Part shown: in pieces, positions 1 through 64,000 of the stretch
How positions within the stretch are numbered: the first letter of the stretch is position 1
Layout of the letters: every line of letters begins with the position of its first letter
Assembly (NCBI RefSeq): GCF_000332195.1
Contig: NZ_KB235922.1
Coordinates: 4,065,322 to 4,129,321 of the forward strand
Source: Pleurocapsa sp. PCC 7319
GTDB lineage: Bacteria; Cyanobacteriota; Cyanobacteriia; Cyanobacteriales; Xenococcaceae
Reading direction: 5' to 3'
Length of the DNA: 64,000 nt
Notes under the pieces: generated by a model
The model's input: the letters and a program-made list of their open reading frames with translations, nothing else
The model's database searches: none
What the model was told of the DNA's origin: nothing
Position numbers and translations under genes: made by a program

Positions 1-603
1 GGTCGTAATTTAGTCACTAATCAAGAATATCAGCAATTTATCCAAGCCACTGACCATCAATCCCCAGGTATTAGCGCAGCAGAATATCAAAAACAGGGGT
101 TTTTAGTTCATCCCTACTCAAAAGTTCAAGATTTTTTATGGCAGGACGGACAATATCCGACCGGAAAAGAGCAACATCCTGTGGTACTGATATCTTATGA
201 AGATGCCCTGGCTTATGCTCTTTGGTATGGAGCACAAACAGGTGCAACCTATCGCTTACCTACTGCTAAAGAATGGGAAAAAGCTGCCAGAGGCGAAGAT
301 GGAAGATATTTCCCCTGGGGTAATAATTGGCTAGATGAAGCAACAAATACCGGAGTAAGTGGTTTGGACTATACTAATGCGATCGCGACATTCCCCCTCA
401 GTAAAAGTGTTTATGGCGTGGAAGATATGGCAGGTAATGTTTTTGAATACACTTCAACTCTGCAATGGCAAGGTACTCGCTCAGTTATGAAAGGATGTTC
501 TTGGGACGATTTACCAGGTTTTTGCCGCGCTGCTTATCAACACACCCGCCCCGTTAATTCTCGCCATATTCTGTTTGGCTTTCGTTTAGTTCGGGAAGAA
601 TAA
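1..603 (+). CDS. FGE-sulfatase (SUMF1-like) domain protein, 5' end outside window
   Basis: The reading frame is open from base 1, so the N-terminus lies outside the window. The visible 200 residues match the C-terminal half of the formylglycine-generating-enzyme fold. Landmarks are NQEYQQF near the start, YRLPTAKEWEKAARG, YPWG-type FPWGNNW, GVEDMAGNVFEYT (the family hallmark is MxGNVxEW) and the closing HILFGFRLV, which replaces the usual R..GFR. Family members are formylglycine-generating enzymes, ergothioneine-type enzymes or domains of larger kinase or caspase-like cyanobacterial proteins. The missing N-terminus prevents a choice. The next gene starts 146 bases downstream on the same strand. 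Confidence 0.85.
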   Translation, partial: GRNLVTNQEYQQFIQATDHQSPGISAAEYQKQGFLVHPYSKVQDFLWQDGQYPTGKEQHPVVLISYEDALAYALWYGAQTGATYRLPTAKEWEKAARGEDGRYFPWGNNWLDEATNTGVSGLDYTNAIATFPLSKSVYGVEDMAGNVFEYTSTLQWQGTRSVMKGCSWDDLPGFCRAAYQHTRPVNSRHILFGFRLVREE

Positions 604-749
604 TTAATTATTAATTTTGCCATTGGCAATGTTGAGTAAATATTTCAGAATGACTACGCTTTTTTGCTATTTAACTGTATGGCTATATAATATTATCATT
701 CATAAAATTTTTTCGTTTTACCAATACCAAATTAATCTCCATAATATTT

Positions 750-1109
750 ATGTCGCAGATACAAAGCACTACCGAGTTTCTCACTCCAGTAGCTGAATAT
801 TTTAAGGTTCTTTCAGAAATTAGTCGGCTTCAAATTGTAAGTTGCTTAAAATCAGGAGCAATGAATGTTAGCGAAATTGGTGCTGAAACTGGGTTAGGAC
901 AAGCTAATCTTTCAAAACACCTTAAAGTGTTGACTCAAGCAGGTATTTTATCTCGTAAGCCTCAAGGAGTAAGTGTTTACTATGAGATTAGCGACCCTTT
1001 AATTTTTGAGTTATGTGAGTTAGTCTGCGATCGCCTTTATGAACGAATGCAGGAGCAAGCAAAACAGTTTAAAAAATTCAATAGTTTCAGTTCTACTGCT
1101 AAACGTTAA
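750..1109 (+). CDS. ArsR/SmtB-family winged-helix transcriptional regulator
   Basis: A 119-residue protein of typical ArsR length. The winged helix-turn-helix spans roughly residues 15-90: a dimerisation helix (EYFKVLSEISRLQIVSCL), a recognition helix region (GLGQANLSKHLKVLTQAGIL) and a wing (SRKPQGVSVYYEI). The classic alpha-3 metal ligand motif ELCVCD is absent. The few cysteines (Cys33, and CELVC near residue 88) do not form it, so an ion-sensing role cannot be claimed. Family members bind operators as dimers and repress nearby genes. No obvious efflux or detoxification partner is adjacent, since the upstream gene is an FGE-type protein and the downstream one is convergent. Confidence 0.88.
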   Translation: MSQIQSTTEFLTPVAEYFKVLSEISRLQIVSCLKSGAMNVSEIGAETGLGQANLSKHLKVLTQAGILSRKPQGVSVYYEISDPLIFELCELVCDRLYERMQEQAKQFKKFNSFSSTAKR

Positions 1110-1140
1110 TTGGATAGTATTGGCAATGAATCTCAGGCTA

Positions 1141-1572
1141 TCAACTAGCGCTAAATTCTGTATCTAATAGCTCTGCCAAAGCGCGGCACAGATCAATAAC
1201 AGTGACAATACCCGCTAGTCTACCAGAACTAGTTACGATCGCTGCCCCAATTTTCTCTTTAGTAATTCTAGAAATTACTGTTGTTAAAGGAGTATTAATA
1301 TCAACTACATAAGGGTTGTAAGTCATGACATGATGAACGGGAATTTCATCGGCTGCGGGGATCACTATTGCAGGACTTTTCATCCAGCGTAAGTCTCTTT
1401 CGGAAATAATACCGATAACTCGATCACCTTGTTTAATTGGTATATGACGAATATTATGATCGTGCATCAATTCTAAGATACGTGCAACAGAATCATTAAG
1501 TTCGGCAAAATAGGGGAAAGGCTGCATTAAAGTCGCAACAGTAGGCATTCTTTTATGGTCTAAAAGCGTCAT
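1141..1572 (-). CDS. Tandem CBS-domain protein
   Basis: A 143-residue protein made of a single Bateman module. CBS1 is about residues 9-68 (VATLMQPFPYFAELNDSVARILELM...GIISERDLRWM) and CBS2 about residues 79-135 (VHHVMTYNPYVVDINTPL...AGIVTVIDLCRAL). CBS pairs bind adenosyl ligands such as AMP or ATP and regulate partner proteins. No catalytic domain is fused, so the partner is unknown. It is convergent with the ArsR gene (about 30 bases between stops) and reads away from the SDR region. Family call is secure, role unknown. Confidence 0.88.
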   Translation of the reverse strand: MTLLDHKRMPTVATLMQPFPYFAELNDSVARILELMHDHNIRHIPIKQGDRVIGIISERDLRWMKSPAIVIPAADEIPVHHVMTYNPYVVDINTPLTTVISRITKEKIGAAIVTSSGRLAGIVTVIDLCRALAELLDTEFSAS

Positions 1573-1706
1573 TGGTTAAGACATCTGGCTGAACTTATAC
1601 GACACAAGTTTAGACAATCCTGAAGTTAATAGACCAAGATAAATATGGAAATAATCTTAAAAAATCAAATTAGTTTAGCGATCATGCTCTTTCTCCTTAC
1701 ATAATC

Positions 1707-2007
1707 TTAGTTAACTAATTCCTGCATCAATTCCGCTACAGGCATAATTTTTGCTGCACGTCCAGCATTACTCCCCGCAAAAATAAGACCGTTCTCCACA
1801 TCTCCGCGAGTAGCTTTATCTAAGGCTTGGATAAGGCAATAGGTTTCTTTAAAGTCACGACATTTACAAGATTGCAAACAGTTAGCAATACAACGTCTTT
1901 CTAAATTTGGGTCACAGGCGATCGCTTCTTCTGATTCCCATTCCCCCTTGAATGATGGGATATGGAGCAATATGTTTACCAATACGAAGCGGTGGAAGTA
2001 TTGTCAT
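1707..2007 (-). pseudogene. Nitronate monooxygenase remnant: N-terminus joined out of frame to C-terminus
   Basis: The ATG at 2007 opens a frame reading MTILPPLRIGKHIAPYPIIQ followed by GGMGIR. This is the usual N-terminus and FMN-barrel entry (PIIQGGMG) of nitronate monooxygenase/2-nitropropane dioxygenase-type proteins. Within about 10 codons the frame stops. A second frame (1982 to 1707) carries the family's C-terminus: ERRCIANCLQSC, the Cys-containing tail, then GDVENGLIFAGSNAGR and ELMQEL. Several hundred residues of the TIM barrel are missing between them. I read this as one internal deletion with a frameshift. The family call rests on remembered consensus. The non-functional state is clear from length. 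Confidence 0.75.
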
Positions 2008-2110
2008 GGTTAATATTTATCTTGCTTTGGAAACAAAACTCGTCATTTATACAAAGTGAGTCGAAGCAAGCAAAAAAATCATCATAGATTTTTTTACTCA
2101 TCTTTAACAT

Positions 2111-2152
2111 GCCAACTAATTATATAACTAATTGGTTTTATAATTAGTTGGC
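2111..2152. repeat. Perfect 14-bp inverted repeat upstream of the SDR gene
   Basis: The arms are GCCAACTAATTATA (2111-2124) and TATAATTAGTTGGC (2139-2152), perfectly complementary across a 14-base AT-rich spacer. The spacer itself holds a near-palindrome, AACTAATTGGTT. The repeat lies between the divergent nitronate monooxygenase remnant and the SDR gene. It could be an operator for a dimeric regulator or a cruciform-forming mobile-element end. There is no T-tract to suggest a terminator. Confidence 0.7.
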
Positions 2153-2222
2153 AAAATTTATATTTTTTTCTAAATAAGAAAGTTTACTTATAATAGCTAG
2201 TTGACTGCCTGTCCCAATTTGT

Positions 2223-2963
2223 TTGTTATCAAGATACAAGTACATAGAAATTAGCCTGAAAAACAAAACAGCTCTCGTCACCGGCGGAACCAAGGGAATT
2301 GGACGGGCGATCGTGCAAGCTTTCTTAGAGAGTGGTGCGTCCGTCGTGGTCTTCGATCTGCTCCCGTCTGAGGACGATGTCGTGTTCTATCAGGTTGATG
2401 TCCGAAACGATGAGCAAATTCTTGAGGCAACTCACATACTCAAAAAGATAGATATTGTTGTCAACAATGCAGGAGTATATGCTCAAGCAAGTGTGGAAGA
2501 AACCGAAGTTGTTGATCTTGATAAGATTATAGATACGAATTTCAAAGGTACCTATTTAATTACCAAACGCCTTCTTCCACTGGTTCGCGAGTCGAAAGGC
2601 TGCTTCATTAACATAGCTTCCGGACTAGCATTCGTCCCGGAACCAGAATCACCAGCTTACTGCGCTTCGAAAGCGGCAATCGTAATGCTCACTAAGTGTC
2701 TCGCTCAAAGGTATGCTCAGGAAGGGATTCGTGTTAACGCAATTTTACCCGGACCAATCGATACAGATCTCTTGCGAGATTGCCTAACATCTGAAGCTGA
2801 TTTGGAGTTGTATGCTCAAGCGAATCCTATGAAGAAAATCGGCACTCCTGAAGATGTCGCCAACGTTGCGGTTTTTCTTGCTTCCGATCGCGCGTCGTAT
2901 GTTACCGGAGGGCTTTATTCGGTCGACGGTGGAGAATCTACTTCCAGTATTTTCTCTAAATAA
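2223..2963 (+). CDS. SDR-family oxidoreductase
   Basis: A classical short-chain dehydrogenase/reductase of about 246 residues with a Rossmann fold. The cofactor motif TGGTKGIG is near residues 20-27, NNAG near 80, the catalytic Ser in NIASG, and YxxxK as YCASK. The C-terminal substrate region ends PEDVANVAVFLASDRASYVTGG, then VDGG. The acid in VVFDLLPSED after beta-2 hints at NAD(H) preference. There is no ATG before the glycine motif. TTG at 2223 is the only convenient start and has no clear ribosome binding site, so the true start is uncertain. The gene is visibly richer in G+C and CG dinucleotides than its neighbours, which suggests transfer. Substrate unknown. Confidence 0.88.
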   Translation: MLSRYKYIEISLKNKTALVTGGTKGIGRAIVQAFLESGASVVVFDLLPSEDDVVFYQVDVRNDEQILEATHILKKIDIVVNNAGVYAQASVEETEVVDLDKIIDTNFKGTYLITKRLLPLVRESKGCFINIASGLAFVPEPESPAYCASKAAIVMLTKCLAQRYAQEGIRVNAILPGPIDTDLLRDCLTSEADLELYAQANPMKKIGTPEDVANVAVFLASDRASYVTGGLYSVDGGESTSSIFSK

Positions 2964-2989
2964 TACAGATCGTGAGACTTGGATCTTGG

Positions 2990-3328
2990 TTACATCTGAT
3001 TTAACTCTGCAATCAAATTGTAGAGCTTCACTTCAACTACTGATAATTCTGAGGATTTATGATTTTTCATGCCCATAGCAGTTAAGAGTAAACCCAATTC
3101 AAAAGCATCTTTAGAGTCAAGAATCAATTCTAATTCTTCTGCTCCAGCTAAAATACAGGGTTCATCTTGACGTTCCTTGACTGCAAAATTGAGATGAATC
3201 GATGTTGAATCTTTGCCTTCTCCTTGTAGTTGAGATATTTTATCACCTACTACGGTAAGAGAAGAGAGATGACTTGAGACGGTTATATCATCAGTTTCGA
3301 GATTGCAAGTTAAATATTGACCAGTCAT
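2990..3328 (-). CDS. Conserved-looking hypothetical protein, 112 aa
   Basis: I do not recognise the family. The start is well supported: ATG at 3328 is preceded by AGGAG at good spacing (CTTAGGAGTTAGCATT). The protein is soluble and acidic, without signal peptide or membrane segment. It looks like alternating beta strands in the first two thirds (QYLTCNLETDDITVSS, STSIHLNFAV) followed by a helical tail (AFELGLLLTAMG, VKLYNLIAELNQ). It is convergent with the SDR gene (26 bases between stops). Confidence 0.6.
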   Translation of the reverse strand: MTGQYLTCNLETDDITVSSHLSSLTVVGDKISQLQGEGKDSTSIHLNFAVKERQDEPCILAGAEELELILDSKDAFELGLLLTAMGMKNHKSSELSVVEVKLYNLIAELNQM

Positions 3329-3363
3329 AATGCTAACTCCTAAGCAAAATATGAGCCTTCAAT

Positions 3364-3615
3364 TTAGAGATTAAAAAAACAAATTGAGAAACTTGTGACG
3401 CTCTCAAAGCTTAAGTCTGGACTGGCTTTATGGAATGTACCAAAAACTTTATTGGTTAACTTCACATACCATGCAGCAGCCCGAACCAGGATGATGTAAC
3501 CTATCCCAATAATCAAGATGATTTCGACTCCTTCCTAAGTTCCAAATACGGTAATAGCGATCGCCAGAGCAAGAGAAATTAGTAGAAAGAAGGGATAAAT
3601 CGGGATAAACTGCAA
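3364..3615 (-). other. Possible small membrane protein ORF with an in-frame TAG, downstream of petC
   Basis: Reading the minus strand from TTG at 3615 gives 26 residues of a hydrophobic helix (FIPIYPFFLLISLALAIAIT), then TAG at 3535-3537. The same frame continues with a second hydrophobic stretch (IILIIGIGYIILVRAAAW) and a basic tail, ending at TAA 3364. A strong AGGAAGGAG lies just after the TAG, which could serve a second ORF starting at TTG 3516. It may be a two-helix small protein broken by a nonsense mutation, or two tiny membrane peptides. It starts 8 bases after the petC stop and so would be co-transcribed with petC. Function unknown. Confidence 0.35.
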
Positions 3616-3623
3616 TAAAAATA

Positions 3624-4157
3624 CTAAACCCACCAAGGTTTTTGTCCTGTACGGGGGTCAGTTTCTATCCAGGGAGAGATGCGAATATAGTTCCCTGTAA
3701 CGTTAACGTGAGCTAGTCGTAAAGGAAGAGGTGCTGGACCTCGTACTACTCTCCCCTCGTTGTCATAGCGAGAACCATGGCAGGGACATTGGAATTGGTT
3801 GTCATTAGGATTCCAAGGAAAAGTACAGCCTAAATGGGTGCAGTTATCGACGATTCCCCAAGGATGTAGCGTACCGTCTTGTTGAACGGTGAGATAAGTG
3901 GGTTCTCCTGCTAATCCCGCAACTAAAGCACGAGTTCCTGGTTGTTCTGCTAAAATTTGGCTGACAGGAATGATATTCCCATTAATGTCCTTAGCAATAA
4001 TCGAACCATCTTCGCCAACTTCTTGGGGTGGAACAAAAAACTTGGCAGTAGGATATAAGGCTGCACCAGCACTAGCCGCAACGACTGCACCAGTGAGAAA
4101 ATTGAGTAATTGCCTTCGTGACATTGAAGGACTGTCTAAAGGGAAACTTTCTTCCAT
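3624..4157 (-). CDS. petC: Cytochrome b6f complex Rieske iron-sulfur subunit
   Basis: A 177-residue protein, the normal PetC length. The N-terminus has a Tat-type motif ([11 protein letters not shown]) followed by a single transmembrane anchor (about residues 18-35). The soluble Rieske domain carries both cluster-binding boxes: C-T-H-L-G-C (Cys106, His108, Cys111) and C-P-C-H-G (Cys124, Cys126, His127). Cys106/His108/Cys124/His127 ligate the 2Fe-2S cluster and Cys111-Cys126 form the disulfide. It passes electrons from plastoquinol to cytochrome f at the thylakoid lumenal side. The ATG at 4157 is preferred over the upstream TTG. petA, the usual partner, is not downstream here. Instead a small hydrophobic ORF follows. 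Confidence 0.97.
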
Positions 4158-4427
4158 CGTCAAAATGCCTCTTAAAAACCTCTGTTGATAATTGTTTTGC
4201 TAAAACGTAATTCTCGGTTACATTTCTTAGCAATCATGTATTTATATTACATAACTATTTAGCAATATAACGATGTGCTTAATATTTTCTTTATATTAAA
4301 GAGATTATTTCTAACCTTACCTGCGATCGCTCGGTGAAGTTGGTCTTCTCTTTGGCAGCAGAAAACCCTTTAGAAATAGAAATATTGCTTTCTGCTCCAG
4401 TAATTGTGGAATGCCAAAGTTTGTATA

Positions 4428-4556
4428 ACTGCTGAAACTTTGCTGGAAGAGAACGCCTCTACATCAGTTTTAAAGAAGTCTGGTTTTGAGTTTTTGAGAG
4501 AAATAGAGCATCAAGAAGTTGGTCTGGTATGGGAATGGGGTTATAAAAAAGTATAG
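4428..4556 (+). pseudogene. GNAT acetyltransferase C-terminal remnant
   Basis: The plus frame reads TAETLLEENASTSVLKKSGF then EFLREIEHQE and ends EWGYKKV at TAG 4554-4556. The N-x-A-S-x-x-V-L-x-K-x-G-F pattern is the signature of the last helix and strand of RimJ/RimL-type N-acetyltransferases. No start codon or acetyl-CoA-binding segment precedes it in frame. The 200 bases upstream hold nothing I can align. This is therefore only the last roughly 40 codons of a lost gene. Confidence 0.6.
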
Positions 4557-4722
4557 TTGTATTTCTGCCAAATAACTTAGATACGCTCTTATTACAAGTT
4601 CAGAATCATTAATGAATACTACAAAATCTAATAATAATCAATATCACTTCTGTTTTTGTCGTAATTTTAAACTTGAAGGATATCGCTGGGGTTACTGTAA
4701 ATTACTTAATGTCTATGTAAGC

Positions 4723-5925
4723 TCACCCCGCACTGAAGTGACGGGGCTTTCGCACTCCGCCGTCAGTGGAATGTTTCAGTAGCCCTGAATCCCATGTACA
4801 AGACAAAGAATCCGAACCTCGAAGGAGGCTTACAACCCCTCCAATAATTGCTAGAACTCGACTAGCATTTTGATCGGCATCTCCCGACCATTTACACGCA
4901 CTATTAGCGCATTTGAATTTCTTTCCACTTCTTAAACCAAGGTGTAGGCATTTATGACAACTTTTACTACTGTAGGCTGGTGGAACAATATAAGTTTCAA
5001 CTCCTTGAGTAATTCCTTTGTACTCGATAAATTGTCGAAGTTGAAAAAATGCCCACGAGTTAGAGCGTCGTCTTTCAGTCTTAGTTCTTGGTTGTTGATT
5101 AGTATCTTCTCTAATGCCAGTAAGATCTTCAAGTGCAATGATGCTGTTAGCTTGAAGTGCATCAGCTACTACTGTCTTGCTGATGACATGGTTGATATGA
5201 CGCTGAAACCTTCGCTCTTTCCCCGACAGCAGTTTCAACAGTTGCCGACATCTACGTCTGCTACTGCGCGTGCCTTTCGAGGCTTTCTTTTGGCTCGAAG
5301 CTCTGAGTCGAGAGTATTTATCTCTCACGTCTTTTATATCTTTGCCAGACCATTTTTTGTCTTGAGAAGTATAAGCCAAATCTGTCCTTCCCAAGTCAAT
5401 GCCAATTACATTATTAGCTTTGATTGGTTTAGGAGCATCGTCTTTAAGTTGAATATGAATATAGTACTTACCATCGTTATACTTGCAAAGCTGTGCAGAA
5501 GTTGGCTTTCTACCTTTGAGTTTTCCAATTTGATAGTTACTAGTAACAATTGGAATATGCTCTCTACCACCAACAAGAGTCAAACTAACAGTCCAGTCTT
5601 TTTCTCGAAAAGCAAAAATTCGAGCATCGTAATCAGCCGATGTTGGTTTGAATTCTTTGACAGGCTTTTTCTTTTGTTTAGCAGTCTTTCTGTTAGCACC
5701 GACCCTCGCGCAAGCCCTAACTGCCAAGTTAGCCGACAAATCAAATTCTTTTCTTATGGTTTGATAAACCAAAGATTGAATAGTAGTTTTGCTAGTTATA
5801 GTTGGCTTTACAGTTTGATTGGCATAGTTACAAGCATTAGCAAACGCCTTTAATGTAGATTCAATTTTTTGAATCACTTCATTAGAAGGGTTGAGTTTGC
5901 AAACGATTGTCAATACTTGTTTCAT
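4723..5925 (-). CDS. tnpB: TnpB RNA-guided nuclease-family protein of an IS605-type element
   Basis: A 400-residue protein with the start set at the ATG at 5925, where the family's N-terminus (MKQVLTIVCKL) begins. The longer upstream frame is IS left-end sequence. The split RuvC active site looks complete: Asp177 in IGIDLG, Glu266 in ALEDLTG and Asp351 in GDADQNAS. A zinc ribbon is formed by Cys323/Cys326 and Cys339/Cys344. TnpB proteins are omega-RNA-guided nucleases that help IS605 elements persist. The omega RNA would be expected to overlap the 3' end of this gene and the terminal hairpin at 4726-4746. No inactivating mutation is visible, in contrast to the other tnpB remnants in this window. 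Confidence 0.93.
   Translation of the reverse strand: MKQVLTIVCKLNPSNEVIQKIESTLKAFANACNYANQTVKPTITSKTTIQSLVYQTIRKEFDLSANLAVRACARVGANRKTAKQKKKPVKEFKPTSADYDARIFAFREKDWTVSLTLVGGREHIPIVTSNYQIGKLKGRKPTSAQLCKYNDGKYYIHIQLKDDAPKPIKANNVIGIDLGRTDLAYTSQDKKWSGKDIKDVRDKYSRLRASSQKKASKGTRSSRRRCRQLLKLLSGKERRFQRHINHVISKTVVADALQANSIIALEDLTGIREDTNQQPRTKTERRRSNSWAFFQLRQFIEYKGITQGVETYIVPPAYSSKSCHKCLHLGLRSGKKFKCANSACKWSGDADQNASRVLAIIGGVVSLLRGSDSLSCTWDSGLLKHSTDGGVRKPRHFSAG
4726..4746. repeat. Right-end hairpin of the IS605-type element
   Basis: The sequence folds as CCCCG/CGGGG around an inner CACT/AGTG stem with a GA loop. It overlaps the last codons of tnpB and lies within about 8 bases of the inferred element end, where IS200/IS605 elements carry the imperfect hairpin recognised by TnpA. 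It may also form the conserved 3' part of the omega RNA. Confidence 0.65.
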
Positions 5926-5993
5926 ACGATTAATTATATCACATATGAATACCAAGAAATATAAAGCCGTCCTAAAAGCGCGAAAAAGCGTTG

Positions 5994-6008
5994 CGGGGGT
6001 TCCCCCCG
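5994..6008. repeat. Left-end hairpin of the IS605-type element
   Basis: A short CGGGGG/CCCCCG hairpin in the leader of tnpB, about 70 bases upstream of its ATG. The homologous position before the truncated tnpB near 26 kb (25996-26010) has CGAGG/CCTCG instead. The stem covaries while flanking bases (GCGTTG, GTT) are kept, which supports a selected DNA or RNA structure. Confidence 0.65.
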
Positions 6009-6198
6009 TTGAGCTTATTGAGCAAGAAGGACAGGGCTTCAGACCCAAATTTTCGGTGAAGGGAAATATAGATGCTTGTCAGGTTTCTATTCCTCCGTTT
6101 AAACCAACTGAGAAAGACAGCAATAAAGATCCCTAAAAATAAATAATTAAATATGCTGACCAAACTTTTTTGATTATCAATTGTTAGCGATCGCGATT

Positions 6199-6504
6199 CT
6201 ATTTATCAAAAATAAGCTCTTGATAGTTAGCATATTTAAGAATCAAACGATTGACTTTTTGGTTCAATTTAGCTATTTTTTCTGGCTGTTGAGATAATTC
6301 TTGCCAGATTTCTTCATTAGGGCAATTAATGATTAAACTATCATCTTCGGTGTTCCACTTCAGATCGCAGAGTTGAGTTAAGGGAATTTCAGATTTCACG
6401 TATCTCAAAGTATCCCCTAACTGCTTGAATTTTTGCAGCCATTCAGAGTTTTGCAGTTCTGCTTTTAGTTTGTTTTCTAAAGGATTTTCAGCTTCGAGAT
6501 TCAT
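6199..6504 (-). CDS. Hypothetical protein, about 101 aa
   Basis: No family recognised. I place the start at ATG 6504 (MNLEAENPLENKLKAELQ), because the upstream extension is a hydrophobic, low-information stretch over an AT-rich spacer. The protein is acidic, soluble and mostly helical. The central segment LCDLKWNTEDDSLIINCPN looks like a beta-hairpin, and the C-terminal part (LSQQPEKIAKLNQKVNRLIL) is amphipathic. Cyanobacteria often carry such small conserved proteins. It sits between the IS605-type element and ho1 on the same strand as ho1. Confidence 0.5.
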   Translation of the reverse strand: MNLEAENPLENKLKAELQNSEWLQKFKQLGDTLRYVKSEIPLTQLCDLKWNTEDDSLIINCPNEEIWQELSQQPEKIAKLNQKVNRLILKYANYQELIFDK

Positions 6505-6648
6505 TCTTTGTTTAATAATGGCATTTTTATACAACGATATTATAATTCCCAAAAGCTATACGTTCGACAGATAATACATCGTTCAGATCTGAATCTGATG
6601 CCTCTCGTATATACATTCTATTCCTCGCGATCGCCTGCTCAATTTACC

Positions 6649-7404
6649 CTACTCAGCAGTAACTAAATTCTCAGAACTATCTTCTGAAGAGTGTTCCGTA
6701 CTACCTCCTCGATCTTCACTGGTAATTTCCGCAAACCTATTCTCGCCAATAGCTGCTTTCACTTCTGGTTCAAGAGAATGAAGAACATCACGGTTAAGAC
6801 TAAATGCATAATTAGCTTCTGCAACAATCTTGGCTGCTAATTCCTCATCTACAGGAAGAGAATTTAAAGCATCGCGATATTGACCTTTAAAAGCTCTTAT
6901 TTCAGCGACAGAGGAAAAATTATCAAATTCATAAAACCGAGTTCCTAACGCTTCTGGTAATTCCAACGCTGAACGAACGATATTTTTTAAAGCTTGACCT
7001 CCAGAAAGATCGCCTAGATAACGTACATAACCATGGGCAACTAATAAGGCGGGTTCATCGATATTAGGTATCTGATGTAGACGAGCCACATAATCCATTC
7101 CAGCTTCTGATGGCGTTATTTTATCCCGCCAATTATTACCGTAATAGTAGGCTAAGTCCTCTTCTAAATGAGCTTTGCGATCTAATTGAGGAAAATAGAT
7201 CTTACCTAAAATTGGATGATAGCGATGGCACAATAGTTCTGCTTCTAAAGCACTATACACAAAATACAAATTACTCAGCAGTTTACGAAAGGGTTCTCTC
7301 GCCACCATACCTTTGAGAAAACATTTCATATACGCTGTATTTTCTGCCAAAGTATGGGATTGTTTTGTTCCTTCTCTTAATTGACTTGCTAAATTACTAC
7401 TCAT
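6649..7404 (-). CDS. ho1: Heme oxygenase (biliverdin-producing)
   Basis: A 251-residue ferredoxin-dependent heme oxygenase that opens heme to biliverdin IXalpha, the precursor of all phycobilins. The N-terminus NLASQLREGTKQSHTLAEN places the proximal heme-ligand histidine at His17. The distal helix signature RYLGDLSGGQALK is intact (around residues 128-140). The C-terminus carries an extra acidic/Ser-rich tail (EDRGGSTEHSSEDSSEN), longer than typical. The gene follows hemF and a small ORF in the same direction, and all three may be co-transcribed from the hemF/acsF intergenic region. The product feeds PebA/PebB encoded at 55.8-57.4 kb. Confidence 0.96.
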   Translation of the reverse strand: MSSNLASQLREGTKQSHTLAENTAYMKCFLKGMVAREPFRKLLSNLYFVYSALEAELLCHRYHPILGKIYFPQLDRKAHLEEDLAYYYGNNWRDKITPSEAGMDYVARLHQIPNIDEPALLVAHGYVRYLGDLSGGQALKNIVRSALELPEALGTRFYEFDNFSSVAEIRAFKGQYRDALNSLPVDEELAAKIVAEANYAFSLNRDVLHSLEPEVKAAIGENRFAEITSEDRGGSTEHSSEDSSENLVTAE

Positions 7405-7448
7405 CTAAAAGTTACCTCATGATTTTATTAGAGATGGTCTGAATGGTT

Positions 7449-7679
7449 TTATCGATCTTGGGGATAGGTTTCGTAATATGCGTCCATTTCTTTCTCTGAA
7501 ACTAAAGGTTTGAGTGCTTCCAGGCGAGAACGCATTAACATTTGGGCAATTTTGCCAATTTCGCCATCGGTAAGTTCGGCTTGAGCCAAATTATCTAAGA
7601 GTTGATGGTAGGTTTCGTCTAGCTGATGATATAACTTGAAGCGAATATCTTGGGTTTTGGATTTTGTCATGAGTTTCAT
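7449..7679 (-). CDS. Small helical protein between hemF and ho1
   Basis: A 76-residue protein, start chosen at ATG 7679 because GGAG lies 6 bases upstream (GGAGAATAAC-ATG). It is highly charged and helical: QDIRFKLYHQLDETYHQLLD then AELTDGEIGKIAQMLMRSRLEALKPLVSEKEMDAY. No membrane segment or known motif. It lies 24 bases downstream of hemF and 44 bases upstream of ho1, so it is most likely translated from the same message. A role in tetrapyrrole metabolism is only inferred from this position. Confidence 0.75.
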   Translation of the reverse strand: MKLMTKSKTQDIRFKLYHQLDETYHQLLDNLAQAELTDGEIGKIAQMLMRSRLEALKPLVSEKEMDAYYETYPQDR

Positions 7680-7703
7680 GTTATTCTCCTATCTGCTTGA
7701 TTT

Positions 7704-8729
7704 TTATTGATTAACCCAATCTTGAGGCTTGAGAAATACTTCGTATAATTCTGTTTCAGGGGTTCCCGGTTCGGGTTGATAGTCGTACTCCCAACGTACT
7801 AAGGGAGGCAAAGACATCAAGATAGATTCAGTCCGTCCATTGGTTTGCAAGCCAAAAATAGTACCGCGATCATAAACCAGATTAAACTCTACATAACGTC
7901 CCCTACGGTATAGCTGAAAGTTTCTTTCTCTTTGTCCATAGCCAGTATCTTGTCTTTTTTCAGCAATGGGAACATAAGCTGGTAAAAAGGAATTGCCACA
8001 ACTTTGAACGAAAGCAAATATTTCCTCCCAACTACGATTTACCTTACCAACGCGATCGCTATAAACCCCAGCAGGGCTATCCGTATCGGAACCAGAATAT
8101 AGCTGACTATTACCGTCTTGATAATCAAAAAAGATTCCACCAATACCTCTTGCTTCTTGACGATGTTTTAAATAGAAATATTGATCGCACCAACGTTTAA
8201 AAGTTGGATAGTATTCTGAGTGATGTCTATCGCAGGCTTGTTTAATTGTTTGATGAAAATGTACTGCATCTTCTCTAAAAGGATAGTAAGGAGTTAGATC
8301 CACTCCACCACCAAACCACCAAACAGAACCCGCCTCAAAATAACGATAGTTAAGATGTACCGTGGGAACATAAGGATTACGAGGATGTAGCACCATTGAT
8401 GTTCCTGTGGCGTAAAAATCTTGACCGGCTGCTTCAGGATGCTGTACCAAAATTGAAGGGGGAAGACTATCTCCCCAAACTTCAGAAAAGTTCACTCCTC
8501 CTTGCTCAAACACTCTCCCGTCTTTGATTACACGAGAACGTCCTCCGCCTCCTTCTGTTCTCTGCCAATTGTCCTCCCTAAATTTAGCTTGACCATCAAG
8601 TTGTTCTAAACCCTGACAGATATCATCTTGTAACTGCTGTACAAAATTCTTGACTTGTTCTCTGGAATTTGTAGGAGGAAGAATAGATTTATTTGTAGTT
8701 TGAGGATCAATTACAGTTTGATTTCTCAT
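7704..8729 (-). CDS. hemF: Oxygen-dependent coproporphyrinogen III oxidase
   Basis: About 341 residues, the usual HemF length. It converts coproporphyrinogen III to protoporphyrinogen IX using O2. Recognisable segments are [64 protein letters not shown] and [10 protein letters not shown], followed by [20 protein letters not shown] near the C-terminus. ATG at 8729 is preferred over the upstream ATG at 8774, because the family begins shortly before the LPP...SREQV segment. It is divergent from acsF and followed by the small ORF and ho1, placing three O2-using tetrapyrrole enzymes or partners together. Confidence 0.96.
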
Positions 8730-8966
8730 TTGGATAATTTTAGTTTGTTTTCCTGATATATAACTATATAGCAATGTATTTTAGTTACTAGCTTGTTTGA
8801 TAAAACTTTATGTTTCTCTATTTAGCCTATGAACTTAATGATTTTTACTATCTATCAACCAGTTAACGAGGAGACATATTCTGTTAAGAATTGATAAATA
8901 CAGGTTCAAATTTAGTCTATTGCGATTTATATATTAAATAGCCAATCAGTTATATAGCTATTGAAT
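8730..8966. promoter_or_regulatory. Divergent hemF / acsF intergenic region
   Basis: A 237-base AT-rich region between two oppositely directed tetrapyrrole genes, so it must hold both promoters. Near each start there is a similar TATATAGC motif: TTATATAGCTATTG just before acsF (about 8949-8962), and ACTATATAGCAATG on the hemF side (about 8762-8775). These may be a shared regulatory element, but neither is a clear -35/-10 pair. No riboswitch-like structure was seen. Confidence 0.4.
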
Positions 8967-10022
8967 ATGATTGCTACTACGCCTCAATCCACTGTTAAAA
9001 CCTCTACTGAAGAAACCTTACTCTCACCTCGTTTTTACACTACAGACTTTGATGCGATCGCCAAGATGGATATTTCTTCTCAAGAAGAAGAACTTAAAGC
9101 CATGATTGCCGAGATGAAGACAGATTATAATCGCTATCATTTTGTCCGAGACGAAGAGTTTAAACAATCTTGGGAACATATTGATGAGAAAACTCGCCGT
9201 GTTTTTGTCGATTTTCTGGAACGCTCGTGTACTTCGGAATTTTCGGGTTTTCTACTGTTTAAGGAATTATCTCGTAAACTCAAAGGTCGCAACCCAATTT
9301 TAGCCGAGATTTTTCATTTAATGGCGCGGGATGAAGCTCGTCATGCTGGTTTCCTCAATAAAGCGATGAGCGATTTTAATATTTCTCTCGATCTGGGATA
9401 TTTAACGAAACATCGTACCTATACATTCTTTAAACCAGAGTGGGTAATTTACGCTGTCTATCTTTCTGAAAAAATTGGTTACTGGCGTTATATTTTGATG
9501 TATCGTCACTTAGAAAAACATCCCGAATATCAATTTTATCCCCTCTTTCGGATGTTTGAAAGTTGGTGTCAGGATGAAAACCGTCACGGAGATATTTTTA
9601 AAGCGTTACTGCGATCGCAATCAAAGATGTGGAACAATTGGCAAGCTAGATTATGGGCGCGTTTCTTCCTCTTAACCGTATTTGCCACCCATACCCTAAC
9701 TGTTCATGAACGGGCTGATTTTTATGAAGCTGTAGGCTTAGATGCCCAGAAATATGATCGCAAAGTAATTCGTAAGACTAATGAAACCGCAGCCAGAGCT
9801 TTTCCTGTAAATCTCAATATAGATCATCCTCAATTTTTCCCACGGTTAGAACGTTGTGCAGATCGCAATGAAAAGTTAAAAGCGATCGATTCTAGTAATG
9901 CTTCCAAGTTAGTTAAGTTTTTGCGTAAGTTACCGTTAATTACTGGTATTTTTGTTGATTTATTGCGTTTATATTTACTCAAGCCAATTGATGCTGAATC
10001 TTTACGAGGGACTGTACGTTAG
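8967..10022 (+). CDS. acsF: Mg-protoporphyrin IX monomethyl ester (aerobic) cyclase
   Basis: A 351-residue diiron oxygenase that forms the fifth ring of chlorophyll. ATG at 8967 is chosen over TTG 8961. The two diiron-type carboxylate/histidine motifs are present: DEARHAGF (about residues 119-126) and ENRHGDIF (about 203-210). An earlier ligand helix contains CTSEFSGFLLFKELSR. Flanking sequences LSPRFYTTDFDAIAKMD and RFFLLTVFATHTLTVHERADFYEAVGLD are typical of the family. The location next to hemF and ho1 resembles the oxygen/light-responsive tetrapyrrole clusters of cyanobacteria, though which cyclase isoform this is cannot be told from sequence alone. Confidence 0.96.
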   Translation: MIATTPQSTVKTSTEETLLSPRFYTTDFDAIAKMDISSQEEELKAMIAEMKTDYNRYHFVRDEEFKQSWEHIDEKTRRVFVDFLERSCTSEFSGFLLFKELSRKLKGRNPILAEIFHLMARDEARHAGFLNKAMSDFNISLDLGYLTKHRTYTFFKPEWVIYAVYLSEKIGYWRYILMYRHLEKHPEYQFYPLFRMFESWCQDENRHGDIFKALLRSQSKMWNNWQARLWARFFLLTVFATHTLTVHERADFYEAVGLDAQKYDRKVIRKTNETAARAFPVNLNIDHPQFFPRLERCADRNEKLKAIDSSNASKLVKFLRKLPLITGIFVDLLRLYLLKPIDAESLRGTVR

Positions 10023-10060
10023 AAAATAAAATCAGCGATCGCTAGTTCTCAATCTTACTG

Positions 10061-10078
10061 TTAGGGCGATCGCCCTAA
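10061..10078. repeat. 18-bp perfect palindrome centred on a HIP1 site
   Basis: TTAGGGCGATCGCCCTAA lies between the convergent acsF and GST genes and overlaps the GST stop region. It is an extended HIP1 octamer. It could form a small hairpin in either transcript, but it has no T-tract, so a terminator role is unproven. Confidence 0.5.
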
Positions 10079-10710
10079 TCTACTTGGGCATCAACATCAA
10101 TATCAGCCCTTTGTAGAGCAGAACGCTGTCCTAATTTAGTTATATAAGCTTTAACTGGACTCTCATCAGTTAGCATTCCTAATTTCGATGCCCATAACAA
10201 TACACCACCGGTTACTATATCCGCAGCAGTGAAACGATTTTCTACTAAATAATCATTATCTTGAAGTAATTGATTAAGTGGTTGACATACTTTTGCAAAC
10301 CATTCCTTTACTTCTTCTGAGGTCACTCTGGTTTTTTCTGCTTTCGGTAATACTTTTTCTGGCAAATTGGGTAATACGTGAAACAAATATTGTTCCACTG
10401 GAGCCTCTAAGGTCAGGGAAGCATAAAATAACCATTGATAATAATAAGCCCGAGCAGGTGAATTGATCTTTGGAGCAAAGCCTTTTTCAAGATATTTATC
10501 AGCAAGATAAGTACAAATTGCTGCGGACTCAAAAATAGTTACCTGATCGTCAACTAAAACGGGAACTTTCCCATGAGGATGGAGTATACGATACTCAGGT
10601 TGGCGAGACATTTCCATGGAAACGGTAATTAATTCGTATTCAATACCCATTTCCTCTAAAAGCCATCGAGGGCGAACTGCTCTTGTTGTGGGAATATAGT
10701 AAAGTTTCAT
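10075..10710 (-). CDS. Glutathione S-transferase family protein
   Basis: A 211-residue two-domain GST. The thioredoxin-like N-terminal domain (1-80) starts MKLYYIPTTRAVRPRWLLEE, contains the cis-proline loop GKVPVLVDD and the glutathione-binding ES motif in IFESAAICTYLADKY. The helical C-terminal domain includes the FTAADIVTGGVLLWA N-capping box. Substrate unknown. It is convergent with acsF, and 80 bases separate its start from the pentapeptide gene's stop on the same strand. Confidence 0.92.
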   Translation of the reverse strand: MKLYYIPTTRAVRPRWLLEEMGIEYELITVSMEMSRQPEYRILHPHGKVPVLVDDQVTIFESAAICTYLADKYLEKGFAPKINSPARAYYYQWLFYASLTLEAPVEQYLFHVLPNLPEKVLPKAEKTRVTSEEVKEWFAKVCQPLNQLLQDNDYLVENRFTAADIVTGGVLLWASKLGMLTDESPVKAYITKLGQRSALQRADIDVDAQVD

Positions 10711-10802
10711 TTCTCGAACTATAAAAAACTAGATTTTGATTAAAAGCATTGCTGAGTTTGAATATCTTGAATATATAAGTAAAATACTCAAAAAAAACTA
10801 TT

Positions 10803-11522
10803 CTAAACACTTTTATAAACAGTACCATCAGGCATAATTGCTTCTCTAAGATCGGCATCTGTTAAGATTGTTCCTGTTAAATCAGCACCCGTTAAATCAG
10901 CTTTGGATAAAATTGCACCGGTGAAATCGGCATAGCTTAAATCTGCACCACGCATACTCACTTCAGTTAAATCCGTAGCTAAAGCAGTTTCTCTCCTACC
11001 CTTACTCAAATTAGCCCGACAAAGCCTAGCTCCATCTAACTTAGCTTGATATAAAAGAGCCATACTCAAATTGGCGTAGCTAAGATCCGCATGACTCAAA
11101 TCAGCTTGACTAAGATTAGTGCGATAATCTGAGGCTGGGCGTAAGTCTACTTCAATCATTAGGGCGTGGCAAAGTTTAGCACTACTGAAATTTGCTCCTT
11201 CTAAAATAGCTTTAATCAGGTTAGCTTTTTCTAAATTAGCTTGAGTTAAGATTGCTCCACTAAGATCGGCTTCTCTTAATTTAGCTTCAAATAAATCCGC
11301 TTGAGTTAAGTCTGTACCCCAAAGTATGGACTCACTTAAATCCGCTGAACGCAAACAAGCATAACTAAAATTAGTTCTGCCAAGTCGTGCTTGTCGCAAA
11401 TCTGCTGCATTTAAATTAATACTGCTGAGATTGACTTTGATTAATTCAGCTTCTCGTAAATTCAACTGAGGAAAGCTTCTTTCCCCTGCTGCATATCGTG
11501 TCAATATTGTTTCTAGTACCAT
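10803..11522 (-). CDS. Pentapeptide-repeat protein
   Basis: A 239-residue protein made almost entirely of A(D/N)Lxx pentapeptides from about residue 20 onward: LREAELIKVNLSSINLNAAD, LSESILWGTDLTQADLFEAK and on to TGADLTGTILTDADLREAIM. These fold as a right-handed quadrilateral beta-helix. The run is interrupted around residues 125-135 (EVDLRPASDYRTN), where a loop breaks the register. The N-terminus ILTRYAAGERSFPQLNL is a common cap in cyanobacterial members. It lacks a signal peptide. Function unknown. The stop of the LptF/G-like gene is 3 bases upstream of its start, suggesting co-transcription. Confidence 0.93.
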   Translation of the reverse strand: MVLETILTRYAAGERSFPQLNLREAELIKVNLSSINLNAADLRQARLGRTNFSYACLRSADLSESILWGTDLTQADLFEAKLREADLSGAILTQANLEKANLIKAILEGANFSSAKLCHALMIEVDLRPASDYRTNLSQADLSHADLSYANLSMALLYQAKLDGARLCRANLSKGRRETALATDLTEVSMRGADLSYADFTGAILSKADLTGADLTGTILTDADLREAIMPDGTVYKSV

Positions 11523-11525
11523 AGT

Positions 11526-12691
11526 TTAACGATTAACATTGACTAACAAGTAAATACCCCCAATTAAACATAAAATATTGGGTAGCCAAGCTGCTAACCA
11601 AGGTGATAGGACTCCCACAATGCCCAATGAATCGCTGGCAAATCCTAATAGATAATAAAAAAATACAATCCCGACACAAAGACTAAATCCTTTTCCTCTA
11701 TTGATTTGGGAATATTTAGCCCCTAAAGTTGACCCTACCAAAGCAAACACCAGGCAGATAAAAGGGAAGGCATATTTTTGTTGAATTTTTACCTCAAACT
11801 TAGTTATCTCAGTTTTTTTACCGTTATTTTTGATGATCTTTAAATATTCTTGTGCCTGACGAATATTCATCTCTTCGGGACTACGTTTTTTCCTGGCAAT
11901 TTCAAACATAGTTGCCGATAGGGGTAATTTGAGGCTACCGAAGTTTTCCGTAACCATGTCTTCAATACGGGGGTTTATATGGTTAATTTCAGCAGCAACT
12001 AAATTCCATAGTTGTTGTTCTTGATTCCAAGTAGCAGATTTAGCCGTAACAATCTGACTTATTTTTCCCTGAGCAAAATAAATAACTGTTATTCCTTGTA
12101 AAATTCGCTCCTGATATTGCTCGGCAAAATAGATTTTATTTAGCTTTCCTGGTGCAGATGAAGCATTTAGACCCTTTGATTGATATTCAGCATAAAAGAT
12201 ATTTTTTTTTGCAGGTTTAATTCTGATTGATCAACAAAAGGAGTTTGGACTAAGTTTGCTTGATAATTTGCCCCAGGCACGATTAATTCATTAAATAAAA
12301 AAGTTACTCCAGTGACTATTAAGCTAAATACCAAAGCTGGGGTAATGATGCGATAAAAATTAATCCCAAAACTAGCTAAAGCAACTAGTTCGCGATCGCG
12401 ACTCAGGCGACCATAAATGATTAAACTAGCGAGTAATATCGAAATAGGTAAGGCATAAGCGATATATTCTGGTATTTTGTAGCCAAAAATCAAAATGGCG
12501 ACAGTAATTGGTAATTGGTGTTCGGTAATTTTATACCCTAAGTCGGAAACTGTTCCTATCGTTACTCCCAAAGAAGAAAATAAGCCGACACTAAATAAAA
12601 AAAATACACTTAGTTCTTTGACTAAATAACGATCTATTAAAGATATACGGCAGCGAAGCAGGTTCTTAATACTGTTGACCTTTAATTTCAT
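11526..12691 (-). pseudogene. LptF/LptG (YjgP/YjgQ) permease with a frameshift in an A9 run
   Basis: The N-terminal part (12691 to 12167) has the family signature DRYLVKELSVFFLFS, transmembrane helices and LSRDRELVALASFGI. The C-terminal part (to 11526) has the periplasmic domain end and three more helices (YAFPFICLVFALVGSTLG). Between them the frame shifts at CTGC-A9-TATC near 12208-12216. One extra A would give a continuous protein of about 388 residues with KNIFYAEYQSKG and YFAEQYQERILQGITVIYF bridging the parts. LptF/G permeases move lipopolysaccharide to the outer membrane. It may be a mutation, an assembly error, or slippage-corrected expression. Confidence 0.82.
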
Positions 12692-12740
12692 TTATTTTTG
12701 AAACTCCTAACTTCGAACTCCGAATTCCAAACTCACTTTA

Positions 12741-13235
12741 TCAACCCTGACGAATTGCATGAGCTTGAGCAAGAGTTGCTGCCCCTGTTTGCATAGTTTG
12801 GATATTGTCTGCTGACCAATCAAAAGGACTTTGGCAATGATGAGCAATTAGTAAACCCCATAATCCTTTGGGAGGTAAAACGGGTACAACTAAATTAGCC
12901 TTTACCTGAATTGTGGTTAAAAAATCTCGGTGACATTCCGCAATCGGTGCCGTTTCAATATTAGCGATCGCACTGACTCTGCCTTTCTGATATAGAGCAG
13001 CATACTCGCCGTTAAAACATTCATCAGGTCCCGTTGAACCAAAAATTGAATACTTTGAGGAACTAAGAGATTCAAAAGTCACTCTGCCCTGCCATTGACG
13101 ATAAAAATAATAAAGAACCACTCGATCAACATCAAGTTTTGCTCTGATATCGTTGGTCACGTCCTGAACTAGTTTATCTTCAGCAAGACTTTTAGACAGA
13201 CGATTAAACAGCTTTTCTAAACCAGGATCGGGCAT
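12741..13235 (-). CDS. Stand-alone cyanobacteriochrome-like GAF protein (DXCF type)
   Basis: A 164-residue single GAF domain with no output domain. It carries both bilin-linking cysteines of DXCF cyanobacteriochromes: Asp-Glu-Cys-Phe (Cys73) and Cys-His (Cys101), 28 residues apart. Neighbouring signatures also match: YQKGRVSAIANIETAPIAEC, then VKANLVVPVL and LWGLLIAHHC. Such domains bind phycocyanobilin/phycoviolobilin and sense blue-green light. Absence of a kinase, GGDEF or HTH means it would have to act through a partner. Some GAF-only relatives may have lost chromophore binding, so photochemistry is inferred. It starts upstream of, and reads toward, the LptF/G-like gene (49 bases apart). 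Confidence 0.82.
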   Translation of the reverse strand: MPDPGLEKLFNRLSKSLAEDKLVQDVTNDIRAKLDVDRVVLYYFYRQWQGRVTFESLSSSKYSIFGSTGPDECFNGEYAALYQKGRVSAIANIETAPIAECHRDFLTTIQVKANLVVPVLPPKGLWGLLIAHHCQSPFDWSADNIQTMQTGAATLAQAHAIRQG

Positions 13236-13505
13236 AATAGAGGGAGTAACACTGTAAAATTCCTTGATACGTCTAATTGCTCAGTTAATTTCCAAGACTG
13301 GGTAACATCATAAAGTTTTTTGGCGCTTCAGTCAGATACTTAAATTTTTTTTTAAGATAAATAAGTTTTTTTTGAATGCTAATCTTTGGTTCAGTAAGTA
13401 CATATGCAAAATTGATTGTATATTCGATACTCCTTTTCCCCTTCCCCCTTTCCCTTTTACCAATCCTAACTATTAAATTAATTTTGCACGACTACTTATT
13501 TGACT

Positions 13506-16500
13506 CTACTCATCGATAATTGCATCTCTATCCAATAGCAATAAATTACGTAAACTACTATTATCAAAGTCTGTGAGCCATTGTTCTCCAGCATTTACCG
13601 TCTGTTCTGCAAGGTCTTTTTTACTTTCAATAATGTCATTGATGCGTTCTTCCAAAGTACCTGTGCAGACAAATTTATGTACCTGAACATTGCGTTTTTG
13701 TCCAATGCGAAAAGCTCGATCTGTTGCCTGGTTTTCTACCGCCGGATTCCACCAGCGATCGACATGAAATACATGATTGGCTCTGGTTAGATTAAGCCCC
13801 GTACCACCAGCTTTCAGAGAGAGAATAAATATTTTAGGTCCATTGGGTTCATTTTGGAAGCGGTCTACCATTTCTTGTCTGGCTTGACGGCGAGTAGCAC
13901 CATACAAGAATAAAACTTCTCCTTGTAATTTACTTTCTAAATAAGGTTTTAAGATTTTGCCCCACTCAGAAAATTGGGTAAAAATCAATGCCCGATCGCC
14001 TTCGGCAATAATCTCATCTAACATCTCCTCCAGGCGTAATAATTTACCAGAACGATTGGCGAAGCCACTGCCCTTCGGGCAATCGCCAAAATTGTCTGAC
14101 TCTAATTTGACTTTGACTTTTTTATTCTTAGTTTCTGCGAGTAATTCAGGATGATTACAGAGTTGTTTGAGACGCAACAAAAGAGTCAGAATCAACCCAC
14201 GACGTTTAATTCCTTCAGAGTCTTCGATTTCTTGGAGAGAATTATCTACCAGTTGTTGATAAAGTTCTGCTTGTTCGGTAGAAAGTCCACAGTAGACATT
14301 CATTTCCTGCTTTTCTGGTAAGTCTTGAATGATATTCTTATCAGTTTTTAAACGGCGAAGAATAAATGGTTGCGTCAAAGATCTTAAGATATTTAAAGAT
14401 TCGCGATCGCCATATTTTTCGATCGGCACGGCAAATCTTTTTTGGAAAAAATTACGATTCCCCAAAAAACCAGGATTGAGAAAGTCTAAAATTGACCATA
14501 ATTCTCCGAGGCGATTTTCTACAGGGGTTCCCGTTAAGGCAATACGGAATCCTGCGGGAATTTCTCTGACGGCTTGAGATTGTTTAGCGGAGGGATTTTT
14601 GATATTTTGGGCTTCGTCTAATACTACTCCTTGCCATTCTATAGCTGAAAAAGTTTTTAAATCTCGATAAACCAAGGAGTAACTGGTAATTACCAATTGT
14701 TTATCTTGGACCTGTTTAGCGAAGGTTTTTCCCTGCTCTCGTTTATCGCCATGGTGAATAATTGTTTTTAATTTAGGGGCAAATTTCTTCACTTCTCGCT
14801 CCCAGTTGCTAATTACGGAAGTAGGACAAACTAGTAAAGTCGGCTTAGTTAAAATATCTTGTTGTTGCAAATTAAGCAGGAAAGCTATTAGTTGTATCGT
14901 TTTCCCTAAACCCATATCATCCGCCAAACAAGCCCCTAAACCCCAAGTTTCCAAGAAAGATAACCAACCAACTCCTTTTGCCTGATAAGGGCGTAACTCA
15001 CCCGAAAAACCTTTGATCTTTTTAACTGGTTCAACAGTTTTATGATCCGATAAATTATCAATTAATCCTGCTAATACTCCCTTAGACTCAAACTTAACTA
15101 CAGGTAATTTGGCTAGGGTTTTGGTATCCCCAGTGGATAAACGTAAGGCATCTTCCACCGATAAATTCAACTGCTCATTAGATTTATCTAATACCGCCTG
15201 AGCAGCTTTAACATCAGCAGGTTGGAGTGCAATCCACTGCCCATCTATTTCTACTAAGGGGGACTTTTGAGCCAGCAATTTTTTGAAATCTCGCTTAGAA
15301 ACAGTGTGTTCACCGAAGGCAATTTCTAATTTGTATTTCAGTAAACTTTGCAGACTTAAACGTTCTCCTTTTTTTTGATTCACGCTAGCAGTCATTTTAA
15401 TGCCTAACCTTTGTTCGCTTGTGCCTGGGGTTAAACCAGGAGGCATAACTACTCCTAAACCATTGTCTTTTAATTGCCAAGCGATCGCTCTGATAAATTC
15501 ATAGACTTGGATGGGATTGAGGAGACAAGATAAGGGCTGGCTTTGTTCGAGACTTATTTTAATTGGTTCATAAATACGACTAGCCAAACCCAAACCTTTT
15601 AAGAGAATTTCTTGGGGATTTTCGACTGTACGACGATTAATCGTTAGGGTATCGATGGCACATTGCCAAATTGTGGCAGCACCAATAATATAATCAGGAT
15701 TATCTAACGCCTGTAAATAATAATCTAAATACCAATCATTCTGTTCTCCGTCGGGTGTAGTTTTGGTCGGCGGAGTGAGGACAAAACAAACACGATAGCG
15801 ATTTTGTCCTAAGTTATTATTCTGACGATTGACAATATATTCGCTGATGGGTAACGTCCAATTATATAGAGCATTATTTAAGCGATTAATACTTTTCTGT
15901 TCTGCTTCTAATACTGGAGACTCTGAAAGTGATTCTAACCAAGGATAAACCGTAACATCCTTAACGTTACTAGCTTTGTAATCTGTCCAGATACGCAATT
16001 GAGCATCTAAAATTAAGGAAAGCGATCGCAATAACAGCTCTTCGTCAGTGGTTTCTGCTTCCGATTCTTCAGCATCAAGATAGGCCAAACAAGCTTCTGG
16101 GATAGCTTGGGTGAATTTTGCTAACCGCACACGATCAACTTCGCTATCGATTAAGGGTTGCCAGATACTTCTGTAACTAGTTTCTGTTGACTTAGGAGCT
16201 TCAATTCCAGGTAAAAACTTTTGCCTGACAATTAAATCTAATACCCAGCGATAAATGTGCGACCAAAAACAAATATCTCCTGCTAGATACTGAGTACTTG
16301 CCTGTAAAGAACTCAGAGATAAAACTTGCAATAATTTTATGGTTTCATGGGGAGTTAAGCGAAACCCTTCTACCTCCCAAAGATATGAGTCTAAAGTTGA
16401 CTCAGATTCTACGTTATCCTTGGCAAAAACGGGTTGTATCTTCTTGTTTTCTCCTGAGCCAGTAATAATCGTCGGAATGGCAATCAATTGAGTTTGCCAC

Positions 16501-16709
16501 TTACTATTGTCAAATAATTCTGCAAAATCTAGTTCATGGCTTTTAAGTAGCTCCAATAACTCTGGGCAAGATAAATCAAAAGGATGAATTAAATCACCTG
16601 CTTCATTAGTCGTATAATTTTCGTTAACTAAAGAACGCCATACTTCTCCCCAGATAAAGAAATAATCTTTACCTGCATTAACACTCCAACTGCCGTGAAT
16701 AATTGACAT
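13506..16709 (-). CDS. SNF2-family DEAD/DEAH helicase
   Basis: About 1067 residues. The start is taken at ATG 16709 (MSIIHGSWSVNAGKDYFFIW), which matches the conserved N-terminus of bacterial SNF2 proteins better than the upstream ATG. Motif I is DDMGLGKT (about residue 596), motif II DEAQ (about 698), with LTGTPVENRLGELWSILDFL (motif III region). Motifs V/VI appear in LSLKAGGTGLNLTRA and DRAFRIGQKRNVQVHKF. These are ATP-driven DNA translocases/remodelers. An in-frame palindromic repeat (14053-14087) adds the peptide GDCPKGSGFANR between the two helicase lobes. The rest looks intact. Confidence 0.94.
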   Translation of the reverse strand: MSIIHGSWSVNAGKDYFFIWGEVWRSLVNENYTTNEAGDLIHPFDLSCPELLELLKSHELDFAELFDNSKWQTQLIAIPTIITGSGENKKIQPVFAKDNVESESTLDSYLWEVEGFRLTPHETIKLLQVLSLSSLQASTQYLAGDICFWSHIYRWVLDLIVRQKFLPGIEAPKSTETSYRSIWQPLIDSEVDRVRLAKFTQAIPEACLAYLDAEESEAETTDEELLLRSLSLILDAQLRIWTDYKASNVKDVTVYPWLESLSESPVLEAEQKSINRLNNALYNWTLPISEYIVNRQNNNLGQNRYRVCFVLTPPTKTTPDGEQNDWYLDYYLQALDNPDYIIGAATIWQCAIDTLTINRRTVENPQEILLKGLGLASRIYEPIKISLEQSQPLSCLLNPIQVYEFIRAIAWQLKDNGLGVVMPPGLTPGTSEQRLGIKMTASVNQKKGERLSLQSLLKYKLEIAFGEHTVSKRDFKKLLAQKSPLVEIDGQWIALQPADVKAAQAVLDKSNEQLNLSVEDALRLSTGDTKTLAKLPVVKFESKGVLAGLIDNLSDHKTVEPVKKIKGFSGELRPYQAKGVGWLSFLETWGLGACLADDMGLGKTIQLIAFLLNLQQQDILTKPTLLVCPTSVISNWEREVKKFAPKLKTIIHHGDKREQGKTFAKQVQDKQLVITSYSLVYRDLKTFSAIEWQGVVLDEAQNIKNPSAKQSQAVREIPAGFRIALTGTPVENRLGELWSILDFLNPGFLGNRNFFQKRFAVPIEKYGDRESLNILRSLTQPFILRRLKTDKNIIQDLPEKQEMNVYCGLSTEQAELYQQLVDNSLQEIEDSEGIKRRGLILTLLLRLKQLCNHPELLAETKNKKVKVKLESDNFGDCPKGSGFANRSGKLLRLEEMLDEIIAEGDRALIFTQFSEWGKILKPYLESKLQGEVLFLYGATRRQARQEMVDRFQNEPNGPKIFILSLKAGGTGLNLTRANHVFHVDRWWNPAVENQATDRAFRIGQKRNVQVHKFVCTGTLEERINDIIESKKDLAEQTVNAGEQWLTDFDNSSLRNLLLLDRDAIIDE
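14053..14087 (-). repeat. 35-bp palindromic repeat inside the SNF2 helicase gene
   Basis: This 35-base unit is identical to 49749-49783 in the IS630 transposase. It has stem arms GGCGATTG/CAATCGCC-like at its ends and a GCCCGAAGGGC core. In both genes it is read in the same frame and codes GDCPKGSGFAN. It is a small dispersed cyanobacterial repeat that has entered coding sequence without breaking the frame. Confidence 0.85.
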
Positions 16710-16887
16710 AATTGATAACTTAAAAGCAAAAAGTCGTCTCATCTCTAAACACATCTTTAAATTACGTTCGAGAAGAAACTAATTAAGACATTGCCTCAGT
16801 TTACCAATTTTCAGAGATTAAATAGATTTCTATAAAAAGAGTTAATTTCCGTTGCCTTTTTACTTTTGCTGGCTTATACGACTAAAA

Positions 16888-17559
16888 TCAGGACATTCCT
16901 GGTAAATTCCATGCTTGAGGATTGAACTCTGTCATCGAATTTAGTACCTGAGTTGCATCCTGAAACGGTTGTTTGTCAAATACAGGATCGGGAATAATAA
17001 CTACAGACATCTCTGCCGCGATCGCCGCTTTCATTCCCGCCAGAGAATCTTCAAACACTAAGCACTGTCTAGGGTCAGCATTTAATCTCTGAGCTGTCAG
17101 TAGAAAAATATCTGGGGCCGGTTTTCCTCGCTTTAGTTCAGGATCATCCCCTAGGGTCATTACTTGAATCATGTTTGACCATTGCTGATGATTCACCATT
17201 TTCATCTCAAAATGTTTACGGGTCGAACTAGAGGCGATCGCCTGAGGAATTTTATGTTTTGCTAGGTGTTGAATCAGTTCTCTGGTTCCTGGTAAAGCTT
17301 GAGCTGTGGAATACAAAGGATAAAGTAGTTTATTTCTCTCAACAATATATTCTTCAACTGTGAGAGGAATTGACAAAGTATCTATGATTATTCTGGCTGA
17401 ATCTATGGTTGTTCTTCCCGCGATCGCAATTTTAAGCTTCGCATCAAAAGATTTGCCGTAGCGTTGCACAATCTCACTATTTACTTGTTCATTTAGGGAT
17501 TCTGTATCTAACAGCAATCCATCCATGTCATAGATAACGTGGGTAATGGATTTAAACAT
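16888..17559 (-). CDS. HAD-superfamily hydrolase (phosphatase/phosphoglucomutase-like)
   Basis: About 223 residues. The start at ATG 17559 (MFKSITHVIYDMDGLLLDTE) places the nucleophile motif DMDG near residue 11. Motif II is ASSST in IPQAIASSSTRKHFE, motif III the Lys in KRGKPAPDIFLLTA, and motif IV FEDSLAGMKAA. The helical cap between motifs I and II marks subfamily I (beta-phosphoglucomutase/GS1-like). Likely substrate is a small phosphorylated sugar or nucleotide, not resolvable here. It is divergent from the EamA transporter. Confidence 0.92.
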   Translation of the reverse strand: MFKSITHVIYDMDGLLLDTESLNEQVNSEIVQRYGKSFDAKLKIAIAGRTTIDSARIIIDTLSIPLTVEEYIVERNKLLYPLYSTAQALPGTRELIQHLAKHKIPQAIASSSTRKHFEMKMVNHQQWSNMIQVMTLGDDPELKRGKPAPDIFLLTAQRLNADPRQCLVFEDSLAGMKAAIAAEMSVVIIPDPVFDKQPFQDATQVLNSMTEFNPQAWNLPGMS

Positions 17560-17670
17560 AGATTTTAAAAATAACAATTGACCTTATATTGATTTAACAC
17601 TACATTATTAATTCAAAAAATTTAGCTAGATTACGATTAATACTAGTCCCCTAAAATTGCTATTTTTTAT

Positions 17671-18540
17671 ATGACCAAAAGTCAAAATATTATCTATGGG
17701 GCATGTTACATTGTTGCTTCCGAATTCAGTTTTGCTCTCAGTGCAACCATTATTAAGTTGGTATCAGCCAGCTTACCTAATGAATCGATTGTATTTTTCC
17801 GCAATTTATTTGGATTAGTTATCCTAACTCCTTTATTAATCAAAGCTGGCTCTAAAATACTACATACAAATTGCTTGCATCTGCATTTGCTCCGGTCTGG
17901 TTTTGGGATGGCGGCTATGTATACCTTTTTTTATGCTTTGGCACATATTCCTCTGGGAGATTCAATGTTGATCAAGTCAACTATCCCTTTAATTATCCCC
18001 TTTATCTCTTGGTTCTGGCTTCAAGAAAGTATTACGCAGCCAGTAATTTTAGCAGGAGTACTAGGATTCATTGGAGTTTTCTTAATTTTAGACCCCACGG
18101 GCAATACTGATTGGGCTAGCTTAGTAGCATTAGCTAGTAGCGTAATGGCTGCTCTGGCTTTTGTCACTATTCGTAAGCTATCCGCAACCGAGCCACCATT
18201 ACGCATAGTTACTTATTTTGCCATTTTCGGTCTTGCTATCTCCTCAATTCCTCTTGCTTGGACTTGGCAAACTCCTACTATAAATCAATATTTCATGTTA
18301 GTCGGTATTGGCTTAACTACAACTATCGGTCAACTGCTCTTAACCCGTGGATATCAAAATGCCCCAGCCTCCAGCGTTGGTATTTTTACTTATACTTCTG
18401 TCCCTTTTGGCACGTTTCTTGGTTGGCTTTTCTGGGACGATCTATTAAAAACTAACTCACTTTTTGGTGGTGTTTTAATTATTCTTGCTGGCTTCATCAT
18501 TTTGCGAACTAAAGTGGTGCCGAAACAACCTAAAATTTAG
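17671..18540 (+). CDS. EamA/DMT-superfamily transporter
   Basis: 289 residues with ten hydrophobic helices in two EamA repeats. The first (about residues 8-138) contains FFRNLFGLVIL and ends IGVFLILDPTG. The second (about 150-283) contains VTIRKLSATEPPLRIVTY and ends LIILAGFIILRTKVVP. These inner-membrane proteins export metabolites or amino acids, substrate unknown. ATG at 17671. A small hairpin (TCATC/GATGA around GGGGG) lies just after the stop at about 18548-18570 and might end transcription. Confidence 0.92.
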   Translation: MTKSQNIIYGACYIVASEFSFALSATIIKLVSASLPNESIVFFRNLFGLVILTPLLIKAGSKILHTNCLHLHLLRSGFGMAAMYTFFYALAHIPLGDSMLIKSTIPLIIPFISWFWLQESITQPVILAGVLGFIGVFLILDPTGNTDWASLVALASSVMAALAFVTIRKLSATEPPLRIVTYFAIFGLAISSIPLAWTWQTPTINQYFMLVGIGLTTTIGQLLLTRGYQNAPASSVGIFTYTSVPFGTFLGWLFWDDLLKTNSLFGGVLIILAGFIILRTKVVPKQPKI

Positions 18541-18627
18541 GGTGTGTCATCATTTGGGGGAAAGATGATCAACCCTAGTGGTAATCAAGTATGTTTAAAA
18601 ATAGTCATTTAAAACTAATGAAACACT

Positions 18628-19101
18628 GTGAGTGATAATTCAACAGGGAGAATGCTACTTTCCCACAACTTCAACCTCAACAATAATGAACTTCCCACCC
18701 TTAACCGAGAAGAGTTTGCCCAAGTATTTATCGATGGACTAAGTACAAAGGATAATATTAGCTGTAGCTACATTAAAAATCCTCATTGGGTGGTAGAGAT
18801 TCTTTTTCCCACAGAAGAATATACAGCCCCAGAAATTGGTCAAATGTGCGGCGAGATCTTAACCAGTAGCAGAAAAAATGATCTTTCTCGTTCTCAACTC
18901 TCTACTGACACTTTGATCTTAGGTGGCAAAAAAACTACTCCTGCTACTAGTACATCTACTACCTCTCTACAAATTGGCGAATGGGGAGTAGATGTAGTAG
19001 AAACTTTAGAGGCTGTTCTTTTCCTCCAAGCAATTAATTGGGATAATCTCACTGCAAACAAGCCCAAAGATGATATTTTTAGATTTGACTTTTTAAAATG
19101 A
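18628..19101 (+). CDS. Hypothetical protein upstream of the phycoerythrin lyase/linker region
   Basis: About 157 residues from a GTG at 18628, or 149 from ATG 18652. Neither start has a well-spaced ribosome binding site. I do not recognise the family. The protein is soluble with a likely alpha/beta N-terminal part (LNREEFAQVFIDGL, HWVVEILFPTEEYTAPEIGQ), a Ser/Thr-rich linker around residues 110-122 and a closing helix (VVETLEAVLFLQAINWDNL). It precedes the CpcS-type lyase on the same strand by 158 bases, so a link to pigment assembly is possible but only positional. Confidence 0.6.
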   Translation: MSDNSTGRMLLSHNFNLNNNELPTLNREEFAQVFIDGLSTKDNISCSYIKNPHWVVEILFPTEEYTAPEIGQMCGEILTSSRKNDLSRSQLSTDTLILGGKKTTPATSTSTTSLQIGEWGVDVVETLEAVLFLQAINWDNLTANKPKDDIFRFDFLK

Positions 19102-19259
19102 CGTTAACAATTTCATAAATCCCAACAAAGTCTCTCGGAGAGCATACCTGCGGCGAAATTCTTGGTTTGCGCCTTGCTTCAAGCTAATGTCACAGTTTCT
19201 ACCATGGTTAACTGCTAAAACCTTTAAGGATTCTCACTGCTAAATTACACTAAATATTT

Positions 19260-19811
19260 ATGAACACCAGTATATTTGATCAATTCTTTGCGGACTGTAT
19301 CGGTAATTGGCAATCCGATCGCACTTATCATTATTTAACTCACAAGGAAATCGAGCGATCGCGAACTACTTTCCATGTCGATCCCTTAACCAGCGAACAA
19401 AAAACCAAGGTACTAACTGATAATTCTTATAACAAACTAGATAATCTAGAACAATTTCCTGGATTTAATTTGGGTTTTTACACCATCTCGGAAAAAGGTG
19501 AGGAAGTTAGACAAAATCTCAATTTAATGTTTGTGCCCAAATCAAATAATGGCTCAATTATAGAAGGAGACTATTTGCGCGATCGCGCTTATGAAGAGGC
19601 GAGAGCAATAGTCTCTCATTTTTGTTTTGACACCAATACTAGGGAATTACTGATGACTACAAACTATACTCGGTTAGTCTCTGTCGACTCTATTACCCTC
19701 ACCAATCCTACATTACGTATTCGTAAAATTCTTAACTACGAGAAACCGCCAACGGGAAAGCCTCTGAAAAATGTTTTATTAGTAGGCTTTGGAGTCGAAC
19801 AAAAAGTGTAG
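19260..19811 (+). CDS. CpcS/CpeS-family phycobiliprotein bilin lyase
   Basis: 183 residues with the family's pattern: an N-terminal helix ending in GNWQSDRTYHYL (members show G-x-W-x-S-x-R-T/S), then beta-barrel strands such as GFNLGFYTISEKGEEVRQ, and the late NPTLRIRKILNYE. S-type lyases are small calycin-like barrels that attach phycobilin to Cys82/84 of phycobiliproteins. This copy is more divergent than the one inside the cpe operon at 23.6 kb and may be a U/V-type partner. It lies directly upstream of the long leader of cpeC on the same strand. Confidence 0.85.
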   Translation: MNTSIFDQFFADCIGNWQSDRTYHYLTHKEIERSRTTFHVDPLTSEQKTKVLTDNSYNKLDNLEQFPGFNLGFYTISEKGEEVRQNLNLMFVPKSNNGSIIEGDYLRDRAYEEARAIVSHFCFDTNTRELLMTTNYTRLVSVDSITLTNPTLRIRKILNYEKPPTGKPLKNVLLVGFGVEQKV

Positions 19812-20507
19812 CTAAATACATTAATCTTTAGTTTGTATACTTTTGTATCTTTTAAACTCTCTGGTTAACGAAAGTTCATGATATTCTCGTTAAGTTTTAC
19901 AAAACTTGATAAGAACAGTTCAGACAGCATTGTATAAATAAACTGTGAGCGGCTATCTTGCCTTAATAAGACGAGGTTTACGTTCACTTACTTTAGGTGT
20001 TAAATAAAGATCAATATAGTTCGTCTGAGTAAGACAAAATTTTAGATCAAACACCTTTTTTAAGAAACTGCACTCTTAAATTAATTGTGCACTGATATAA
20101 GGGTTTCAACTCCTCCTCCTAGAGAAGAATCTAACCCGAAATGTTTGTAATCAAAATAATTGGCATCATTCAACTGTAGTAATCGTGGGGCAGTGAAACT
20201 TCAAATTTAAATTGTGGTTGATTTCTCGCTGCAATGCGTTTGCCTTTTGATAAGTTAGCCAATGAATTTTCCTAGTTTGTAGGAAAATTTAATCATGACA
20301 AGTTATAGCCAAGATACTAGTACTACTTGTTACTTTAAGCTTGCTTTGCTTGTCGAGTTTGTGTATTTACATACAACTCATAAATAAAGGTCTGTATGAC
20401 AGAAACAGAGTTAATCAAGATGACTCTTTCTTGAGCTTATCTACTCTCAACATTCTGGCAACATACATCCTATGAAAATTTAATTCCTAATTTGGGAGAT
20501 TTTTTAA
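19812..20507 (+). promoter_or_regulatory. Long leader/promoter region of the cpe operon
   Basis: 696 bases without a convincing ORF. A TATAAATAA preceded by GCATTG (about 19930) resembles TTGTATAAAAG before cpcB (about 57888), a candidate -10 region shared by both pigment operons. TGCACT occurs twice with a 19-base period (20069 and 20088), a spacing of about two helical turns that would suit a dimeric regulator. GGGAG at 20491-20495 is the cpeC ribosome binding site. None of this has been tested, and no exact match to published chromatic-acclimation boxes was recognised. Confidence 0.4.
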
Positions 20508-21383
20508 ATGACATTTGGACCAGCATCCGAATTAGGTGTCGGCTTATTTGAAGATACCGCCCCTTTTGAATATGTACCAGGTCGTTCAGAAGAAGAAGTA
20601 GAGAGCGTTATTCGTGCTGTCTACAGACAGGTACTAGGCAATGCTTACATTATGGAAAGCGAGAGGGCAACAGTCCCTGAGTCTCAATTTAAAAGAGGCG
20701 AATTAAGCGTACGTGAGTTCGTGCGAGCAGTAGGAAAGTCTGACGCTTACATATCACGCTTCTTTGAAACTTGTCCTCGTTATCGTTTCATTGAATTAAA
20801 CTTTAAACATTTTCTGGGTCGTGCCCCCAATGGCTACGACGAGATGAAAGCTCACAGTGCCATCCTTGATACGGGTGGTTGGGAAGCAGAAATCGACTCT
20901 TATCTTGATAGCGACGAATATCAAAATGCTTACGGTGAGAATTTTGTTCCTTACTATCGTGGTTATAAGAGCCGTCCTGGTCAAACTATGGTGGAATTCA
21001 CTCATATGTTTGCTCTAGCTCGTGGAGCTTCTTCTAGCGACTTTAAAGGAAGTTTGGCTGGTAAGAGTCCCGCACTCAACAAAAACGTAATTCAAGGAAC
21101 TCCTATAGCAGTTGTTCCTCCTTCTGGTGGTGCTGCTGGTGATGGCTGGTCTTTCCAAGAACCTACTTTGGGAGCCCGCACTCGTCAAGGCTCTGGCGCA
21201 GGTGCCAACGGCAAAGTATATCGTATTGAAGTAACTGGTTATGCTTCTCCTGGTGCAGTTAACCGAGTTTCTCGATTCCGTCGTAGCAACAAAGTATATT
21301 TAGTTCCTTACGAACAGCTATCTCAAGAATATCAGCGTATTCATAAGCAAGGTGGCAAAATAGCCAGTATTACTGCTATTTAA
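20508..21383 (+). CDS. cpeC: Phycoerythrin-associated rod linker
   Basis: 291 residues. The N-terminus TFGPASELGVGLFEDTAPFE is the hallmark of CpeC. The pbs-linker domain (about 20-165) carries VYRQVLGNAYIMESER, VREFVRAVGKS and RFIELNFKHFLGRAP. A central Ala/Gly/Pro-rich hinge (about 195-225) leads to the C-terminal CpcD-like domain (YRIEVTGY...KVYLVPYEQLSQEYQRIHKQ, ending GGKIASITAI). It links phycoerythrin hexamers next to phycocyanin in phycobilisome rods. First gene of the cpe operon, with GGGAG 13 bases upstream. A stable hairpin follows the stop. Confidence 0.95.
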   Translation: MTFGPASELGVGLFEDTAPFEYVPGRSEEEVESVIRAVYRQVLGNAYIMESERATVPESQFKRGELSVREFVRAVGKSDAYISRFFETCPRYRFIELNFKHFLGRAPNGYDEMKAHSAILDTGGWEAEIDSYLDSDEYQNAYGENFVPYYRGYKSRPGQTMVEFTHMFALARGASSSDFKGSLAGKSPALNKNVIQGTPIAVVPPSGGAAGDGWSFQEPTLGARTRQGSGAGANGKVYRIEVTGYASPGAVNRVSRFRRSNKVYLVPYEQLSQEYQRIHKQGGKIASITAI

Positions 21384-21406
21384 TCCAGATTTTCTCACAA
21401 CAGTGT

Positions 21407-21443
21407 TCGAGGATAGCATAATTCTATATTTAGCTATTCTCGA
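21407..21443 (+). repeat. Intercistronic hairpin between cpeC and cpeD
   Basis: TCGAGGATAGC pairs with GCTATTCTCGA in an 11-bp stem (one G-U pair) with a 15-base AT-rich loop. It starts 24 bases after the cpeC stop and ends before the AGGAG of the next gene. There is no U-tract, so mRNA processing or 3' stabilisation of the cpeC message is more likely than termination. Confidence 0.7.
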
Positions 21444-21492
21444 TGGCTAATTTCAATTTGACAAAAAAATATTTATTCAGGAGAAACAAAAT

Positions 21493-22260
21493 ATGACCGC
21501 AGTATTAGATGCGCCAGTTGAGGTTCGTGCAAATAGCACTGCCGATGACAAGACTATAGCTATACGCAATGTATATAAGCAAGTTTTGGGAAATCCTCAT
21601 GTGATGGAGAGTGAGCGTTTAGTCAGCGCAGAATCTCAATTTTGCGATGGTAGCATTAGCTTAAGAGAGTTTGTTCGTGCCGTAGCTAAGTCAGACTTTT
21701 ATCGCGCCCGCTATTTTGAAACTGCTGCACCTTATCGTTTTGTTGAGCTTAATTTCAAACATCTTTTAGGACGTGCCCCCGAAGACCAAGCAGAACTTTC
21801 TGAACATATCCAACGTTGTATTAATGAAGGTTATGATGCTGAAATCGATTCTTACCTTGACAGTGTTGAGTATTCCGAGAAATTCGGTGAAAACATCGTT
21901 CCTTACTATACTGGAGCCAAAAGCCAAATAGGGAAAAAGCAAGTTAACTATAATCGGACTCTTTCTTTGCTTCAAGGTGTTGCTGGGGTAGATAGTGCTG
22001 ATAAAGATTCTCGCCTGGTAGATAGCATTGCTACCAATAGTGCCGTTGCTGCTAAAACTCCTTCTGTTGGTGGACGTACTTCTCCTTATAAAGATGCTAC
22101 AGCAAAACGGTTCAAAATTGTGGTCAAAGGTGCAAAATTCGATAGTCCTCGTCGTGTTAGTACAACTGAGTATATCGTACCTGGCGATCGCATGACTCCT
22201 CAAATTCAGCGTATTCAGAGAACTGGAGCCAAAATCGTTAGCATTACTGAAATTAGCTAG
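21493..22260 (+). CDS. cpeD: Phycoerythrin-associated rod linker
   Basis: 255 residues. The pbs-linker domain spans about residues 20-160 (VYKQVLGNPHVMESER, LREFVRAVAKSDFYRARYFE, RFVELNFKHLLGRAP, EIDSYLDSVEYSEKFGENIV). After a Ser/Thr/Gly hinge, the CpcD-like domain ends ...IQRTGAKIVSITEIS. CAGGAG lies 9-10 bases upstream of the ATG. Position second in the operon suggests cpeD, but sequence alone does not let me separate CpeD from CpeE here. It joins successive phycoerythrin hexamers along the rod. Confidence 0.85.
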   Translation: MTAVLDAPVEVRANSTADDKTIAIRNVYKQVLGNPHVMESERLVSAESQFCDGSISLREFVRAVAKSDFYRARYFETAAPYRFVELNFKHLLGRAPEDQAELSEHIQRCINEGYDAEIDSYLDSVEYSEKFGENIVPYYTGAKSQIGKKQVNYNRTLSLLQGVAGVDSADKDSRLVDSIATNSAVAAKTPSVGGRTSPYKDATAKRFKIVVKGAKFDSPRRVSTTEYIVPGDRMTPQIQRIQRTGAKIVSITEIS

Positions 22261-22312
22261 TTTTTAGAACGCTAATATTTTTCAAATAGTTTAAATTCAG
22301 GAGAAATTGATC

Positions 22313-23077
22313 ATGTCATTATGGATGACTGATGTGCAGCCAATAGAACTTCGCGAACGCCAACCAGACCAGGATTTTGAGATTATTATTCGCACAGCCT
22401 ATACTCAAGTTTTAGGAAATGCTCATTTACTAGAGTGCGATCGTTTGACAAACGCTGAGTCATTATTAAGAAATGGCGATATTACGGTGCGAGGTTTTGT
22501 GCGGGCGATTGGTCAATCAGAGCTATACCGTTCCTTATTTTTTGATAATTCATCTCAATACCGCTTTATCGAAATGAATTGTAAACATTTTTTAGGACGG
22601 GCTCCTCTAGACCAGGCAGAAGTTTCGCAGCATGTTCAACTTTATAACAACTCTGGTTATGAAGCTGAAATCGATTCCTATATCGATAGTGATGAATATC
22701 TTAATGCATTTGGGGAAAATATTGTACCCTGTCCTCGGACAGAGAGTAACCAGCGTACTTTGCTAAATGTTGGTTTTAATCGTACCTACGCTTTATATCG
22801 TGGTTACGCAAGCAGCGACAATACTACTAATAAAGCTAAGCTAATCTCAGATTTGGCAGCTAATCAAGCCACAGCAATCGTTTTTCCGAGCAAAAGTTCT
22901 GGTAAAACTCCTGGTACTAACAATAAGCGCTTTCGCATTAAAGCGACTAAAGCTAGCATTGGTTCTTTGAACCGTATTAGTAATCAGAGTTATGAAGTGA
23001 ATTACGAACAGTTAAATGCCAAAATCAAGAATTTACATCGTATTGGTGCCAAAATTCTCAGCATTACTGAAGTCTAA
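22313..23077 (+). CDS. cpeE: Phycoerythrin-associated rod linker (third)
   Basis: 254 residues from ATG 22313, chosen because CAGGAG ends 9 bases upstream; the TTG at 22307 is not needed. The pbs-linker domain (about 18-160) shows AYTQVLGNAHLLECDR, TVRGFVRAIGQSELYRSLFF and RFIEMNCKHFLGRAP. The CpcD-like domain closes with IKNLHRIGAKILSITEV. It may form the outermost phycoerythrin segment. The D versus E naming is by position. A 9-bp hairpin follows the stop. Confidence 0.85.
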   Translation: MSLWMTDVQPIELRERQPDQDFEIIIRTAYTQVLGNAHLLECDRLTNAESLLRNGDITVRGFVRAIGQSELYRSLFFDNSSQYRFIEMNCKHFLGRAPLDQAEVSQHVQLYNNSGYEAEIDSYIDSDEYLNAFGENIVPCPRTESNQRTLLNVGFNRTYALYRGYASSDNTTNKAKLISDLAANQATAIVFPSKSSGKTPGTNNKRFRIKATKASIGSLNRISNQSYEVNYEQLNAKIKNLHRIGAKILSITEV

Positions 23078-23106
23078 ATCATAATTTAGAGTAAAACAAA
23101 ACATAT

Positions 23107-23130
23107 AGGGGCAAACTTAGATTTGCCTCT
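23107..23130 (+). repeat. Intercistronic hairpin after cpeE
   Basis: AGGGGCAAA pairs with TTTGCCTCT (9 bp, one G-U) around a CTTAGA loop, 29 bases after the cpeE stop. It precedes the GGGAG of the cpcD-like gene without a U-tract. This is likely a processing or stabilising element within the operon. Confidence 0.7.
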
Positions 23131-23156
23131 GCAAGAAATTGGGAGTAACTAAAAAT

Positions 23157-23396
23157 ATGTCAGGCATGATTACTACAGGAGATACCAATGTTAGTGGATA
23201 TGGAAGCCGCACTGTAGCAATTGAAGTAACAGGTGTGTGTCGTCAGGACATAGCGCGTACTAGCAATTATACAGTTAAAGTTCCTTACAGTAGAATGTCT
23301 CAAACTATTCAGAACATTAATCGTCTGGGGGGGAAAGTAGCAAGTGTTTCTCTAGGAGAAACTGCCTCTATTTCTGAAGCCTCTGATGAAACCTAA
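23157..23396 (+). CDS. CpcD-like small rod-capping linker within the cpe operon
   Basis: 79 residues from ATG 23157, preceded by GGGAG; the TTG at 23139 overlaps that ribosome binding site and is unlikely. The whole protein is one CpcD-like domain: RTVAIEVTGVCRQDIARTSN, TVKVPYSRMSQTIQNINRLG, GKVASVS, plus an acidic tail (SEASDET). CpcD caps the outer end of rods and stops further growth. In the well-known cpeCDESTR order there is no such gene between E and S, so this may be a phycoerythrin-rod terminator made in step with the PE linkers. Confidence 0.85.
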   Translation: MSGMITTGDTNVSGYGSRTVAIEVTGVCRQDIARTSNYTVKVPYSRMSQTIQNINRLGGKVASVSLGETASISEASDET

Positions 23397-23482
23397 GGAA
23401 ACAACTTAGGAAATTTTTTGGGCTCCAAGAAATCGGCATCACGAATAATTAACTTATGCTTTAATCCACAGTAGTAATGATT

Positions 23483-23512
23483 TTCTAGCAGCAAATTTTT
23501 GGGCTGCTAGAA
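23483..23512 (+). repeat. Strong hairpin between the linker genes and the lyase genes
   Basis: A perfect 10-bp stem, TTCTAGCAGC/GCTGCTAGAA, around a 10-base loop, 87 bases after the cap-linker stop and 91 before cpeS. There is no U-tract. It divides abundant structural linkers from enzymes needed in small amounts, which would suit an attenuating or processing role. Confidence 0.72.
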
Positions 23513-23603
23513 CCAAAAATGCTTACTAAGCTAATCCAAATCTAGCAGTTAGTGAAAAAAATAAGAAAAACCTTACAGTCATGCTTACTATTATTTAATA
23601 TCC

Positions 23604-24140
23604 ATGAATATAGATGAATTTGTGCAGCGTTCTTTGGGTTCATGGCGATCGCAACGTAGCGCGCATCATTTAGCTTTTCATCATTTTGAGGAAGTAACTT
23701 CTGAGATTGAAATTCAATCCTTAGAAAATAGTGATGGGAGAGTAATCGAGCTTTGTAAAGCTAATCAAGTTGACCCGCATTTAGTGTCTAGTCCTTTTTA
23801 TATGGCTTGGGAAGGAGAATCCGACTGGGATGAAGATGAGGTGCTTTCTGGTTCGACTGTGTTGGTTCCCGTGCCTGACCCTGATAACCCAACTAAAGGG
23901 AAATTATTAAGAGAACAAGGATATGCCGAAACTGTACCAGCGATCGGCTATTATCAGCTAGTAGAAGATGGTTCGTTCATATTAAATACCCAATATGAAA
24001 GAGCTAGTGCTGAGGAAAAAATTTGGTTTGCGACACCGAACTTGCGTCTTCGGGTTTCTTTGATTAAAACAGGAGATGGAAAGGGCGTTACTACCGCTTC
24101 CTTTTCTTCAGAAATTCGTTCTCTCTCTCCAAAAAACTAA
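23604..24140 (+). CDS. cpeS: CpeS-type phycoerythrobilin lyase
   Basis: 178 residues, close to the usual CpcS/CpeS length. The N-terminus MNIDEFVQRSLGSWRSQRSA HHLAFHHFEE shows the G-x-W-x-S-x-R motif. FYMAWEGESDW, LVPVPDPDNPTKGKLLREQG, FILNTQYERASAEEKIWFAT and PNLRLRVSLI follow in the family order. It attaches phycoerythrobilin to the central cysteine (Cys82) of phycoerythrin beta/alpha subunits. Its place between linkers and cpeT matches the cpeCDESTR arrangement. Confidence 0.92.
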   Translation: MNIDEFVQRSLGSWRSQRSAHHLAFHHFEEVTSEIEIQSLENSDGRVIELCKANQVDPHLVSSPFYMAWEGESDWDEDEVLSGSTVLVPVPDPDNPTKGKLLREQGYAETVPAIGYYQLVEDGSFILNTQYERASAEEKIWFATPNLRLRVSLIKTGDGKGVTTASFSSEIRSLSPKN

Positions 24141-24285
24141 GTAATTTCGAAGTCAACATAGAAGGTGAAATAGCTTTTTCGGCTTAACTAGAAAAATTAC
24201 GATCTTGCTAATTTTAGAATACTCACTTTAAAAATCTAAAAATATATTTTTTATTCCTTTTTTAAAATTTCATAACTATAAGATC

Positions 24286-24903
24286 ATGTTGACCAGAGAA
24301 GATTATCCAGCAAAGCAAGAAGAAAATAGTCTACTTCGTGAATTAGCCCAACTGATGGCTGGGGATTTCTGCAACCGTCAACAATCTGATGCCGATCCCA
24401 AAAATTACGCTCATATTCGGATTTTCTTTCGGCCTTTACCCTGGGACTTTTTTTCAGGGATCGGCTTCTATTCCGAACAAGTTTATGACTACGATCTTTG
24501 GACTCCTTATCGTCAAGGAGTACATCGTCTAGTAGATCGGGGCGACCATATCTATATTGAAAACCATAGTCTCAAAGAAGCTGAAAACTTTGCCGGTGCT
24601 GGTCATAATCGCGAAATTCTGCTCGAAATTCCCCCAGACGGCATTGAACGCCGTTACAACTGTTCAATGGTGTTCCGAAAAGAGGGTGAAGTTTTTCACG
24701 GTAGTGTTGAACCAGGTAACAAGTGTTTTAGCTATCGTACAGGGATTAAAACTTACTTAGTTAGCAGTGTTGAGCTAACAGAAACCACCTGGGTCAGTTG
24801 GGATCGAGGAATGGATTTGAATACCCACGAGCAGATTTGGGGATCGGCTAAAGGACCATTGAAGTTTAAGAAAAGAGCTAGTTTTGCGACTGAATTACCA
24901 TAG
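24286..24903 (+). CDS. cpeT: CpeT-type phycobiliprotein lyase
   Basis: 205 residues of the CpcT/CpeT family. Diagnostic stretches are LAQLMAGDFCNRQQ, YAHIRIFFRPLPWDFFSGIG, YSEQVYDYDLWTPYRQGVHR, CSMVFRKEGEVFHGSVEPGN and DRGMDLNTHEQIWGSAKGPL. T-type lyases attach bilin to the Cys153/165 position of beta subunits, complementing S-type lyases. It is 145 bases downstream of cpeS and 110 upstream of cpeR, all on the same strand. Confidence 0.93.
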   Translation: MLTREDYPAKQEENSLLRELAQLMAGDFCNRQQSDADPKNYAHIRIFFRPLPWDFFSGIGFYSEQVYDYDLWTPYRQGVHRLVDRGDHIYIENHSLKEAENFAGAGHNREILLEIPPDGIERRYNCSMVFRKEGEVFHGSVEPGNKCFSYRTGIKTYLVSSVELTETTWVSWDRGMDLNTHEQIWGSAKGPLKFKKRASFATELP

Positions 24904-25013
24904 TTTTTGGTTTGCAAGCCACTAGACTTTTGAATTAGGTTAATGTCTTGAATTCCAACACCTTAACTAATCAAGTCAACTTGCTTCAACAAATATAAAT
25001 TAGAGAGATAAAG

Positions 25014-25352
25014 ATGATCACGTCGGAGTTAACAGCTAAAAGTATGTTACCACCAATAGCTAGCAAAAAAATGCAAGCTTGGATTAGAAGCCGTCATCTA
25101 ATTTGTTCGGGTAACTTTTTCATTTTTGAAACTTTGGAATATTCCACAATCGAAAGATTTGAAGAGTGTGTAAAAGGATTGGGTGGAACTTTCATTTCCG
25201 TTGAACCGGTTAGAAAAGTTTGGATTGGTAATCATCGTCAAGTGATTTTATATCAAGCTAAGGCAAGTCTGCATACACCTCACCACGATTTAAAACAATA
25301 TTGGATTAAGTATGGAGGCTTCTATACCAGATTTGATGAGCGTTCGTGCTAA
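25014..25352 (+). CDS. cpeR: CpeR activator of phycoerythrin genes
   Basis: 112 residues. The core MLPPIASKKMQAWIRSRHLI then CSGNFFIFETLEYSTIERFE and YQAKASLHTPHHDLKQYWIK is characteristic of CpeR, the small protein needed for transcription of phycoerythrin genes in green light. It has no recognisable helix-turn-helix. Last gene of the cpe operon, so it may give positive feedback on cpeBA located elsewhere. The three-base end overlaps the stop of a truncated tnpB on the other strand, so an insertion or deletion has reached right up to the stop codon without altering the protein's length. Confidence 0.9.
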   Translation: MITSELTAKSMLPPIASKKMQAWIRSRHLICSGNFFIFETLEYSTIERFEECVKGLGGTFISVEPVRKVWIGNHRQVILYQAKASLHTPHHDLKQYWIKYGGFYTRFDERSC

Positions 25353-25903
25353 TTAACATTAGTCAATTTACTAGTGCAATTTATAGTCATTCCAATTGGT
25401 TGACCTATTGTTTCAGATTGTATTAGAACAAATAGTTTTTGTAGGGAATTGATTCTGACTTTTCTCAGCTTAGGCAGTTGAATTTGCCAATCACTCAATG
25501 GATTAGTCTTGAACTGAGGAAACAGCATGGACTTCATTTGTCCGTACTTTTTGAATCTCGGAAAACCATATCCCCTTTCTCTAAATGAATCCCAGCTATC
25601 ATGCAGTCTTCTTATATTGGTTTGTAAAACCTGAGACTGAACTGTTTTTAGTCGTGGGAATTTCTTTTTAGCTTTAGGTAGGTTGTTTTGTTGCTGATGA
25701 TAACCAGGAAACGGATAGTCCGCAGCCATGATATATTCTGATTCCAAACTGCATCGATCAATTGAACACTTCCTAGAAGCAATCCAGTCTTTCAGCTCTC
25801 GTAACGCATAATTATAGCTAACACGACAAGTCTCCAGCCACTCATTGAGTAGTTCGACTTGTTTGATATCAGGGTATATGCGATAACGATAGTTTAGAAT
25901 CAT
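25349..25903 (-). pseudogene. Truncated tnpB of an IS605-type element
   Basis: 184 residues of the N-terminal half of TnpB: MILNYRYRIYPDIKQVELLN, VSYNYALRELKDW, a segment near FPRLKTVQSQVLQTNIRRLH and FPRFKKYGQMKSM, then LPKLRKVRINS. The RuvC motifs and zinc ribbon are missing. The tail (LTNVN) is read from host sequence beside cpeR. A deletion has removed the 3' half and right end. The 5' hairpins at 25996-26056 remain. Confidence 0.85.
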
Positions 25904-25995
25904 ATGAGTATTTCACCATGAACAAGTGCTTCTGGTAGAAACTTATAATTCTCAACCACTGCGTTGTCCAGTTCGATTCATAAGGCAAAGCGTTG

Positions 25996-26056
25996 CGAGG
26001 GTTCCCCTCGTTAAACCTATTGCCGTCTCCCACTAAGCCCTACATCCTTTGGGCTT
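25996..26056. repeat. Paired hairpins at the left end of the truncated IS605-type element
   Basis: The hairpin at 25996-26010 is CGAGG/CCTCG around GTTCC. The hairpin at 26035-26056 is AAGCCC/GGGCTT with loop TACATCCTTT, set inside an outer TCTCC/GGAGA stem. The second is matched by 28989-29010 (AAGCAC/GTGCTT, loop TACATCCTTG), a base-pair-preserving change. These are the left-end recognition structures of related elements. Confidence 0.75.
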
Positions 26057-26154
26057 TGAAGGAGAATTTTCTCACAGAGAGTTAAAGCAATTATAATTTT
26101 AGAGTGTATGTGGTAAGAATAAGCTGGAATTAAACATCGGAGATAGAGAAAAAT

Positions 26155-27870
26155 ATGCCGAGAAAAAAAACCAAGTCTGGTAATAAAACATCCAAGACTA
26201 GCAGTTTTTTAGACAAGTCTCAAGTAGGAATCTCCCTGAGCACTAAGGCTGTTCAAAATCTGAATGAGATTGTTGAGGAAACAGGTCTTTCTAAGTCAAA
26301 AGTTATTGAAAACTTGGTTACAGGAAATTTAGCGATCGCCAGTCAGATGGCGGAAAAAACTATCTCCATTGCATCTCAGGATGATAATTCACCGGAAAGT
26401 TCAACTACCACAATACAGATAGTAGATGGTTCTGTTTCAGAGTCAAGGGAACAAAAACCAGCTGCGTCAACTAGTAGAAAGCAAGAAGCAGCTGAGTCTG
26501 CTGTGTTAGCAGAGTTAAAAGCAAAAATTCAAGAGCACAAGGCTAGCTATCAGACCTTAAAAGAGCGTTCTAGAGAACAAGAAGCTTTGGTTAAAAAACT
26601 GCAAGCGCAAATCGAGGAACTAAAAAATTCTGGGTCGGAACAAGCTCCAAAAAATAAAAATACTAAAAATACTGAAAACCAACTTCAAAAGCAGCTTGAG
26701 CAGTTAAAACAGCAGCTTACTCAACAAAAAGAAGATAGTAAGGCGGCACAAAAGACTATCGAGGCTAGCGAAGCTAAGATTAAAGATTTAGAACAGCAAT
26801 TATCCACACAGCAAGATAGCCATCAGAACTGGCAAAATCAAGTAGCAGAAAAAGAAACCGCCATTTCTCAACTAGAGCAGCAGCTTGCAGATAAAGACAG
26901 TGAGATTCAAAATCTCAACAGCGATCGCACTCAAGTCCAACAGCAATTAGGCGAAAAAGAAACCGCCATTTCTCAACTAGAGCAGCAGCTTGCAGATAAA
27001 GACGGTGAAATTGAAAACCTCAACAGCGATCGCACTCAAGTCCAACAGCAATTAAGCGAAAAAGAAACTGCCATTTCTCAACTAGAGCAACAGCTTGCAG
27101 ATAAAGACAGTGAGATTGAAAACCTCAATAGCGATCGCGACCAGGCTCAACAGCAATTAACAGCTAAAGAAGAAGCTTTAACTCAATTACAACAGCAAGT
27201 AGGAGAAGCTCAAAAGCAATTATCTAAGGCGAATGATAATAACCAGAATCTTCAGGAACAACTAACTGAAACTCAACAGCAAGTAGAGTCACTAAGGAAT
27301 GAAATTCAAGAGCGGCAAGAAGGACTCAAGCGTCTTCAAACAGAAAAACAAACAATCCAACAACAATTATCCAAAAAACAAAACCATATAACCAGTTTAG
27401 AACAAGAAACTAAGCAACAAAAAAATCTGCTTCAAGAACAAAACAAAACTACTCAGAATTTACAGCAACAAATAACAGAATTAAATCAACAAATAACCAT
27501 CCAAGAAAAAAATCTTAGTCAGACTAAAAAGCATTTGGTAGAAGAAACAGCCGAAAAAGAAAAACAAATTGCTAACCTAAACCAAGAAAAAACTAAGAAT
27601 GCCGATCTTCAGCGTCAAATTAGTGAAAGCTCTTCTTTAGCAGAACAACTTAATCAAGAGTTATCAGAACAAAAACAAAACTATAGCTTGCTGGATTTAA
27701 AGGGCAACGAACAAAAAGGTCTAATCGATAGTTTGCGATCGCAACTTGAAGAACAAGAGTCTTTGGTAGCTAGGGGTAATGCCTCTGGTACTTACAAAAC
27801 TTGGGCAATTATTCTATTAGGAATTTTATTAACCATAACTTCAGTACTATCAGCTAAATCTTTCTTGTAA
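26155..27870 (+). CDS. Ribbon-helix-helix / long coiled-coil / C-terminal membrane-anchor protein
   Basis: 571 residues. Residues 24-62 (VGISLSTKAVQNLNEIVEET, then GLSKSKVIENLVTGNLAIA) resemble a ribbon-helix-helix DNA-binding fold. From about 110 to 540 the protein is a Gln/Glu/Lys-rich coiled coil. It includes three nearly identical 35-residue repeats (from EKETAISQLEQQLADKDSEI to NSDRTQVQQQL) at 26848-27162, each carrying a HIP1 site. The C-terminus (TWAIILLGILLTITSVLSA, about 549-567) is a single transmembrane segment. I know no named family. It could tether DNA or another complex to a membrane. It lies between cpeR and the CpcT-type lyase. Confidence 0.8.
   Translation: MPRKKTKSGNKTSKTSSFLDKSQVGISLSTKAVQNLNEIVEETGLSKSKVIENLVTGNLAIASQMAEKTISIASQDDNSPESSTTTIQIVDGSVSESREQKPAASTSRKQEAAESAVLAELKAKIQEHKASYQTLKERSREQEALVKKLQAQIEELKNSGSEQAPKNKNTKNTENQLQKQLEQLKQQLTQQKEDSKAAQKTIEASEAKIKDLEQQLSTQQDSHQNWQNQVAEKETAISQLEQQLADKDSEIQNLNSDRTQVQQQLGEKETAISQLEQQLADKDGEIENLNSDRTQVQQQLSEKETAISQLEQQLADKDSEIENLNSDRDQAQQQLTAKEEALTQLQQQVGEAQKQLSKANDNNQNLQEQLTETQQQVESLRNEIQERQEGLKRLQTEKQTIQQQLSKKQNHITSLEQETKQQKNLLQEQNKTTQNLQQQITELNQQITIQEKNLSQTKKHLVEETAEKEKQIANLNQEKTKNADLQRQISESSSLAEQLNQELSEQKQNYSLLDLKGNEQKGLIDSLRSQLEEQESLVARGNASGTYKTWAIILLGILLTITSVLSAKSFL
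26848..27162 (+). repeat. Three 105-bp tandem repeats in the coiled-coil gene
   Basis: The units start at 26848, 26953 and 27058. Each encodes 35 residues, five heptads, so changes in copy number keep both frame and coiled-coil register. The units are nearly identical at DNA level, including silent positions, which points to recent duplication or gene conversion. Confidence 0.88.
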
Positions 27871-28040
27871 TTAAACGACTCGATTTATAAAACCGGAATC
27901 AGAATCAACAAGATTTCCTTACTTCTCGGAACAGTATTTTGATTAAATGCTTGAGTGGAGAATGTTGGTTTAGATTTAGCTAGGCAGAAATTAAATTCAA
28001 GCTATTGCATTACATTTTTTAGTTTTGATACCAGATTTTT

Positions 28041-28067
28041 GTAAGGGCGAATGCAATTCGCCCTTAC
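28041..28067. repeat. REP-like perfect hairpin upstream of the CpcT-type gene
   Basis: GTAAGGGCGAAT and ATTCGCCCTTAC form a perfect 12-bp stem with a three-base loop, 34 bases before the next start codon. This GGGCGAATGC-AATTCGCCC type of palindrome is a common dispersed repeat in cyanobacteria. It could affect transcription into the downstream gene. Confidence 0.75.
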
Positions 28068-28100
28068 TATTCTATTGCTATTACTCAACAGAAAAAAATC

Positions 28101-28703
28101 ATGAGTTTTTCCCCTCAAGTCAAAGCTCTAGCATCTTATCTAGCTGGAGAATTTGATAATAAACAACAAGCTTTAGAGCAACCGGCATGGTATGTTCATC
28201 TCAGACTTTGGATCAAACCAGTACCTATTTTTACGGATGATAGTCTTACTCTGTTTGCCGAACAAGCTAATGTTATCAAGCTAGATCAGCCTTATCGACC
28301 ACGAATTTTAAGACTGAGGCAAAGAGACGAGATAGAAGTAGAATTCTATATGTTTGAAGACATAACCACTGCTAGGGGGGCAGGACAAAACCAAGACTTA
28401 ATCCAACAAATAACTCCAGAAAAGATTAAATTTCTGCCTAACTGTACTCTTAAAGTTGCCACTGAACAGTTTGCTAACGGTAAGTACTGCTTTAAAACTA
28501 CTCCCGTGACAGATACACCCTGTAGCGTTACTTATCAAGGTACTACTTTTCAAGTTTTTCTTGGGTTTGAAGCTACCGCAGATGAGCTACAAACTTTTGA
28601 TAAGGGTATAGACCCCAAAACTGGCAAAGGAACTTGGGGAGCCTTAATGGGTGCATATCGCTTTACCAAACGCCAAGACTTCTCAGCTGAATTGAATCTG
28701 TAA
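28101..28703 (+). CDS. CpcT/CpeT-family bilin lyase-like protein
   Basis: 200 residues, clearly homologous to the CpeT at 24.3 kb. Shared landmarks are LASYLAGEFDNKQQALEQP, WYVHLRLWIKPVPIF, LFAEQANVIKLDQPYRPRIL, an NCTL-type strand, and FDKGIDPKTGKGTWGALMGA. The usual RPLPW is replaced by KPVPI, and the VEPGKGC segment is loosely conserved as FKTTPVTDTPCSV. It may be the phycocyanin-type T lyase (CpcT, Cys153) or a divergent relative. It is outside the cpe operon, following the coiled-coil gene by 230 bases. Confidence 0.82.
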   Translation: MSFSPQVKALASYLAGEFDNKQQALEQPAWYVHLRLWIKPVPIFTDDSLTLFAEQANVIKLDQPYRPRILRLRQRDEIEVEFYMFEDITTARGAGQNQDLIQQITPEKIKFLPNCTLKVATEQFANGKYCFKTTPVTDTPCSVTYQGTTFQVFLGFEATADELQTFDKGIDPKTGKGTWGALMGAYRFTKRQDFSAELNL

Positions 28704-28741
28704 GTACCCAAGTACTTTATGGCTAGATTCACCTATGAACT

Positions 28742-29035
28742 ACTCATTCTAAACTTCGTTTAGAACGAGTTTCTAGCTTCGCTGGGTATTGCCTTACTCT
28801 GGTCTTACGACCTAGGCTTGGTCTGACACTCCCTCCGCACCTGCCAATTGCTGCTTTTGTTCATCAGTGAGATAAATTCGTACTTTTTGTGCTTGTCTAA
28901 TCATGTCTATCACTATAAATGTTGATGATAAAATACCCAAGCACAAGATTCTCAACCCTTGATAGCCAAGTTCGATTTATCTCCCACTAAGCACTACATC
29001 CTTGGTGCTTTGAGGGAGAATCCTCTTACACTAGG
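28742..29035 (-). mobile_element. Relic of an IS605-type element (ends plus first codons of orfB)
   Basis: On the minus strand an ATG near 28903 reads MIRQAQKVRIYLTDEQKQQL and then stops. The Q-K-V-R-I-Y-x-T-D-E-Q-K-Q-Q-L pattern is the usual start of IS605 OrfB/TnpB proteins. Upstream of it lies the left-end hairpin (28989-29010, with outer TCTCCC/GGGAGA arms). At the other side is a strong hairpin ACTCATTCTAAA/TTTAGAACGAGT (28742-28770), which may be an element end or the terminator of the lyase gene. Nearly all of the transposase has been deleted, leaving a MITE-like remnant. Confidence 0.6.
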
Positions 29036-29219
29036 TTAAAAGCTAATAGCTGATAGCTAAGGCAAAGCCCTTTACCTTAAACCATAGTTTTGGGTGTAAT
29101 GTTTGAGGTATAGCACTACCAGAAAACATTAGGACATTTTCTGTTCCCTGTTCCCTTTGAACCAATATGTTATGTCCTAAGCTTAAAGCGTAATGCTATA
29201 TATAATAGCGAGTAAATCA

Positions 29220-30182
29220 ATGGATAAGATATCTTTACTGTGGGAAATTCCTCTGGCTTTGTTATCTTTTGTGTTTTACAAAGTCATGAAGTTTATTATT
29301 GGTAATTTATTTACTGTATATCTTGCTTTTGATCAAAAAAAAGCTAATCAATGGCGAGTATTGTCTCAAAAAACAATTAATGCCCCTTTAGTATTACCAG
29401 TTTTAATGACTAAAGGACCTCGTTGGAATACTCATGCAATCATAGGTACTTTAGGACCTTTTACTGTGCAAGAGTCTGTAGAAATAGATATTGAAACGGC
29501 TAATAATTCTGCTCGCTCTTGGATTGTAGCGGTTTATAGTTTCCCAGGATATAAAACTATTACTAGTCTTGAATCAGAGAGAATTAATCAAAGCGATAAT
29601 TGGCACAAAATTCCCTTATCTCCTGGAAAATATTCTTTAGCAGTTCGCTACTACAATCGCTCTGATACTATTAATTATCCAGCAATTAAGGTAGATAAAA
29701 ACTTGTATGTAGACACTCTGAATGTACCTAAGAACATTAATGACTATTATTACGATTTAATTAATGCCAAAAACTGGTTTTATTCTAGTTTGCATTATTA
29801 TATTTTTACAATTCTCAAGTTTCGTAACTATCTACCAGAAACTTTTGTCCGCAGAGAATATTTACCTGTAGGCGCACCAGCTACCCACTTTGCCTATAAT
29901 TACTTAGAGTCACAACAAGCTTTGCAAATACAGATTACTCCCGAAATTATTGAGCAATTTGATATTTACTTTACCTTTTACGATCGCTCAAGTTTACCGA
30001 TAACTTGGCGCATCATTACTGACTCAGAATATTTACTCCAGCCACAGGATAGAAACGGTTATTTTCTACTGAGAATTCGACCTAAACCAGAACATTCGGC
30101 AACTACTATTCAGGCAAAATCACAATTAATCGAGACCAATAAATCTATTCAACGTTGGCAGATTAGTGCTCTTAGTTCTTAG
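29220..30182 (+). CDS. Cyanobacterial conserved protein, DUF6208-like
   Basis: 320 residues from ATG 29220, preferred because the protein then starts MDKISLLWEIPLALLSFVFY, a membrane-proximal helix. The rest is largely beta-strand rich: PVLMTKGPRWNTHAIIGTLG, SWIVAVYSFPGYKTITSLES, LSPGKYSLAVRYYNRSD, and DIYFTFYDRSSLPITWRI. I recall a cyanobacteria-restricted DUF (6208) of this design, but the assignment is from memory. No catalytic motif is apparent. A membrane-attached carbohydrate- or lipid-related role is possible but unproven. Confidence 0.65.
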   Translation: MDKISLLWEIPLALLSFVFYKVMKFIIGNLFTVYLAFDQKKANQWRVLSQKTINAPLVLPVLMTKGPRWNTHAIIGTLGPFTVQESVEIDIETANNSARSWIVAVYSFPGYKTITSLESERINQSDNWHKIPLSPGKYSLAVRYYNRSDTINYPAIKVDKNLYVDTLNVPKNINDYYYDLINAKNWFYSSLHYYIFTILKFRNYLPETFVRREYLPVGAPATHFAYNYLESQQALQIQITPEIIEQFDIYFTFYDRSSLPITWRIITDSEYLLQPQDRNGYFLLRIRPKPEHSATTIQAKSQLIETNKSIQRWQISALSS

Positions 30183-30778
30183 CTTGATTTCAACCCAAAT
30201 TCAGCAAACCTTTTGCGATCAGCTTCACGACATTTCAAAAAAACTGGTTGATAAACTTGTTTTATTTCCATTTGCAGAAAAATCTGGAATTTTCGATCTA
30301 GTTTTGGGGAGTCTGGAGTCAAATAGTCGCCATTCAACTTTATTAAGGTACATTTTGTATGTTGAAAAGGAATCCATTCTGCTAAATCTTGTTGCATGGT
30401 AATTACTTGTGGTGCAATGCCCCTTTGAGCTAATCCCCACTCAATCAAGCGATCGCGATTAGTGGTAATAATAATTTGTCCCGATCTAGAGGCAACGGTC
30501 TCCGCTAGTTGAAGATGAAAATTGCTGGGAAGTTTGCGCTTGAGCAAATAGTCTTCATCGGTGGGTTCATAATAGTAGCGCATTAAGTTAACTACCGCTG
30601 CGGGAGTTTTTGCCATTAGATGAATTAATTCCCAGGTATCTGTAGGAGTATCAATATTCCCCTCGATAGTTTGCAGCTTAACAATGAGATGTTCTCGAAT
30701 CTCCTCTGTAGTTGGGATTCCTAGACGTGAAGATTCCTCAGAGCCAACTAGCTTGAGATGTCCTATAATTTTCTGCAT
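30179..30778 (-). CDS. SIR2-like domain protein, probably truncated
   Basis: 199 residues resembling the NAD-binding SIR2-like fold of bacterial proteins. LGIPTTEEIREHLI fits the family's GIPT helix. SGQIIITTNRDRLIEWGLAQ fits the central strand and T-T-N-x-D-R motif, and QHTKCTLIKLNGDYLTPDSP fits the HxxC...I-K-x-x-G-D strand. The glycine-rich NAD-binding GAGxS at the N-terminus is not clear (VGSEESS), and the sequence after residue 165 does not look like the family. SIR2-like proteins often act as NADases in phage defence, but this stand-alone copy may be a degraded fragment. Its 3' end overlaps the preceding gene by 4 bases. Confidence 0.5.
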   Translation of the reverse strand: MQKIIGHLKLVGSEESSRLGIPTTEEIREHLIVKLQTIEGNIDTPTDTWELIHLMAKTPAAVVNLMRYYYEPTDEDYLLKRKLPSNFHLQLAETVASRSGQIIITTNRDRLIEWGLAQRGIAPQVITMQQDLAEWIPFQHTKCTLIKLNGDYLTPDSPKLDRKFQIFLQMEIKQVYQPVFLKCREADRKRFAEFGLKSS

Positions 30779-30889
30779 CTATTTTTTGGTCATGTTCAAA
30801 CAAAATTCCAGGGTACACTCGTATTCTCGTGATTGAGCAATATTATATAGCGCTTCTCGAATTAGTGAAGTACACCTCGGTTAAGATAA

Positions 30890-30917
30890 GTTCGGAGTTC
30901 GGAGTTCGGAGTTCGGA
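30890..30917. repeat. Heptamer tandem array (GTTCGGA x4)
   Basis: Four perfect copies of a 7-base unit in the spacer upstream of the SIR2-like gene. It is typical of cyanobacterial short tandemly repeated repetitive sequences. Confidence 0.9.
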
Positions 30918-30997
30918 AAATTTTGTACCTCACCTATTTGAGAAAGCCTATAACCAAAGCTATTAATTGTTATAGCAATACGGACTTGCATTAGGAC

Positions 30998-31025
30998 ACT
31001 CATTACTCATTACTCATTACTCATT
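30998..31025. repeat. Heptamer tandem array (ACTCATT x4)
   Basis: Four perfect copies of ACTCATT. The same heptamer reappears as two copies at 36691-36704, so this unit is dispersed in the genome. The 331-base spacer 30779-31109 holds this and the GTTCGGA array, and no gene that I can see. Confidence 0.9.
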
Positions 31026-31109
31026 ACTTACGAGCAATCAAATAAACTTGTCCTAATACAACTAACTTTATACGGCTATAGTTTTGATAGGTGGCAATCG
31101 ATGGATTAA

Positions 31110-31820
31110 TTATGAAGAATGATTTTTATTACATTTTTGACTACGATAAAAATTGCTTAATTTAGTGGGAGAAACCCCCAAATAGTAGCCAATAATTATT
31201 AACTGATTAATTAAAGTGGTTTTCCAAACTCCTAACTTTTGCCATCGCCGACTAGAAGTAGTTACTGCGCCAGGGGCGAGCGCAATTTTTCCTTGTCGCT
31301 TAAGTCGTTTGATAAATTCAAAATCCTCCATAATCGGTAAATCCGAATATCCACCCATGTCTTTAAAGACCTGTTTAGTGATAAAAATTGCCTGATCACC
31401 GTAGGGAAGAGAAAATAAATGCGATCGCATTTTGACTAGCATTTCAATCCAACGTAGAGAGCGCTCTGCTCCATCAATAGTCAATTCAAATGCCCCTGCA
31501 ATCACATCTGGCTGTTCTAAAGTATTAGAAACTAAATCATCAAAATCTGGGGGCAGTTGGGTGTCAATATGGAGAAATAGCAGAATCTCTCCCTGAGCAA
31601 TATTTGCTCCTGCATTCATCTGGGCAGCTCTTCCCCGACCAACAAGAGAAATAACCCTAACTCCCATTTGCTGAGCTAAGGTTACGGTCTCATCGACACT
31701 ACCTCCATCAACCACAATAATTTCCAGAGCAGAATCTCGTTGAAGTCCTCGTAGAGTAGTTTGAATAATTGCTGCTTCGTTAAGTACTGGGATAATAATG
31801 CTAATAATATCTTTAGCCAT
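31110..31820 (-). CDS. Family 2 glycosyltransferase (TIGR04283-like)
   Basis: 236 residues with a GT-A fold. ISIIIPVLNEAAIIQTTLRG starts the nucleotide-sugar domain. The metal-binding DxD equivalent is LHIDTQLPPDF and the acceptor region is YGDQAIFITKQVF, then MEDFEFIKRLKRQG. The overall pattern matches the compact glycosyltransferase family that includes proteins annotated for arsenosugar biosynthesis, although that role is unproven for most members. A hydrophobic C-terminal helix (TTLINQLIIIGYYLG) suggests membrane association. It is divergent from the next gene with only 9 bases between start codons. Confidence 0.88.
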   Translation of the reverse strand: MAKDIISIIIPVLNEAAIIQTTLRGLQRDSALEIIVVDGGSVDETVTLAQQMGVRVISLVGRGRAAQMNAGANIAQGEILLFLHIDTQLPPDFDDLVSNTLEQPDVIAGAFELTIDGAERSLRWIEMLVKMRSHLFSLPYGDQAIFITKQVFKDMGGYSDLPIMEDFEFIKRLKRQGKIALAPGAVTTSSRRWQKLGVWKTTLINQLIIIGYYLGVSPTKLSNFYRSQKCNKNHSS

Positions 31821-31829
31821 GTTTCAAGA

Positions 31830-32639
31830 ATGAGGAACAACCTAACTCCTAACTATCAACGATTAACGATTAACCATTATCTCCTCAAGATTTTCTCGGT
31901 TTTCTTAATACTATTCAGTTGCGTTACACCAGCCATTGCGTCACCGATTCAAGAGCGTCTTCAACAATTTCCCCAATGGAATAATAAACCGCCAGTACAG
32001 CTTGCTAGAGGAGACTTAGAATATCCCGAGTGGATGGCTGGCACTTGGCAGGTTAATAGCACTCTTGTTGAACAGGTAGCTCCTCTAGCCCCAGATATTG
32101 TCACTCCTGGATTTACAGCCAACAAAAATTATCTAGATCGGGCGATCGCGTTTCAGGTTAGATTCGGCAAAGAATATTATTCTGCCCCCAAGGGAATGTT
32201 CTCAGCCTTTAACCCTTCTCAGCCTATAATTGTGGCAGATCGAGCTTTTAATGGTAAAAATATCGCTCAGGCATATTTGGGAGATGATAATGTCTATCAG
32301 GTAAAAATTGACCCTGATGATCCCAACCAACAGATAACATTTCTGAAGGGAGAGCGAAAGCTAATTTCTAAAATTACAGGACGTGCCAGGGAAATTCCCT
32401 CCGACAATCAATTTATCGCCACCGAAGTTACCCAACAGCTATTCAGATCTCCAGAAAGAATTTATCTTAATGAAGTGGAAACTACTTCTAACTATCAGTT
32501 ACTAGACTCAGGAAATATCAGTGCCGAACAAATTACGGCAATTTATCTCTCCCCACAAGACCCAGATTATTTCACAGCAAGCGATCGCCCGGTGGCACTA
32601 TATCGATATCATTTAGATTTAACAAAAGCTTTTGAGTAG
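31830..32639 (+). CDS. Exported conserved protein (DUF6816-like)
   Basis: About 269 residues from ATG 31830. A signal peptide is visible: a basic start, a hydrophobic core (LLKIFSVFLILFSCVTPA) and AIAS before the mature SPIQERLQQFPQW. The mature part is beta-rich: DLEYPEWMAGTWQVNSTLVE, AIAFQVRFGKEYYSAPKGMF, ISKITGRAREIPSDNQFIAT and a closing PVALYRYHLDLTKAFE. Such lumenal or periplasmic proteins are shared by cyanobacteria and plastids (DUF6816 from memory). The lipocalin-like lay-out suggests ligand binding, but no function is known to me. Confidence 0.72.
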   Translation: MRNNLTPNYQRLTINHYLLKIFSVFLILFSCVTPAIASPIQERLQQFPQWNNKPPVQLARGDLEYPEWMAGTWQVNSTLVEQVAPLAPDIVTPGFTANKNYLDRAIAFQVRFGKEYYSAPKGMFSAFNPSQPIIVADRAFNGKNIAQAYLGDDNVYQVKIDPDDPNQQITFLKGERKLISKITGRAREIPSDNQFIATEVTQQLFRSPERIYLNEVETTSNYQLLDSGNISAEQITAIYLSPQDPDYFTASDRPVALYRYHLDLTKAFE

Positions 32640-32683
32640 GTAGGCAGAATAATTTATAAAACCATACTATTAAGCTGTTTCTC

Positions 32684-32704
32684 TATTCCCTGTTCCCTGT
32701 TCCC
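32684..32704. repeat. Heptamer tandem array (TATTCCC/TGTTCCC)
   Basis: Three heptamers, TATTCCC-TGTTCCC-TGTTCCC, followed by a decayed copy. The same family of units occurs at 60544-60571 and about 29143. Confidence 0.8.
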
Positions 32705-32781
32705 TATTCTCTTGCTGTAGGCATTTTATATTTAATTGCACCCACCTACTTAGCTTTTAGCTGGAAAATTCACGGCAAATT

Positions 32782-33516
32782 TTAGTACTTCACCAAAACC
32801 CCTGGTTCTCTTTGAATCGGCAGAATATCTAAGATATCTGTCTGAGAACAATATTTAAGGTCTTCATCTCCGTCTAATCCTAAGAGGCGTTGCCCATGGC
32901 TACAAAGGCGGAAAACATTTAAAAGATTTTCTTGCCATTGCTGATAAAGAGAGATTGCTCCAATCACTTCGTCATTACCAAATAACTCTAGCTGAGGTAC
33001 AGCACTTTGCTGAAAAATAGACTGAGCGATCGCCCCTGCACAAGCGGTATCCTCTACGGAATAATCACCCTGCCATCCAGAGCCCACCATCCACACAGTT
33101 TTGGGTTGAGTTTCCAATAAATAGTTAACTGCTGCCCGACGATTAATTTGGGCGGCAGTAATCACCTGAGGCGATTTTTCGACTCGTTGTAAAGCCCGAG
33201 TACCGTTAGTAGTAGTCAGAAATAATCTTTTACCTTTGACCACTTCTGGAGTACAGGCAAGAGGAGAATTGTCCAAATCAAACCCTTCTACTTTTTCCCC
33301 CCCTCGTTCTCCTGCTCTCAGACGCTTTTCTGTTGACCACGAATTCGATTGACGAATCAATTCTTCTATGTTACTAAATGCATGGACGGCTTCTGCACCT
33401 GCATCAAGTGCAGTGGCAATTGTAGTGGTTGCTCGCAAAACATCAATCACTACTGCACAGTCTGGTAATAGGTCTGTTGGAGTAAGTTCAGGGGTATGAT
33501 AGACGAATAATTTCAC
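32782..33516 (-). CDS. comB: 2-phosphosulfolactate phosphatase-family protein
   Basis: 244 residues of the ComB family, which removes phosphate from 2-phosphosulfolactate in archaeal coenzyme M synthesis. Cyanobacterial homologs are widespread with unclear substrate. Conserved segments are [49 protein letters not shown] and [20 protein letters not shown], which supply the Mg-binding acids. The length is normal. ATG at 33516. Confidence 0.93.
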
Positions 33517-33713
33517 ACTAATACAATTATATATATAGTCAATGAATCAAAACTTACGCAATTATACGTTATTTACCATCTACTCAAATAGTACTTAATC
33601 ACTAAGTAAACGAAGAAAAATATAAGGGTTTGATGTTTAGTTGCTTAAGCAGAGAAAAGCAAATGGTGATATTTCATTCCATAAACAATATTCATTTTTT
33701 AAGGAGCCAAATT

Positions 33714-35327
33714 ATGGAAAGCAGTAATTATCAAATAGCTAATAGGCATCGCTTTTGTTCTATTAAGCTATCTACAGCAGATAAATATATTCGTTTACTA
33801 TTGGTAGCACTTACTGTAGCTTTACCTAGCAAGATTGCCCTGCAAGCTCAACCAACTCTGGCCCAAGAAACAATCGCCCAATCCCTTTCCTTAGATAAAA
33901 ATACGATTTACGTCAATCCCAAAACAGGGGATGATTCTCAATCAGGTAAAAATTTATCTCCTTTAAAAACTATTACTCAAGCTTTAAAAATAGCTCCCTC
34001 TGGTAGCACAATTAAACTATCTTCAGGAACCTATAGCGAAGAGACTGGAGAAACTTTTCCCTTAATTATTAATAAAGATATTACTCTTCGGGGAAATGCT
34101 AAAAGTCAAGGACACCAAATTATTATCAAGGGTAATGGTTATTTTATCAGTCCTACTGGTGCAGGACAAAATGTGGCGATCGCAGCTTTAAAAGATGCGG
34201 GTGGCATTACAGGAGTAACTGTTACTAACGATCATTCCCGAGGACATGGTTTATGGATTGAGTCTTCCAGCCCCGAGGTTATCGGTAATACTTTTACTCG
34301 TAATGGTAATACTGGGGTTTCAGTTAATGGCAACAGTTCACCACACATAGAGAACAACTATTTTTACAATAATTCCGGCAATGGCTTACTAGTTTACGGC
34401 ACTTCTCAACCAGAAGTTATTAATAATAGCTTTGAACGAACTGGCTTTGGGGTTAGTATTGTTCAAGATTCTGCTCCCACCCTGACAGGCAATTATTTTA
34501 ATAGTAATCGTATCGGTATTATCCTTGAGGGTAATTCTCAAGGTATCCTACGGAATAATGAAATTATTAACTCTGGCGAATATGGCTTAACAGCGATCGC
34601 GCAATCTAAGGTTGATTTAGGTACGAGTGCCGAGCCAGGAAATAATATCTTTCGCAGCAATCAAAAACTAGACATTCAAAATGCTACTAATAATCAAATA
34701 GTCGCAGTCGGCACCAAAGTTAGCGGTCAAACTGAGGGGGATGTTAATTTTTCAAATGGTGAATTTATCGCAATTAATCAGACCAACAATAACGAAGACC
34801 TCCCCCCTTTACCTTCTTCTCGATTAGCTCCGAGAGATCGCCCTCTTGAGCCCCTCGATTTGCCTAAACCTGCCGCTACACCTGTAAGATCTTCAGCAAC
34901 AACAGCTTCCTTACCATCTCCACCACCCCTGCCTAGAGACAATACAAAAAACAAAGAATTGATTTTTACCTCAGCTCCCGATCCTGAAGTTACTTCTAAT
35001 TCTTACTCTTCATCTCCTGCTCCTGAGCCAGTGCCCTTTCTCCCCGAAATCAGTAATCCAGCATTAAGTTCTAAAAGTTCTCAAATTACTAGTTTATCTG
35101 ATGTTTTGGGTTCATCTGGTGCTAGTCAAGTTAAATATAAAGTTTTAGTAGAAGCCTTGGGTAAAGATGCGGAAGCTGATGTGCGATCGCTCTATCCTCA
35201 AGCTTTTTCTACGGTGTATCAGGGCAAATCTGTCTTGCAAGTAGGAGCCTTTAACAACTGGGATAAAGCTAAACAAGCTATGCGCTCTCTAGAAAACTTA
35301 GGTTTAAATACCCATATTTTGGAATAA
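33714..35327 (+). CDS. Exported parallel beta-helix (DUF1565) protein with SPOR-like C-terminus
   Basis: 537 residues from ATG 33714, chosen because AAGGAG lies 7 bases upstream; earlier in-frame ATGs lack one. After a signal-type segment (RLLLVALTVALPSKIALQAQ, cleaving near ALA/AQA) comes a DUF1565/right-handed beta-helix domain (about 75-360) opening IYVNPKTGDDSQSGKNLSPL and containing repeated GNTFTRNG and ENNYFYNNSG-type turns. A Pro/Ser-rich linker (about 370-470) leads to a SPOR-like end (YQGKSVLQVGAFNNWDKAKQ AMRSLENLGLNTHI), which would bind peptidoglycan glycan strands. Likely a cell-wall-associated surface protein. Confidence 0.85.
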   Translation: MESSNYQIANRHRFCSIKLSTADKYIRLLLVALTVALPSKIALQAQPTLAQETIAQSLSLDKNTIYVNPKTGDDSQSGKNLSPLKTITQALKIAPSGSTIKLSSGTYSEETGETFPLIINKDITLRGNAKSQGHQIIIKGNGYFISPTGAGQNVAIAALKDAGGITGVTVTNDHSRGHGLWIESSSPEVIGNTFTRNGNTGVSVNGNSSPHIENNYFYNNSGNGLLVYGTSQPEVINNSFERTGFGVSIVQDSAPTLTGNYFNSNRIGIILEGNSQGILRNNEIINSGEYGLTAIAQSKVDLGTSAEPGNNIFRSNQKLDIQNATNNQIVAVGTKVSGQTEGDVNFSNGEFIAINQTNNNEDLPPLPSSRLAPRDRPLEPLDLPKPAATPVRSSATTASLPSPPPLPRDNTKNKELIFTSAPDPEVTSNSYSSSPAPEPVPFLPEISNPALSSKSSQITSLSDVLGSSGASQVKYKVLVEALGKDAEADVRSLYPQAFSTVYQGKSVLQVGAFNNWDKAKQAMRSLENLGLNTHILE

Positions 35328-35430
35328 TCTATCTATAATGAACGAATGACTACTAATATATTTTTAATAGTTAGAAAATGATTAGTGATAGATAATTGGC
35401 AATAGAGAATAGATAACTACATAGCACGTA

Positions 35431-36600
35431 ATGAAGTTTCGTTTGTCCCGTTTTGTTGCCTATTTAATTACTGTTGCCACTACTACTATTTTTTTATTTT
35501 CCGTTATCTCTAACCCTTCTGTTGGGCAAGATACACAATCCCCACCCTCGAAAGAAGAGTTAGGCTCCTCGCCGACTCAAGAGCTAGAAATTGTTGCTGA
35601 ATTTCCCATAGAACATCCTCCAGGTAATATTGCTATTACTCCCCAAGGAAGGTTGATTATGAGTCAGCATCAGTTTTATGGTGCGCCACTACGGGTGGTA
35701 GAAGTAATGGATAATGGGAGTGTTGCAGCTTTTCCTAATGAAGTTTGGAGTAGTGAGCCAAATCCCAATGGAGTAGGGTTGCATACAGTTTTAGGTTTGC
35801 GGTCAGATGAAAATGGTGTGGTCTGGATGCTTGATCGTAGTCCTGGAGAAGGACAACCAGGAAAAATTGTAGCTTGGGACTCGATTAACGAAGAATTAGA
35901 GCAAGTTATTTATTTGCCAAAGCCAATTATCAGAGATAATCCGTTTTTAAATGATTTAGCTGTTGATCTGAAACATAATGCTATTTACATTACTGATACT
36001 GCTACGGGAGATGACTCAGCCTTAATTGTTGTAGATTTGAATACAGGCTTTTCCCGCAGAGTATTAGAAGGAGATCAATCCACGCGTCCTGAAGATATTG
36101 ACATGGTAATCGATAATCGCACTATTACTTTAGGCGGAGAACCAGCCAGAGTTGGTGCAAACCCGATAACCATCGATCCCGATAACCAGTGGGTATATTA
36201 CGCGCCGATGAGTGGTACATCTTTGTATCGTATTGCCACAACAGATTTATTAGATGAATCTTTATCATCTAAAGACTTGTCAAGTAAAGTACAACGCTAT
36301 GGTGACAAACCAATTTGTGACGGAATTACTGTGGATGGTGCAGGTAACGTTTATATTACATCGATTACTGATAATGCGATTGGGGTTACTGATCCTAATG
36401 GTGAATATCGCACACTCTATCAAGATGATCGGCTCTTAAGTTGGACTGATGGCATGGCATTTAGCAAGAATAATTATGTGTACGTCACTGTCAGTCAACT
36501 GCAAAATTCTCCCCCTCTGAATAATGGCGAAAATGCTTTTCAATCTCCCTTCTATCTGGTGAGATTTCCCGCACTAGCATCCGGTAAAGTTGGTCGATGA
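35431..36600 (+). CDS. Major royal jelly/yellow-family exported protein
   Basis: 389 residues. An N-terminal signal peptide (AYLITVATTTIFLFSVI) is followed by a six-bladed beta-propeller: PPGNIAITPQGRLIMSQHQF, GLHTVLGLRSDENGVVWMLD, FLNDLAVDLKHNAIYITDTA, GANPITIDPDNQWVYYAPMS and TSLYRI, ending SPFYLVRF. These landmarks match the MRJP/yellow family (L-dopachrome tautomerase-related), known in bacteria as secreted proteins of unclear substrate. It is 103 bases downstream of the beta-helix gene on the same strand. Confidence 0.88.
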   Translation: MKFRLSRFVAYLITVATTTIFLFSVISNPSVGQDTQSPPSKEELGSSPTQELEIVAEFPIEHPPGNIAITPQGRLIMSQHQFYGAPLRVVEVMDNGSVAAFPNEVWSSEPNPNGVGLHTVLGLRSDENGVVWMLDRSPGEGQPGKIVAWDSINEELEQVIYLPKPIIRDNPFLNDLAVDLKHNAIYITDTATGDDSALIVVDLNTGFSRRVLEGDQSTRPEDIDMVIDNRTITLGGEPARVGANPITIDPDNQWVYYAPMSGTSLYRIATTDLLDESLSSKDLSSKVQRYGDKPICDGITVDGAGNVYITSITDNAIGVTDPNGEYRTLYQDDRLLSWTDGMAFSKNNYVYVTVSQLQNSPPLNNGENAFQSPFYLVRFPALASGKVGR

Positions 36601-36912
36601 AAACCAAACTTACCGTGAATTGATATTGAATCAATTTTCTGAAGCGAGTTTAAATTACATTTAGACGTACAATATCAATCAAAAAATATTACTCATTACT
36701 CATTACTTCTGAACCAGTCACTTTTAATGTCCTAACATAATTATGTAGGTTTATATTTGGGTCTGTCATTTTTTCCTTCTATTGATGATAGGCTCTAGAA
36801 AAACGACTAAAAATTACATAAACTCTATCAATAGATACAGCATTTCTGGCTTATTCTTGTACTAAATGTTTAAACAGGTGTTTAATAAGAGGTTAACCAA
36901 AGGAGATTAAGC
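36601..36912. other. Spacer with a short heptamer repeat
   Basis: A 312-base spacer. It holds two ACTCATT heptamers (36691-36704) and AT-rich sequence. AAGGAG at 36899-36904 serves the next gene. I see no RNA gene or ORF of note. Confidence 0.6.
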
Positions 36913-37329
36913 ATGAACGCATCGGAAAGAGCCAAAGGGTTAAATATTACGACTAAAATTGCCTCTGTGGTTACTTTATTCAAAGCACAGTTTCCCGATG
37001 CTAAAGCTGACCTCAAACCCTGGAAAAATGATCCTGATACTCGTGAATTAGTAGATCCTGATTCGATTGATATTGGATTTCATTTTCCTGGCTGGAGTAG
37101 ACGCTATCAGAGCAACAGTATTTTAGTGCAAATTCGGTTTTATAAAGACCCTTCAGAAGAGTCAGAAAAATTTATTGGCGTTGAGACCTGCGGTTTTAGC
37201 CATATAGGGCAAGCATGGAAATTTTCGACAATCGATAATTGGCAATTTGTGGGTCAATGTCAACCAGCTAAAGATGCGGAACAGCAACTTAAGCTATTTT
37301 GTCGCCAGGTGTTTGAACTGTTTAAGTAA
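36913..37329 (+). CDS. Hypothetical protein, 138 aa
   Basis: The start is well supported by AAGGAG 8 bases upstream of the ATG. A soluble alpha/beta protein without signal peptide: IASVVTLFKAQFPDAKADLK, then IDIGFHFPGWSRRYQSNSIL, VQIRFYKDPSEESEKFIGVE and FEL at the end. I recognise no named family, although it resembles small conserved cyanobacterial proteins. It is convergent with speA. Confidence 0.65.
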   Translation: MNASERAKGLNITTKIASVVTLFKAQFPDAKADLKPWKNDPDTRELVDPDSIDIGFHFPGWSRRYQSNSILVQIRFYKDPSEESEKFIGVETCGFSHIGQAWKFSTIDNWQFVGQCQPAKDAEQQLKLFCRQVFELFK

Positions 37330-37367
37330 AGCGATCGCTATTTTTCTCACTCTATTGTCTAGAAACT

Positions 37368-39311
37368 TTAGTCTGGCTTATTCTCTAAATACGTATAGTT
37401 ATTAAGACTGCGAGCATAATTCTGTAGAAATTTTTGGGCTTCTTCCTGGTTTATTTGTTGGTTTTGTAGTGCCACTTCAGTGCGATCGCGCATGATTGTG
37501 AGTAACTGTTCGCTTTTGTAATGGACGGAGCTTAAAACTTCTCTGACTGTATTTCCCTTGACTATAGAATCTACTTGATAACCATCAGGAGTTATTTTTA
37601 CATGTGCGACATTAATATCCCCAAAAAGATTATGTAAATTACCCATGATTTCTTGATACGCACCCACTAGGAACATACCAATGTAATATGGACGGAGAGA
37701 TGATGGTTGAGAATATTCTAATTGGTGCAACTCTAGAACATTTTTGCTCTCTTGACGATTAATAAACCGATCTATTTTGCCGTCGCTGTCACAGGTAATA
37801 TCTGCTAAAGTTGCTCTAGCGGTGGGTTGTTCATTAAGACGATGAATCGGCATAATGGGAAAAAGTTGGTTTATTGCCCAGGCATCGGGAACAGATTGAA
37901 AAATTGATAAATTAACGTAATAAATAGATGCCATTACTTGGGTTAAATCGCCTAAATTATCAGGCACATAATCATAATTGGCAATAATTGCAGCAATCTT
38001 ATGACAACTGCCCCAGTATAGTTCTTCTATTTTGGCTCGCTCGGCTAAACTTAGATAACCAAAGTTAAATAGGCTAAAGGCTTCTTGTTTAAATTGAAGG
38101 GCATCGTTATATGTTTCTTGCAGGTTGCTAGCATCAATTGATTGATAGGTATCCCAGAAATTGCGAATTACTAATGGCGCGCCTTGTTCTGGAGGTTGTA
38201 TATCAAGAAGAGGAATATTGCTACTGCCTAACACATCAAAAATTAATACTGATTGGTGAGCAGCGATCGCTCTACCACTTTCGCTAACTAAAATTGGCAC
38301 AGGCACTTCTCCCAGGTCGCAAGCGTCTTTTACTTGTGCCACAATATCGTTAGCATAATTCTGCATATTGTAGTTTTTAGAAGCGTGGAAGTTGGTTTTG
38401 GAGCCGTCGTAGTCTACTGCTAGACCTCCTCCGACATTTAAATACTGCATCTGGGCACCAAGTTTAACTAGCTGTACATAAATTTGGCTAGCTTCACGAA
38501 TGGCATTTTTAATTACATTGATCGCAGAGATTTGTGAGCCGATATGAAAATGTAATAATTGCAAACACTCCAACCTTCCTGCTGTTTCCAGTTGGCGTAT
38601 CATTTGTAAAATCTCGGCAACGGTCAAACCAAACTTAGCGCGATCGCCTGTAGAATTGCCCCATCTACCTACGCCCTTTGTCTCTAACTTGGCACGTACT
38701 CCTATAATCGGTTTGATATCTAACTTTTGACTTATTTCTAGGACTAAATTAAGTTCTCGGGTTTGCTCAATAATAACAATGGCTTTTTGTCCTAGTTTGG
38801 TAGCTAACAGTGCAGTTTCGATATATTCCCTATCTTTATAACCATTGCAAATTAACAATGGTTGAATCCCTTCTCCCTCAAATTCTAGATATGCTAATGC
38901 AATCATCAATTCTGGTTTGGAACCAGCTTCTAGACCAAAATGATATGGTTTACCGCAGCGGACTAACGCTTCAATGAAATGACGGTTTTGATTACATTTG
39001 AGAGGAAAAACCCCTTGATATTTTCCTGGATAATTGTAGCGGGCGATCGCCTGGTTCATAGACTCTTGAAGCCTGACAATTCGATCCTCTAAGATATCTG
39101 GAAAGTGGATCATTATTGGCAAATCGATTTGACGCTTTTTCAGAGATTTAACTAATTTGGCTAAATCAAGAGGATTTCCGTAGTTACTGCGAGGCAAGAT
39201 TGTAACATCACCGGCTTCATTAATGCCAAAATAAGGTTCCCCCCAGCCTTTAAGGTTATACAATTTAGCACTATCTTGGATAGTCCAATTTATCTTTTGT
39301 TCTGATACCAA
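37368..39311 (-). CDS. speA: Biosynthetic arginine decarboxylase
   Basis: 647 residues, the usual length for SpeA, a PLP enzyme making agmatine for polyamine synthesis. The N-terminal start is W-T-I-Q-D-S-A-KLYNLKGWGEPYF. PLP lysine lies in VFPLKCNQNRHFIEAL. The glycine-rich phosphate-binding part is LHFHIGSQISAIN and YLNVGGGLAVDYDG, and the C-terminal cysteine region is SESGRAIAAHQSVL followed by YYVNLSIFQSVPDAWAI. No defect is visible. The next gene upstream on the same strand ends 7 bases from its start. Confidence 0.95.
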   Translation of the reverse strand: MVSEQKINWTIQDSAKLYNLKGWGEPYFGINEAGDVTILPRSNYGNPLDLAKLVKSLKKRQIDLPIMIHFPDILEDRIVRLQESMNQAIARYNYPGKYQGVFPLKCNQNRHFIEALVRCGKPYHFGLEAGSKPELMIALAYLEFEGEGIQPLLICNGYKDREYIETALLATKLGQKAIVIIEQTRELNLVLEISQKLDIKPIIGVRAKLETKGVGRWGNSTGDRAKFGLTVAEILQMIRQLETAGRLECLQLLHFHIGSQISAINVIKNAIREASQIYVQLVKLGAQMQYLNVGGGLAVDYDGSKTNFHASKNYNMQNYANDIVAQVKDACDLGEVPVPILVSESGRAIAAHQSVLIFDVLGSSNIPLLDIQPPEQGAPLVIRNFWDTYQSIDASNLQETYNDALQFKQEAFSLFNFGYLSLAERAKIEELYWGSCHKIAAIIANYDYVPDNLGDLTQVMASIYYVNLSIFQSVPDAWAINQLFPIMPIHRLNEQPTARATLADITCDSDGKIDRFINRQESKNVLELHQLEYSQPSSLRPYYIGMFLVGAYQEIMGNLHNLFGDINVAHVKITPDGYQVDSIVKGNTVREVLSSVHYKSEQLLTIMRDRTEVALQNQQINQEEAQKFLQNYARSLNNYTYLENKPD

Positions 39312-39317
39312 AATTTG

Positions 39318-39623
39318 TTATTCATTGTTCATTTTTGAAGATATCTTCTTTTTGACACGATTGATATTCGGTGCGATAAACAAAGGAGATATAACTAAAG
39401 CGATCACACCTACAATAATCATGCCTATTATCATTACCATGCCATCTACAAAATCTCGAATGTGGATACTTTTGGGTTGTACTTTAGATTTTGCTGATTG
39501 ATGGGGCAGAGGAGCTTCAATGATTCCTCCAGGAGGGAAAGCCACCCAAACACCGTCTTGTAACTGTCTCGGTTCAGTCCAATTATTTCGAGCACACCAT
39601 TGTTCGGGATTTTCGTCTTTCAT
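39318..39623 (-). CDS. Small single-pass membrane protein, 101 aa
   Basis: A soluble N-terminal half with WCARNNWTEPRQLQDGVWVA FPPGGIIEAPLP, then a transmembrane segment (MVMIIGMIIVGVIALVISPLF) and a basic tail (RVKKKISSK). The tail suggests a cytoplasmic C-terminus. No family recognised, but similar small proteins are common in cyanobacteria. It ends 6 bases before speA and may share its transcript. Confidence 0.6.
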   Translation of the reverse strand: MKDENPEQWCARNNWTEPRQLQDGVWVAFPPGGIIEAPLPHQSAKSKVQPKSIHIRDFVDGMVMIIGMIIVGVIALVISPLFIAPNINRVKKKISSKMNNE

Positions 39624-40120
39624 GGCTCATTAACTTGATCTTTATTGTAAATTTTTACTCAATTAAAACCATTAAATTATCTGTAATCAAGCAGGGATTT
39701 GTGGTTGAAGTAATTCAGGTAATTCAACTATCAAGCGTAAATATTCATTAGGATAATTAGGATAAGTTACATAAAAAACTAACTACCTAAACTCGACCTT
39801 ATCCGATTTGGAACCTAAAGTTTCTCAGATAAGATTTTAAGAGATTTAAAGATTAGTAGATAAAAATTATTTTCTCAACCTAACTTTGTTTCTCGATATG
39901 GAGTTAGGTGTCATAAGCTGCTTAGCACCTAATTGTTGTCACTGTCAATAGTCGATACTTACTCTACTGGATAAATCAACTATTTTTTTATGGGATAAAT
40001 CAACTATTATTCATCATAAAGTGCTTCGCCCTAGCTATTAGCTATTAGCTCCAATAAACAACGATTTTGTAGCAAATTATAGCAAAAGAATCGACAATAA
40101 GACTTAATCTATAATTTTTT
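39624..40120. other. Gene-free spacer
   Basis: A 497-base AT-rich spacer with simple repeats (GATAAATCAACTATT twice near 39970-40010, AGCTATT twice near 40036). No ORF, tRNA or clear hairpin was seen. The direct GATAAATCAACTATT copies (about 24 bases apart) may be an operator or a simple duplication. Confidence 0.4.
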
Positions 40121-41293
40121 TTAATAGCAAACCAAAGGAGGCATTAAACGACAAATAACTTGTTTTAGTACGATCGCTGTCCAGTCGATATCCGCTTTAG
40201 TAGTATCTTTCCCCAAAGTGAGACGAATGCCTCTTTTTGCTGCTTCTGAGTTATAACCCATAGCCAGTAATATTGGACTGGGGTTTAGTTTGCCACTATG
40301 ACAAGCTGAACCGGCACTGATACCTATCCCTGCCAAGTTTAATTGTCTGACGATGGTTTTTCCTGTTATGTCTTGAGCCTGGGCGGCAAAGTGATCGCTG
40401 AGAATTAAACTGACATGATGGGGTAATCGGTAGAATCTATCTCCCGTCGTTTCCAGGCAAGGATAATCTGCCAAAAGATCGAACAGGCGATCGCGCAGTT
40501 CTCTTAGACGAGGAGTTTCGATTTCGATCTCAGTTGCAGCTAATTCGGCAGCAACTCCCAAAGCGGCGATCGCAGGTAAAGCTTGAGTTCCCGAGCGAAT
40601 TTTCGCTTCTTGTCCCCCTCCCCCCAGTAAAGGCACAAGCTTGACACCACTACGAATATATAATGCCCCTGCTCCTTGAATACCATAGATTTTATGTGCC
40701 GAAAGAGATAACAGGTCTACTCCTAACTGCTGAACATTGATCGCTAAGCGCCCTGCTACCTGTACTGCATCGGTATGAAACAAGATCCCACGCTCTCTAG
40801 TTATCTGAGTGAGTTGTTCAATCGGTTGTAGTGTTCCGACTTCACTTTGTCCGTAGATAATCGAAACTAAAACCGTATTAGTTTGTAGAGATTCATGTAG
40901 CTCTAGTGGATTAACTCTGCCATATTTATTAACGGGTAATTTGGTTACTTGCCAACCCCACTTTTGTAGCAGTTTAACTGGCTCATTGATCGCCGAATGT
41001 TCCACGCTAGAAATGATGATGTGTTGGGGAATGCGATATTGCCTAGCCACTCCTAGAATAGCCAAATTGTTGGCTTCAGTACCTCCAGAGGTAAAAACAA
41101 TTGATTCAGGATTAAGAGCGTTAAGTAAACTAGATACTTGTAATCGAGCTGTTTCTAAAACTGTTGCTGCTCTTTGCCCCCAATCGTGGAGACTAGAAGG
41201 ATTACCCCACTGCTGCTGAAACACATTTTGGGCTGCGGCGATCGCTTCTGGACGCGGTTTAGTCGTCGCACTGTTATCTAAATAAATTTGCAT
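40121..41293 (-). CDS. Cysteine desulfurase (NifS/IscS type)
   Basis: About 390 residues from ATG 41293 (MQIYLDNSATTKPRPEAIAA), preferred over the upstream ATG since IYLDNSATT is the family start. PLP lysine is in SLSAHKIYGIQGAGALYIR. The catalytic cysteine sits in GISAGSACHSGKLNPSPIL. TSGGTEANNLAILG, HTDAVQVAG and RSGTQALPAIAALG complete the pattern. It supplies sulfur for Fe-S clusters or tRNA thiolation. There are no adjacent isc/suf genes, so its partner cannot be told. Confidence 0.95.
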   Translation of the reverse strand: MQIYLDNSATTKPRPEAIAAAQNVFQQQWGNPSSLHDWGQRAATVLETARLQVSSLLNALNPESIVFTSGGTEANNLAILGVARQYRIPQHIIISSVEHSAINEPVKLLQKWGWQVTKLPVNKYGRVNPLELHESLQTNTVLVSIIYGQSEVGTLQPIEQLTQITRERGILFHTDAVQVAGRLAINVQQLGVDLLSLSAHKIYGIQGAGALYIRSGVKLVPLLGGGGQEAKIRSGTQALPAIAALGVAAELAATEIEIETPRLRELRDRLFDLLADYPCLETTGDRFYRLPHHVSLILSDHFAAQAQDITGKTIVRQLNLAGIGISAGSACHSGKLNPSPILLAMGYNSEAAKRGIRLTLGKDTTKADIDWTAIVLKQVICRLMPPLVCY

Positions 41294-41417
41294 ACAGTTA
41301 AAGTTTTTTAAATTTTGATCAACGCTCAATTTTATTGAGTAGGGCTAGCTTAACCTCACTTAATTCTATTTTCTCCTGGTATTGGAATTTTAGGCTACAT
41401 ACAAAGAGATATTTTGC

Positions 41418-41531
41418 AGGGTGAGCGAAATTTACGGTGGCAAAAATTTTAATTGCCGTTACTCGTTACTTTTGACTCGTTACTTAAAGCGACTCTATTA
41501 TTTAACTCCCACACCTTTTTTCGTTCACCCT
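41418..41531. mobile_element. 114-bp MITE with target duplication
   Basis: The ends are AGGGTGAGCGAAA (41418-41430) and, inverted, TTTCGTTCACCCT (41519-41531), matching at 12 of 13 positions. It is flanked on both sides by ATTTTGC (41411-41417 and 41532-41538), a 7-base target duplication. There is no ORF inside. The transposase that moved it is not in this window. Confidence 0.78.
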
Positions 41532-41601
41532 ATTTTGCATCACATCTCCAAAATTCAAATTCAAATCAGTATTTAAATCAAAACTTAAAACTCAAAATTT
41601 C

Positions 41602-41991
41602 TTAGCAAGAATGATGACCTGGTTTGACTGCATTGTAGTCTTCATGAGAAATAACAGCTTCGGGGGATAGATATTGACCGCGATCGCGACACAACAAACG
41701 GTAATTACGGCTAATAGGAATACTAATCACCAAACGATTATGACGTAATCTCTTACCATGAAACTGACGATAATCCTGATGTTCTGCTAGCTGCTGAATA
41801 ATACGGCGAGATTTGAGAACGACATTTTTGGGCAAATTTCGTAGATCAATTGAATCTTGATTGAAACTTGCTTCCCAATCTTGCTTCTGCTTTTTTTCTT
41901 GCTGCCAAATAGCATCAGCTTGAGCGCATCGATAGCAAATTTGACCAAAGCCTTTATGACCACAAGAAAATTTTTTTTTCTGCCGAACCAT
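41602..41991 (-). CDS. Small zinc-ribbon protein (DUF7682-like)
   Basis: 129 residues from ATG 41991 (MVRQKKKFSCGHKGFGQICY). The N-terminal C-G-H...C-Y-R-C pattern makes a likely zinc site. A charged linker (AIWQQEKKQKQDWEASFNQD) leads to a C-terminal beta-rich domain (RRIIQQLAEHQDYRQFHGKR LRHNRLVISIPISRNYRLLC). The C-terminal part resembles small toxin-like RelE folds in outline, but I would not assign that. The family number is from memory. Confidence 0.6.
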   Translation of the reverse strand: MVRQKKKFSCGHKGFGQICYRCAQADAIWQQEKKQKQDWEASFNQDSIDLRNLPKNVVLKSRRIIQQLAEHQDYRQFHGKRLRHNRLVISIPISRNYRLLCRDRGQYLSPEAVISHEDYNAVKPGHHSC

Positions 41992-42340
41992 AATCACATA
42001 ACCTCACTAAGCTCATGTGCGTTCAAATTCGATAACTTAACACGCTCGTTTTTAGCCTTAGGGTAAAGTTCCTTTTGGCATTAGCTAGCGGCTAATAGCT
42101 CTTTTGTGGATTACTCAATAATCTCATGGCTTTGTACGTTAAATACCTAATTTCAAATATTAAAGATCAACTTAAGAAATTAAAATTATCAAATTCATTG
42201 TCAGTACATTTCAACTAACCTATACATTTTGATTACTGATTCAGCTCTTAAATATGTTCAAAGAATTACTGCAATTGCTGCAAAATATGAGATTCTTGTC
42301 GCAAAATATATAGAGCAATCAGAGATGGAGTAAGGAAAAA

Positions 42341-43723
42341 ATGCTTTCATATGCCCTGGCGATCGTCGTAGCCGTAAGTAGTTTAATCTTGTTTTCAACA
42401 GCTTTCTTAATGTCAGATATTCATCGGCAAGATGACTTTTTTTGGAGTGGGGTAGGGCTAATTTATGCTTTGGTACTGTGGTTTTGTGCCAGGAACATCA
42501 CAGGAGCAGTATTGTTAGGACAAACTGCTGCTGTCGCCGTGTTGGTTTCCTCTAATTGGCAAACTCTAAAATTAAGAAAGGCGATCGCTCATCCCGAAAA
42601 AGCAGCTGAATTAAATAATTTTTCAGTCTTAAGAGCGGTTAATGATTTATTAAGCCGTAAAAAATCTCCAGCCCCAGCTGTTGTAAACGATTCAACTGCT
42701 GATAAAGTTGTAGAACAAGAAGTAGCTATTCCAGAGCAAGCATCCCCTGAAACAGCAGCACAAGAGTCAGAGAATCAAGTTACAACTAATGCAGAAAACG
42801 CTTCTGATTCTCAAGACAGGCAAGCTAACGCCGAGAAAAATAATCAATCAGGATTAATTGGTAAACTATTTGGCAGGAAGAAACAAGTTGCCATTACTGA
42901 TACAAAGCTTGATGAAGTTTTAGAAGAAAAGGGACAAGAGCAAGTAACAGTAGATAAGGCTGACGATACAACTCCTGTATCAGAGGAAAAAACTACTGCA
43001 CCAGCAGAAAATGTTGATCAAGTTATCCCTGTTGAGGAGAAAACAGTTGCCCAAGTAGATACTCAAAAGCCAACAGAAGATCAAGAAGTAGAACTCGCCA
43101 AACAAACGGAAATCATTGAGGAGAAGCCAGAAAATCAGGCAGAGACAATAACCTCAGAGGTAACTTCTTCTGATACTCCCCTAGCAACTAAAGAGAATCA
43201 GCTTGAAGAAAAAATAGCCAGACAAGACCATGAAGATGATGTATCTCCTAGCTCAGAAGTTAAAGTTGAGGATAACTTGGAGTCAGAAATAGCCCCACCT
43301 TCTCAGCCTGAAGTTAAGGATTTCTCTGATCCAGAAATAACTTCACCCCAAGCTTCCGAAGCAACACAAACCACTGAAACAACATCGATTCAGTCAGAAA
43401 CAGCGGAAAATAATCAAGATGAATCCCCTACTATTGCCGAATCTGAGGTTAAATCAGTAGCAGAAAATAATCCTGTTGAAGTCAAAGAAAATATAGAAAC
43501 AATTGACTCCAAATCGAAAGAATCACCCTTAGACTCACTAGAGACAGTAGAGGTAGCAGAAGTACTCGAAGCAGTTCCCGAAGATATTTCTACTAATCAA
43601 AATGACGATCAATCAAATATCATTGAGGTGACTACTACAGAAATAAATATAGCCACTGAATCTACAAAAACAGATCATAAACACGATCACGATTTCGGGT
43701 CTGAAGGCTCAAAGGATAGTTGA
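42341..43723 (+). CDS. ycf66: Ycf66-family protein with a long acidic tail
   Basis: 460 residues. The first 90 are the Ycf66 domain: three hydrophobic segments with SYALAIVVAVSSLILFSTAF, IHRQDDFFWSGVGLIYALVL and NITGAVLLGQTAAVAVLVSS, then NWQTLKLRKA. Ycf66 is a membrane protein of cyanobacteria and plastids with no settled function. The remaining 350 residues are very rich in Glu, Thr, Ser, Pro and Ala and probably disordered, much longer than in usual members. A short basic patch (IGKLFGRKKQ, about 170) breaks the acidity. The end is His-rich (DHKHDHDFGSEG). AAGGAAAAA precedes the ATG. Confidence 0.85.
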   Translation: MLSYALAIVVAVSSLILFSTAFLMSDIHRQDDFFWSGVGLIYALVLWFCARNITGAVLLGQTAAVAVLVSSNWQTLKLRKAIAHPEKAAELNNFSVLRAVNDLLSRKKSPAPAVVNDSTADKVVEQEVAIPEQASPETAAQESENQVTTNAENASDSQDRQANAEKNNQSGLIGKLFGRKKQVAITDTKLDEVLEEKGQEQVTVDKADDTTPVSEEKTTAPAENVDQVIPVEEKTVAQVDTQKPTEDQEVELAKQTEIIEEKPENQAETITSEVTSSDTPLATKENQLEEKIARQDHEDDVSPSSEVKVEDNLESEIAPPSQPEVKDFSDPEITSPQASEATQTTETTSIQSETAENNQDESPTIAESEVKSVAENNPVEVKENIETIDSKSKESPLDSLETVEVAEVLEAVPEDISTNQNDDQSNIIEVTTTEINIATESTKTDHKHDHDFGSEGSKDS

Positions 43724-44160
43724 TTGTTGATAGCCTAACTTTTTGTTCCACTTAATCAAGAAAATCTTTCAAGAGAATATCTAGAAAATAGCAAACAGTA
43801 AGCAAATTTTGAGTGCTGCTCTTACGAAAAAAATTCTAACACTAAATTTATTTGAGCAACTAAATTCTAGAACTCAATCTAAACCAAAATAACAGTTTTT
43901 TTTGCCTGAAGAATCTAATTTGTTTAAGGAAAATAATGTCTAAAATTTAGATTTTTCTTTAATAACAGCACTCAAAAGGGAGGGGAGATCCCACTTTTGT
44001 ACACCACTGATTTCTATTTTTTGTCAAGTGTATAAAAATCCTGGAAAAAAGGTCGTTTTGACAATAAATATAATTACTTAATAGAAAAAGTAAAATGCTC
44101 CCAAAAGGGAGTATGATAAAAAGATTTACTAAGATTCATTTATTGTTGATATACTCCTAA
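43724..44160. other. Spacer with hairpin and a weak promoter upstream of the ATP-grasp gene
   Basis: 437 AT-rich bases without an ORF. TTGACA at 44058-44063 is followed 17 bases later by ATAGAA, a weak sigma-70-like promoter. A perfect CTCCC-AAAA-GGGAG hairpin at 44098-44111 would fall in its transcript's leader. An AAAAGGGAG/GATCCCACTTTT imperfect hairpin near 43973-44000 could end the ycf66 transcript. Confidence 0.4.
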
Positions 44161-45174
44161 ATGAAAGAAGTTAATATTTTATTTACCAGCTCAGGAAGAA
44201 GAGTTGAGTTAATCAAATCTTTTAAGCAATCACTGCATAATCTAAATCTTAAAGGCAAAATTATTATTGCTGATTGCAATCATTATATTTCTACTGCTGT
44301 GATTGCAGACTGTTATGAAACAGTACCCCGCGTCAATGACAGCAACTACATTAGTCGCCTCAAAGAAATCTGCCAGAAACACAAGATCAAATTATTAATA
44401 CCTTTAATTGATAATGAACTATTAAAATTATCTCTTCATCGTCAAAGTTTTGCTAAATTGGGAGTGAAGATTCTGGTTTCTGCACCAGAAACCAATGAAA
44501 TTTGTTTTGATAAACAAAAAACTGCTACTTTTTTCCAACAGGTTGGGGTAAGAACACCAGCAGTTCTTGATTCAGAAACAATTTTAGCTAATCCTCAATA
44601 TCAGTATCCTGTTTTAATCAAACCAGCTAATGGCAGTTCTAGTGTGGGAGTAACGATTATTAATAATGCCAAAGAATTAGCATTTTTTAAAGACTATATT
44701 CCCAATGCGATCGTCCAAGAATTACTTACAGGTCAGGAGTATACTCTGGATGTTTTAATCGATTTTACAGGTCAAGTTAGATGTATTGTTCCCCGTCTGA
44801 GGATAGCAACTAGAGCGGGGGAAATTAGTAAGGGAATTACAGTCAAAAACCGAGATATTATAGCAGCAGGGAAACGAATTGCTGAGGCTTTACCTGGTGC
44901 GATCGGCTGTCTGAATATTCAATGTTTTCAACTACCTAATAATGAGATTATTTTTATTGAAATCAACCCTCGTTTTGGTGGCGGTATTCCTCTTTCAATA
45001 AAAGCTGGTGCTAATTATCCTCAATGGATTTTAAAAATGCTTCTCAAGCAAGATTTATCCGTAGCCATTGATGACTGGCAAGAGGGAGTAATGATGCTAC
45101 GCCACGATGAATCTTTTTTTATTCAATCAAAACTAATTGATATAAATAGAGAGAAGTTAGCTGAAATTAGTTGA
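44161..45174 (+). CDS. ATP-grasp carboxylate ligase, carbamoyl-phosphate synthase-like
   Basis: 337 residues. A Rossmann-like pre-ATP-grasp domain (VNILFTSSGRRVELIKSFKQ; IIADCNHYISTAVIADCYE) precedes the ATP-grasp fold (about 110-310). ATP contacts appear in YPVLIKPANGSSSVGV and IVQELLTGQEYTLDVLIDF. The Mg-binding acids are in GCLNIQCFQ and IFIEINPRFGGGIPLSIKAG. Such ligases join an acid to an amine or thiol, but the substrate is unknown. Its last 8 bases overlap the 3' end of the convergent next gene. Confidence 0.88.
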   Translation: MKEVNILFTSSGRRVELIKSFKQSLHNLNLKGKIIIADCNHYISTAVIADCYETVPRVNDSNYISRLKEICQKHKIKLLIPLIDNELLKLSLHRQSFAKLGVKILVSAPETNEICFDKQKTATFFQQVGVRTPAVLDSETILANPQYQYPVLIKPANGSSSVGVTIINNAKELAFFKDYIPNAIVQELLTGQEYTLDVLIDFTGQVRCIVPRLRIATRAGEISKGITVKNRDIIAAGKRIAEALPGAIGCLNIQCFQLPNNEIIFIEINPRFGGGIPLSIKAGANYPQWILKMLLKQDLSVAIDDWQEGVMMLRHDESFFIQSKLIDINREKLAEIS

Positions 45175-45934
45175 TACTATACAATCCAAATTCACGACGA
45201 ATACCATTCGTTATTAATATAGGTCGATATTTCATGACTTTTCTAATTAAAAACAGGAGGCGGTTTTCTCGCTTCTTAAGCTGTTTAGTTTTGGTGACAG
45301 TCATAAACTGATTTTCACCATTTTTTATATTGTAAATTGCTCCAATAAATGGTAACTCTTTCAGTACAATTCCATCCTTTAATAAATGATTGTGATGGTT
45401 GTAATAATCTTCAACAGGAAATAGTAGATGAGATAAACTGAATTTAATTATTATTGATGTTCCACAGGATTGATTGAAGTTTTTAGTATTTAAATATATC
45501 AATTTACTCCCTTCTTCATGAACATAACCTTTTTTTAAATACCATCCATCACATTGAGGATGATTATTTGCTAGTTCTACCAAATACTTATTAACACAAT
45601 CATCCGCATCAACTACCATAATATGAGACGGCTGGAATTTTGCAGCATAGCTCAGTCCAACTAAAATTTTTTTTGCTTTATCTGTATCTCCAATACCTCT
45701 AACTTCTCCAAAAGAGGCATTATCCAAGTTAGGAGCGGGAAAATCAACCTGAATATAGGTGACTTGTGGAAGATCGACCTCAAGCTCTGGTTTTTCGTGA
45801 CAAACTACAATTACTTTAAAATCAGGAGCAGTTTGATTGCATACCGATTTAAGACATCTTTCAAATAATTTTGATAACCGACTCCAAGATTTAGAAACTT
45901 GCTGACTCTTTAGTGGAATAATAAAAACAAGCAT
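45167..45934 (-). CDS. Family 2-like glycosyltransferase
   Basis: 255 residues. The start LVFIIPLKSQQVSKSWSRL and FERCLKSVCNQTAPDFKVIV are GT-A-like. VVDADDCVNKYLVEL provides a D-x-D-D metal motif. A WYLKKGYVHEEGSKL segment and a C-terminal cluster of basic/hydrophobic residues follow. It would add a sugar to a surface polymer or lipid, acceptor unknown. Its end overlaps the ATP-grasp gene's end by 8 bases. Confidence 0.8.
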   Translation of the reverse strand: MLVFIIPLKSQQVSKSWSRLSKLFERCLKSVCNQTAPDFKVIVVCHEKPELEVDLPQVTYIQVDFPAPNLDNASFGEVRGIGDTDKAKKILVGLSYAAKFQPSHIMVVDADDCVNKYLVELANNHPQCDGWYLKKGYVHEEGSKLIYLNTKNFNQSCGTSIIIKFSLSHLLFPVEDYYNHHNHLLKDGIVLKELPFIGAIYNIKNGENQFMTVTKTKQLKKRENRLLFLIRKVMKYRPILITNGIRREFGLYSIN

Positions 45935-45991
45935 TTTTTGTAAATAAATCGAATAATATAGCTGAAATCAATCACAATAAGCCCAACAAAA

Positions 45992-47029
45992 CTAACCAAT
46001 CTCAGTTTTCTTATTTTTCTGAAAAGAGACTTGTAAGTTTACTACTCGAAGATAAGATGCGATGTATGACAACAGCGCATAGACAAAAACTACAATACCA
46101 AACATTTCTAGAGATTCTTCAATTGTAGTAATTAGCGCGTACATGGGATTTTCTTCGCCATATGCTTCAGAATGATATCCACCAATCATTTCCATGCCAA
46201 TTGCACCACCAACATAGATGGTTCCTGCAATAATAAATAAATTTCTGGTTCTTCGAGGTAGCGATTGAATAAACTTCCAGAATATTAATAAAAAAAGCAT
46301 TACTAAAATAGAACCAGGAACTACCCAAGTGAAATACAGGAATCCCCCTGCATTTAACACGGGTCTAAGGGCACTCAAAATTTCGTGAATACTACACATT
46401 TCGTCAACTGCAAGGTATAAAAAAATTAAGGATAAAGCCCTCCAGTAGCCTGTGTAGCGGGAATCAATTACTTTTTTCAGATAGCTAATTATGGCTAGTA
46501 GTATCGAGCAAAATGCTAAAGCCAAGCTAGAGTATAAAGTCGGAATATTTATTTCTTCATCTAAGCGAAATAGCCTACCAGAGTAATTTGCTGATGAAGA
46601 TTGGTTTAAAAAGAACGCACCAAACTGAGCTAGAGAACTAACAATAATTAGACAGGTAACAATTATTAGTAGTAAGCGACATACTTTCTGAGGAGATAGA
46701 TCTAAAGTAGGCAAGCTTAAGGTTTTAGTAAGTCGATCTGAAGTTACTGAGAAACTATTCGATGTTTCAATCTTCAGTTCATTAGATAAATTATGTTGAC
46801 GATTTTGAATTTGTTCTGGTTCGAAAATATTTTTAATGAAATAATCGAGAGTTTTTTGTTTAATATCACCTTGGCGAACTAAAATATCACCGATTCTTTC
46901 TTCAGTTTTTTCTTGTTCTTCTAGAGCCTGTAATAAGCGATCTTGAGACACTAAACCAGATTCGACTAAATAGCTACCTATAGGTTTATGATTACATCTA
47001 TGATGTTGTAAATTATTTATTTTTGACAT
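45992..47029 (-). CDS. Multi-pass membrane protein with an MshEN-like N-terminal domain
   Basis: 345 residues. Residues about 15-70 (IGSYLVESGLVSQDRLLQAL, EEQEKTEERIGDILVRQGDI) match the GspE/MshEN N-terminal domain, which binds cyclic di-GMP in some proteins. From about 115 on are six or seven hydrophobic helices. Conserved-looking charged residues lie within them: LAVDEMCSIHEILSA and EESLEMFGIVVFVYALL. The split membrane gene at 48.8-52.5 kb resembles the membrane part (D-D/E..HE; IEDGFKLLGIL). Function unknown; a second-messenger-controlled membrane enzyme or transporter is speculation. Confidence 0.65.
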   Translation of the reverse strand: MSKINNLQHHRCNHKPIGSYLVESGLVSQDRLLQALEEQEKTEERIGDILVRQGDIKQKTLDYFIKNIFEPEQIQNRQHNLSNELKIETSNSFSVTSDRLTKTLSLPTLDLSPQKVCRLLLIIVTCLIIVSSLAQFGAFFLNQSSSANYSGRLFRLDEEINIPTLYSSLALAFCSILLAIISYLKKVIDSRYTGYWRALSLIFLYLAVDEMCSIHEILSALRPVLNAGGFLYFTWVVPGSILVMLFLLIFWKFIQSLPRRTRNLFIIAGTIYVGGAIGMEMIGGYHSEAYGEENPMYALITTIEESLEMFGIVVFVYALLSYIASYLRVVNLQVSFQKNKKTEIG

Positions 47030-47208
47030 TTATTACAGTTATCGTAGGATCAAATATTAAATCAAGGCTAATTTTAGTACGAGTGGTTCATGAAATCAAC
47101 TTAATTTTTAAAGCCGAATATTTTTGAGTTGGACAAACTTTTAATATTAATCTAATTAATACAAATTATTGAGCGCTGGTCAGTAGAAATAATTATTCTC
47201 ACAAATAT

Positions 47209-48816
47209 ATGCAACAACAGCTTATTAAAAAGCTATCTCAAAATAGCTCACAACCACAATTACAGTGGCTAAAATTAATAGGAATTACTTTATTGACAAT
47301 AGGCATTCTTTTTCGCTTCGTTAATCTAGAGCAAAGATTATATTGGCATGATGAAGTTATCAATTCTTTTGGTGTCGCTGGATATACAGTATCTGAAGCT
47401 GCTCAAGAATTATCTCAACAAGAACAAATTAATATCGGCGATCTTCAAAAATATCAATATCCCAACCAAGAAAAAAGTTTTTGGGCTCCTATTATTGTGT
47501 TGGCAAATAATGAACCTCAAAATCCACCTTTATATTATTTAGTCTCATGGTTTTGGTTAAAAATATTTGGGAATTCAATTACAGTTGCCCGTAGCTTATC
47601 GGCTATTATTAGTCTATTTATATTTCCCTGTATTTACTGGTTGTGTCGAGAATTATTCAAATCATCTGCTGTGGGGTGGACGGCAATAATATTAATTGCT
47701 ATTTCACCTTTTCATCTGATCTATGCTCAAGAAGCTAGACCCTATAGTTTATGGTCAGTAATGGTTTTGCTTTCCAGCATTTTTTTACTCAGAGCAATTA
47801 GAACAAAAAACAATTGTAATTGGGCAATTTATTCTCTTACCTTAACTTTAAGCCTATATACTTTTCCCTTTACTCTGTTTGTAGCTATCGGTCATGGGAT
47901 TTATTTTCTAGGTGTAACAGGATTCAAAAAGTACAAAAACTATTTTCAATATATAACGGCTAGTTTTCTAAGCATTATTTTATTTTCTCCGTGGTTATTT
48001 TTTACTAAGCTTAATGCTCATAAAATTAGCGATTGGCGTAGAGATGAAGTTTCCTTATTATCATTATTCCAATCTTGGATTGGTAATCTTAGTCGTATTT
48101 TTTTTGATTTTAATTTAGACTCTTCTGCTCCAGCAATTTACCTTATTCCTCCAACAATAATCTTATTGTTGCTTACTATATATGCTGTTTATTATTTATG
48201 CTGTAATACTTCGCCCTCTGTTTGGCTATTTGTTGTTACTTTAATTAGTATTACTGCGATCGCCTTAGCATTGCCCGATTTAATTTCTGGAGGACAAAGA
48301 TCGCGAGTAGCTCGTTATTTAACTCCTTGTTTTTTAGGAATAGAGTTGGCTGTTGCTTACTATTTAGCTACAGAATTTTTCTCCAGTAAAATTTGGCGGC
48401 AGTTGGTTAGTAAAACCTTATTGGTATTATTGATTTTCTCTGGTATTCTGTCTTGTTCAGTATTTTTACAAGCTAACTATTGGTGGCATAAGTCTTGGAC
48501 CAAATTAAACAATTATGATAATTTAAGCCAGATTAGCACAGTTGTTAATCAATCCCCAGATTCTTTGATTATTGCTCCAGATATCAATAAATTTAATGAG
48601 GATGCATTTTTTGAATTACTATCATTTACTCACTTAATTGACCCTCAAGTCCGATTACAATTTGGTTTTAATTCTAAGACTTTATCAGCTATTGACTCAG
48701 GCGATCGCATATTCATTTATAATCCATTAGTTGATACTAAAAATTCATTCGCCTCAGTACCATTAAATCAACTAAAACCAATTTCTAAAAACTTTGCTGA
48801 GTTAAGAAAGAATTAG
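47209..48816 (+). CDS. GT39/PMT-like membrane glycosyltransferase
   Basis: 535 residues with about ten to twelve transmembrane helices. The first lumenal loop carries LYWHDEVINSFGVAG, where the acidic pair matches the catalytic D/E of ArnT/PMT enzymes. QNPPLYYLVSWFWLKIFG and SPFHLIYAQEARPYSLWSVM are hallmarks of the family (NPPLY; AQEARxYS). It transfers a sugar from a polyprenyl-phosphate donor to lipid or protein in the periplasm. Its stop is 7 bases from that of the convergent split membrane gene. Confidence 0.9.
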   Translation: MQQQLIKKLSQNSSQPQLQWLKLIGITLLTIGILFRFVNLEQRLYWHDEVINSFGVAGYTVSEAAQELSQQEQINIGDLQKYQYPNQEKSFWAPIIVLANNEPQNPPLYYLVSWFWLKIFGNSITVARSLSAIISLFIFPCIYWLCRELFKSSAVGWTAIILIAISPFHLIYAQEARPYSLWSVMVLLSSIFLLRAIRTKNNCNWAIYSLTLTLSLYTFPFTLFVAIGHGIYFLGVTGFKKYKNYFQYITASFLSIILFSPWLFFTKLNAHKISDWRRDEVSLLSLFQSWIGNLSRIFFDFNLDSSAPAIYLIPPTIILLLLTIYAVYYLCCNTSPSVWLFVVTLISITAIALALPDLISGGQRSRVARYLTPCFLGIELAVAYYLATEFFSSKIWRQLVSKTLLVLLIFSGILSCSVFLQANYWWHKSWTKLNNYDNLSQISTVVNQSPDSLIIAPDINKFNEDAFFELLSFTHLIDPQVRLQFGFNSKTLSAIDSGDRIFIYNPLVDTKNSFASVPLNQLKPISKNFAELRKN

Positions 48817-49748
48817 ATTTGACTCAACTAAGTTGCTGACATGAAGTCTTAATATCTTCAATGCTAGCTCTTATAAAATATGCTGCCCAAGTCAAAATAC
48901 CTAACAACTTAAACCCATCTTCAATTAAAAACTTACCCCGAAAATGATTCGCAAAAACTTCATCAATTACTACAGAAATAGCAAACCCTAGCAATGACAG
49001 TCCCAAGAGTATAAAATCTGACTTTTCACGGTATCTTGGGTCGAAAAAAAACTAGGTAATAATGTTCGCTAACTTTTGTTCAATCTTGAGGTTTCCTCAA
49101 CCAAATCTGACAAACCCATTGAAAGTGTACTCATCCCTCGCTCCAAAGCTTCAATTCGACCACGACGTGATAGAGCTTCAACCGCTTTCAAATAAGCTTG
49201 ACTTCCAGCTTTATAGTCATTCTAAATAGGAAACATATGAAATAATATAAGCTAGATGAGAAATCAATCAGGTTAGATGACTTATAGTGTAGATTTGCGA
49301 AAGCGGGTAGTGGACTTTGTAGCGGCTGGAGGCTCCAAAGCCGAAGCATCAAGAAGATATGAGGTAAGTCTATGGTGTGTGAATGATTGGTGTCGAAGAA
49401 AGAATTTGACTCCAGCACCACAACTTGGAAGAAAGCGAAAACTAGACTCTCTAGCAATTGCCCAACATATTCAAGAAAATCCAGATGCTTTGTTAAGAGA
49501 AAGGGCGCAATATTTTGGAGTGCATACGAGTGCTATTGGGTATGCCCAGAAGCAAATGAAGTTAACTCGTAAAAAAAACGCTGAAATACACTGAACGTAA
49601 GCATAGTGAGCGAATCAGCTTTCTGAGAAATTTACGTAAAATTGTCATTCTTGACGGATCAAGCAATTTAGTTTACTTGGATGAATCAGGCTTTGAAGAA
49701 TATGTCTATCGTCCTTATGGCTGGTCAAAACGAGGACAAAAAACTTAC

Positions 49749-49783
49749 GGCGATTGCCCGAAGGGCAGTGGCTTCGCCAATCG
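49749..49783 (+). repeat. 35-bp palindromic repeat inside the IS630 transposase
   Basis: Base-for-base identical to the unit in the SNF2 helicase gene (14053-14087, other strand) and read in the same frame as GDCPKGSGFAN. The transposase resumes its family sequence directly after (NGKRGTRTSLIAG). Confidence 0.88.
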
Positions 49784-50067
49784 CAATGGTAAAAGAGGAA
49801 CAAGAACAAGTCTGATAGCTGGCAAAAGAGGCAAAGAGTTGTTAGCACCAGTTCTTTTTAAAGGAAGTAAATGGTGCTTTATGGTTTAATCAATGGCTCG
49901 AAGAGCATCTAATTCCCGAATTGAAACCAAACTCCACTCTAATTCTTGATAATGCGGCATTTCATCGCAAGGATGATGTGTTTCGCATTGCCGAACAAGC
50001 GGGTCACAAAGTTTTGTTTTTACCACCCTATTCACCTGATTTTAATCGTATCGAACAAGACTTTGCG

Positions 50068-50090
50068 ACGCGAAGCTAATCCTTTAGGGC
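50068..50090 (+). repeat. Second small repeat interrupting the IS630 transposase
   Basis: About 23 bases (ACGCGAAGC...CTTTAGGGC) sit between codons of RIEQDFA and ILKKRRIYSAPGTSLDDIV. They bring a TAA and shift the frame. The composition (GCGAAGC, TTTAGGGC) is like other dispersed cyanobacterial repeats. With the unit at 49749 it makes two separate hits in one dead transposase. Confidence 0.7.
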
Positions 50091-50453
50091 ATCCTCAAAA
50101 AAAGACGTATTTATTCCGCTCCTGGTACTTCCTTGGATGACATCGTTAAATCATACGGAAATTATTTAGAATGACTATACCTAAATATTGATGACGAGAA
50201 GGATTGCCATTTTTGGTGACAAAAATCGGCTCATGGGACATCCATTTGTAATACCAATAACGACCACCCTTTTTTCCTTTAGCTTGGTAGCGCACAATCC
50301 AACAACCAGACGGAGCAATTTCACCTTCGTCCCTTATGTCTTGAATATCTTGTTGGAGTTGTTTAATAAGATGTTTAAGTTCATCTAGACGAGTGGCTAG
50401 ATCCTTCTGTTGACGGGCATTAGCCATAGTTCAGCTCAGAAATAATCGGATAT

Positions 50454-52014
50454 AGTTGTGTAACAAAGTTCGCCAACTATATTCTCATTCTAGTCCTCTC
50501 CAAAGTTACAATCAACTCGCTTCTAAACTTCAACCAGGGGAGCGTAATTGCCATCCTTCACATAAAGATTGCAGCTCTAAAAAGCCACGCCATAACACCG
50601 TGATGCCAATATTACTCTTTCGGCGATGACTCAAGTAACCGCCCAAACGAGCTACAGCTTGTATCGCCCAAGCTACCGTTAAATCTACTGCGGTGACTGA
50701 TTTTCCAAATTTGGCAGCTAAAACCTCAATTTGTACCTGATTTAAAATTGAAGATGCAGGTGCATCTGGTTTGGTTCGATGAACATAGGTCATTTTTAAC
50801 AATTGTGCAGCGATATTCGTTAAAAATCCCAGTAAAACTTGCATACTATCTCCAGATAGACGATAGCTTTCCGCTTTACACCCTGACTTGAGAATTTTAT
50901 GATATTCTTCAATTCGCCAACGGTAAGTATACCATCGTAAAATGGTTTGTGCTTGTTCCCCATTGGTAACGGGTTCGGAGGTCAAGATCATCCATTCTAC
51001 GGGTTCACAGCCTTCTGGGGGGTCAATTTCTACGGCATAAACCCCATAAACTTCAAAATATTCTGGTTCTTTCATTCTGGCAGGACTGCGAAGTTTGATG
51101 GGTGCATATCTAATTGCCAGAGTAGCGGTTCGCTCTTTTCGATTTGGGGTTTTGGCTAATTCTACTGCTACTTCCATCTTGATAGATTGAGATGGGAGCC
51201 ATGACCATAAATAACTGTTTGACTCTGATAATGCCCTATTATGTGCTGCTCTTACCACTAACCCTGTATTTGCGGTTTGACTGACTTGTTCAAAGACTTC
51301 CGCGATATCTCCTTCTCGGTCAAATACATGAATTACTTTGGTGCTAATACTCTCTGGTTCGGATTTTTCTAAGAGTTTCTGGACGGATTGGAGAGCTTCT
51401 ATCCATTTATAAGATTCTTTTTGTTCAATCGGACGTCTTCTTGCTTCCGCTTGCTTTTTCTGCTTCTGTTTCTGAGTTAAACTCTTACTTTCTTCATGAT
51501 TTCGATGCCACAGTTTTTCTGTTAATAATCCTATGGGTTGTCCATTCTCCCCATTTACAGCTAAGGTGCTATGTAAAATTAGTCCATTCCCACCATTGCC
51601 AATGGGTCCATATTCGGCTCTTTTTTCGCGGATTTTCTTGTAATCGAGATAGGTTGTATCTCCTACTGCTAATACGATTGAGAGTTCTTTAATCTGCTCT
51701 GCTGTTTGAAGATGATAGGGTTGGCACACACTGTTTAGGCTAGTTTTCGGATTGGCAAAGAATTCATAAGCTCTTTTCAGGTCACTTGCTCTCTCAAAAA
51801 TCGCGGAGAGTGGTTTGCCATATTTTAACGATAATCTCGATTCGATGAACATAGCCCTTTTGGTTAAACGCTGATCTCCAAAGTCACATTTTTCGGTTAT
51901 TAAATTTTTGGTCTGATTCATTCACCACTCAAAATCTGCTCAATTATTTTGCTCTATCGAGAGGGCAGATTTCTCGAAATGGATAAAATTGTTAGCGAAT
52001 ATTGTTACACAACT
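50454..52014 (-). mobile_element. IS4-family element
   Basis: About 1.56 kb with inward-facing ends GTTGTGTAACAAAGTTCGCC (from 50455) and, inverted, GTTGTGTAACAATATTCGCT (from 52013), about 20 of 23 matching over the full ends. The flanks are AT-rich and a target duplication could not be fixed beyond a possible TAT. It inserted between the promoter-side end and the ORF of the outer transposon. A third, weaker copy of the end (GTAATAATGTTCGCTAAC, 49055-49072) lies at the left. Confidence 0.72.
50530..51921 (-). CDS. IS4-family transposase (DDE, Tn5/IS50-like)
   Basis: 463 residues and apparently intact. The N-terminal DNA-binding segment is FGDQRLTKRAMFIESRLSLK and FERASDLKRAYEFFANPKTS. First catalytic Asp is in AVGDTTYLDY, second in HVFDREGDIAEVFEQV, and the Glu in the Y-R-E-K-like box YRWRIEEYHKILKSGCKAE. 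This layout with the insertion domain between the second Asp and Glu fits the IS4/IS50 group. It could mobilise the element at 50454-52014 and perhaps the outer element. Confidence 0.92.
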   Translation of the reverse strand: MNQTKNLITEKCDFGDQRLTKRAMFIESRLSLKYGKPLSAIFERASDLKRAYEFFANPKTSLNSVCQPYHLQTAEQIKELSIVLAVGDTTYLDYKKIREKRAEYGPIGNGGNGLILHSTLAVNGENGQPIGLLTEKLWHRNHEESKSLTQKQKQKKQAEARRRPIEQKESYKWIEALQSVQKLLEKSEPESISTKVIHVFDREGDIAEVFEQVSQTANTGLVVRAAHNRALSESNSYLWSWLPSQSIKMEVAVELAKTPNRKERTATLAIRYAPIKLRSPARMKEPEYFEVYGVYAVEIDPPEGCEPVEWMILTSEPVTNGEQAQTILRWYTYRWRIEEYHKILKSGCKAESYRLSGDSMQVLLGFLTNIAAQLLKMTYVHRTKPDAPASSILNQVQIEVLAAKFGKSVTAVDLTVAWAIQAVARLGGYLSHRRKSNIGITVLWRGFLELQSLCEGWQLRSPG

Positions 52015-52630
52015 TATATACCCTTCAAAAGATGCCGTGAAAAGTCAGGTATAAAATCTGTTGTCATGATTTTTTTTCTAAAGATAACCAGATAAGCTAA
52101 AAGCATTAAAAGATATAGTAAAAAAGCTTGGCTCTCTGAAATATTGAGATATTCTGGGAAAATCTTTTCATGTAGTAGAAAAAAGTCATCAACTAGTAAA
52201 ACTGTAGTTATAAAACCGCCCCAAAACCAAAAATAAAAAGTTTGGCTCTCATGATTAATTTTGTGAATAATAACAGATGAAAAAAAACAAATTGTCGCTC
52301 CAGCCGCCCAAAATAAAATCCCAATATTAGAGAGAATACCAATATAGAATGGAGCATCTAGAATAGTTAACGGATCGCGAGTAAAGTCCATAATTGGAAT
52401 ATTTGTCCGCCAAGAAATAAATCCCACGGTTAACAAAACTAATACTGTAGGCAGATAAATTATAAGAATAAGAGAATAAATTCTGCTTATTTGCTCTAAA
52501 AGTGAATTTTTTTTCATGTTGAATCAATTTTTTTGATTATCAAATGTTACATCATTCAACATGAATTAGACACAAAGAAAATATTTTCATCCTTCATCTC
52601 TCTGATCTCATGAGCATCCAGACTGAAGTT

Positions 52631-54946
52631 CTACTCCACCTTTTCCATAGGAGCAATTTTGGGAATAATCTTGGTTACGCCCATACTGAGAAATTTAACA
52701 GCCAAAGTCGCTTTTTTTCCGCTACCTAAAATATGGGTTACTTCCCCTGCTCCAAACTCATGATGTACAACGCGATCGCCAACACACCAATTGATATCAT
52801 TTGTAGAAGAGTTTTGAACTTTACGATTACGGCGACGATAGGTGCTAGCCATATCGATATTACTATTAATTAATTCTCCCGGTAGTTCCAACAAAAACTG
52901 TGAAGAGACTGCTGGTTCCCTTGTTCCCCATAAACGACGTTCTCTAGTATAGGTAAGGAACAATTGTTCTTGAGCGCGGGTGACTCCTACATAACATAAA
53001 CGACGTTCTTCTTCTATCTCCAAAGGATCGTTGAGAGTTCGATTATGGGGTAGGAGTCCTTGTTCCATGCCTACCAGAAAAATTACGGGAAATTCTAAGC
53101 CTTTGGCGGAATGGAGAGTCATTAAGGAGACTTTTTGTTGCTCTTCATCCAGACCATCTAAATCTGATGCCAAGGATGCACTGGCCAGAAAAGCCTCTAG
53201 GCTAGTTTCTTCGTTATCTTCCTGAAACTGTTGTACTGCATTATATAGCTCATAGATATTAGCAATGCGGTTATCGGCTTCGTCCGTCCCCTGTAGTTGC
53301 AATTCTTTGACATAACCAGACTGTTCAATAATATGGTTTAAAACTTCTCCCGCCGTTAGATTATCTAATTGCTCCTTGGTTGACTGAATCATACGAGCAA
53401 ATTGGTTTAAAGACTTTGCCGCTCGCCCTCCCATCGTATTAACAGAGGTTTCGTCGTTAACAATTTCCCACAAAGGTATTCCCATTTGCTGAGCAGCATC
53501 CATCAGTCTATTCATGGTTGTCTTGCCGATACCCCGACGAGGAGTATTAATTATTCGCAGCAAACTAACCGTGTCTTCTGGGTTAACTATAATCCGTAAA
53601 TAGGCGATCGCATCTTTGATTTCCTTGCGATCATAGAACTTTAAACCGCCAACAATATTATAGGGAATATTGTTGTGTAGCAGTAGATCCTCAAAAGGTC
53701 GAGACTGAGCGTTAGTCCGATATAAAATAGAAAAATCTTTCCAGCCGACTTCGGGATTATTTTTTTTGATTTGCTGTATTTGCTGAACCACAAACCGAGC
53801 TTCTTGCTGCTCTTCGTCAGCTTTATAAAGATAAATTTGTTCGCCGACTCCCCTAGTTGGTTTCAGAACCTTATCAATTCGTTGACTATTATGAGCAATT
53901 AAATGATTCGCTGCTTGCAGGATATTTTCGCGGGAACGATAATTTTCTTCCAGCTTGATCATGGTGCGGGTATCTTCGTCGGGTAAACCATCACCAAAAT
54001 CTTTTTGAAAGTCGAGCAAAATGGTAAAGTCAGCTAAGCGAAAAGAATAAATCGATTGATCCGCATCTCCCACCACAAAAAGCGATCGCCCACGCCAATT
54101 CCAATCACTTTTATGGGGTTCGCCATTAGTTGCCAATAATCGGATCAAGTCATACTGAATACGGTTAGTATCTTGATATTCATCAACTAAAATATGCTGA
54201 AACTGAGTGTGCCAATATCCCAGGATAGATTCATTTTGCTTAAATAACTTGACAGGAATCCAAATTAAATCGTCAAAATCTAAGGCATTATTTGCAGCCA
54301 ACCTAGATTGATATTCCTGATAAATTTCTGAGATGACTCGACCACGATAACCAGGTTCCTGTTTAGCAAAGTCATCAGGAGTTAACCCCTGGTTTTTAGC
54401 ATTACTAACGGTGTAGCGAATTTTGCGAGGGTCAAACTTCTTGTTGTCTAAATTTAATTCTTTGGTAACAATATTTTTGAATAAACTCTGAACATCCGAT
54501 TCATCAAAAATCGAAAAATTACGCTTCCAAGTGCGTCCTCGTTCATCCTGATACTTATTAATATCAAAGCGCAACAACCTAGCAAACAAACTATGAAAAG
54601 TGCCGATCCATAGTTTTTTGGTTGTTCTCTTATAGACTCTGGACTTTAACGCCTTTTGCTCATATTCCGTCAGAAACTCTAACCTTTGTCCATGCTGTTC
54701 TAAAGCTAGTTCCTGAGCAAAAATATACTCAATCCTCTCGCGCATCTCCCGTGCGGCTTTGTTCGTAAAGGTAACTGCCAAAATATGTTCTGGATCGACG
54801 CCACGATTACGAATTAAATTAGCAATACGGTAAGTCAATGCCCTAGTTTTACCAGATCCTGCCCCTGCAACCACTAGCATAGGACCACAGAAATGCTCTA
54901 CTGCGAGACGTTGCGAAGAATTAAGCTGGCTTAAAAAATCAGTCAT
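52631..54946 (-). CDS. pcrA: UvrD/PcrA-type ATP-dependent DNA helicase
   Basis: 771 residues, the usual size. Motif Q and I: LNSSQRLAVEHF and VVAGAGSGKTRALTYRI (Walker A about residues 28-35). Ia: TFTNKAAREMRERI. II: VDEYQDTNRIQYDLI. III: VVGDADQSIYSFRLA. IV-VI: EENYRSRENIL, LMTLHSAKGLEFPVIFLVGM EQGLLPH and EERRLCYVGVTRAQEQLFLT. It unwinds DNA 3' to 5' in repair and replication restart. The C-terminus ends in a PcrA-type Tudor-like part (VGDRVVHHEFGAGEVTHILG). Confidence 0.97.
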   Translation of the reverse strand: MTDFLSQLNSSQRLAVEHFCGPMLVVAGAGSGKTRALTYRIANLIRNRGVDPEHILAVTFTNKAAREMRERIEYIFAQELALEQHGQRLEFLTEYEQKALKSRVYKRTTKKLWIGTFHSLFARLLRFDINKYQDERGRTWKRNFSIFDESDVQSLFKNIVTKELNLDNKKFDPRKIRYTVSNAKNQGLTPDDFAKQEPGYRGRVISEIYQEYQSRLAANNALDFDDLIWIPVKLFKQNESILGYWHTQFQHILVDEYQDTNRIQYDLIRLLATNGEPHKSDWNWRGRSLFVVGDADQSIYSFRLADFTILLDFQKDFGDGLPDEDTRTMIKLEENYRSRENILQAANHLIAHNSQRIDKVLKPTRGVGEQIYLYKADEEQQEARFVVQQIQQIKKNNPEVGWKDFSILYRTNAQSRPFEDLLLHNNIPYNIVGGLKFYDRKEIKDAIAYLRIIVNPEDTVSLLRIINTPRRGIGKTTMNRLMDAAQQMGIPLWEIVNDETSVNTMGGRAAKSLNQFARMIQSTKEQLDNLTAGEVLNHIIEQSGYVKELQLQGTDEADNRIANIYELYNAVQQFQEDNEETSLEAFLASASLASDLDGLDEEQQKVSLMTLHSAKGLEFPVIFLVGMEQGLLPHNRTLNDPLEIEEERRLCYVGVTRAQEQLFLTYTRERRLWGTREPAVSSQFLLELPGELINSNIDMASTYRRRNRKVQNSSTNDINWCVGDRVVHHEFGAGEVTHILGSGKKATLAVKFLSMGVTKIIPKIAPMEKVE

Positions 54947-55057
54947 GGTGCAAGGAGAAAAGAAGCATGAAGTAGTTAGTTTTACTCAACTGTTTATGTT
55001 AACAACTAATCCCTGCACGAGCTAAAAACTATTTTCGATAACCAAGTTGCTTAATGC

Positions 55058-55198
55058 TCAATCAAAACCCCAAATTATGTCTGCCTCATATCGGCGAAGT
55101 TGTTGATCCGCAATCATAAGATAGATATTTTCGGCGATCGCAGTTGCCAGTAAAATACGATCAAAAGGATCGCGGTGATGTAGATGTAGTTTATACAC
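55058..55198 (-). pseudogene. vapC-type PIN toxin C-terminal stump
   Basis: Minus-strand codons read HLHHRDPFDRILLATAIAEN then IYLMIADQQLRRYE and WGFD before TGA at 55058. H-R-D-P-F-D-R-x-L-x-A-x-A is the signature of PIN-domain (VapC) toxins, including an active-site Asp. The first two thirds are gone. The sequence is cut at about 55198 by IS605-type debris, so the toxin is dead. No antitoxin gene is visible nearby. Confidence 0.7.
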
Positions 55199-55770
55199 CT
55201 TGACATCCTCCCATCGGTTTTTAGCGAGGGATTCCTAACCTCACGATTAGGCTTTTCTGATTCATCCGCACATATCTAGCCCACTTTTGGTACAAACGAA
55301 ATGCTATTTCTCCCACAGTCACTGACCCCGACAGAGGTACGTCCACAGACCTTTACTGCACTAGATGCAGTCCGATTCCGCAAGCCCTGCGGTACGGATA
55401 GGTATCTGAACAAAATTTTACTCGCGCGTTCCTTGGGCGAATGCGATTCGCCAGGGTCGCTCGTCTTATTTAATTTGCGTCTTTCAGGGGTGTATTAGTC
55501 CCATTGCCCTGTCAGCTTTTCCCGGTCTACCGAGCTTTCTGCGCCATTGGCTGTACCAGATTTCGTCACGTTTAGGCTTTCTGTTCCGTCTACGTCGCGG
55601 GTGGGTCGACGACCAAAAGTATCATACCACGCCTTAACTACACAAACATAATTGAAGGCGGCGTTTCCTCCCATCACTAAAAGTGAGGGTCTCCACGCCG
55701 AAGAAAAGAAAAATCTAATATCCAAATTCAATTCTGTCTCTAGCCTTTATTACAGTTTGTTGCATTGTAT
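55199..55770 (-). mobile_element. IS605-type debris with two copies of an end hairpin
   Basis: No intact ORF. A CCCTC-x-CT...GATGGGAGGA hairpin-like unit appears twice in the same orientation (minus strand, about 55212-55242 and 55665-55695), each like the right end of an IS605-type element. A minus-strand stretch ending GTANGAESSVDREKLTGQWD-like at 55495-55600 could be the tail of a tnpB, but I cannot confirm it. The debris ends before pebA. Confidence 0.45.
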
Positions 55771-55843
55771 TTAAAAAATGAGACTAGAGTTTGAGTTCTT
55801 TTTTATTCTTGCTACAAGGCATACTGTATATAGCAATAATTAT

Positions 55844-56578
55844 ATGTTCGCGCCCTTTAAAGAATATTTAGAAGAAGAGCTTTTCAAACGCTTCGATTTA
55901 CGTAGTCGATCTATCCCACCAGGATTAGAATCTAATGTCAGCGAAAGGGGCAAAAACCCTGCCACAATTCAAAGTTGGTGTTATCAATGTTCTCAACTTA
56001 GAAAGGTGCGTTACTCATACATAGATGCAGGAGAAACAGCTCAAGTATTTAATAGTGTTATTTATCCTGCCCATCATTACGACATCCCCTTATTGGGGGT
56101 TGATTTTCTCTCCTTTGGTAAGAAAAAAATACTAGTAGTGATGGATTTTCAGCCATTATTTCGCGATCGCGCTTACTTAGATAAATACATTGAGCCGATG
56201 CGCGAGATTCGTGATAAGTACAACGAGTTAGCGCAGAATCTGGAAATGAAATTCTATGATGCTAACCAATATTTTTCTAAATATCTTCTGTTTGCTAAAA
56301 CTGATTCGGAAACCGTAGTCAATCGTCTGTTTCCAGCTTACCAAGAGTATATTGAACTATACTGGCAAATGTTAGAAAATGCCGAGCCATTAACCGAAGC
56401 AAAGGATATTCAGCGCATTGTAGAAGCTCAAAAAGAGTACGACCAGTATAGTGCAGAAAGAGATCCTGCCCATGGCTTATTTAGTAGTTATTTTGGTGCA
56501 GAGTGGTCCGAGAAATTCTTGTATGAATTTTTATTTGAAGATGCTTCGCCCTTGGCAATATCTTCTGGTAGAAAATAG
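55844..56578 (+). CDS. pebA: 15,16-dihydrobiliverdin:ferredoxin oxidoreductase
   Basis: 244 residues from ATG 55844 (MFAPFKEYLEEELFKRFDLR), which matches the family start. The longer ORF from 55778 is not needed. It reduces biliverdin IXalpha to 15,16-dihydrobiliverdin, the first step to phycoerythrobilin. Diagnostic segments are IPPGLESNVSERGKNPATIQ, CYQCSQLRKVRYSYIDAGET AQVFN, YPAHHYDIPLLGVDFLSFGK and QNLEMKFYDANQYFSKYLLF. The end SAERDPAHGLFSSYFGAEWS is family-typical. pebB follows after 56 bases. Confidence 0.96.
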   Translation: MFAPFKEYLEEELFKRFDLRSRSIPPGLESNVSERGKNPATIQSWCYQCSQLRKVRYSYIDAGETAQVFNSVIYPAHHYDIPLLGVDFLSFGKKKILVVMDFQPLFRDRAYLDKYIEPMREIRDKYNELAQNLEMKFYDANQYFSKYLLFAKTDSETVVNRLFPAYQEYIELYWQMLENAEPLTEAKDIQRIVEAQKEYDQYSAERDPAHGLFSSYFGAEWSEKFLYEFLFEDASPLAISSGRK

Positions 56579-56634
56579 CTATTTAGAGATTACAACACCT
56601 AACATAGTTAATCATTTAGCTAATAGCCAATAGT

Positions 56635-57381
56635 ATGACTTTATATCAACCTTTTTTAGATTATGCGATCGCTACTCTGCAATCAAAACTAGATCTAGAA
56701 CCCTATCCCATTCCTGATGGCTTTGAGCGAAAAGAAGGGGTTATGGGGAAAGGAAAAAGACAGGAACCAGTATTAACTACTAGTCATGGTTATAAGTCTT
56801 CAAAATTAAGACAGATCAGAGCTGCTCATGTTCAGGGAGGTAATTCACTTCAAGTTCTTAACTTTGTCATCTTTCCCCAGCTTAATTATGATTTACCCTT
56901 TTTTGGTGCCGATTTAGTCACCTTACCTGGCGGACATCTAATTGCGATCGATATGCAACCTCTGTTTAGTCAGAATGAATCATATCAAGCTAAATACAGT
57001 GAGCCAATTATGCCCATGTTTCATGCTTACCAACAAGATTTACCTTGGGGTGGAGATTTTCCTGAAGAAGCACAACAGTATTTTTCACCAGCGTTTTTGT
57101 GGACTCGTCCCTCAGAAACGGAAGTAGTAAAAACTAAGGTTTTCGCCGCTTTTCGCGACTATCTTCATGCTTATATCAATTTTGTGGAACAAGCAGTAGA
57201 AATCCACGATCCACAACAACTATCTGCCATACAGCAAGCTCAAAAAAGTTATGCCGACTATCGGGCAGAAAAAGATCCTGCTAGAGGTATGTTAACTCGC
57301 TTGTATGGCTCAGAATGGACTGAAGAATACATTCATGGCTTTCTATTTGATCTGGACAGAAAGCTTGCTTTAGCGGGCTAA
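56635..57381 (+). CDS. pebB: Phycoerythrobilin:ferredoxin oxidoreductase
   Basis: 248 residues. It reduces 15,16-dihydrobiliverdin to phycoerythrobilin. The sequence contains [40 protein letters not shown]-like [54 protein letters not shown] and [20 protein letters not shown]. The closing segment [20 protein letters not shown] parallels PebA. The pebA-pebB pair sits immediately upstream of the phycocyanin genes, so bilin supply and apoprotein genes are neighbours. A separate leader of 835 bases follows. Confidence 0.96.
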
Positions 57382-58216
57382 ATTGTTGCTGCCTTGGAGG
57401 CTATCATTTTTTTACATTTACTTTGTAAGCCATTCAGCTGTCGCTCAAGGTACAGACAAAGATTACTAATATATAATAATTAACCAAGCGTACTTTTTTA
57501 TAAGCTTTGCTTATCTTTTAAAGGGGCTGGTTAAAAAATAGTTGCAACTCTTAATGTCGAAACATCAGCAAATAACCAATTAATTGTTGACAAAAGTAAC
57601 AGTGAATTGCTTTTGGTTACAGACAGATAAGATAATAGGTTATGAAAAAACTTGTTTTTAATCGTCCATATATCACAGAAGTCAAGTATGCTGAATTGGT
57701 TACAGGGCAGGCATTCTCCTTCAAGAGAGAAAGCCCGAAATAATCCCGAATCAGCTATTTGTAGACTACTAAATATGGTATGAGCAAATGGGCTAGACCA
57801 AACCTAACAAATATAAATTTTTGTTAAGTCAAGCCGCCAGAACCAAGAAAAATTAACAAGATGTAACAAATAAAGGTTCGATGCCGTTGTATAAAAGTTA
57901 CCTGAGGGGTAAATGCTTGTAGGCGAAGCCAAACAGAAATCGCGTAAACTGGGCGTAGTCCAATCGCGCTCTGCGTGGTATGAAAGGTGATCGCTAAAAA
58001 GACATCTCTCTGAGGTTTTTTATTAAGAGTGTAAAGTTTTATTGGGTGACTTAAGAAACTTTGACTGAGTACCCAGAGAATAGTAACTTAGCACCTTCGG
58101 CGATTAACAACTTTCGTCAAACTGGCTTCAGCTAGTTACTGAAAGTAGTTTTAAGTTAAGATTCCTTTTTGAAGTTCAACTAAACCAAATTTAAATCGAG
58201 TAGGAGATTATTTATA
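57382..58216 (+). promoter_or_regulatory. Long leader/promoter region of cpcBA
   Basis: 835 bases without an ORF. TTGTATAAAAGTT near 57888-57900 is a candidate -10 element resembling the one before cpeC. TTGACA at 57587-57592 has no well-placed -10. AGTAGGAG at 58199-58206 gives the cpcB ribosome binding site. Small dispersed-repeat sequence (GTAGGCGAAGCC near 57919) is present. A long 5' leader is usual for cpc operons. No pebB terminator was identified. Confidence 0.4.
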
Positions 58217-58735
58217 ATGTTCGACGCATTTACTAGAGTTGTGTCTCAAGCTGATGCTCGTGGTGAATTCTTATCCACTAGCCAACTAGACGCTCTTAGT
58301 GCAATGGTTGCTGCTAGCAACAAACGTATGGACTCTGTAAACCGTATTACTAGTAACGCTTCCGCTATTGTTACTAATGCAGCTCGCGCCTTGTTTGCCG
58401 AGCAACCCCAGTTAATTGCGCCTGGTGGTAACGCTTACACTAGTCGTCGTAATGCAGCTTGCTTGCGCGATATGGAAATTATTTTACGCTACATCACTTA
58501 CGCTGTCTTCACTGGTGACGCAAGTGTTTTAGAAGATCGTTGTCTTAATGGACTTCGTGAAACTTATCTAGCTCTTGGTACTCCTGGTTCTTCCGTAGCT
58601 GTTGGCGTTCAAAAAATGAAAGACGCTGCTTTAGCGATTGTTAATGATACTAACGGCATCACTCCTGGTGACTGTAGCGCAATTGCTTCTGAAATTGCTG
58701 GCTATTTCGACCGTGCTGCTTCTGCAGTAGGTTAA
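58217..58735 (+). CDS. cpcB: Phycocyanin beta subunit
   Basis: 172 residues, canonical length. Globin-like phycobiliprotein fold starting [20 protein letters not shown]. Bilin-binding Cys82 lies in [17 protein letters not shown], and Cys153 in [12 protein letters not shown]. Asn72 in [10 protein letters not shown] is the residue methylated by CpcM in the family. Cys109 is also present. It pairs with CpcA to form trimers and hexamers of the rods. The AGTAGGAG ribosome binding site is close before the ATG. It is followed by two short hairpins and cpcA. Confidence 0.98.
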
Positions 58736-58743
58736 TTAAAGTT

Positions 58744-58783
58744 GAGCAAATGCTCTTTAAATCAAGTCAACCATTGTTGGTTG
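58744..58783 (+). repeat. Two short hairpins between cpcB and cpcA
   Basis: GAGCA-AA-TGCTC (58744-58755) and CAACCA-TTGT-TGGTTG (58768-58783) lie in the 87-base spacer. Like the hairpins in the cpe operon they have no long U-tract. They could protect the cpcB message or tune the cpcB:cpcA ratio. Confidence 0.6.
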
Positions 58784-58822
58784 TTAAGAAAATATTAGTA
58801 AAACAACAGAAACATCACAATC

Positions 58823-59311
58823 ATGAAAACTCCTCTAACCGAAGCGGTATCTTCTGCTGATTCCCAGGGTCGTTTCTTGAGCAGCACTGAAATTCAGACT
58901 GCTTTTGGTCGTTTTAGACAAGCTAGTGCTTCTTTAGAAGCAGCAAAAGCTTTAACTTCCAAGTCTCAAAGCTTGATTGACGGTGCAGCTAATGCAGTGT
59001 ATTCTAAATTCCCCTACACTACAAGTACTCCTGGACCTCAGTATGCTTCTTCTCCTGCTGGAAAATCAAAATGTTCTCGTGACATTGGTTACTATCTCAG
59101 AATGGTAACTTACTGCTTAGTTTCTGGTGGTACTGGTCCCATGGATGAATACCTTGTAGCTGGGTTAGATGAAATCAATCGTGCTTACGAACTATCTCCT
59201 AGCTGGTATATTGAAGCTCTAAAATACATTAAGAGCAACCATGGCCTAAGTGGAGACCCTGCCACTGAAGCTAATAGCTACTTAGACTATGCAATCAATG
59301 CACTTAGCTAA
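58823..59311 (+). CDS. cpcA: Phycocyanin alpha subunit
   Basis: 162 residues, canonical. [20 protein letters not shown] and the bilin Cys84 in [19 protein letters not shown] are diagnostic, as are [20 protein letters not shown] and [20 protein letters not shown]. It carries phycocyanobilin or, in some strains, another bilin at Cys84, attached by CpcE/CpcF. cpcE follows 186 bases downstream, but cpcF and the rod linkers cpcC/cpcD are not here. Confidence 0.98.
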
Positions 59312-59480
59312 GATAGTTATTGACTAATTCAAGTTCTCAATTGTTTGTCTATCTCATTAACGTTAGACATTTTATAGAAATCAAGATTATTGATTAATAA
59401 AGCACTACTCAGAAGAGTATGCGGATGCCAGCATTCAAGCTAGTATTTGTTTACTTTTCTGAGTATTGTCGTTTTTGAAA

Positions 59481-59508
59481 GGATGAGGGATGAGGAATGA
59501 AGGATGAG
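59481..59508 (+). repeat. Heptamer array overlapping the cpcE start codon
   Basis: The heptamers are GGATGAG, GGATGAG, GAATGAA and GGATGAG. The ATG used for cpcE (59497) is inside the third unit, and the second unit supplies the GGATGAGG-type ribosome binding site. A gain or loss of one unit would shift spacing or start choice. Confidence 0.8.
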
Positions 59509-60309
59509 GAAAGAAATGAAGCTGAACAGTTAACGGTAGAACAAGCAATCATCAACTTAAGACAAAAAGAAGATTTAGGAGCAAGATATTATGCTGCTTG
59601 GTGGTTAGGGAAATTTAGAGTAAAAGAGCCAGAAGCGATCTCCACTTTATTGATGGCTCTAGAAGATGAACAAGACCGCGCTCCTGATGGAGGTTATCCC
59701 TTACGTCGTAATGCTGCCAGAGCTTTAGGTAAACTAGGGGATAAAAGTGCAGTAGAACCATTAATACGCTGTCTAGAGTTTCCTGATTTTTACGTTAGAG
59801 AAGCTGCGGCACAAGCTTTAGAAATGTTGGGCGATCAACGATGTATTGCGGCACTGATGAAACTATTAGACGGGGGAGTAGCTGCAGCTACTAGAGTGCC
59901 AGGAAAACCTCACTTAGTGCAGCCCTATGAGGCAGTTATCGAAGCTTTAGGAACATTAGATGCTACTGAAGCAATTACCATCATAGAACCATTTACCGAG
60001 CATCCTACGGAAAAAGTAAAATATGCTGCTGCTAGAGCCATGTATCAATTAACTAGTTCCGATAAATACGGCGATTTATTAGTTAGAGCCTTAGAAGGAG
60101 ATGATTTACAATTACGTCGCTCAGCTTTGATGGATCTTGGCGCAGTAGGCTATGTCAAAGCGGGAAATGCGATCGCCGAAACTCTAGCAGAAAATAGCAT
60201 GAAGTTGATTGCCCTCAAAGGTTTATTAGAAACTGAGCTACAAACCAAGGGGCAAAAAATATCTCAAGATAGCATTAATATTATGAACCTGATGGATTCG
60301 CTTTTGTAA
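59497..60309 (+). CDS. cpcE: Phycocyanobilin lyase alpha-type subunit
   Basis: 270 residues built from HEAT/PBS-lyase repeats: LGARYYAAWWLGKFRVKEPE, YPLRRNAARALGKLGDKSAV, FYVREAAAQALEMLGDQRCI and PTEKVKYAAARAMYQLTSS. The CpcE/CpcF complex attaches or removes bilin at CpcA Cys84. The sequence GGVAAATRVPGKPHLVQPYE is conserved in CpcE. The start is embedded in a heptamer repeat, so the first seven residues (MKDEERN) may be non-conserved. It follows cpcA as in other cpc operons; cpcF is missing downstream. Confidence 0.94.
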   Translation: MKDEERNEAEQLTVEQAIINLRQKEDLGARYYAAWWLGKFRVKEPEAISTLLMALEDEQDRAPDGGYPLRRNAARALGKLGDKSAVEPLIRCLEFPDFYVREAAAQALEMLGDQRCIAALMKLLDGGVAAATRVPGKPHLVQPYEAVIEALGTLDATEAITIIEPFTEHPTEKVKYAAARAMYQLTSSDKYGDLLVRALEGDDLQLRRSALMDLGAVGYVKAGNAIAETLAENSMKLIALKGLLETELQTKGQKISQDSINIMNLMDSLL

Positions 60310-60587
60310 ATGAACCTTTAGCTAATTCACCAAGGCTGTTGCCTTGGAGGAAATAGGGAATAGGCAACGGGCAACAGTGCTTTTCTGTTCCCGTCTTACG
60401 TGGTTCTACTAGCTGCGTCGCACGCAGCGTAGCCCACGCGCTGTTCCCTTGGTCTGAACACATGCGGCGAACCGTCGCCTTTGTCGTCTTTCAAGACGGA
60501 AGGAGTTTGGGAGAGGTTTAAATCCTCGCACCATTCTTGTCCCTATTCCCTATTCCCTATTCCCTGTTCCCTTTAACTCAGGGAAAA
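60302..60587. other. Repeat-rich spacer after cpcE
   Basis: It has CCAAGGC-TGTT-GCCTTGG (60330-60347), a perfect 7-bp hairpin 20 bases after the cpcE stop. A GCGTCGCACGCAGCGTAGCC-type palindromic repeat occurs near 60414-60436. A TATTCCC heptamer array with a TGTTCCC end is at 60544-60571. A T-arm-like patch near 60510 was not accepted as a tRNA. No gene was seen. Confidence 0.6.
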
Positions 60588-61877
60588 TCATGACTCTGAG
60601 GGTCTCATGATCACCACACCATAGGCCTCTGGATTGAGATATTTTCGGGCGGCAGCTTGCAAGTCTTCTACCGTTATAGCCTGGATATGCTGAGGATAAT
60701 TGAGGGCAGGAGCTAAATCTTGTAATTGGGAATAGTAGTAACCATAAAGATTAGCGCGATCGCTAGGACGTTCATTGGCAAAGATAAATCGATTAGCTAC
60801 TTGGGTACGAATACGCTCAATGTCTCTGGCTGCAATTGGTTCAGCTTGTAAACCAGCAATCTGTTGTGCGATCTCTTGTTCTACTTCGGGAATATTCTCG
60901 CTGGGTAAACTGGCAGAAATATAAAAAACTCCCTGATGAGTTTGGGTCATATTGCTGACTCCAATCTGATTAACCAGACCCTTTTCTTCCCGCAATTCTC
61001 GAAATAAACGAGATACTTTACCTTGCCCTAAAATTGTTGCCAAAATATCAAGGGCGTAAGTTTCCTGTAGATCTTCCATACCTGGGACACGCCAGAGCAT
61101 GACTAAACGCGACTGTTGTAAAGTATCGTCAGTATATTCGTGACGGACAATTTCTGTAAATGGCAGTTCAGGAATTACTGATGGACTGTTAGGTCTATTA
61201 TGCTCATTACGAGAATTATGGTGTTGCTCAAACCCTACAGTAACAATATCAATCAACTCTTCTACAGGTAAATTACCAACCACTGCGGCAGTCATTGATC
61301 GGGGTTGATACCAAGCACTATGAAAATCACGCATTTGTTGCGATCGCAAATTCTCGATCACCTCAGCTGGGCCGAGTACTGGACGACGATAGGGCAAGGT
61401 TTCAAAACAGGCTTCCATGGAACGATAGAAAGTACGACGACGGGGGTTGTCTTCGGAACGACGAATTTCCTCTAAAACAACTAATTTTTCCCGTTCAAAA
61501 GCCTCGTTTTCTAGACTAGGATTTAAGACAACATCTAATTGCAAAGGAGCAAGTTGCTCGAAATCCTTGGGAGCAGTGGTTATATAGTAGTGCGTATAGT
61601 CTTGGCTTGTAGCGGCATTAGTTACCGCCCCTCGTTCTTCGATTAACTGTTCAAATTCACCAATATCTAGGTTAGGCGTACCTTTAAACACCATATGTTC
61701 TAAAAAATGTGCCATCCCATTGATCTCATTTTGTTCCTTTGCTGAACCAACATTAATCCAAACATTAAGATTTACTGCTTCGACAGGCATTTGTTCGGCA
61801 ATAATCGTTAGACCATTATCTAGTTGGCGAATCGTTGGGGCGTTAAGTTTTGGTTGGCTAATCAGAGTTGAAGTCAT
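60588..61877 (-). CDS. M16-family zinc peptidase
   Basis: 429 residues. The zinc motif HFLEH is in GMAHFLEHMVFKGT (inverted HxxEH), with the further Glu ligand in the RRRTFY...-preceding LVVLEEIRRSED. ALKVGNLPV-like AAVVGNLPVEELID and the C-terminal lobe (LFRELREEKGLVNQIGVSNM) match the processing-protease/PqqL group. It degrades or processes peptides. It is convergent with cpcE and upstream of tsaB on the same strand. Confidence 0.93.
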   Translation of the reverse strand: MTSTLISQPKLNAPTIRQLDNGLTIIAEQMPVEAVNLNVWINVGSAKEQNEINGMAHFLEHMVFKGTPNLDIGEFEQLIEERGAVTNAATSQDYTHYYITTAPKDFEQLAPLQLDVVLNPSLENEAFEREKLVVLEEIRRSEDNPRRRTFYRSMEACFETLPYRRPVLGPAEVIENLRSQQMRDFHSAWYQPRSMTAAVVGNLPVEELIDIVTVGFEQHHNSRNEHNRPNSPSVIPELPFTEIVRHEYTDDTLQQSRLVMLWRVPGMEDLQETYALDILATILGQGKVSRLFRELREEKGLVNQIGVSNMTQTHQGVFYISASLPSENIPEVEQEIAQQIAGLQAEPIAARDIERIRTQVANRFIFANERPSDRANLYGYYYSQLQDLAPALNYPQHIQAITVEDLQAAARKYLNPEAYGVVIMRPSES

Positions 61878-61932
61878 TAAATAATATTTTCAGCTATAGA
61901 AAGTAAATAGAAACTTATGATTATTCTAGTCA

Positions 61933-62574
61933 TTAATTACCTGCATTAACTGGATGTTGACCGTAAAAAGGTAAAGTTTCTGACCATTGAGTAAATTTAT
62001 TTTGTTGCCAATCTAAGTAGGCTAGGTCCAAGACACTAGTTACTGTTGCAGCAATATGCTCGTCGGCCTTGATTAATTGATAAGACAATTCAAGATTTGC
62101 TAATGTTTGCTGCCAGGCAGGTAAGGTCATCAGAGTATCTGCCAGATAAGTTTGAATATTTCCCTGCTGGTCTAGATGATAAATAGCAACAAATAACTGT
62201 TCGCGTCTAGCATCCATCTGAACTGCTAACAGTTGTCCCTCCTGAGGATGACTGGAAGCGGCAATTGCAGCTAAGTTGGAAATACCGAATAAAGGTATAT
62301 TCAGTTGTTGAGCGATGGTGCGGGCAGTCACAACCCCCACGCGAGTCCCAGTAAAACCCCCAGGACCTTTAGCAACAGCAATGAATTGGATATCCTGCCA
62401 GGTTTGAGGCAAGATCATTTCTTGCAGATGTTGATGCAAATGAGATGCTAAATCCCGCCCTAAGTCCCATGTTTGGCTTCTACTATCTCTTCCATAATTA
62501 CTAATAGCTATGCCTAATTTTGGTGTACTGGTATGGAGAGCGATCGCATATTGATGATTAAGGAGAATGGGCAT
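61933..62574 (-). CDS. tsaB: tRNA threonylcarbamoyladenosine biosynthesis protein TsaB
   Basis: 213 residues. The first lobe begins YAIALHTSTPKLGIAISNYG. The best-known segment is VAKGPGGFTGTRVGVVTART, matching the TsaB P-G-S/G-F-T-G-x-R motif. The second lobe is short and includes LLAVQMDARREQLFVAIY. TsaB helps TsaD in forming t6A37 in tRNAs that read ANN codons. Length is as expected. 56 bases separate it from the peptidase gene. Confidence 0.94.
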   Translation of the reverse strand: MPILLNHQYAIALHTSTPKLGIAISNYGRDSRSQTWDLGRDLASHLHQHLQEMILPQTWQDIQFIAVAKGPGGFTGTRVGVVTARTIAQQLNIPLFGISNLAAIAASSHPQEGQLLAVQMDARREQLFVAIYHLDQQGNIQTYLADTLMTLPAWQQTLANLELSYQLIKADEHIAATVTSVLDLAYLDWQQNKFTQWSETLPFYGQHPVNAGN

Positions 62575-62670
62575 AGATCAACCAACTTCTGAGCAAGTAT
62601 TAACTGTAGCGAATATCGAACTTCATTCATATAGATCATACCAATTCTTACTTTACAGAATTAATTTCAT

Positions 62671-63447
62671 CTAATTAATTAACTGATCATCTTGATTAAA
62701 AAAAACCTTATAAATACCTTCAGTGACCAGTAAAGCAGCCATTAAGTTTGTAAGAACGATCGCAAATAAAATTAAAATCTGATAGGATGCTGCATCACGA
62801 GGATTACTACCACCCAAGACTTGCCCAGTAAACATTCCTGGTAAGCTTACTAAACCTACTACCATCATGTTGTTAAGGGTAGGAATCAAGCCTGTGCGGA
62901 TCGCTTCTTTTTGATAGCCTGAAATAGCTTGTTTGGGAGTTGCACCCAGACATAAGTGGGTTTCAATTTCCAGACGGTTTTGATTGATGGCATTGAGCAA
63001 GCGATCGCCTGCTAACGTTGCTCCATTCATCGCATTGCCAAATAACATTCCTGCCAGAGGGATTAAATACTGTGGCTCATACCATTGATCGGGTTGTACA
63101 ATCAACAAAATGACATAACCAAGAGAAAAAGCACTACTGGCTAACAGTGATAAAATTACGGTTGGGAAAAGTCCTTCAAGTTTTTGATCGATACGATTAC
63201 GAGTAACAATCGAAGCGATAGTGATCATTACGCCTAAAATTCCTAACACTGCCAGCCAATTGTCGAGAGCAAAGACCAAATCTAAGATATAACCAACCGC
63301 TATTAACTGCATCAGAGAGCGTACTGCACCGTAAGCCAACTTCGTAGCTAATCCCAGCTTTTGCCAGAGAGACAAAGCGATCGCAATGCCAATGATACCC
63401 AAACACAATACTAGATCCGTTGTATCCAAGGCGATAAGGTTATTCAC
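62671..63447 (-). CDS. fetB: FetB-like (UPF0014) ABC transporter permease
   Basis: 258 residues with six or seven membrane helices. Family segments are AVRSLMQLIAVGYILDLVF, PLAGMLFGNAMNGATLAGDR and VGLVSLPGMFTGQVLGGSNP. FetA/FetB exports iron in E. coli, and related plant ALS3/STAR2 proteins handle aluminium. The ATPase partner is not visible here. Confidence 0.88.
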   Translation of the reverse strand: MNNLIALDTTDLVLCLGIIGIAIALSLWQKLGLATKLAYGAVRSLMQLIAVGYILDLVFALDNWLAVLGILGVMITIASIVTRNRIDQKLEGLFPTVILSLLASSAFSLGYVILLIVQPDQWYEPQYLIPLAGMLFGNAMNGATLAGDRLLNAINQNRLEIETHLCLGATPKQAISGYQKEAIRTGLIPTLNNMMVVGLVSLPGMFTGQVLGGSNPRDAASYQILILFAIVLTNLMAALLVTEGIYKVFFNQDDQLIN

Positions 63448-63481
63448 GCTTGATTATTAATCCTTGTTTGTTGCTAATTTC

Positions 63482-64000
63482 TTAGGGTGCAAGTCTGGTA
63501 ATCTCCCAACTGCTATCATCTTGCAAATTATATACTAAGCGATCGTGAAGACGACTGGGTCGACCTTGCCAAAACTCGATCCGGTTAGGTATTACTCTAA
63601 ACCCACCCCAATATTCAGGACGAGGAATGGTATCATCATTTTGATACTGAGTTTGCAGGTCTACTAATTTCTGATCCAACAATTCTCGGCTAGCTATTAC
63701 TTGACTCTGCGCCGATGCCAATGCCCCCAACTGAGAAGCTCTTGGGCGACTATAAAAATATGTATCTGATTCTTGAATACTCAATTGCTCAACTTTTCCT
63801 TCTATGCGAACTTGTCTTTCTAATTCTTTCCAGAGAAAAACCAAGGCACCATAGGGGTTAGCAATTAATTGTTTACCTTTCTGACTCTGATAATTAGTAT
63901 AAAAAACAAAACCATTATCACTGACTCCCTTAAGCAATACAATCCTTGCCGTAGGCTTACCATCAGCTGTAGCAGTAGCTAGAGTCATAGCATTCGGTTC
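63482..64000 (-). CDS. pdxH: Pyridoxamine 5'-phosphate oxidase, 5' end outside window
   Basis: The frame is open to the window edge (EPNA before the internal ATG at 63988), so the N-terminus is missing. The 172 visible residues match PdxH: AMTLATATADGKPTARIVLL KG, FYTNYQSQKGKQL, FYSRPRASQLGALASAQSQV IASRELL, EYWGGFRVIPNRIEFWQGRP SRLHDR, and WEITRLAP at the end. These include FMN-binding R and K residues. It makes pyridoxal 5'-phosphate. Its stop is 35 bases upstream of the fetB start on the same strand. Confidence 0.95.
   Translation of the reverse strand, partial: EPNAMTLATATADGKPTARIVLLKGVSDNGFVFYTNYQSQKGKQLIANPYGALVFLWKELERQVRIEGKVEQLSIQESDTYFYSRPRASQLGALASAQSQVIASRELLDQKLVDLQTQYQNDDTIPRPEYWGGFRVIPNRIEFWQGRPSRLHDRLVYNLQDDSSWEITRLAP

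Follow-up and report, generated by a model that had tools for sequence, protein, structure and literature searches.

The locus examined here raises two questions: does the nest of insertions that interrupts a membrane-protein gene of Pleurocapsa sp. PCC 7319 record several arrivals at one place or the arrival of a single mobile element, and what does the small second gene of this element do? The window, i.e., the whole stretch of DNA that was analysed, comprises 64,000 nucleotides. A sequence-only reading had described a four-level transposon nest within it that can be unpicked to the base, with each removed layer restoring the reading frame below. The outermost parts are as follows.

48824-49017, minus strand: 3′ part of the membrane-protein gene, split by the outer element
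49009-49017, no strand: target-site duplication GTATAAAAT, left copy, 9 bp
49018-52048, minus strand: whole mobile unit of 3031 bp, IS4 family, IS50/Tn5-like group, its accessory gene broken by IS630
49018-49037, plus strand: terminal inverted repeat CTGACTTTTCACGG..., on the accessory-gene side
50530-51921, minus strand: transposase of the IS4/Tn5 type, 463 aa, open frame
52029-52048, minus strand: terminal inverted repeat, on the transposase side
52049-52057, no strand: target-site duplication GTATAAAAT, right copy, 9 bp
52058-52517, minus strand: 5′ part of the membrane-protein gene, split by the outer element

The outer element splits the membrane-protein gene and is flanked by the 9-bp duplication as had been read from the letters, and its ends, given there as 19/20 bp, measure 20 bp and are 95% inverted. 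Rejoined across the element, the two parts of the membrane-protein gene yield a frame of 217 aa (48824-52517), which aligns without gaps to an intact homolog from a genome of the same family (67% identity over 210 aa). All 11 homolog loci used for this gene span the joint according to their alignment coordinates, three of them inspected residue by residue. The second frame to be restored, that of the accessory gene, has 130 aa after rejoining across IS630, the same length as an intact ORF in 2067-bp copies of a related element in this genome. The nest is thus separable to the base with both frames restored, and its anatomy exceeds chance. The count of four levels holds only if the host gene is included; the insertions themselves are three deep, namely the element, IS630, and short repeats.

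The transposase assigns the outer element to a known class. It scores 348 bits against the model NF033590 (cut-off 160) and 81 bits against NF049926, the model of the Tn5-type N-terminal domain (cut-off 27). The 463-aa frame contains YTYRWRIEEYHKILK, in the spacing Y-2-R-3-E-6-K that is the signature of the IS50/Tn5-like group of the IS4 family, and the ends of approximately 19 bp and the 9-bp duplication agree with this assignment.

Searching the same genome with the DNA of the whole unit returned eight full-length copies of approximately 3031 bp (100% identity after rounding) in addition to partial matches. All eight contain the broken IS630; duplications of 9-10 bp flank six of them and none was found at the other two. 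The nest is therefore a single mobile element that moves as one piece, and the compound element of 3031 bp would presumably be mobilised by the transposase that the outer element encodes. The genome holds a second lineage, 86-87% identical and lacking IS630, in which positions 1-195 of the query join directly to 1163-3031. It is represented by three identical copies of 2067 bp, two of which are flanked by duplications of 8 and 10 bp, and by two interrupted or partial copies. Inside the same outer ends, the 2067-bp copies encode a transposase of 466 aa together with the 130-aa ORF.

This second lineage corrects one of the earlier claims, according to which an IS4-type element sits beside the ORF as a layer of its own. 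Since both the transposase gene and the ORF lie within the shared outer ends of the 2067-bp copies, the IS4 transposase is part of the outer element itself, which rules out a separate IS4 insertion. The inner repeats that resemble IS4 ends (50454-50486 and 51982-52014) contain two of the three copies of an internal palindromic motif. A pattern built from these three motif copies matched the window three times, each time at one of the copies themselves, against 0.09 matches expected.

Inside the element, the accessory gene and the layers within it are arranged as follows.

49069-49213, minus strand: 3′ part of the accessory gene beyond IS630, its end reckoned from the length of 130 aa
49214-50177, plus strand: IS630 element of 964 bp with a damaged transposase, TA copies at 49212-49213 and 50178-50179
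49759-49785 (approximately, as aligned), no strand: 27-bp short repeat within IS630, absent in 3/3 aligned relatives
50067-50089 (approximately, as aligned), no strand: 23-bp short repeat within IS630, frame-shifting, absent in 3/3 aligned relatives
50180-50427, minus strand: 5′ part of the accessory gene, the first ~83 codons

The insertion that splits the 130-codon ORF belongs to the IS630 family, as had been proposed: it has the helix-turn-helix domain PF01710 (3.2e-28), a DDE_3 domain on one piece (8.2e-13) and a TA duplication, and its ends mirror each other over about 15-17 bp. The two small repeats were also correctly recognised as insertions in IS630; all three aligned relatives lack them at the same places. 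A working IS630 transposase is absent here; the three relatives have frames of ~105 aa and 185 aa, and in this copy the second is broken up. The break between the 105- and 185-aa frames is common to all three relatives, which rules it out as damage, and it probably reflects programmed frameshifting, whereas the breaks further on are genuine damage.

The sequence-only reading had further derived from the nesting a relative time order of insertions at this locus: first the outer element, then IS630, then the short repeats. Nesting and restored frames are what such successive arrivals would leave behind. However, the nest stands at eight places, six of them with their own duplications, so at most one copy can mark the site at which IS630 arrived. 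Moreover, a free IS630 copy elsewhere in the genome, near a 2067-bp element and between its own TA copies, is identical over 971 bp and already contains both short inserts, and these may therefore predate the insertion of IS630 into the element. Strictly, one of the eight copies could be the founding site, but we regard successive arrival at this particular locus as extremely unlikely. The most recent event is most likely the insertion into the membrane-protein gene. The case shows that insertions cannot be dated from nesting alone.

We then considered the 130-aa product. Searching with the single sequence identified homologs in 15 of 292 cyanobacterial genomes, often in several copies, and a profile search extended this to 19 of 292, the own genome being included in both counts. 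Among the best 80 of 119 relatives in a collection of species genomes, all but one are in records named as cyanobacteria, and 41 plasmid records also contained matches. Comparing 31 members with curated models gave scattered weak matches, the best at 0.0029 (Pfam) and 0.0016 (NCBIfam), and no such match was common to more than five of them; scanning the 130-aa protein against PHROG gave 0.017 at best. With the matches in Pfam, NCBIfam and PHROG all unconvincing, the product appears to belong to an unnamed cyanobacterial family. In this genome, nine copies of the gene are broken and five are intact; the intact ones could supply the protein in trans.

To characterise the surroundings of the family, we looked for transposase genes next to its members. 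Of 80 accessory loci, 59 have a reference transposase no more than 1.5 kb away. For 102 of 124 loci, a transposase of a named lineage is found at a distance of at most 900 bp, and for the other 22 there is none by this test; the count includes near-copies, and some of its reference transposases were drawn from these same loci. The transposase gene is located on the 5′ side of the accessory gene in 100 of the 102, and the relative orientation of the two genes is constant per lineage save for one of 26 Tn5-type rows. The partners above the cut-off belong to the Tn5 type (NF033590) and the IS4 type (NF033592) of the IS4 family and to two ISKra4 groups (NF033572), while IS701-like proteins and a split NF041680 protein scored below it. 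For another partner, DUF6399, Pfam is the only source of a family definition; its predicted structure reached a pLDDT of 47. Labels such as IS1182 and IS630, among others, occurred in single cases. In six lineages, inverted ends and target duplications enclose both genes, as in these examples.

Tn5 type: L163 (Halotia branconii) and L117, with flanking target duplications
IS4 type: L171, duplication of 10 bp
ISKra4a: L162 and L161, duplications of 9 bp
ISKra4b: L139 and L174, duplications of 8 bp
DUF6399: L107 and L168, duplications of 8 bp
NF041680: L113, duplication of 7 bp

A target duplication was detected by script in 11 of the 35 elements whose ends were found in the same way. To follow the descent of the gene, we mapped the partners on a tree of 59 deduplicated accessory proteins. 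This required 17 partner changes, against a mean of 39.4 after shuffling and a least possible number of 11; the 17 count nine unassigned rows as one group, and without these rows 11 changes remain. The accessory gene is thus mostly inherited together with its partner and, because one gene family spans 11 labels, it has repeatedly passed between lineages. The gene of the window is sister to an ISKra4a one (98/94) despite its Tn5-type transposase, both branches being long. The accessory ORF as a chance neighbour was ruled out by the partner counts, the tree and the position of the ends outside both genes.

What these otherwise different elements have in common is a DNA site. Inspecting both flanks of the accessory gene by eye, we noticed GTTCGC and GCGAAC 17 bases apart in several lineages. 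A sequence-free search for 6-bp inverted repeats gave peaks at the odd loop lengths from 7 to 15, the pattern expected from one long palindrome. With a loop of 9, an inverted repeat was found upstream of the gene in 36/59 and downstream in 32/59 elements, versus 7/59 coding regions. We described the site by the pattern RTT[CA][GT]C-N11-G[CA][GT]AAY with at most one mismatch and counted it in 56 rows, i.e., the 59 of the tree minus the remote homologs L060, L062 and L063, in which it is absent. It precedes the accessory gene in 48/56 and follows it in 50/56 (shuffled means 0.7 and 0.85) and occurs in 4/56 coding regions; as the pattern was drawn from the same elements, these counts are descriptive, and we place the weight on the spacing, the shuffles and the elements lacking the gene. 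One-kilobase control regions further out (400-1400 bp) contained the site in 14/56 cases, above the 4.7 of the shuffled sequences. A loop of 11 fits 54/56, whereas each of the remaining 15 lengths between 5 and 20 fits 1-14. Two of the 56 lack the site, L050, which has near variants only, and L102.

The site comes in types that differ in the middle bases and in the first base. On the accessory tree, the middle bases change five times (15.6 after shuffling) and the first base also five times (17.6). The best cases are those in which site types differ within one transposase lineage, namely the lineage of the window versus other Tn5-type elements, and L150 versus L108 and L113. Because the accessory tree itself follows the transposases, this tracking is support, not proof, for a link between gene and site. 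The trees of accessory protein and transposase largely agree, and the site type is not cleanly assignable to either. In most rows, residue 54 of the protein (G or Q) covaries with the half-site's first base, a correlation confounded by descent.

In the element of the window, three imperfect sites of the GTTAGC type can be identified.

49051-49073, minus strand: operator-like site where the accessory gene ends, GTTAGC-N11-CCTAGT, at a distance of 33 bp from the left end
50455-50477, minus strand: imperfect operator-like site preceding the accessory gene
51991-52013, minus strand: operator-like site before the transposase gene, imperfect, 35 bp from the right end

In intact copies, the second half of the first of these sites reads CCTAAC versus CCTAGT here. 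Among the 35 elements with ends found by script, 27 have a site no more than 170 bp away from the transposase-side end and eight have none there; 33 have one within this distance of the opposite end, 33 have one before the accessory gene, and 24 have all three. The distance between site and end is nearly constant per lineage: 33-36 bp for the majority of Tn5-like elements, 40-44 bp for the majority of ISKra4b elements and 48-52 bp for the IS4 type.

As controls, we used Tn5-like and ISKra4 elements that lack the accessory gene. The site is absent near either end in 17/17 of these, of which 16 are distinct (L185 and L194 are one element) and two more are 91% alike; the ends are supported by a duplication in six, and loci without inverted ends, further copies and two elements with spurious hairpin ends had been left out. 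The nearest control, L176, has a 55% identical transposase (with one internal stop), CTGACTTTTC ends and a duplication.

These controls bear on the possibility that the palindrome serves the transposase or a host factor and that the accessory gene is cargo with some other function. Most accessory clades are transposase clades too, so that the two are partly confounded, which fits this possibility. However, the same site with its 11-bp loop is found together with unrelated transposases, and the gene-less Tn5-like and ISKra4 controls, L176 included, have no such site at their ends. We consider the cargo explanation improbable.

The predicted fold of the accessory protein (pLDDT 91.9) consists of a long helix, three strands and a second long helix. 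Conserved motifs are RY, YWYYKL and KYKHLGKAG, and nine of the 14 invariant residues of the family are located on the strands. Fold searches with the protein yielded no Foldseek match at E <= 0.001 and no convincing match to a known DNA-binding fold, and a sequence search of solved structures gave nothing useful. The top structural match was 4kis, part of a serine-recombinase-DNA complex, with a Z score of 8.0 over 63 residues, possibly a common arrangement. Together with the invariant R, Y and K residues and the elements with three sites, this match could indicate an enzyme, a nuclease or recombinase, acting at the palindromes. The lack of a convincing enzyme family among the Pfam and NCBIfam matches and of significant Foldseek hits speaks against such an activity, which we judge very unlikely. 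From the predicted fold, we rather infer that the protein could form a coiled-coil dimer that reads the 23-bp palindrome with its sheets.

Taken together, we consider it likely that the locus is one Tn5-like compound insertion and that the accessory gene and the 23-bp palindrome form a portable module acting mainly as a brake. The accessory protein would, most likely as a dimer, bind the palindrome at the predicted sites just upstream of its own gene and near each end; in the arrangements observed, that of the window's element included, this also places a site upstream of the transposase gene. Once bound, the protein could act as a repressor of both genes and could also mask the ends or hold them. 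Its main role would then be to hold down transposition and its own expression; help in pairing the ends would come second.

Conversely, the protein might chiefly help transposition, pairing or bending both ends in the manner of IHF or a synapsis factor, whatever the transposase. Sites nearly equidistant from both ends within a lineage would suit such a helper. On the other hand, same-family elements exist without the gene, and its broken copies in this genome outnumber the intact ones by 9 versus 5, so the gene is dispensable in cis, with supply in trans possible. This excess favours a brake over an essential helper, and we regard the helper function as rather unlikely. For the module as a self-contained regulator, made up of one small dimeric DNA-binding protein and its own operator, we further propose, tentatively and at somewhat less than even odds, that at least six unrelated transposase lineages captured it repeatedly, and that it would exert the same control in each through the DNA ends and not through a particular transposase.

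Several known systems resemble parts of this arrangement. The end of Tn5 starts with CTGACT, and the element described here shares with IS50/Tn5 (IS4 family) this start, the transposase class (NF033590, Tnp_DNA_bind) and the 9-bp duplication, but has in addition a second gene and, 33-36 bp in from either end, a palindromic site. Element-encoded repressors such as InsA of IS1 are small products that bind the element's ends and promoter. InsA is part of IS1's own transposase, whereas the present family pairs with many transposases. TnpB of IS605 and IS607 elements is described as an accessory gene found together with unrelated transposases (PMC9956272), as is the case here; compared via family libraries only, our family differs in its mostly DDE-type partners and in a protein of ~130 aa with its own DNA site. 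Accessory ORFs have also been reported for the ISAzba1 and ISKra4 groups, the ISMich2 elements all being plain IS, and in the ISAzba1 group a pRiA4_Orf3-like protein is characteristic of a single monophyletic branch within one transposase group (PMC3942029). The likeness lies in an uncharacterised accessory ORF within Mutator-like, ISKra4-related elements, but Pfam scans of the present family named no known domain. Titles and the beginnings of abstracts in part of the literature contained no description of the gene family and its site. Genes of the passenger or accessory kind as such are already familiar from IS elements.

Descriptions of most insertion sequences comprise a transposase and its ends, with a mode of control that is particular to the family. 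If our interpretation is true, the gene-and-site module would provide a way of controlling mobile DNA that is general and exchangeable across unrelated transposases, and it would explain the long inverted repeats (mostly 52-82 bp) of many such elements. The genome of Pleurocapsa sp. PCC 7319 holds a natural knock-out, a lineage with a broken accessory gene and more copies than the intact one, which makes the question directly testable.

A free copy of the IS630 that breaks the accessory gene in the nest, identical to it over 971 bp, is present at L013 (1001-1971). It occupies its own TA insertion site, about 20 bases away from an intact 2067-bp element. In the assembly, several element copies (L010, L017, L021) are broken by runs of 100 N, and our count of full-length copies is therefore possibly too low. 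Near the membrane-protein gene interrupted by the nest element, a further protein is encoded:

45992-47029 (window), minus strand, 345-aa protein carrying a c-di-GMP-binding motif (NF053729) at its N-terminus

Compared by eye, the hydrophobic portion of this protein resembles the split 217-aa gene, of which it is possibly a nearby paralog.

The accessory gene also occurs alone, enclosed by inverted repeats of ~77 bp (L056, about 1185-1961). No transposase of the reference lineages was found near the accessory gene in L054 and L056, and this unit is perhaps a small non-autonomous element. One accessory homolog (L118, 1008-1358) lies in a non-cyanobacterial metagenome-assembled genome labelled Candidatus Gracilibacteria, a placing that may reflect mis-binning.

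Two more accessory-gene elements, with partners other than that of the nest element, were identified in the window's genome:

G000:C7:2554517-2562891 (L159), accessory gene partnered with a DUF6399 protein
G000:C7:887906-896268 (L160), accessory-gene element, ends resembling those of the IS1182-type element L115

Elements bearing proteins of DUF6399, a Pfam family of unknown function, were located as follows:

L107, 3077-5573
L168, 587-3091
L105, L106 and L159, further DUF6399-bearing elements

In L107 and L168, the DUF6399 proteins lie inside elements with inverted ends of 29-31 bp and 8-bp target duplications. Because they are housed in such elements, these proteins are probably the transposases of an unnamed IS family.
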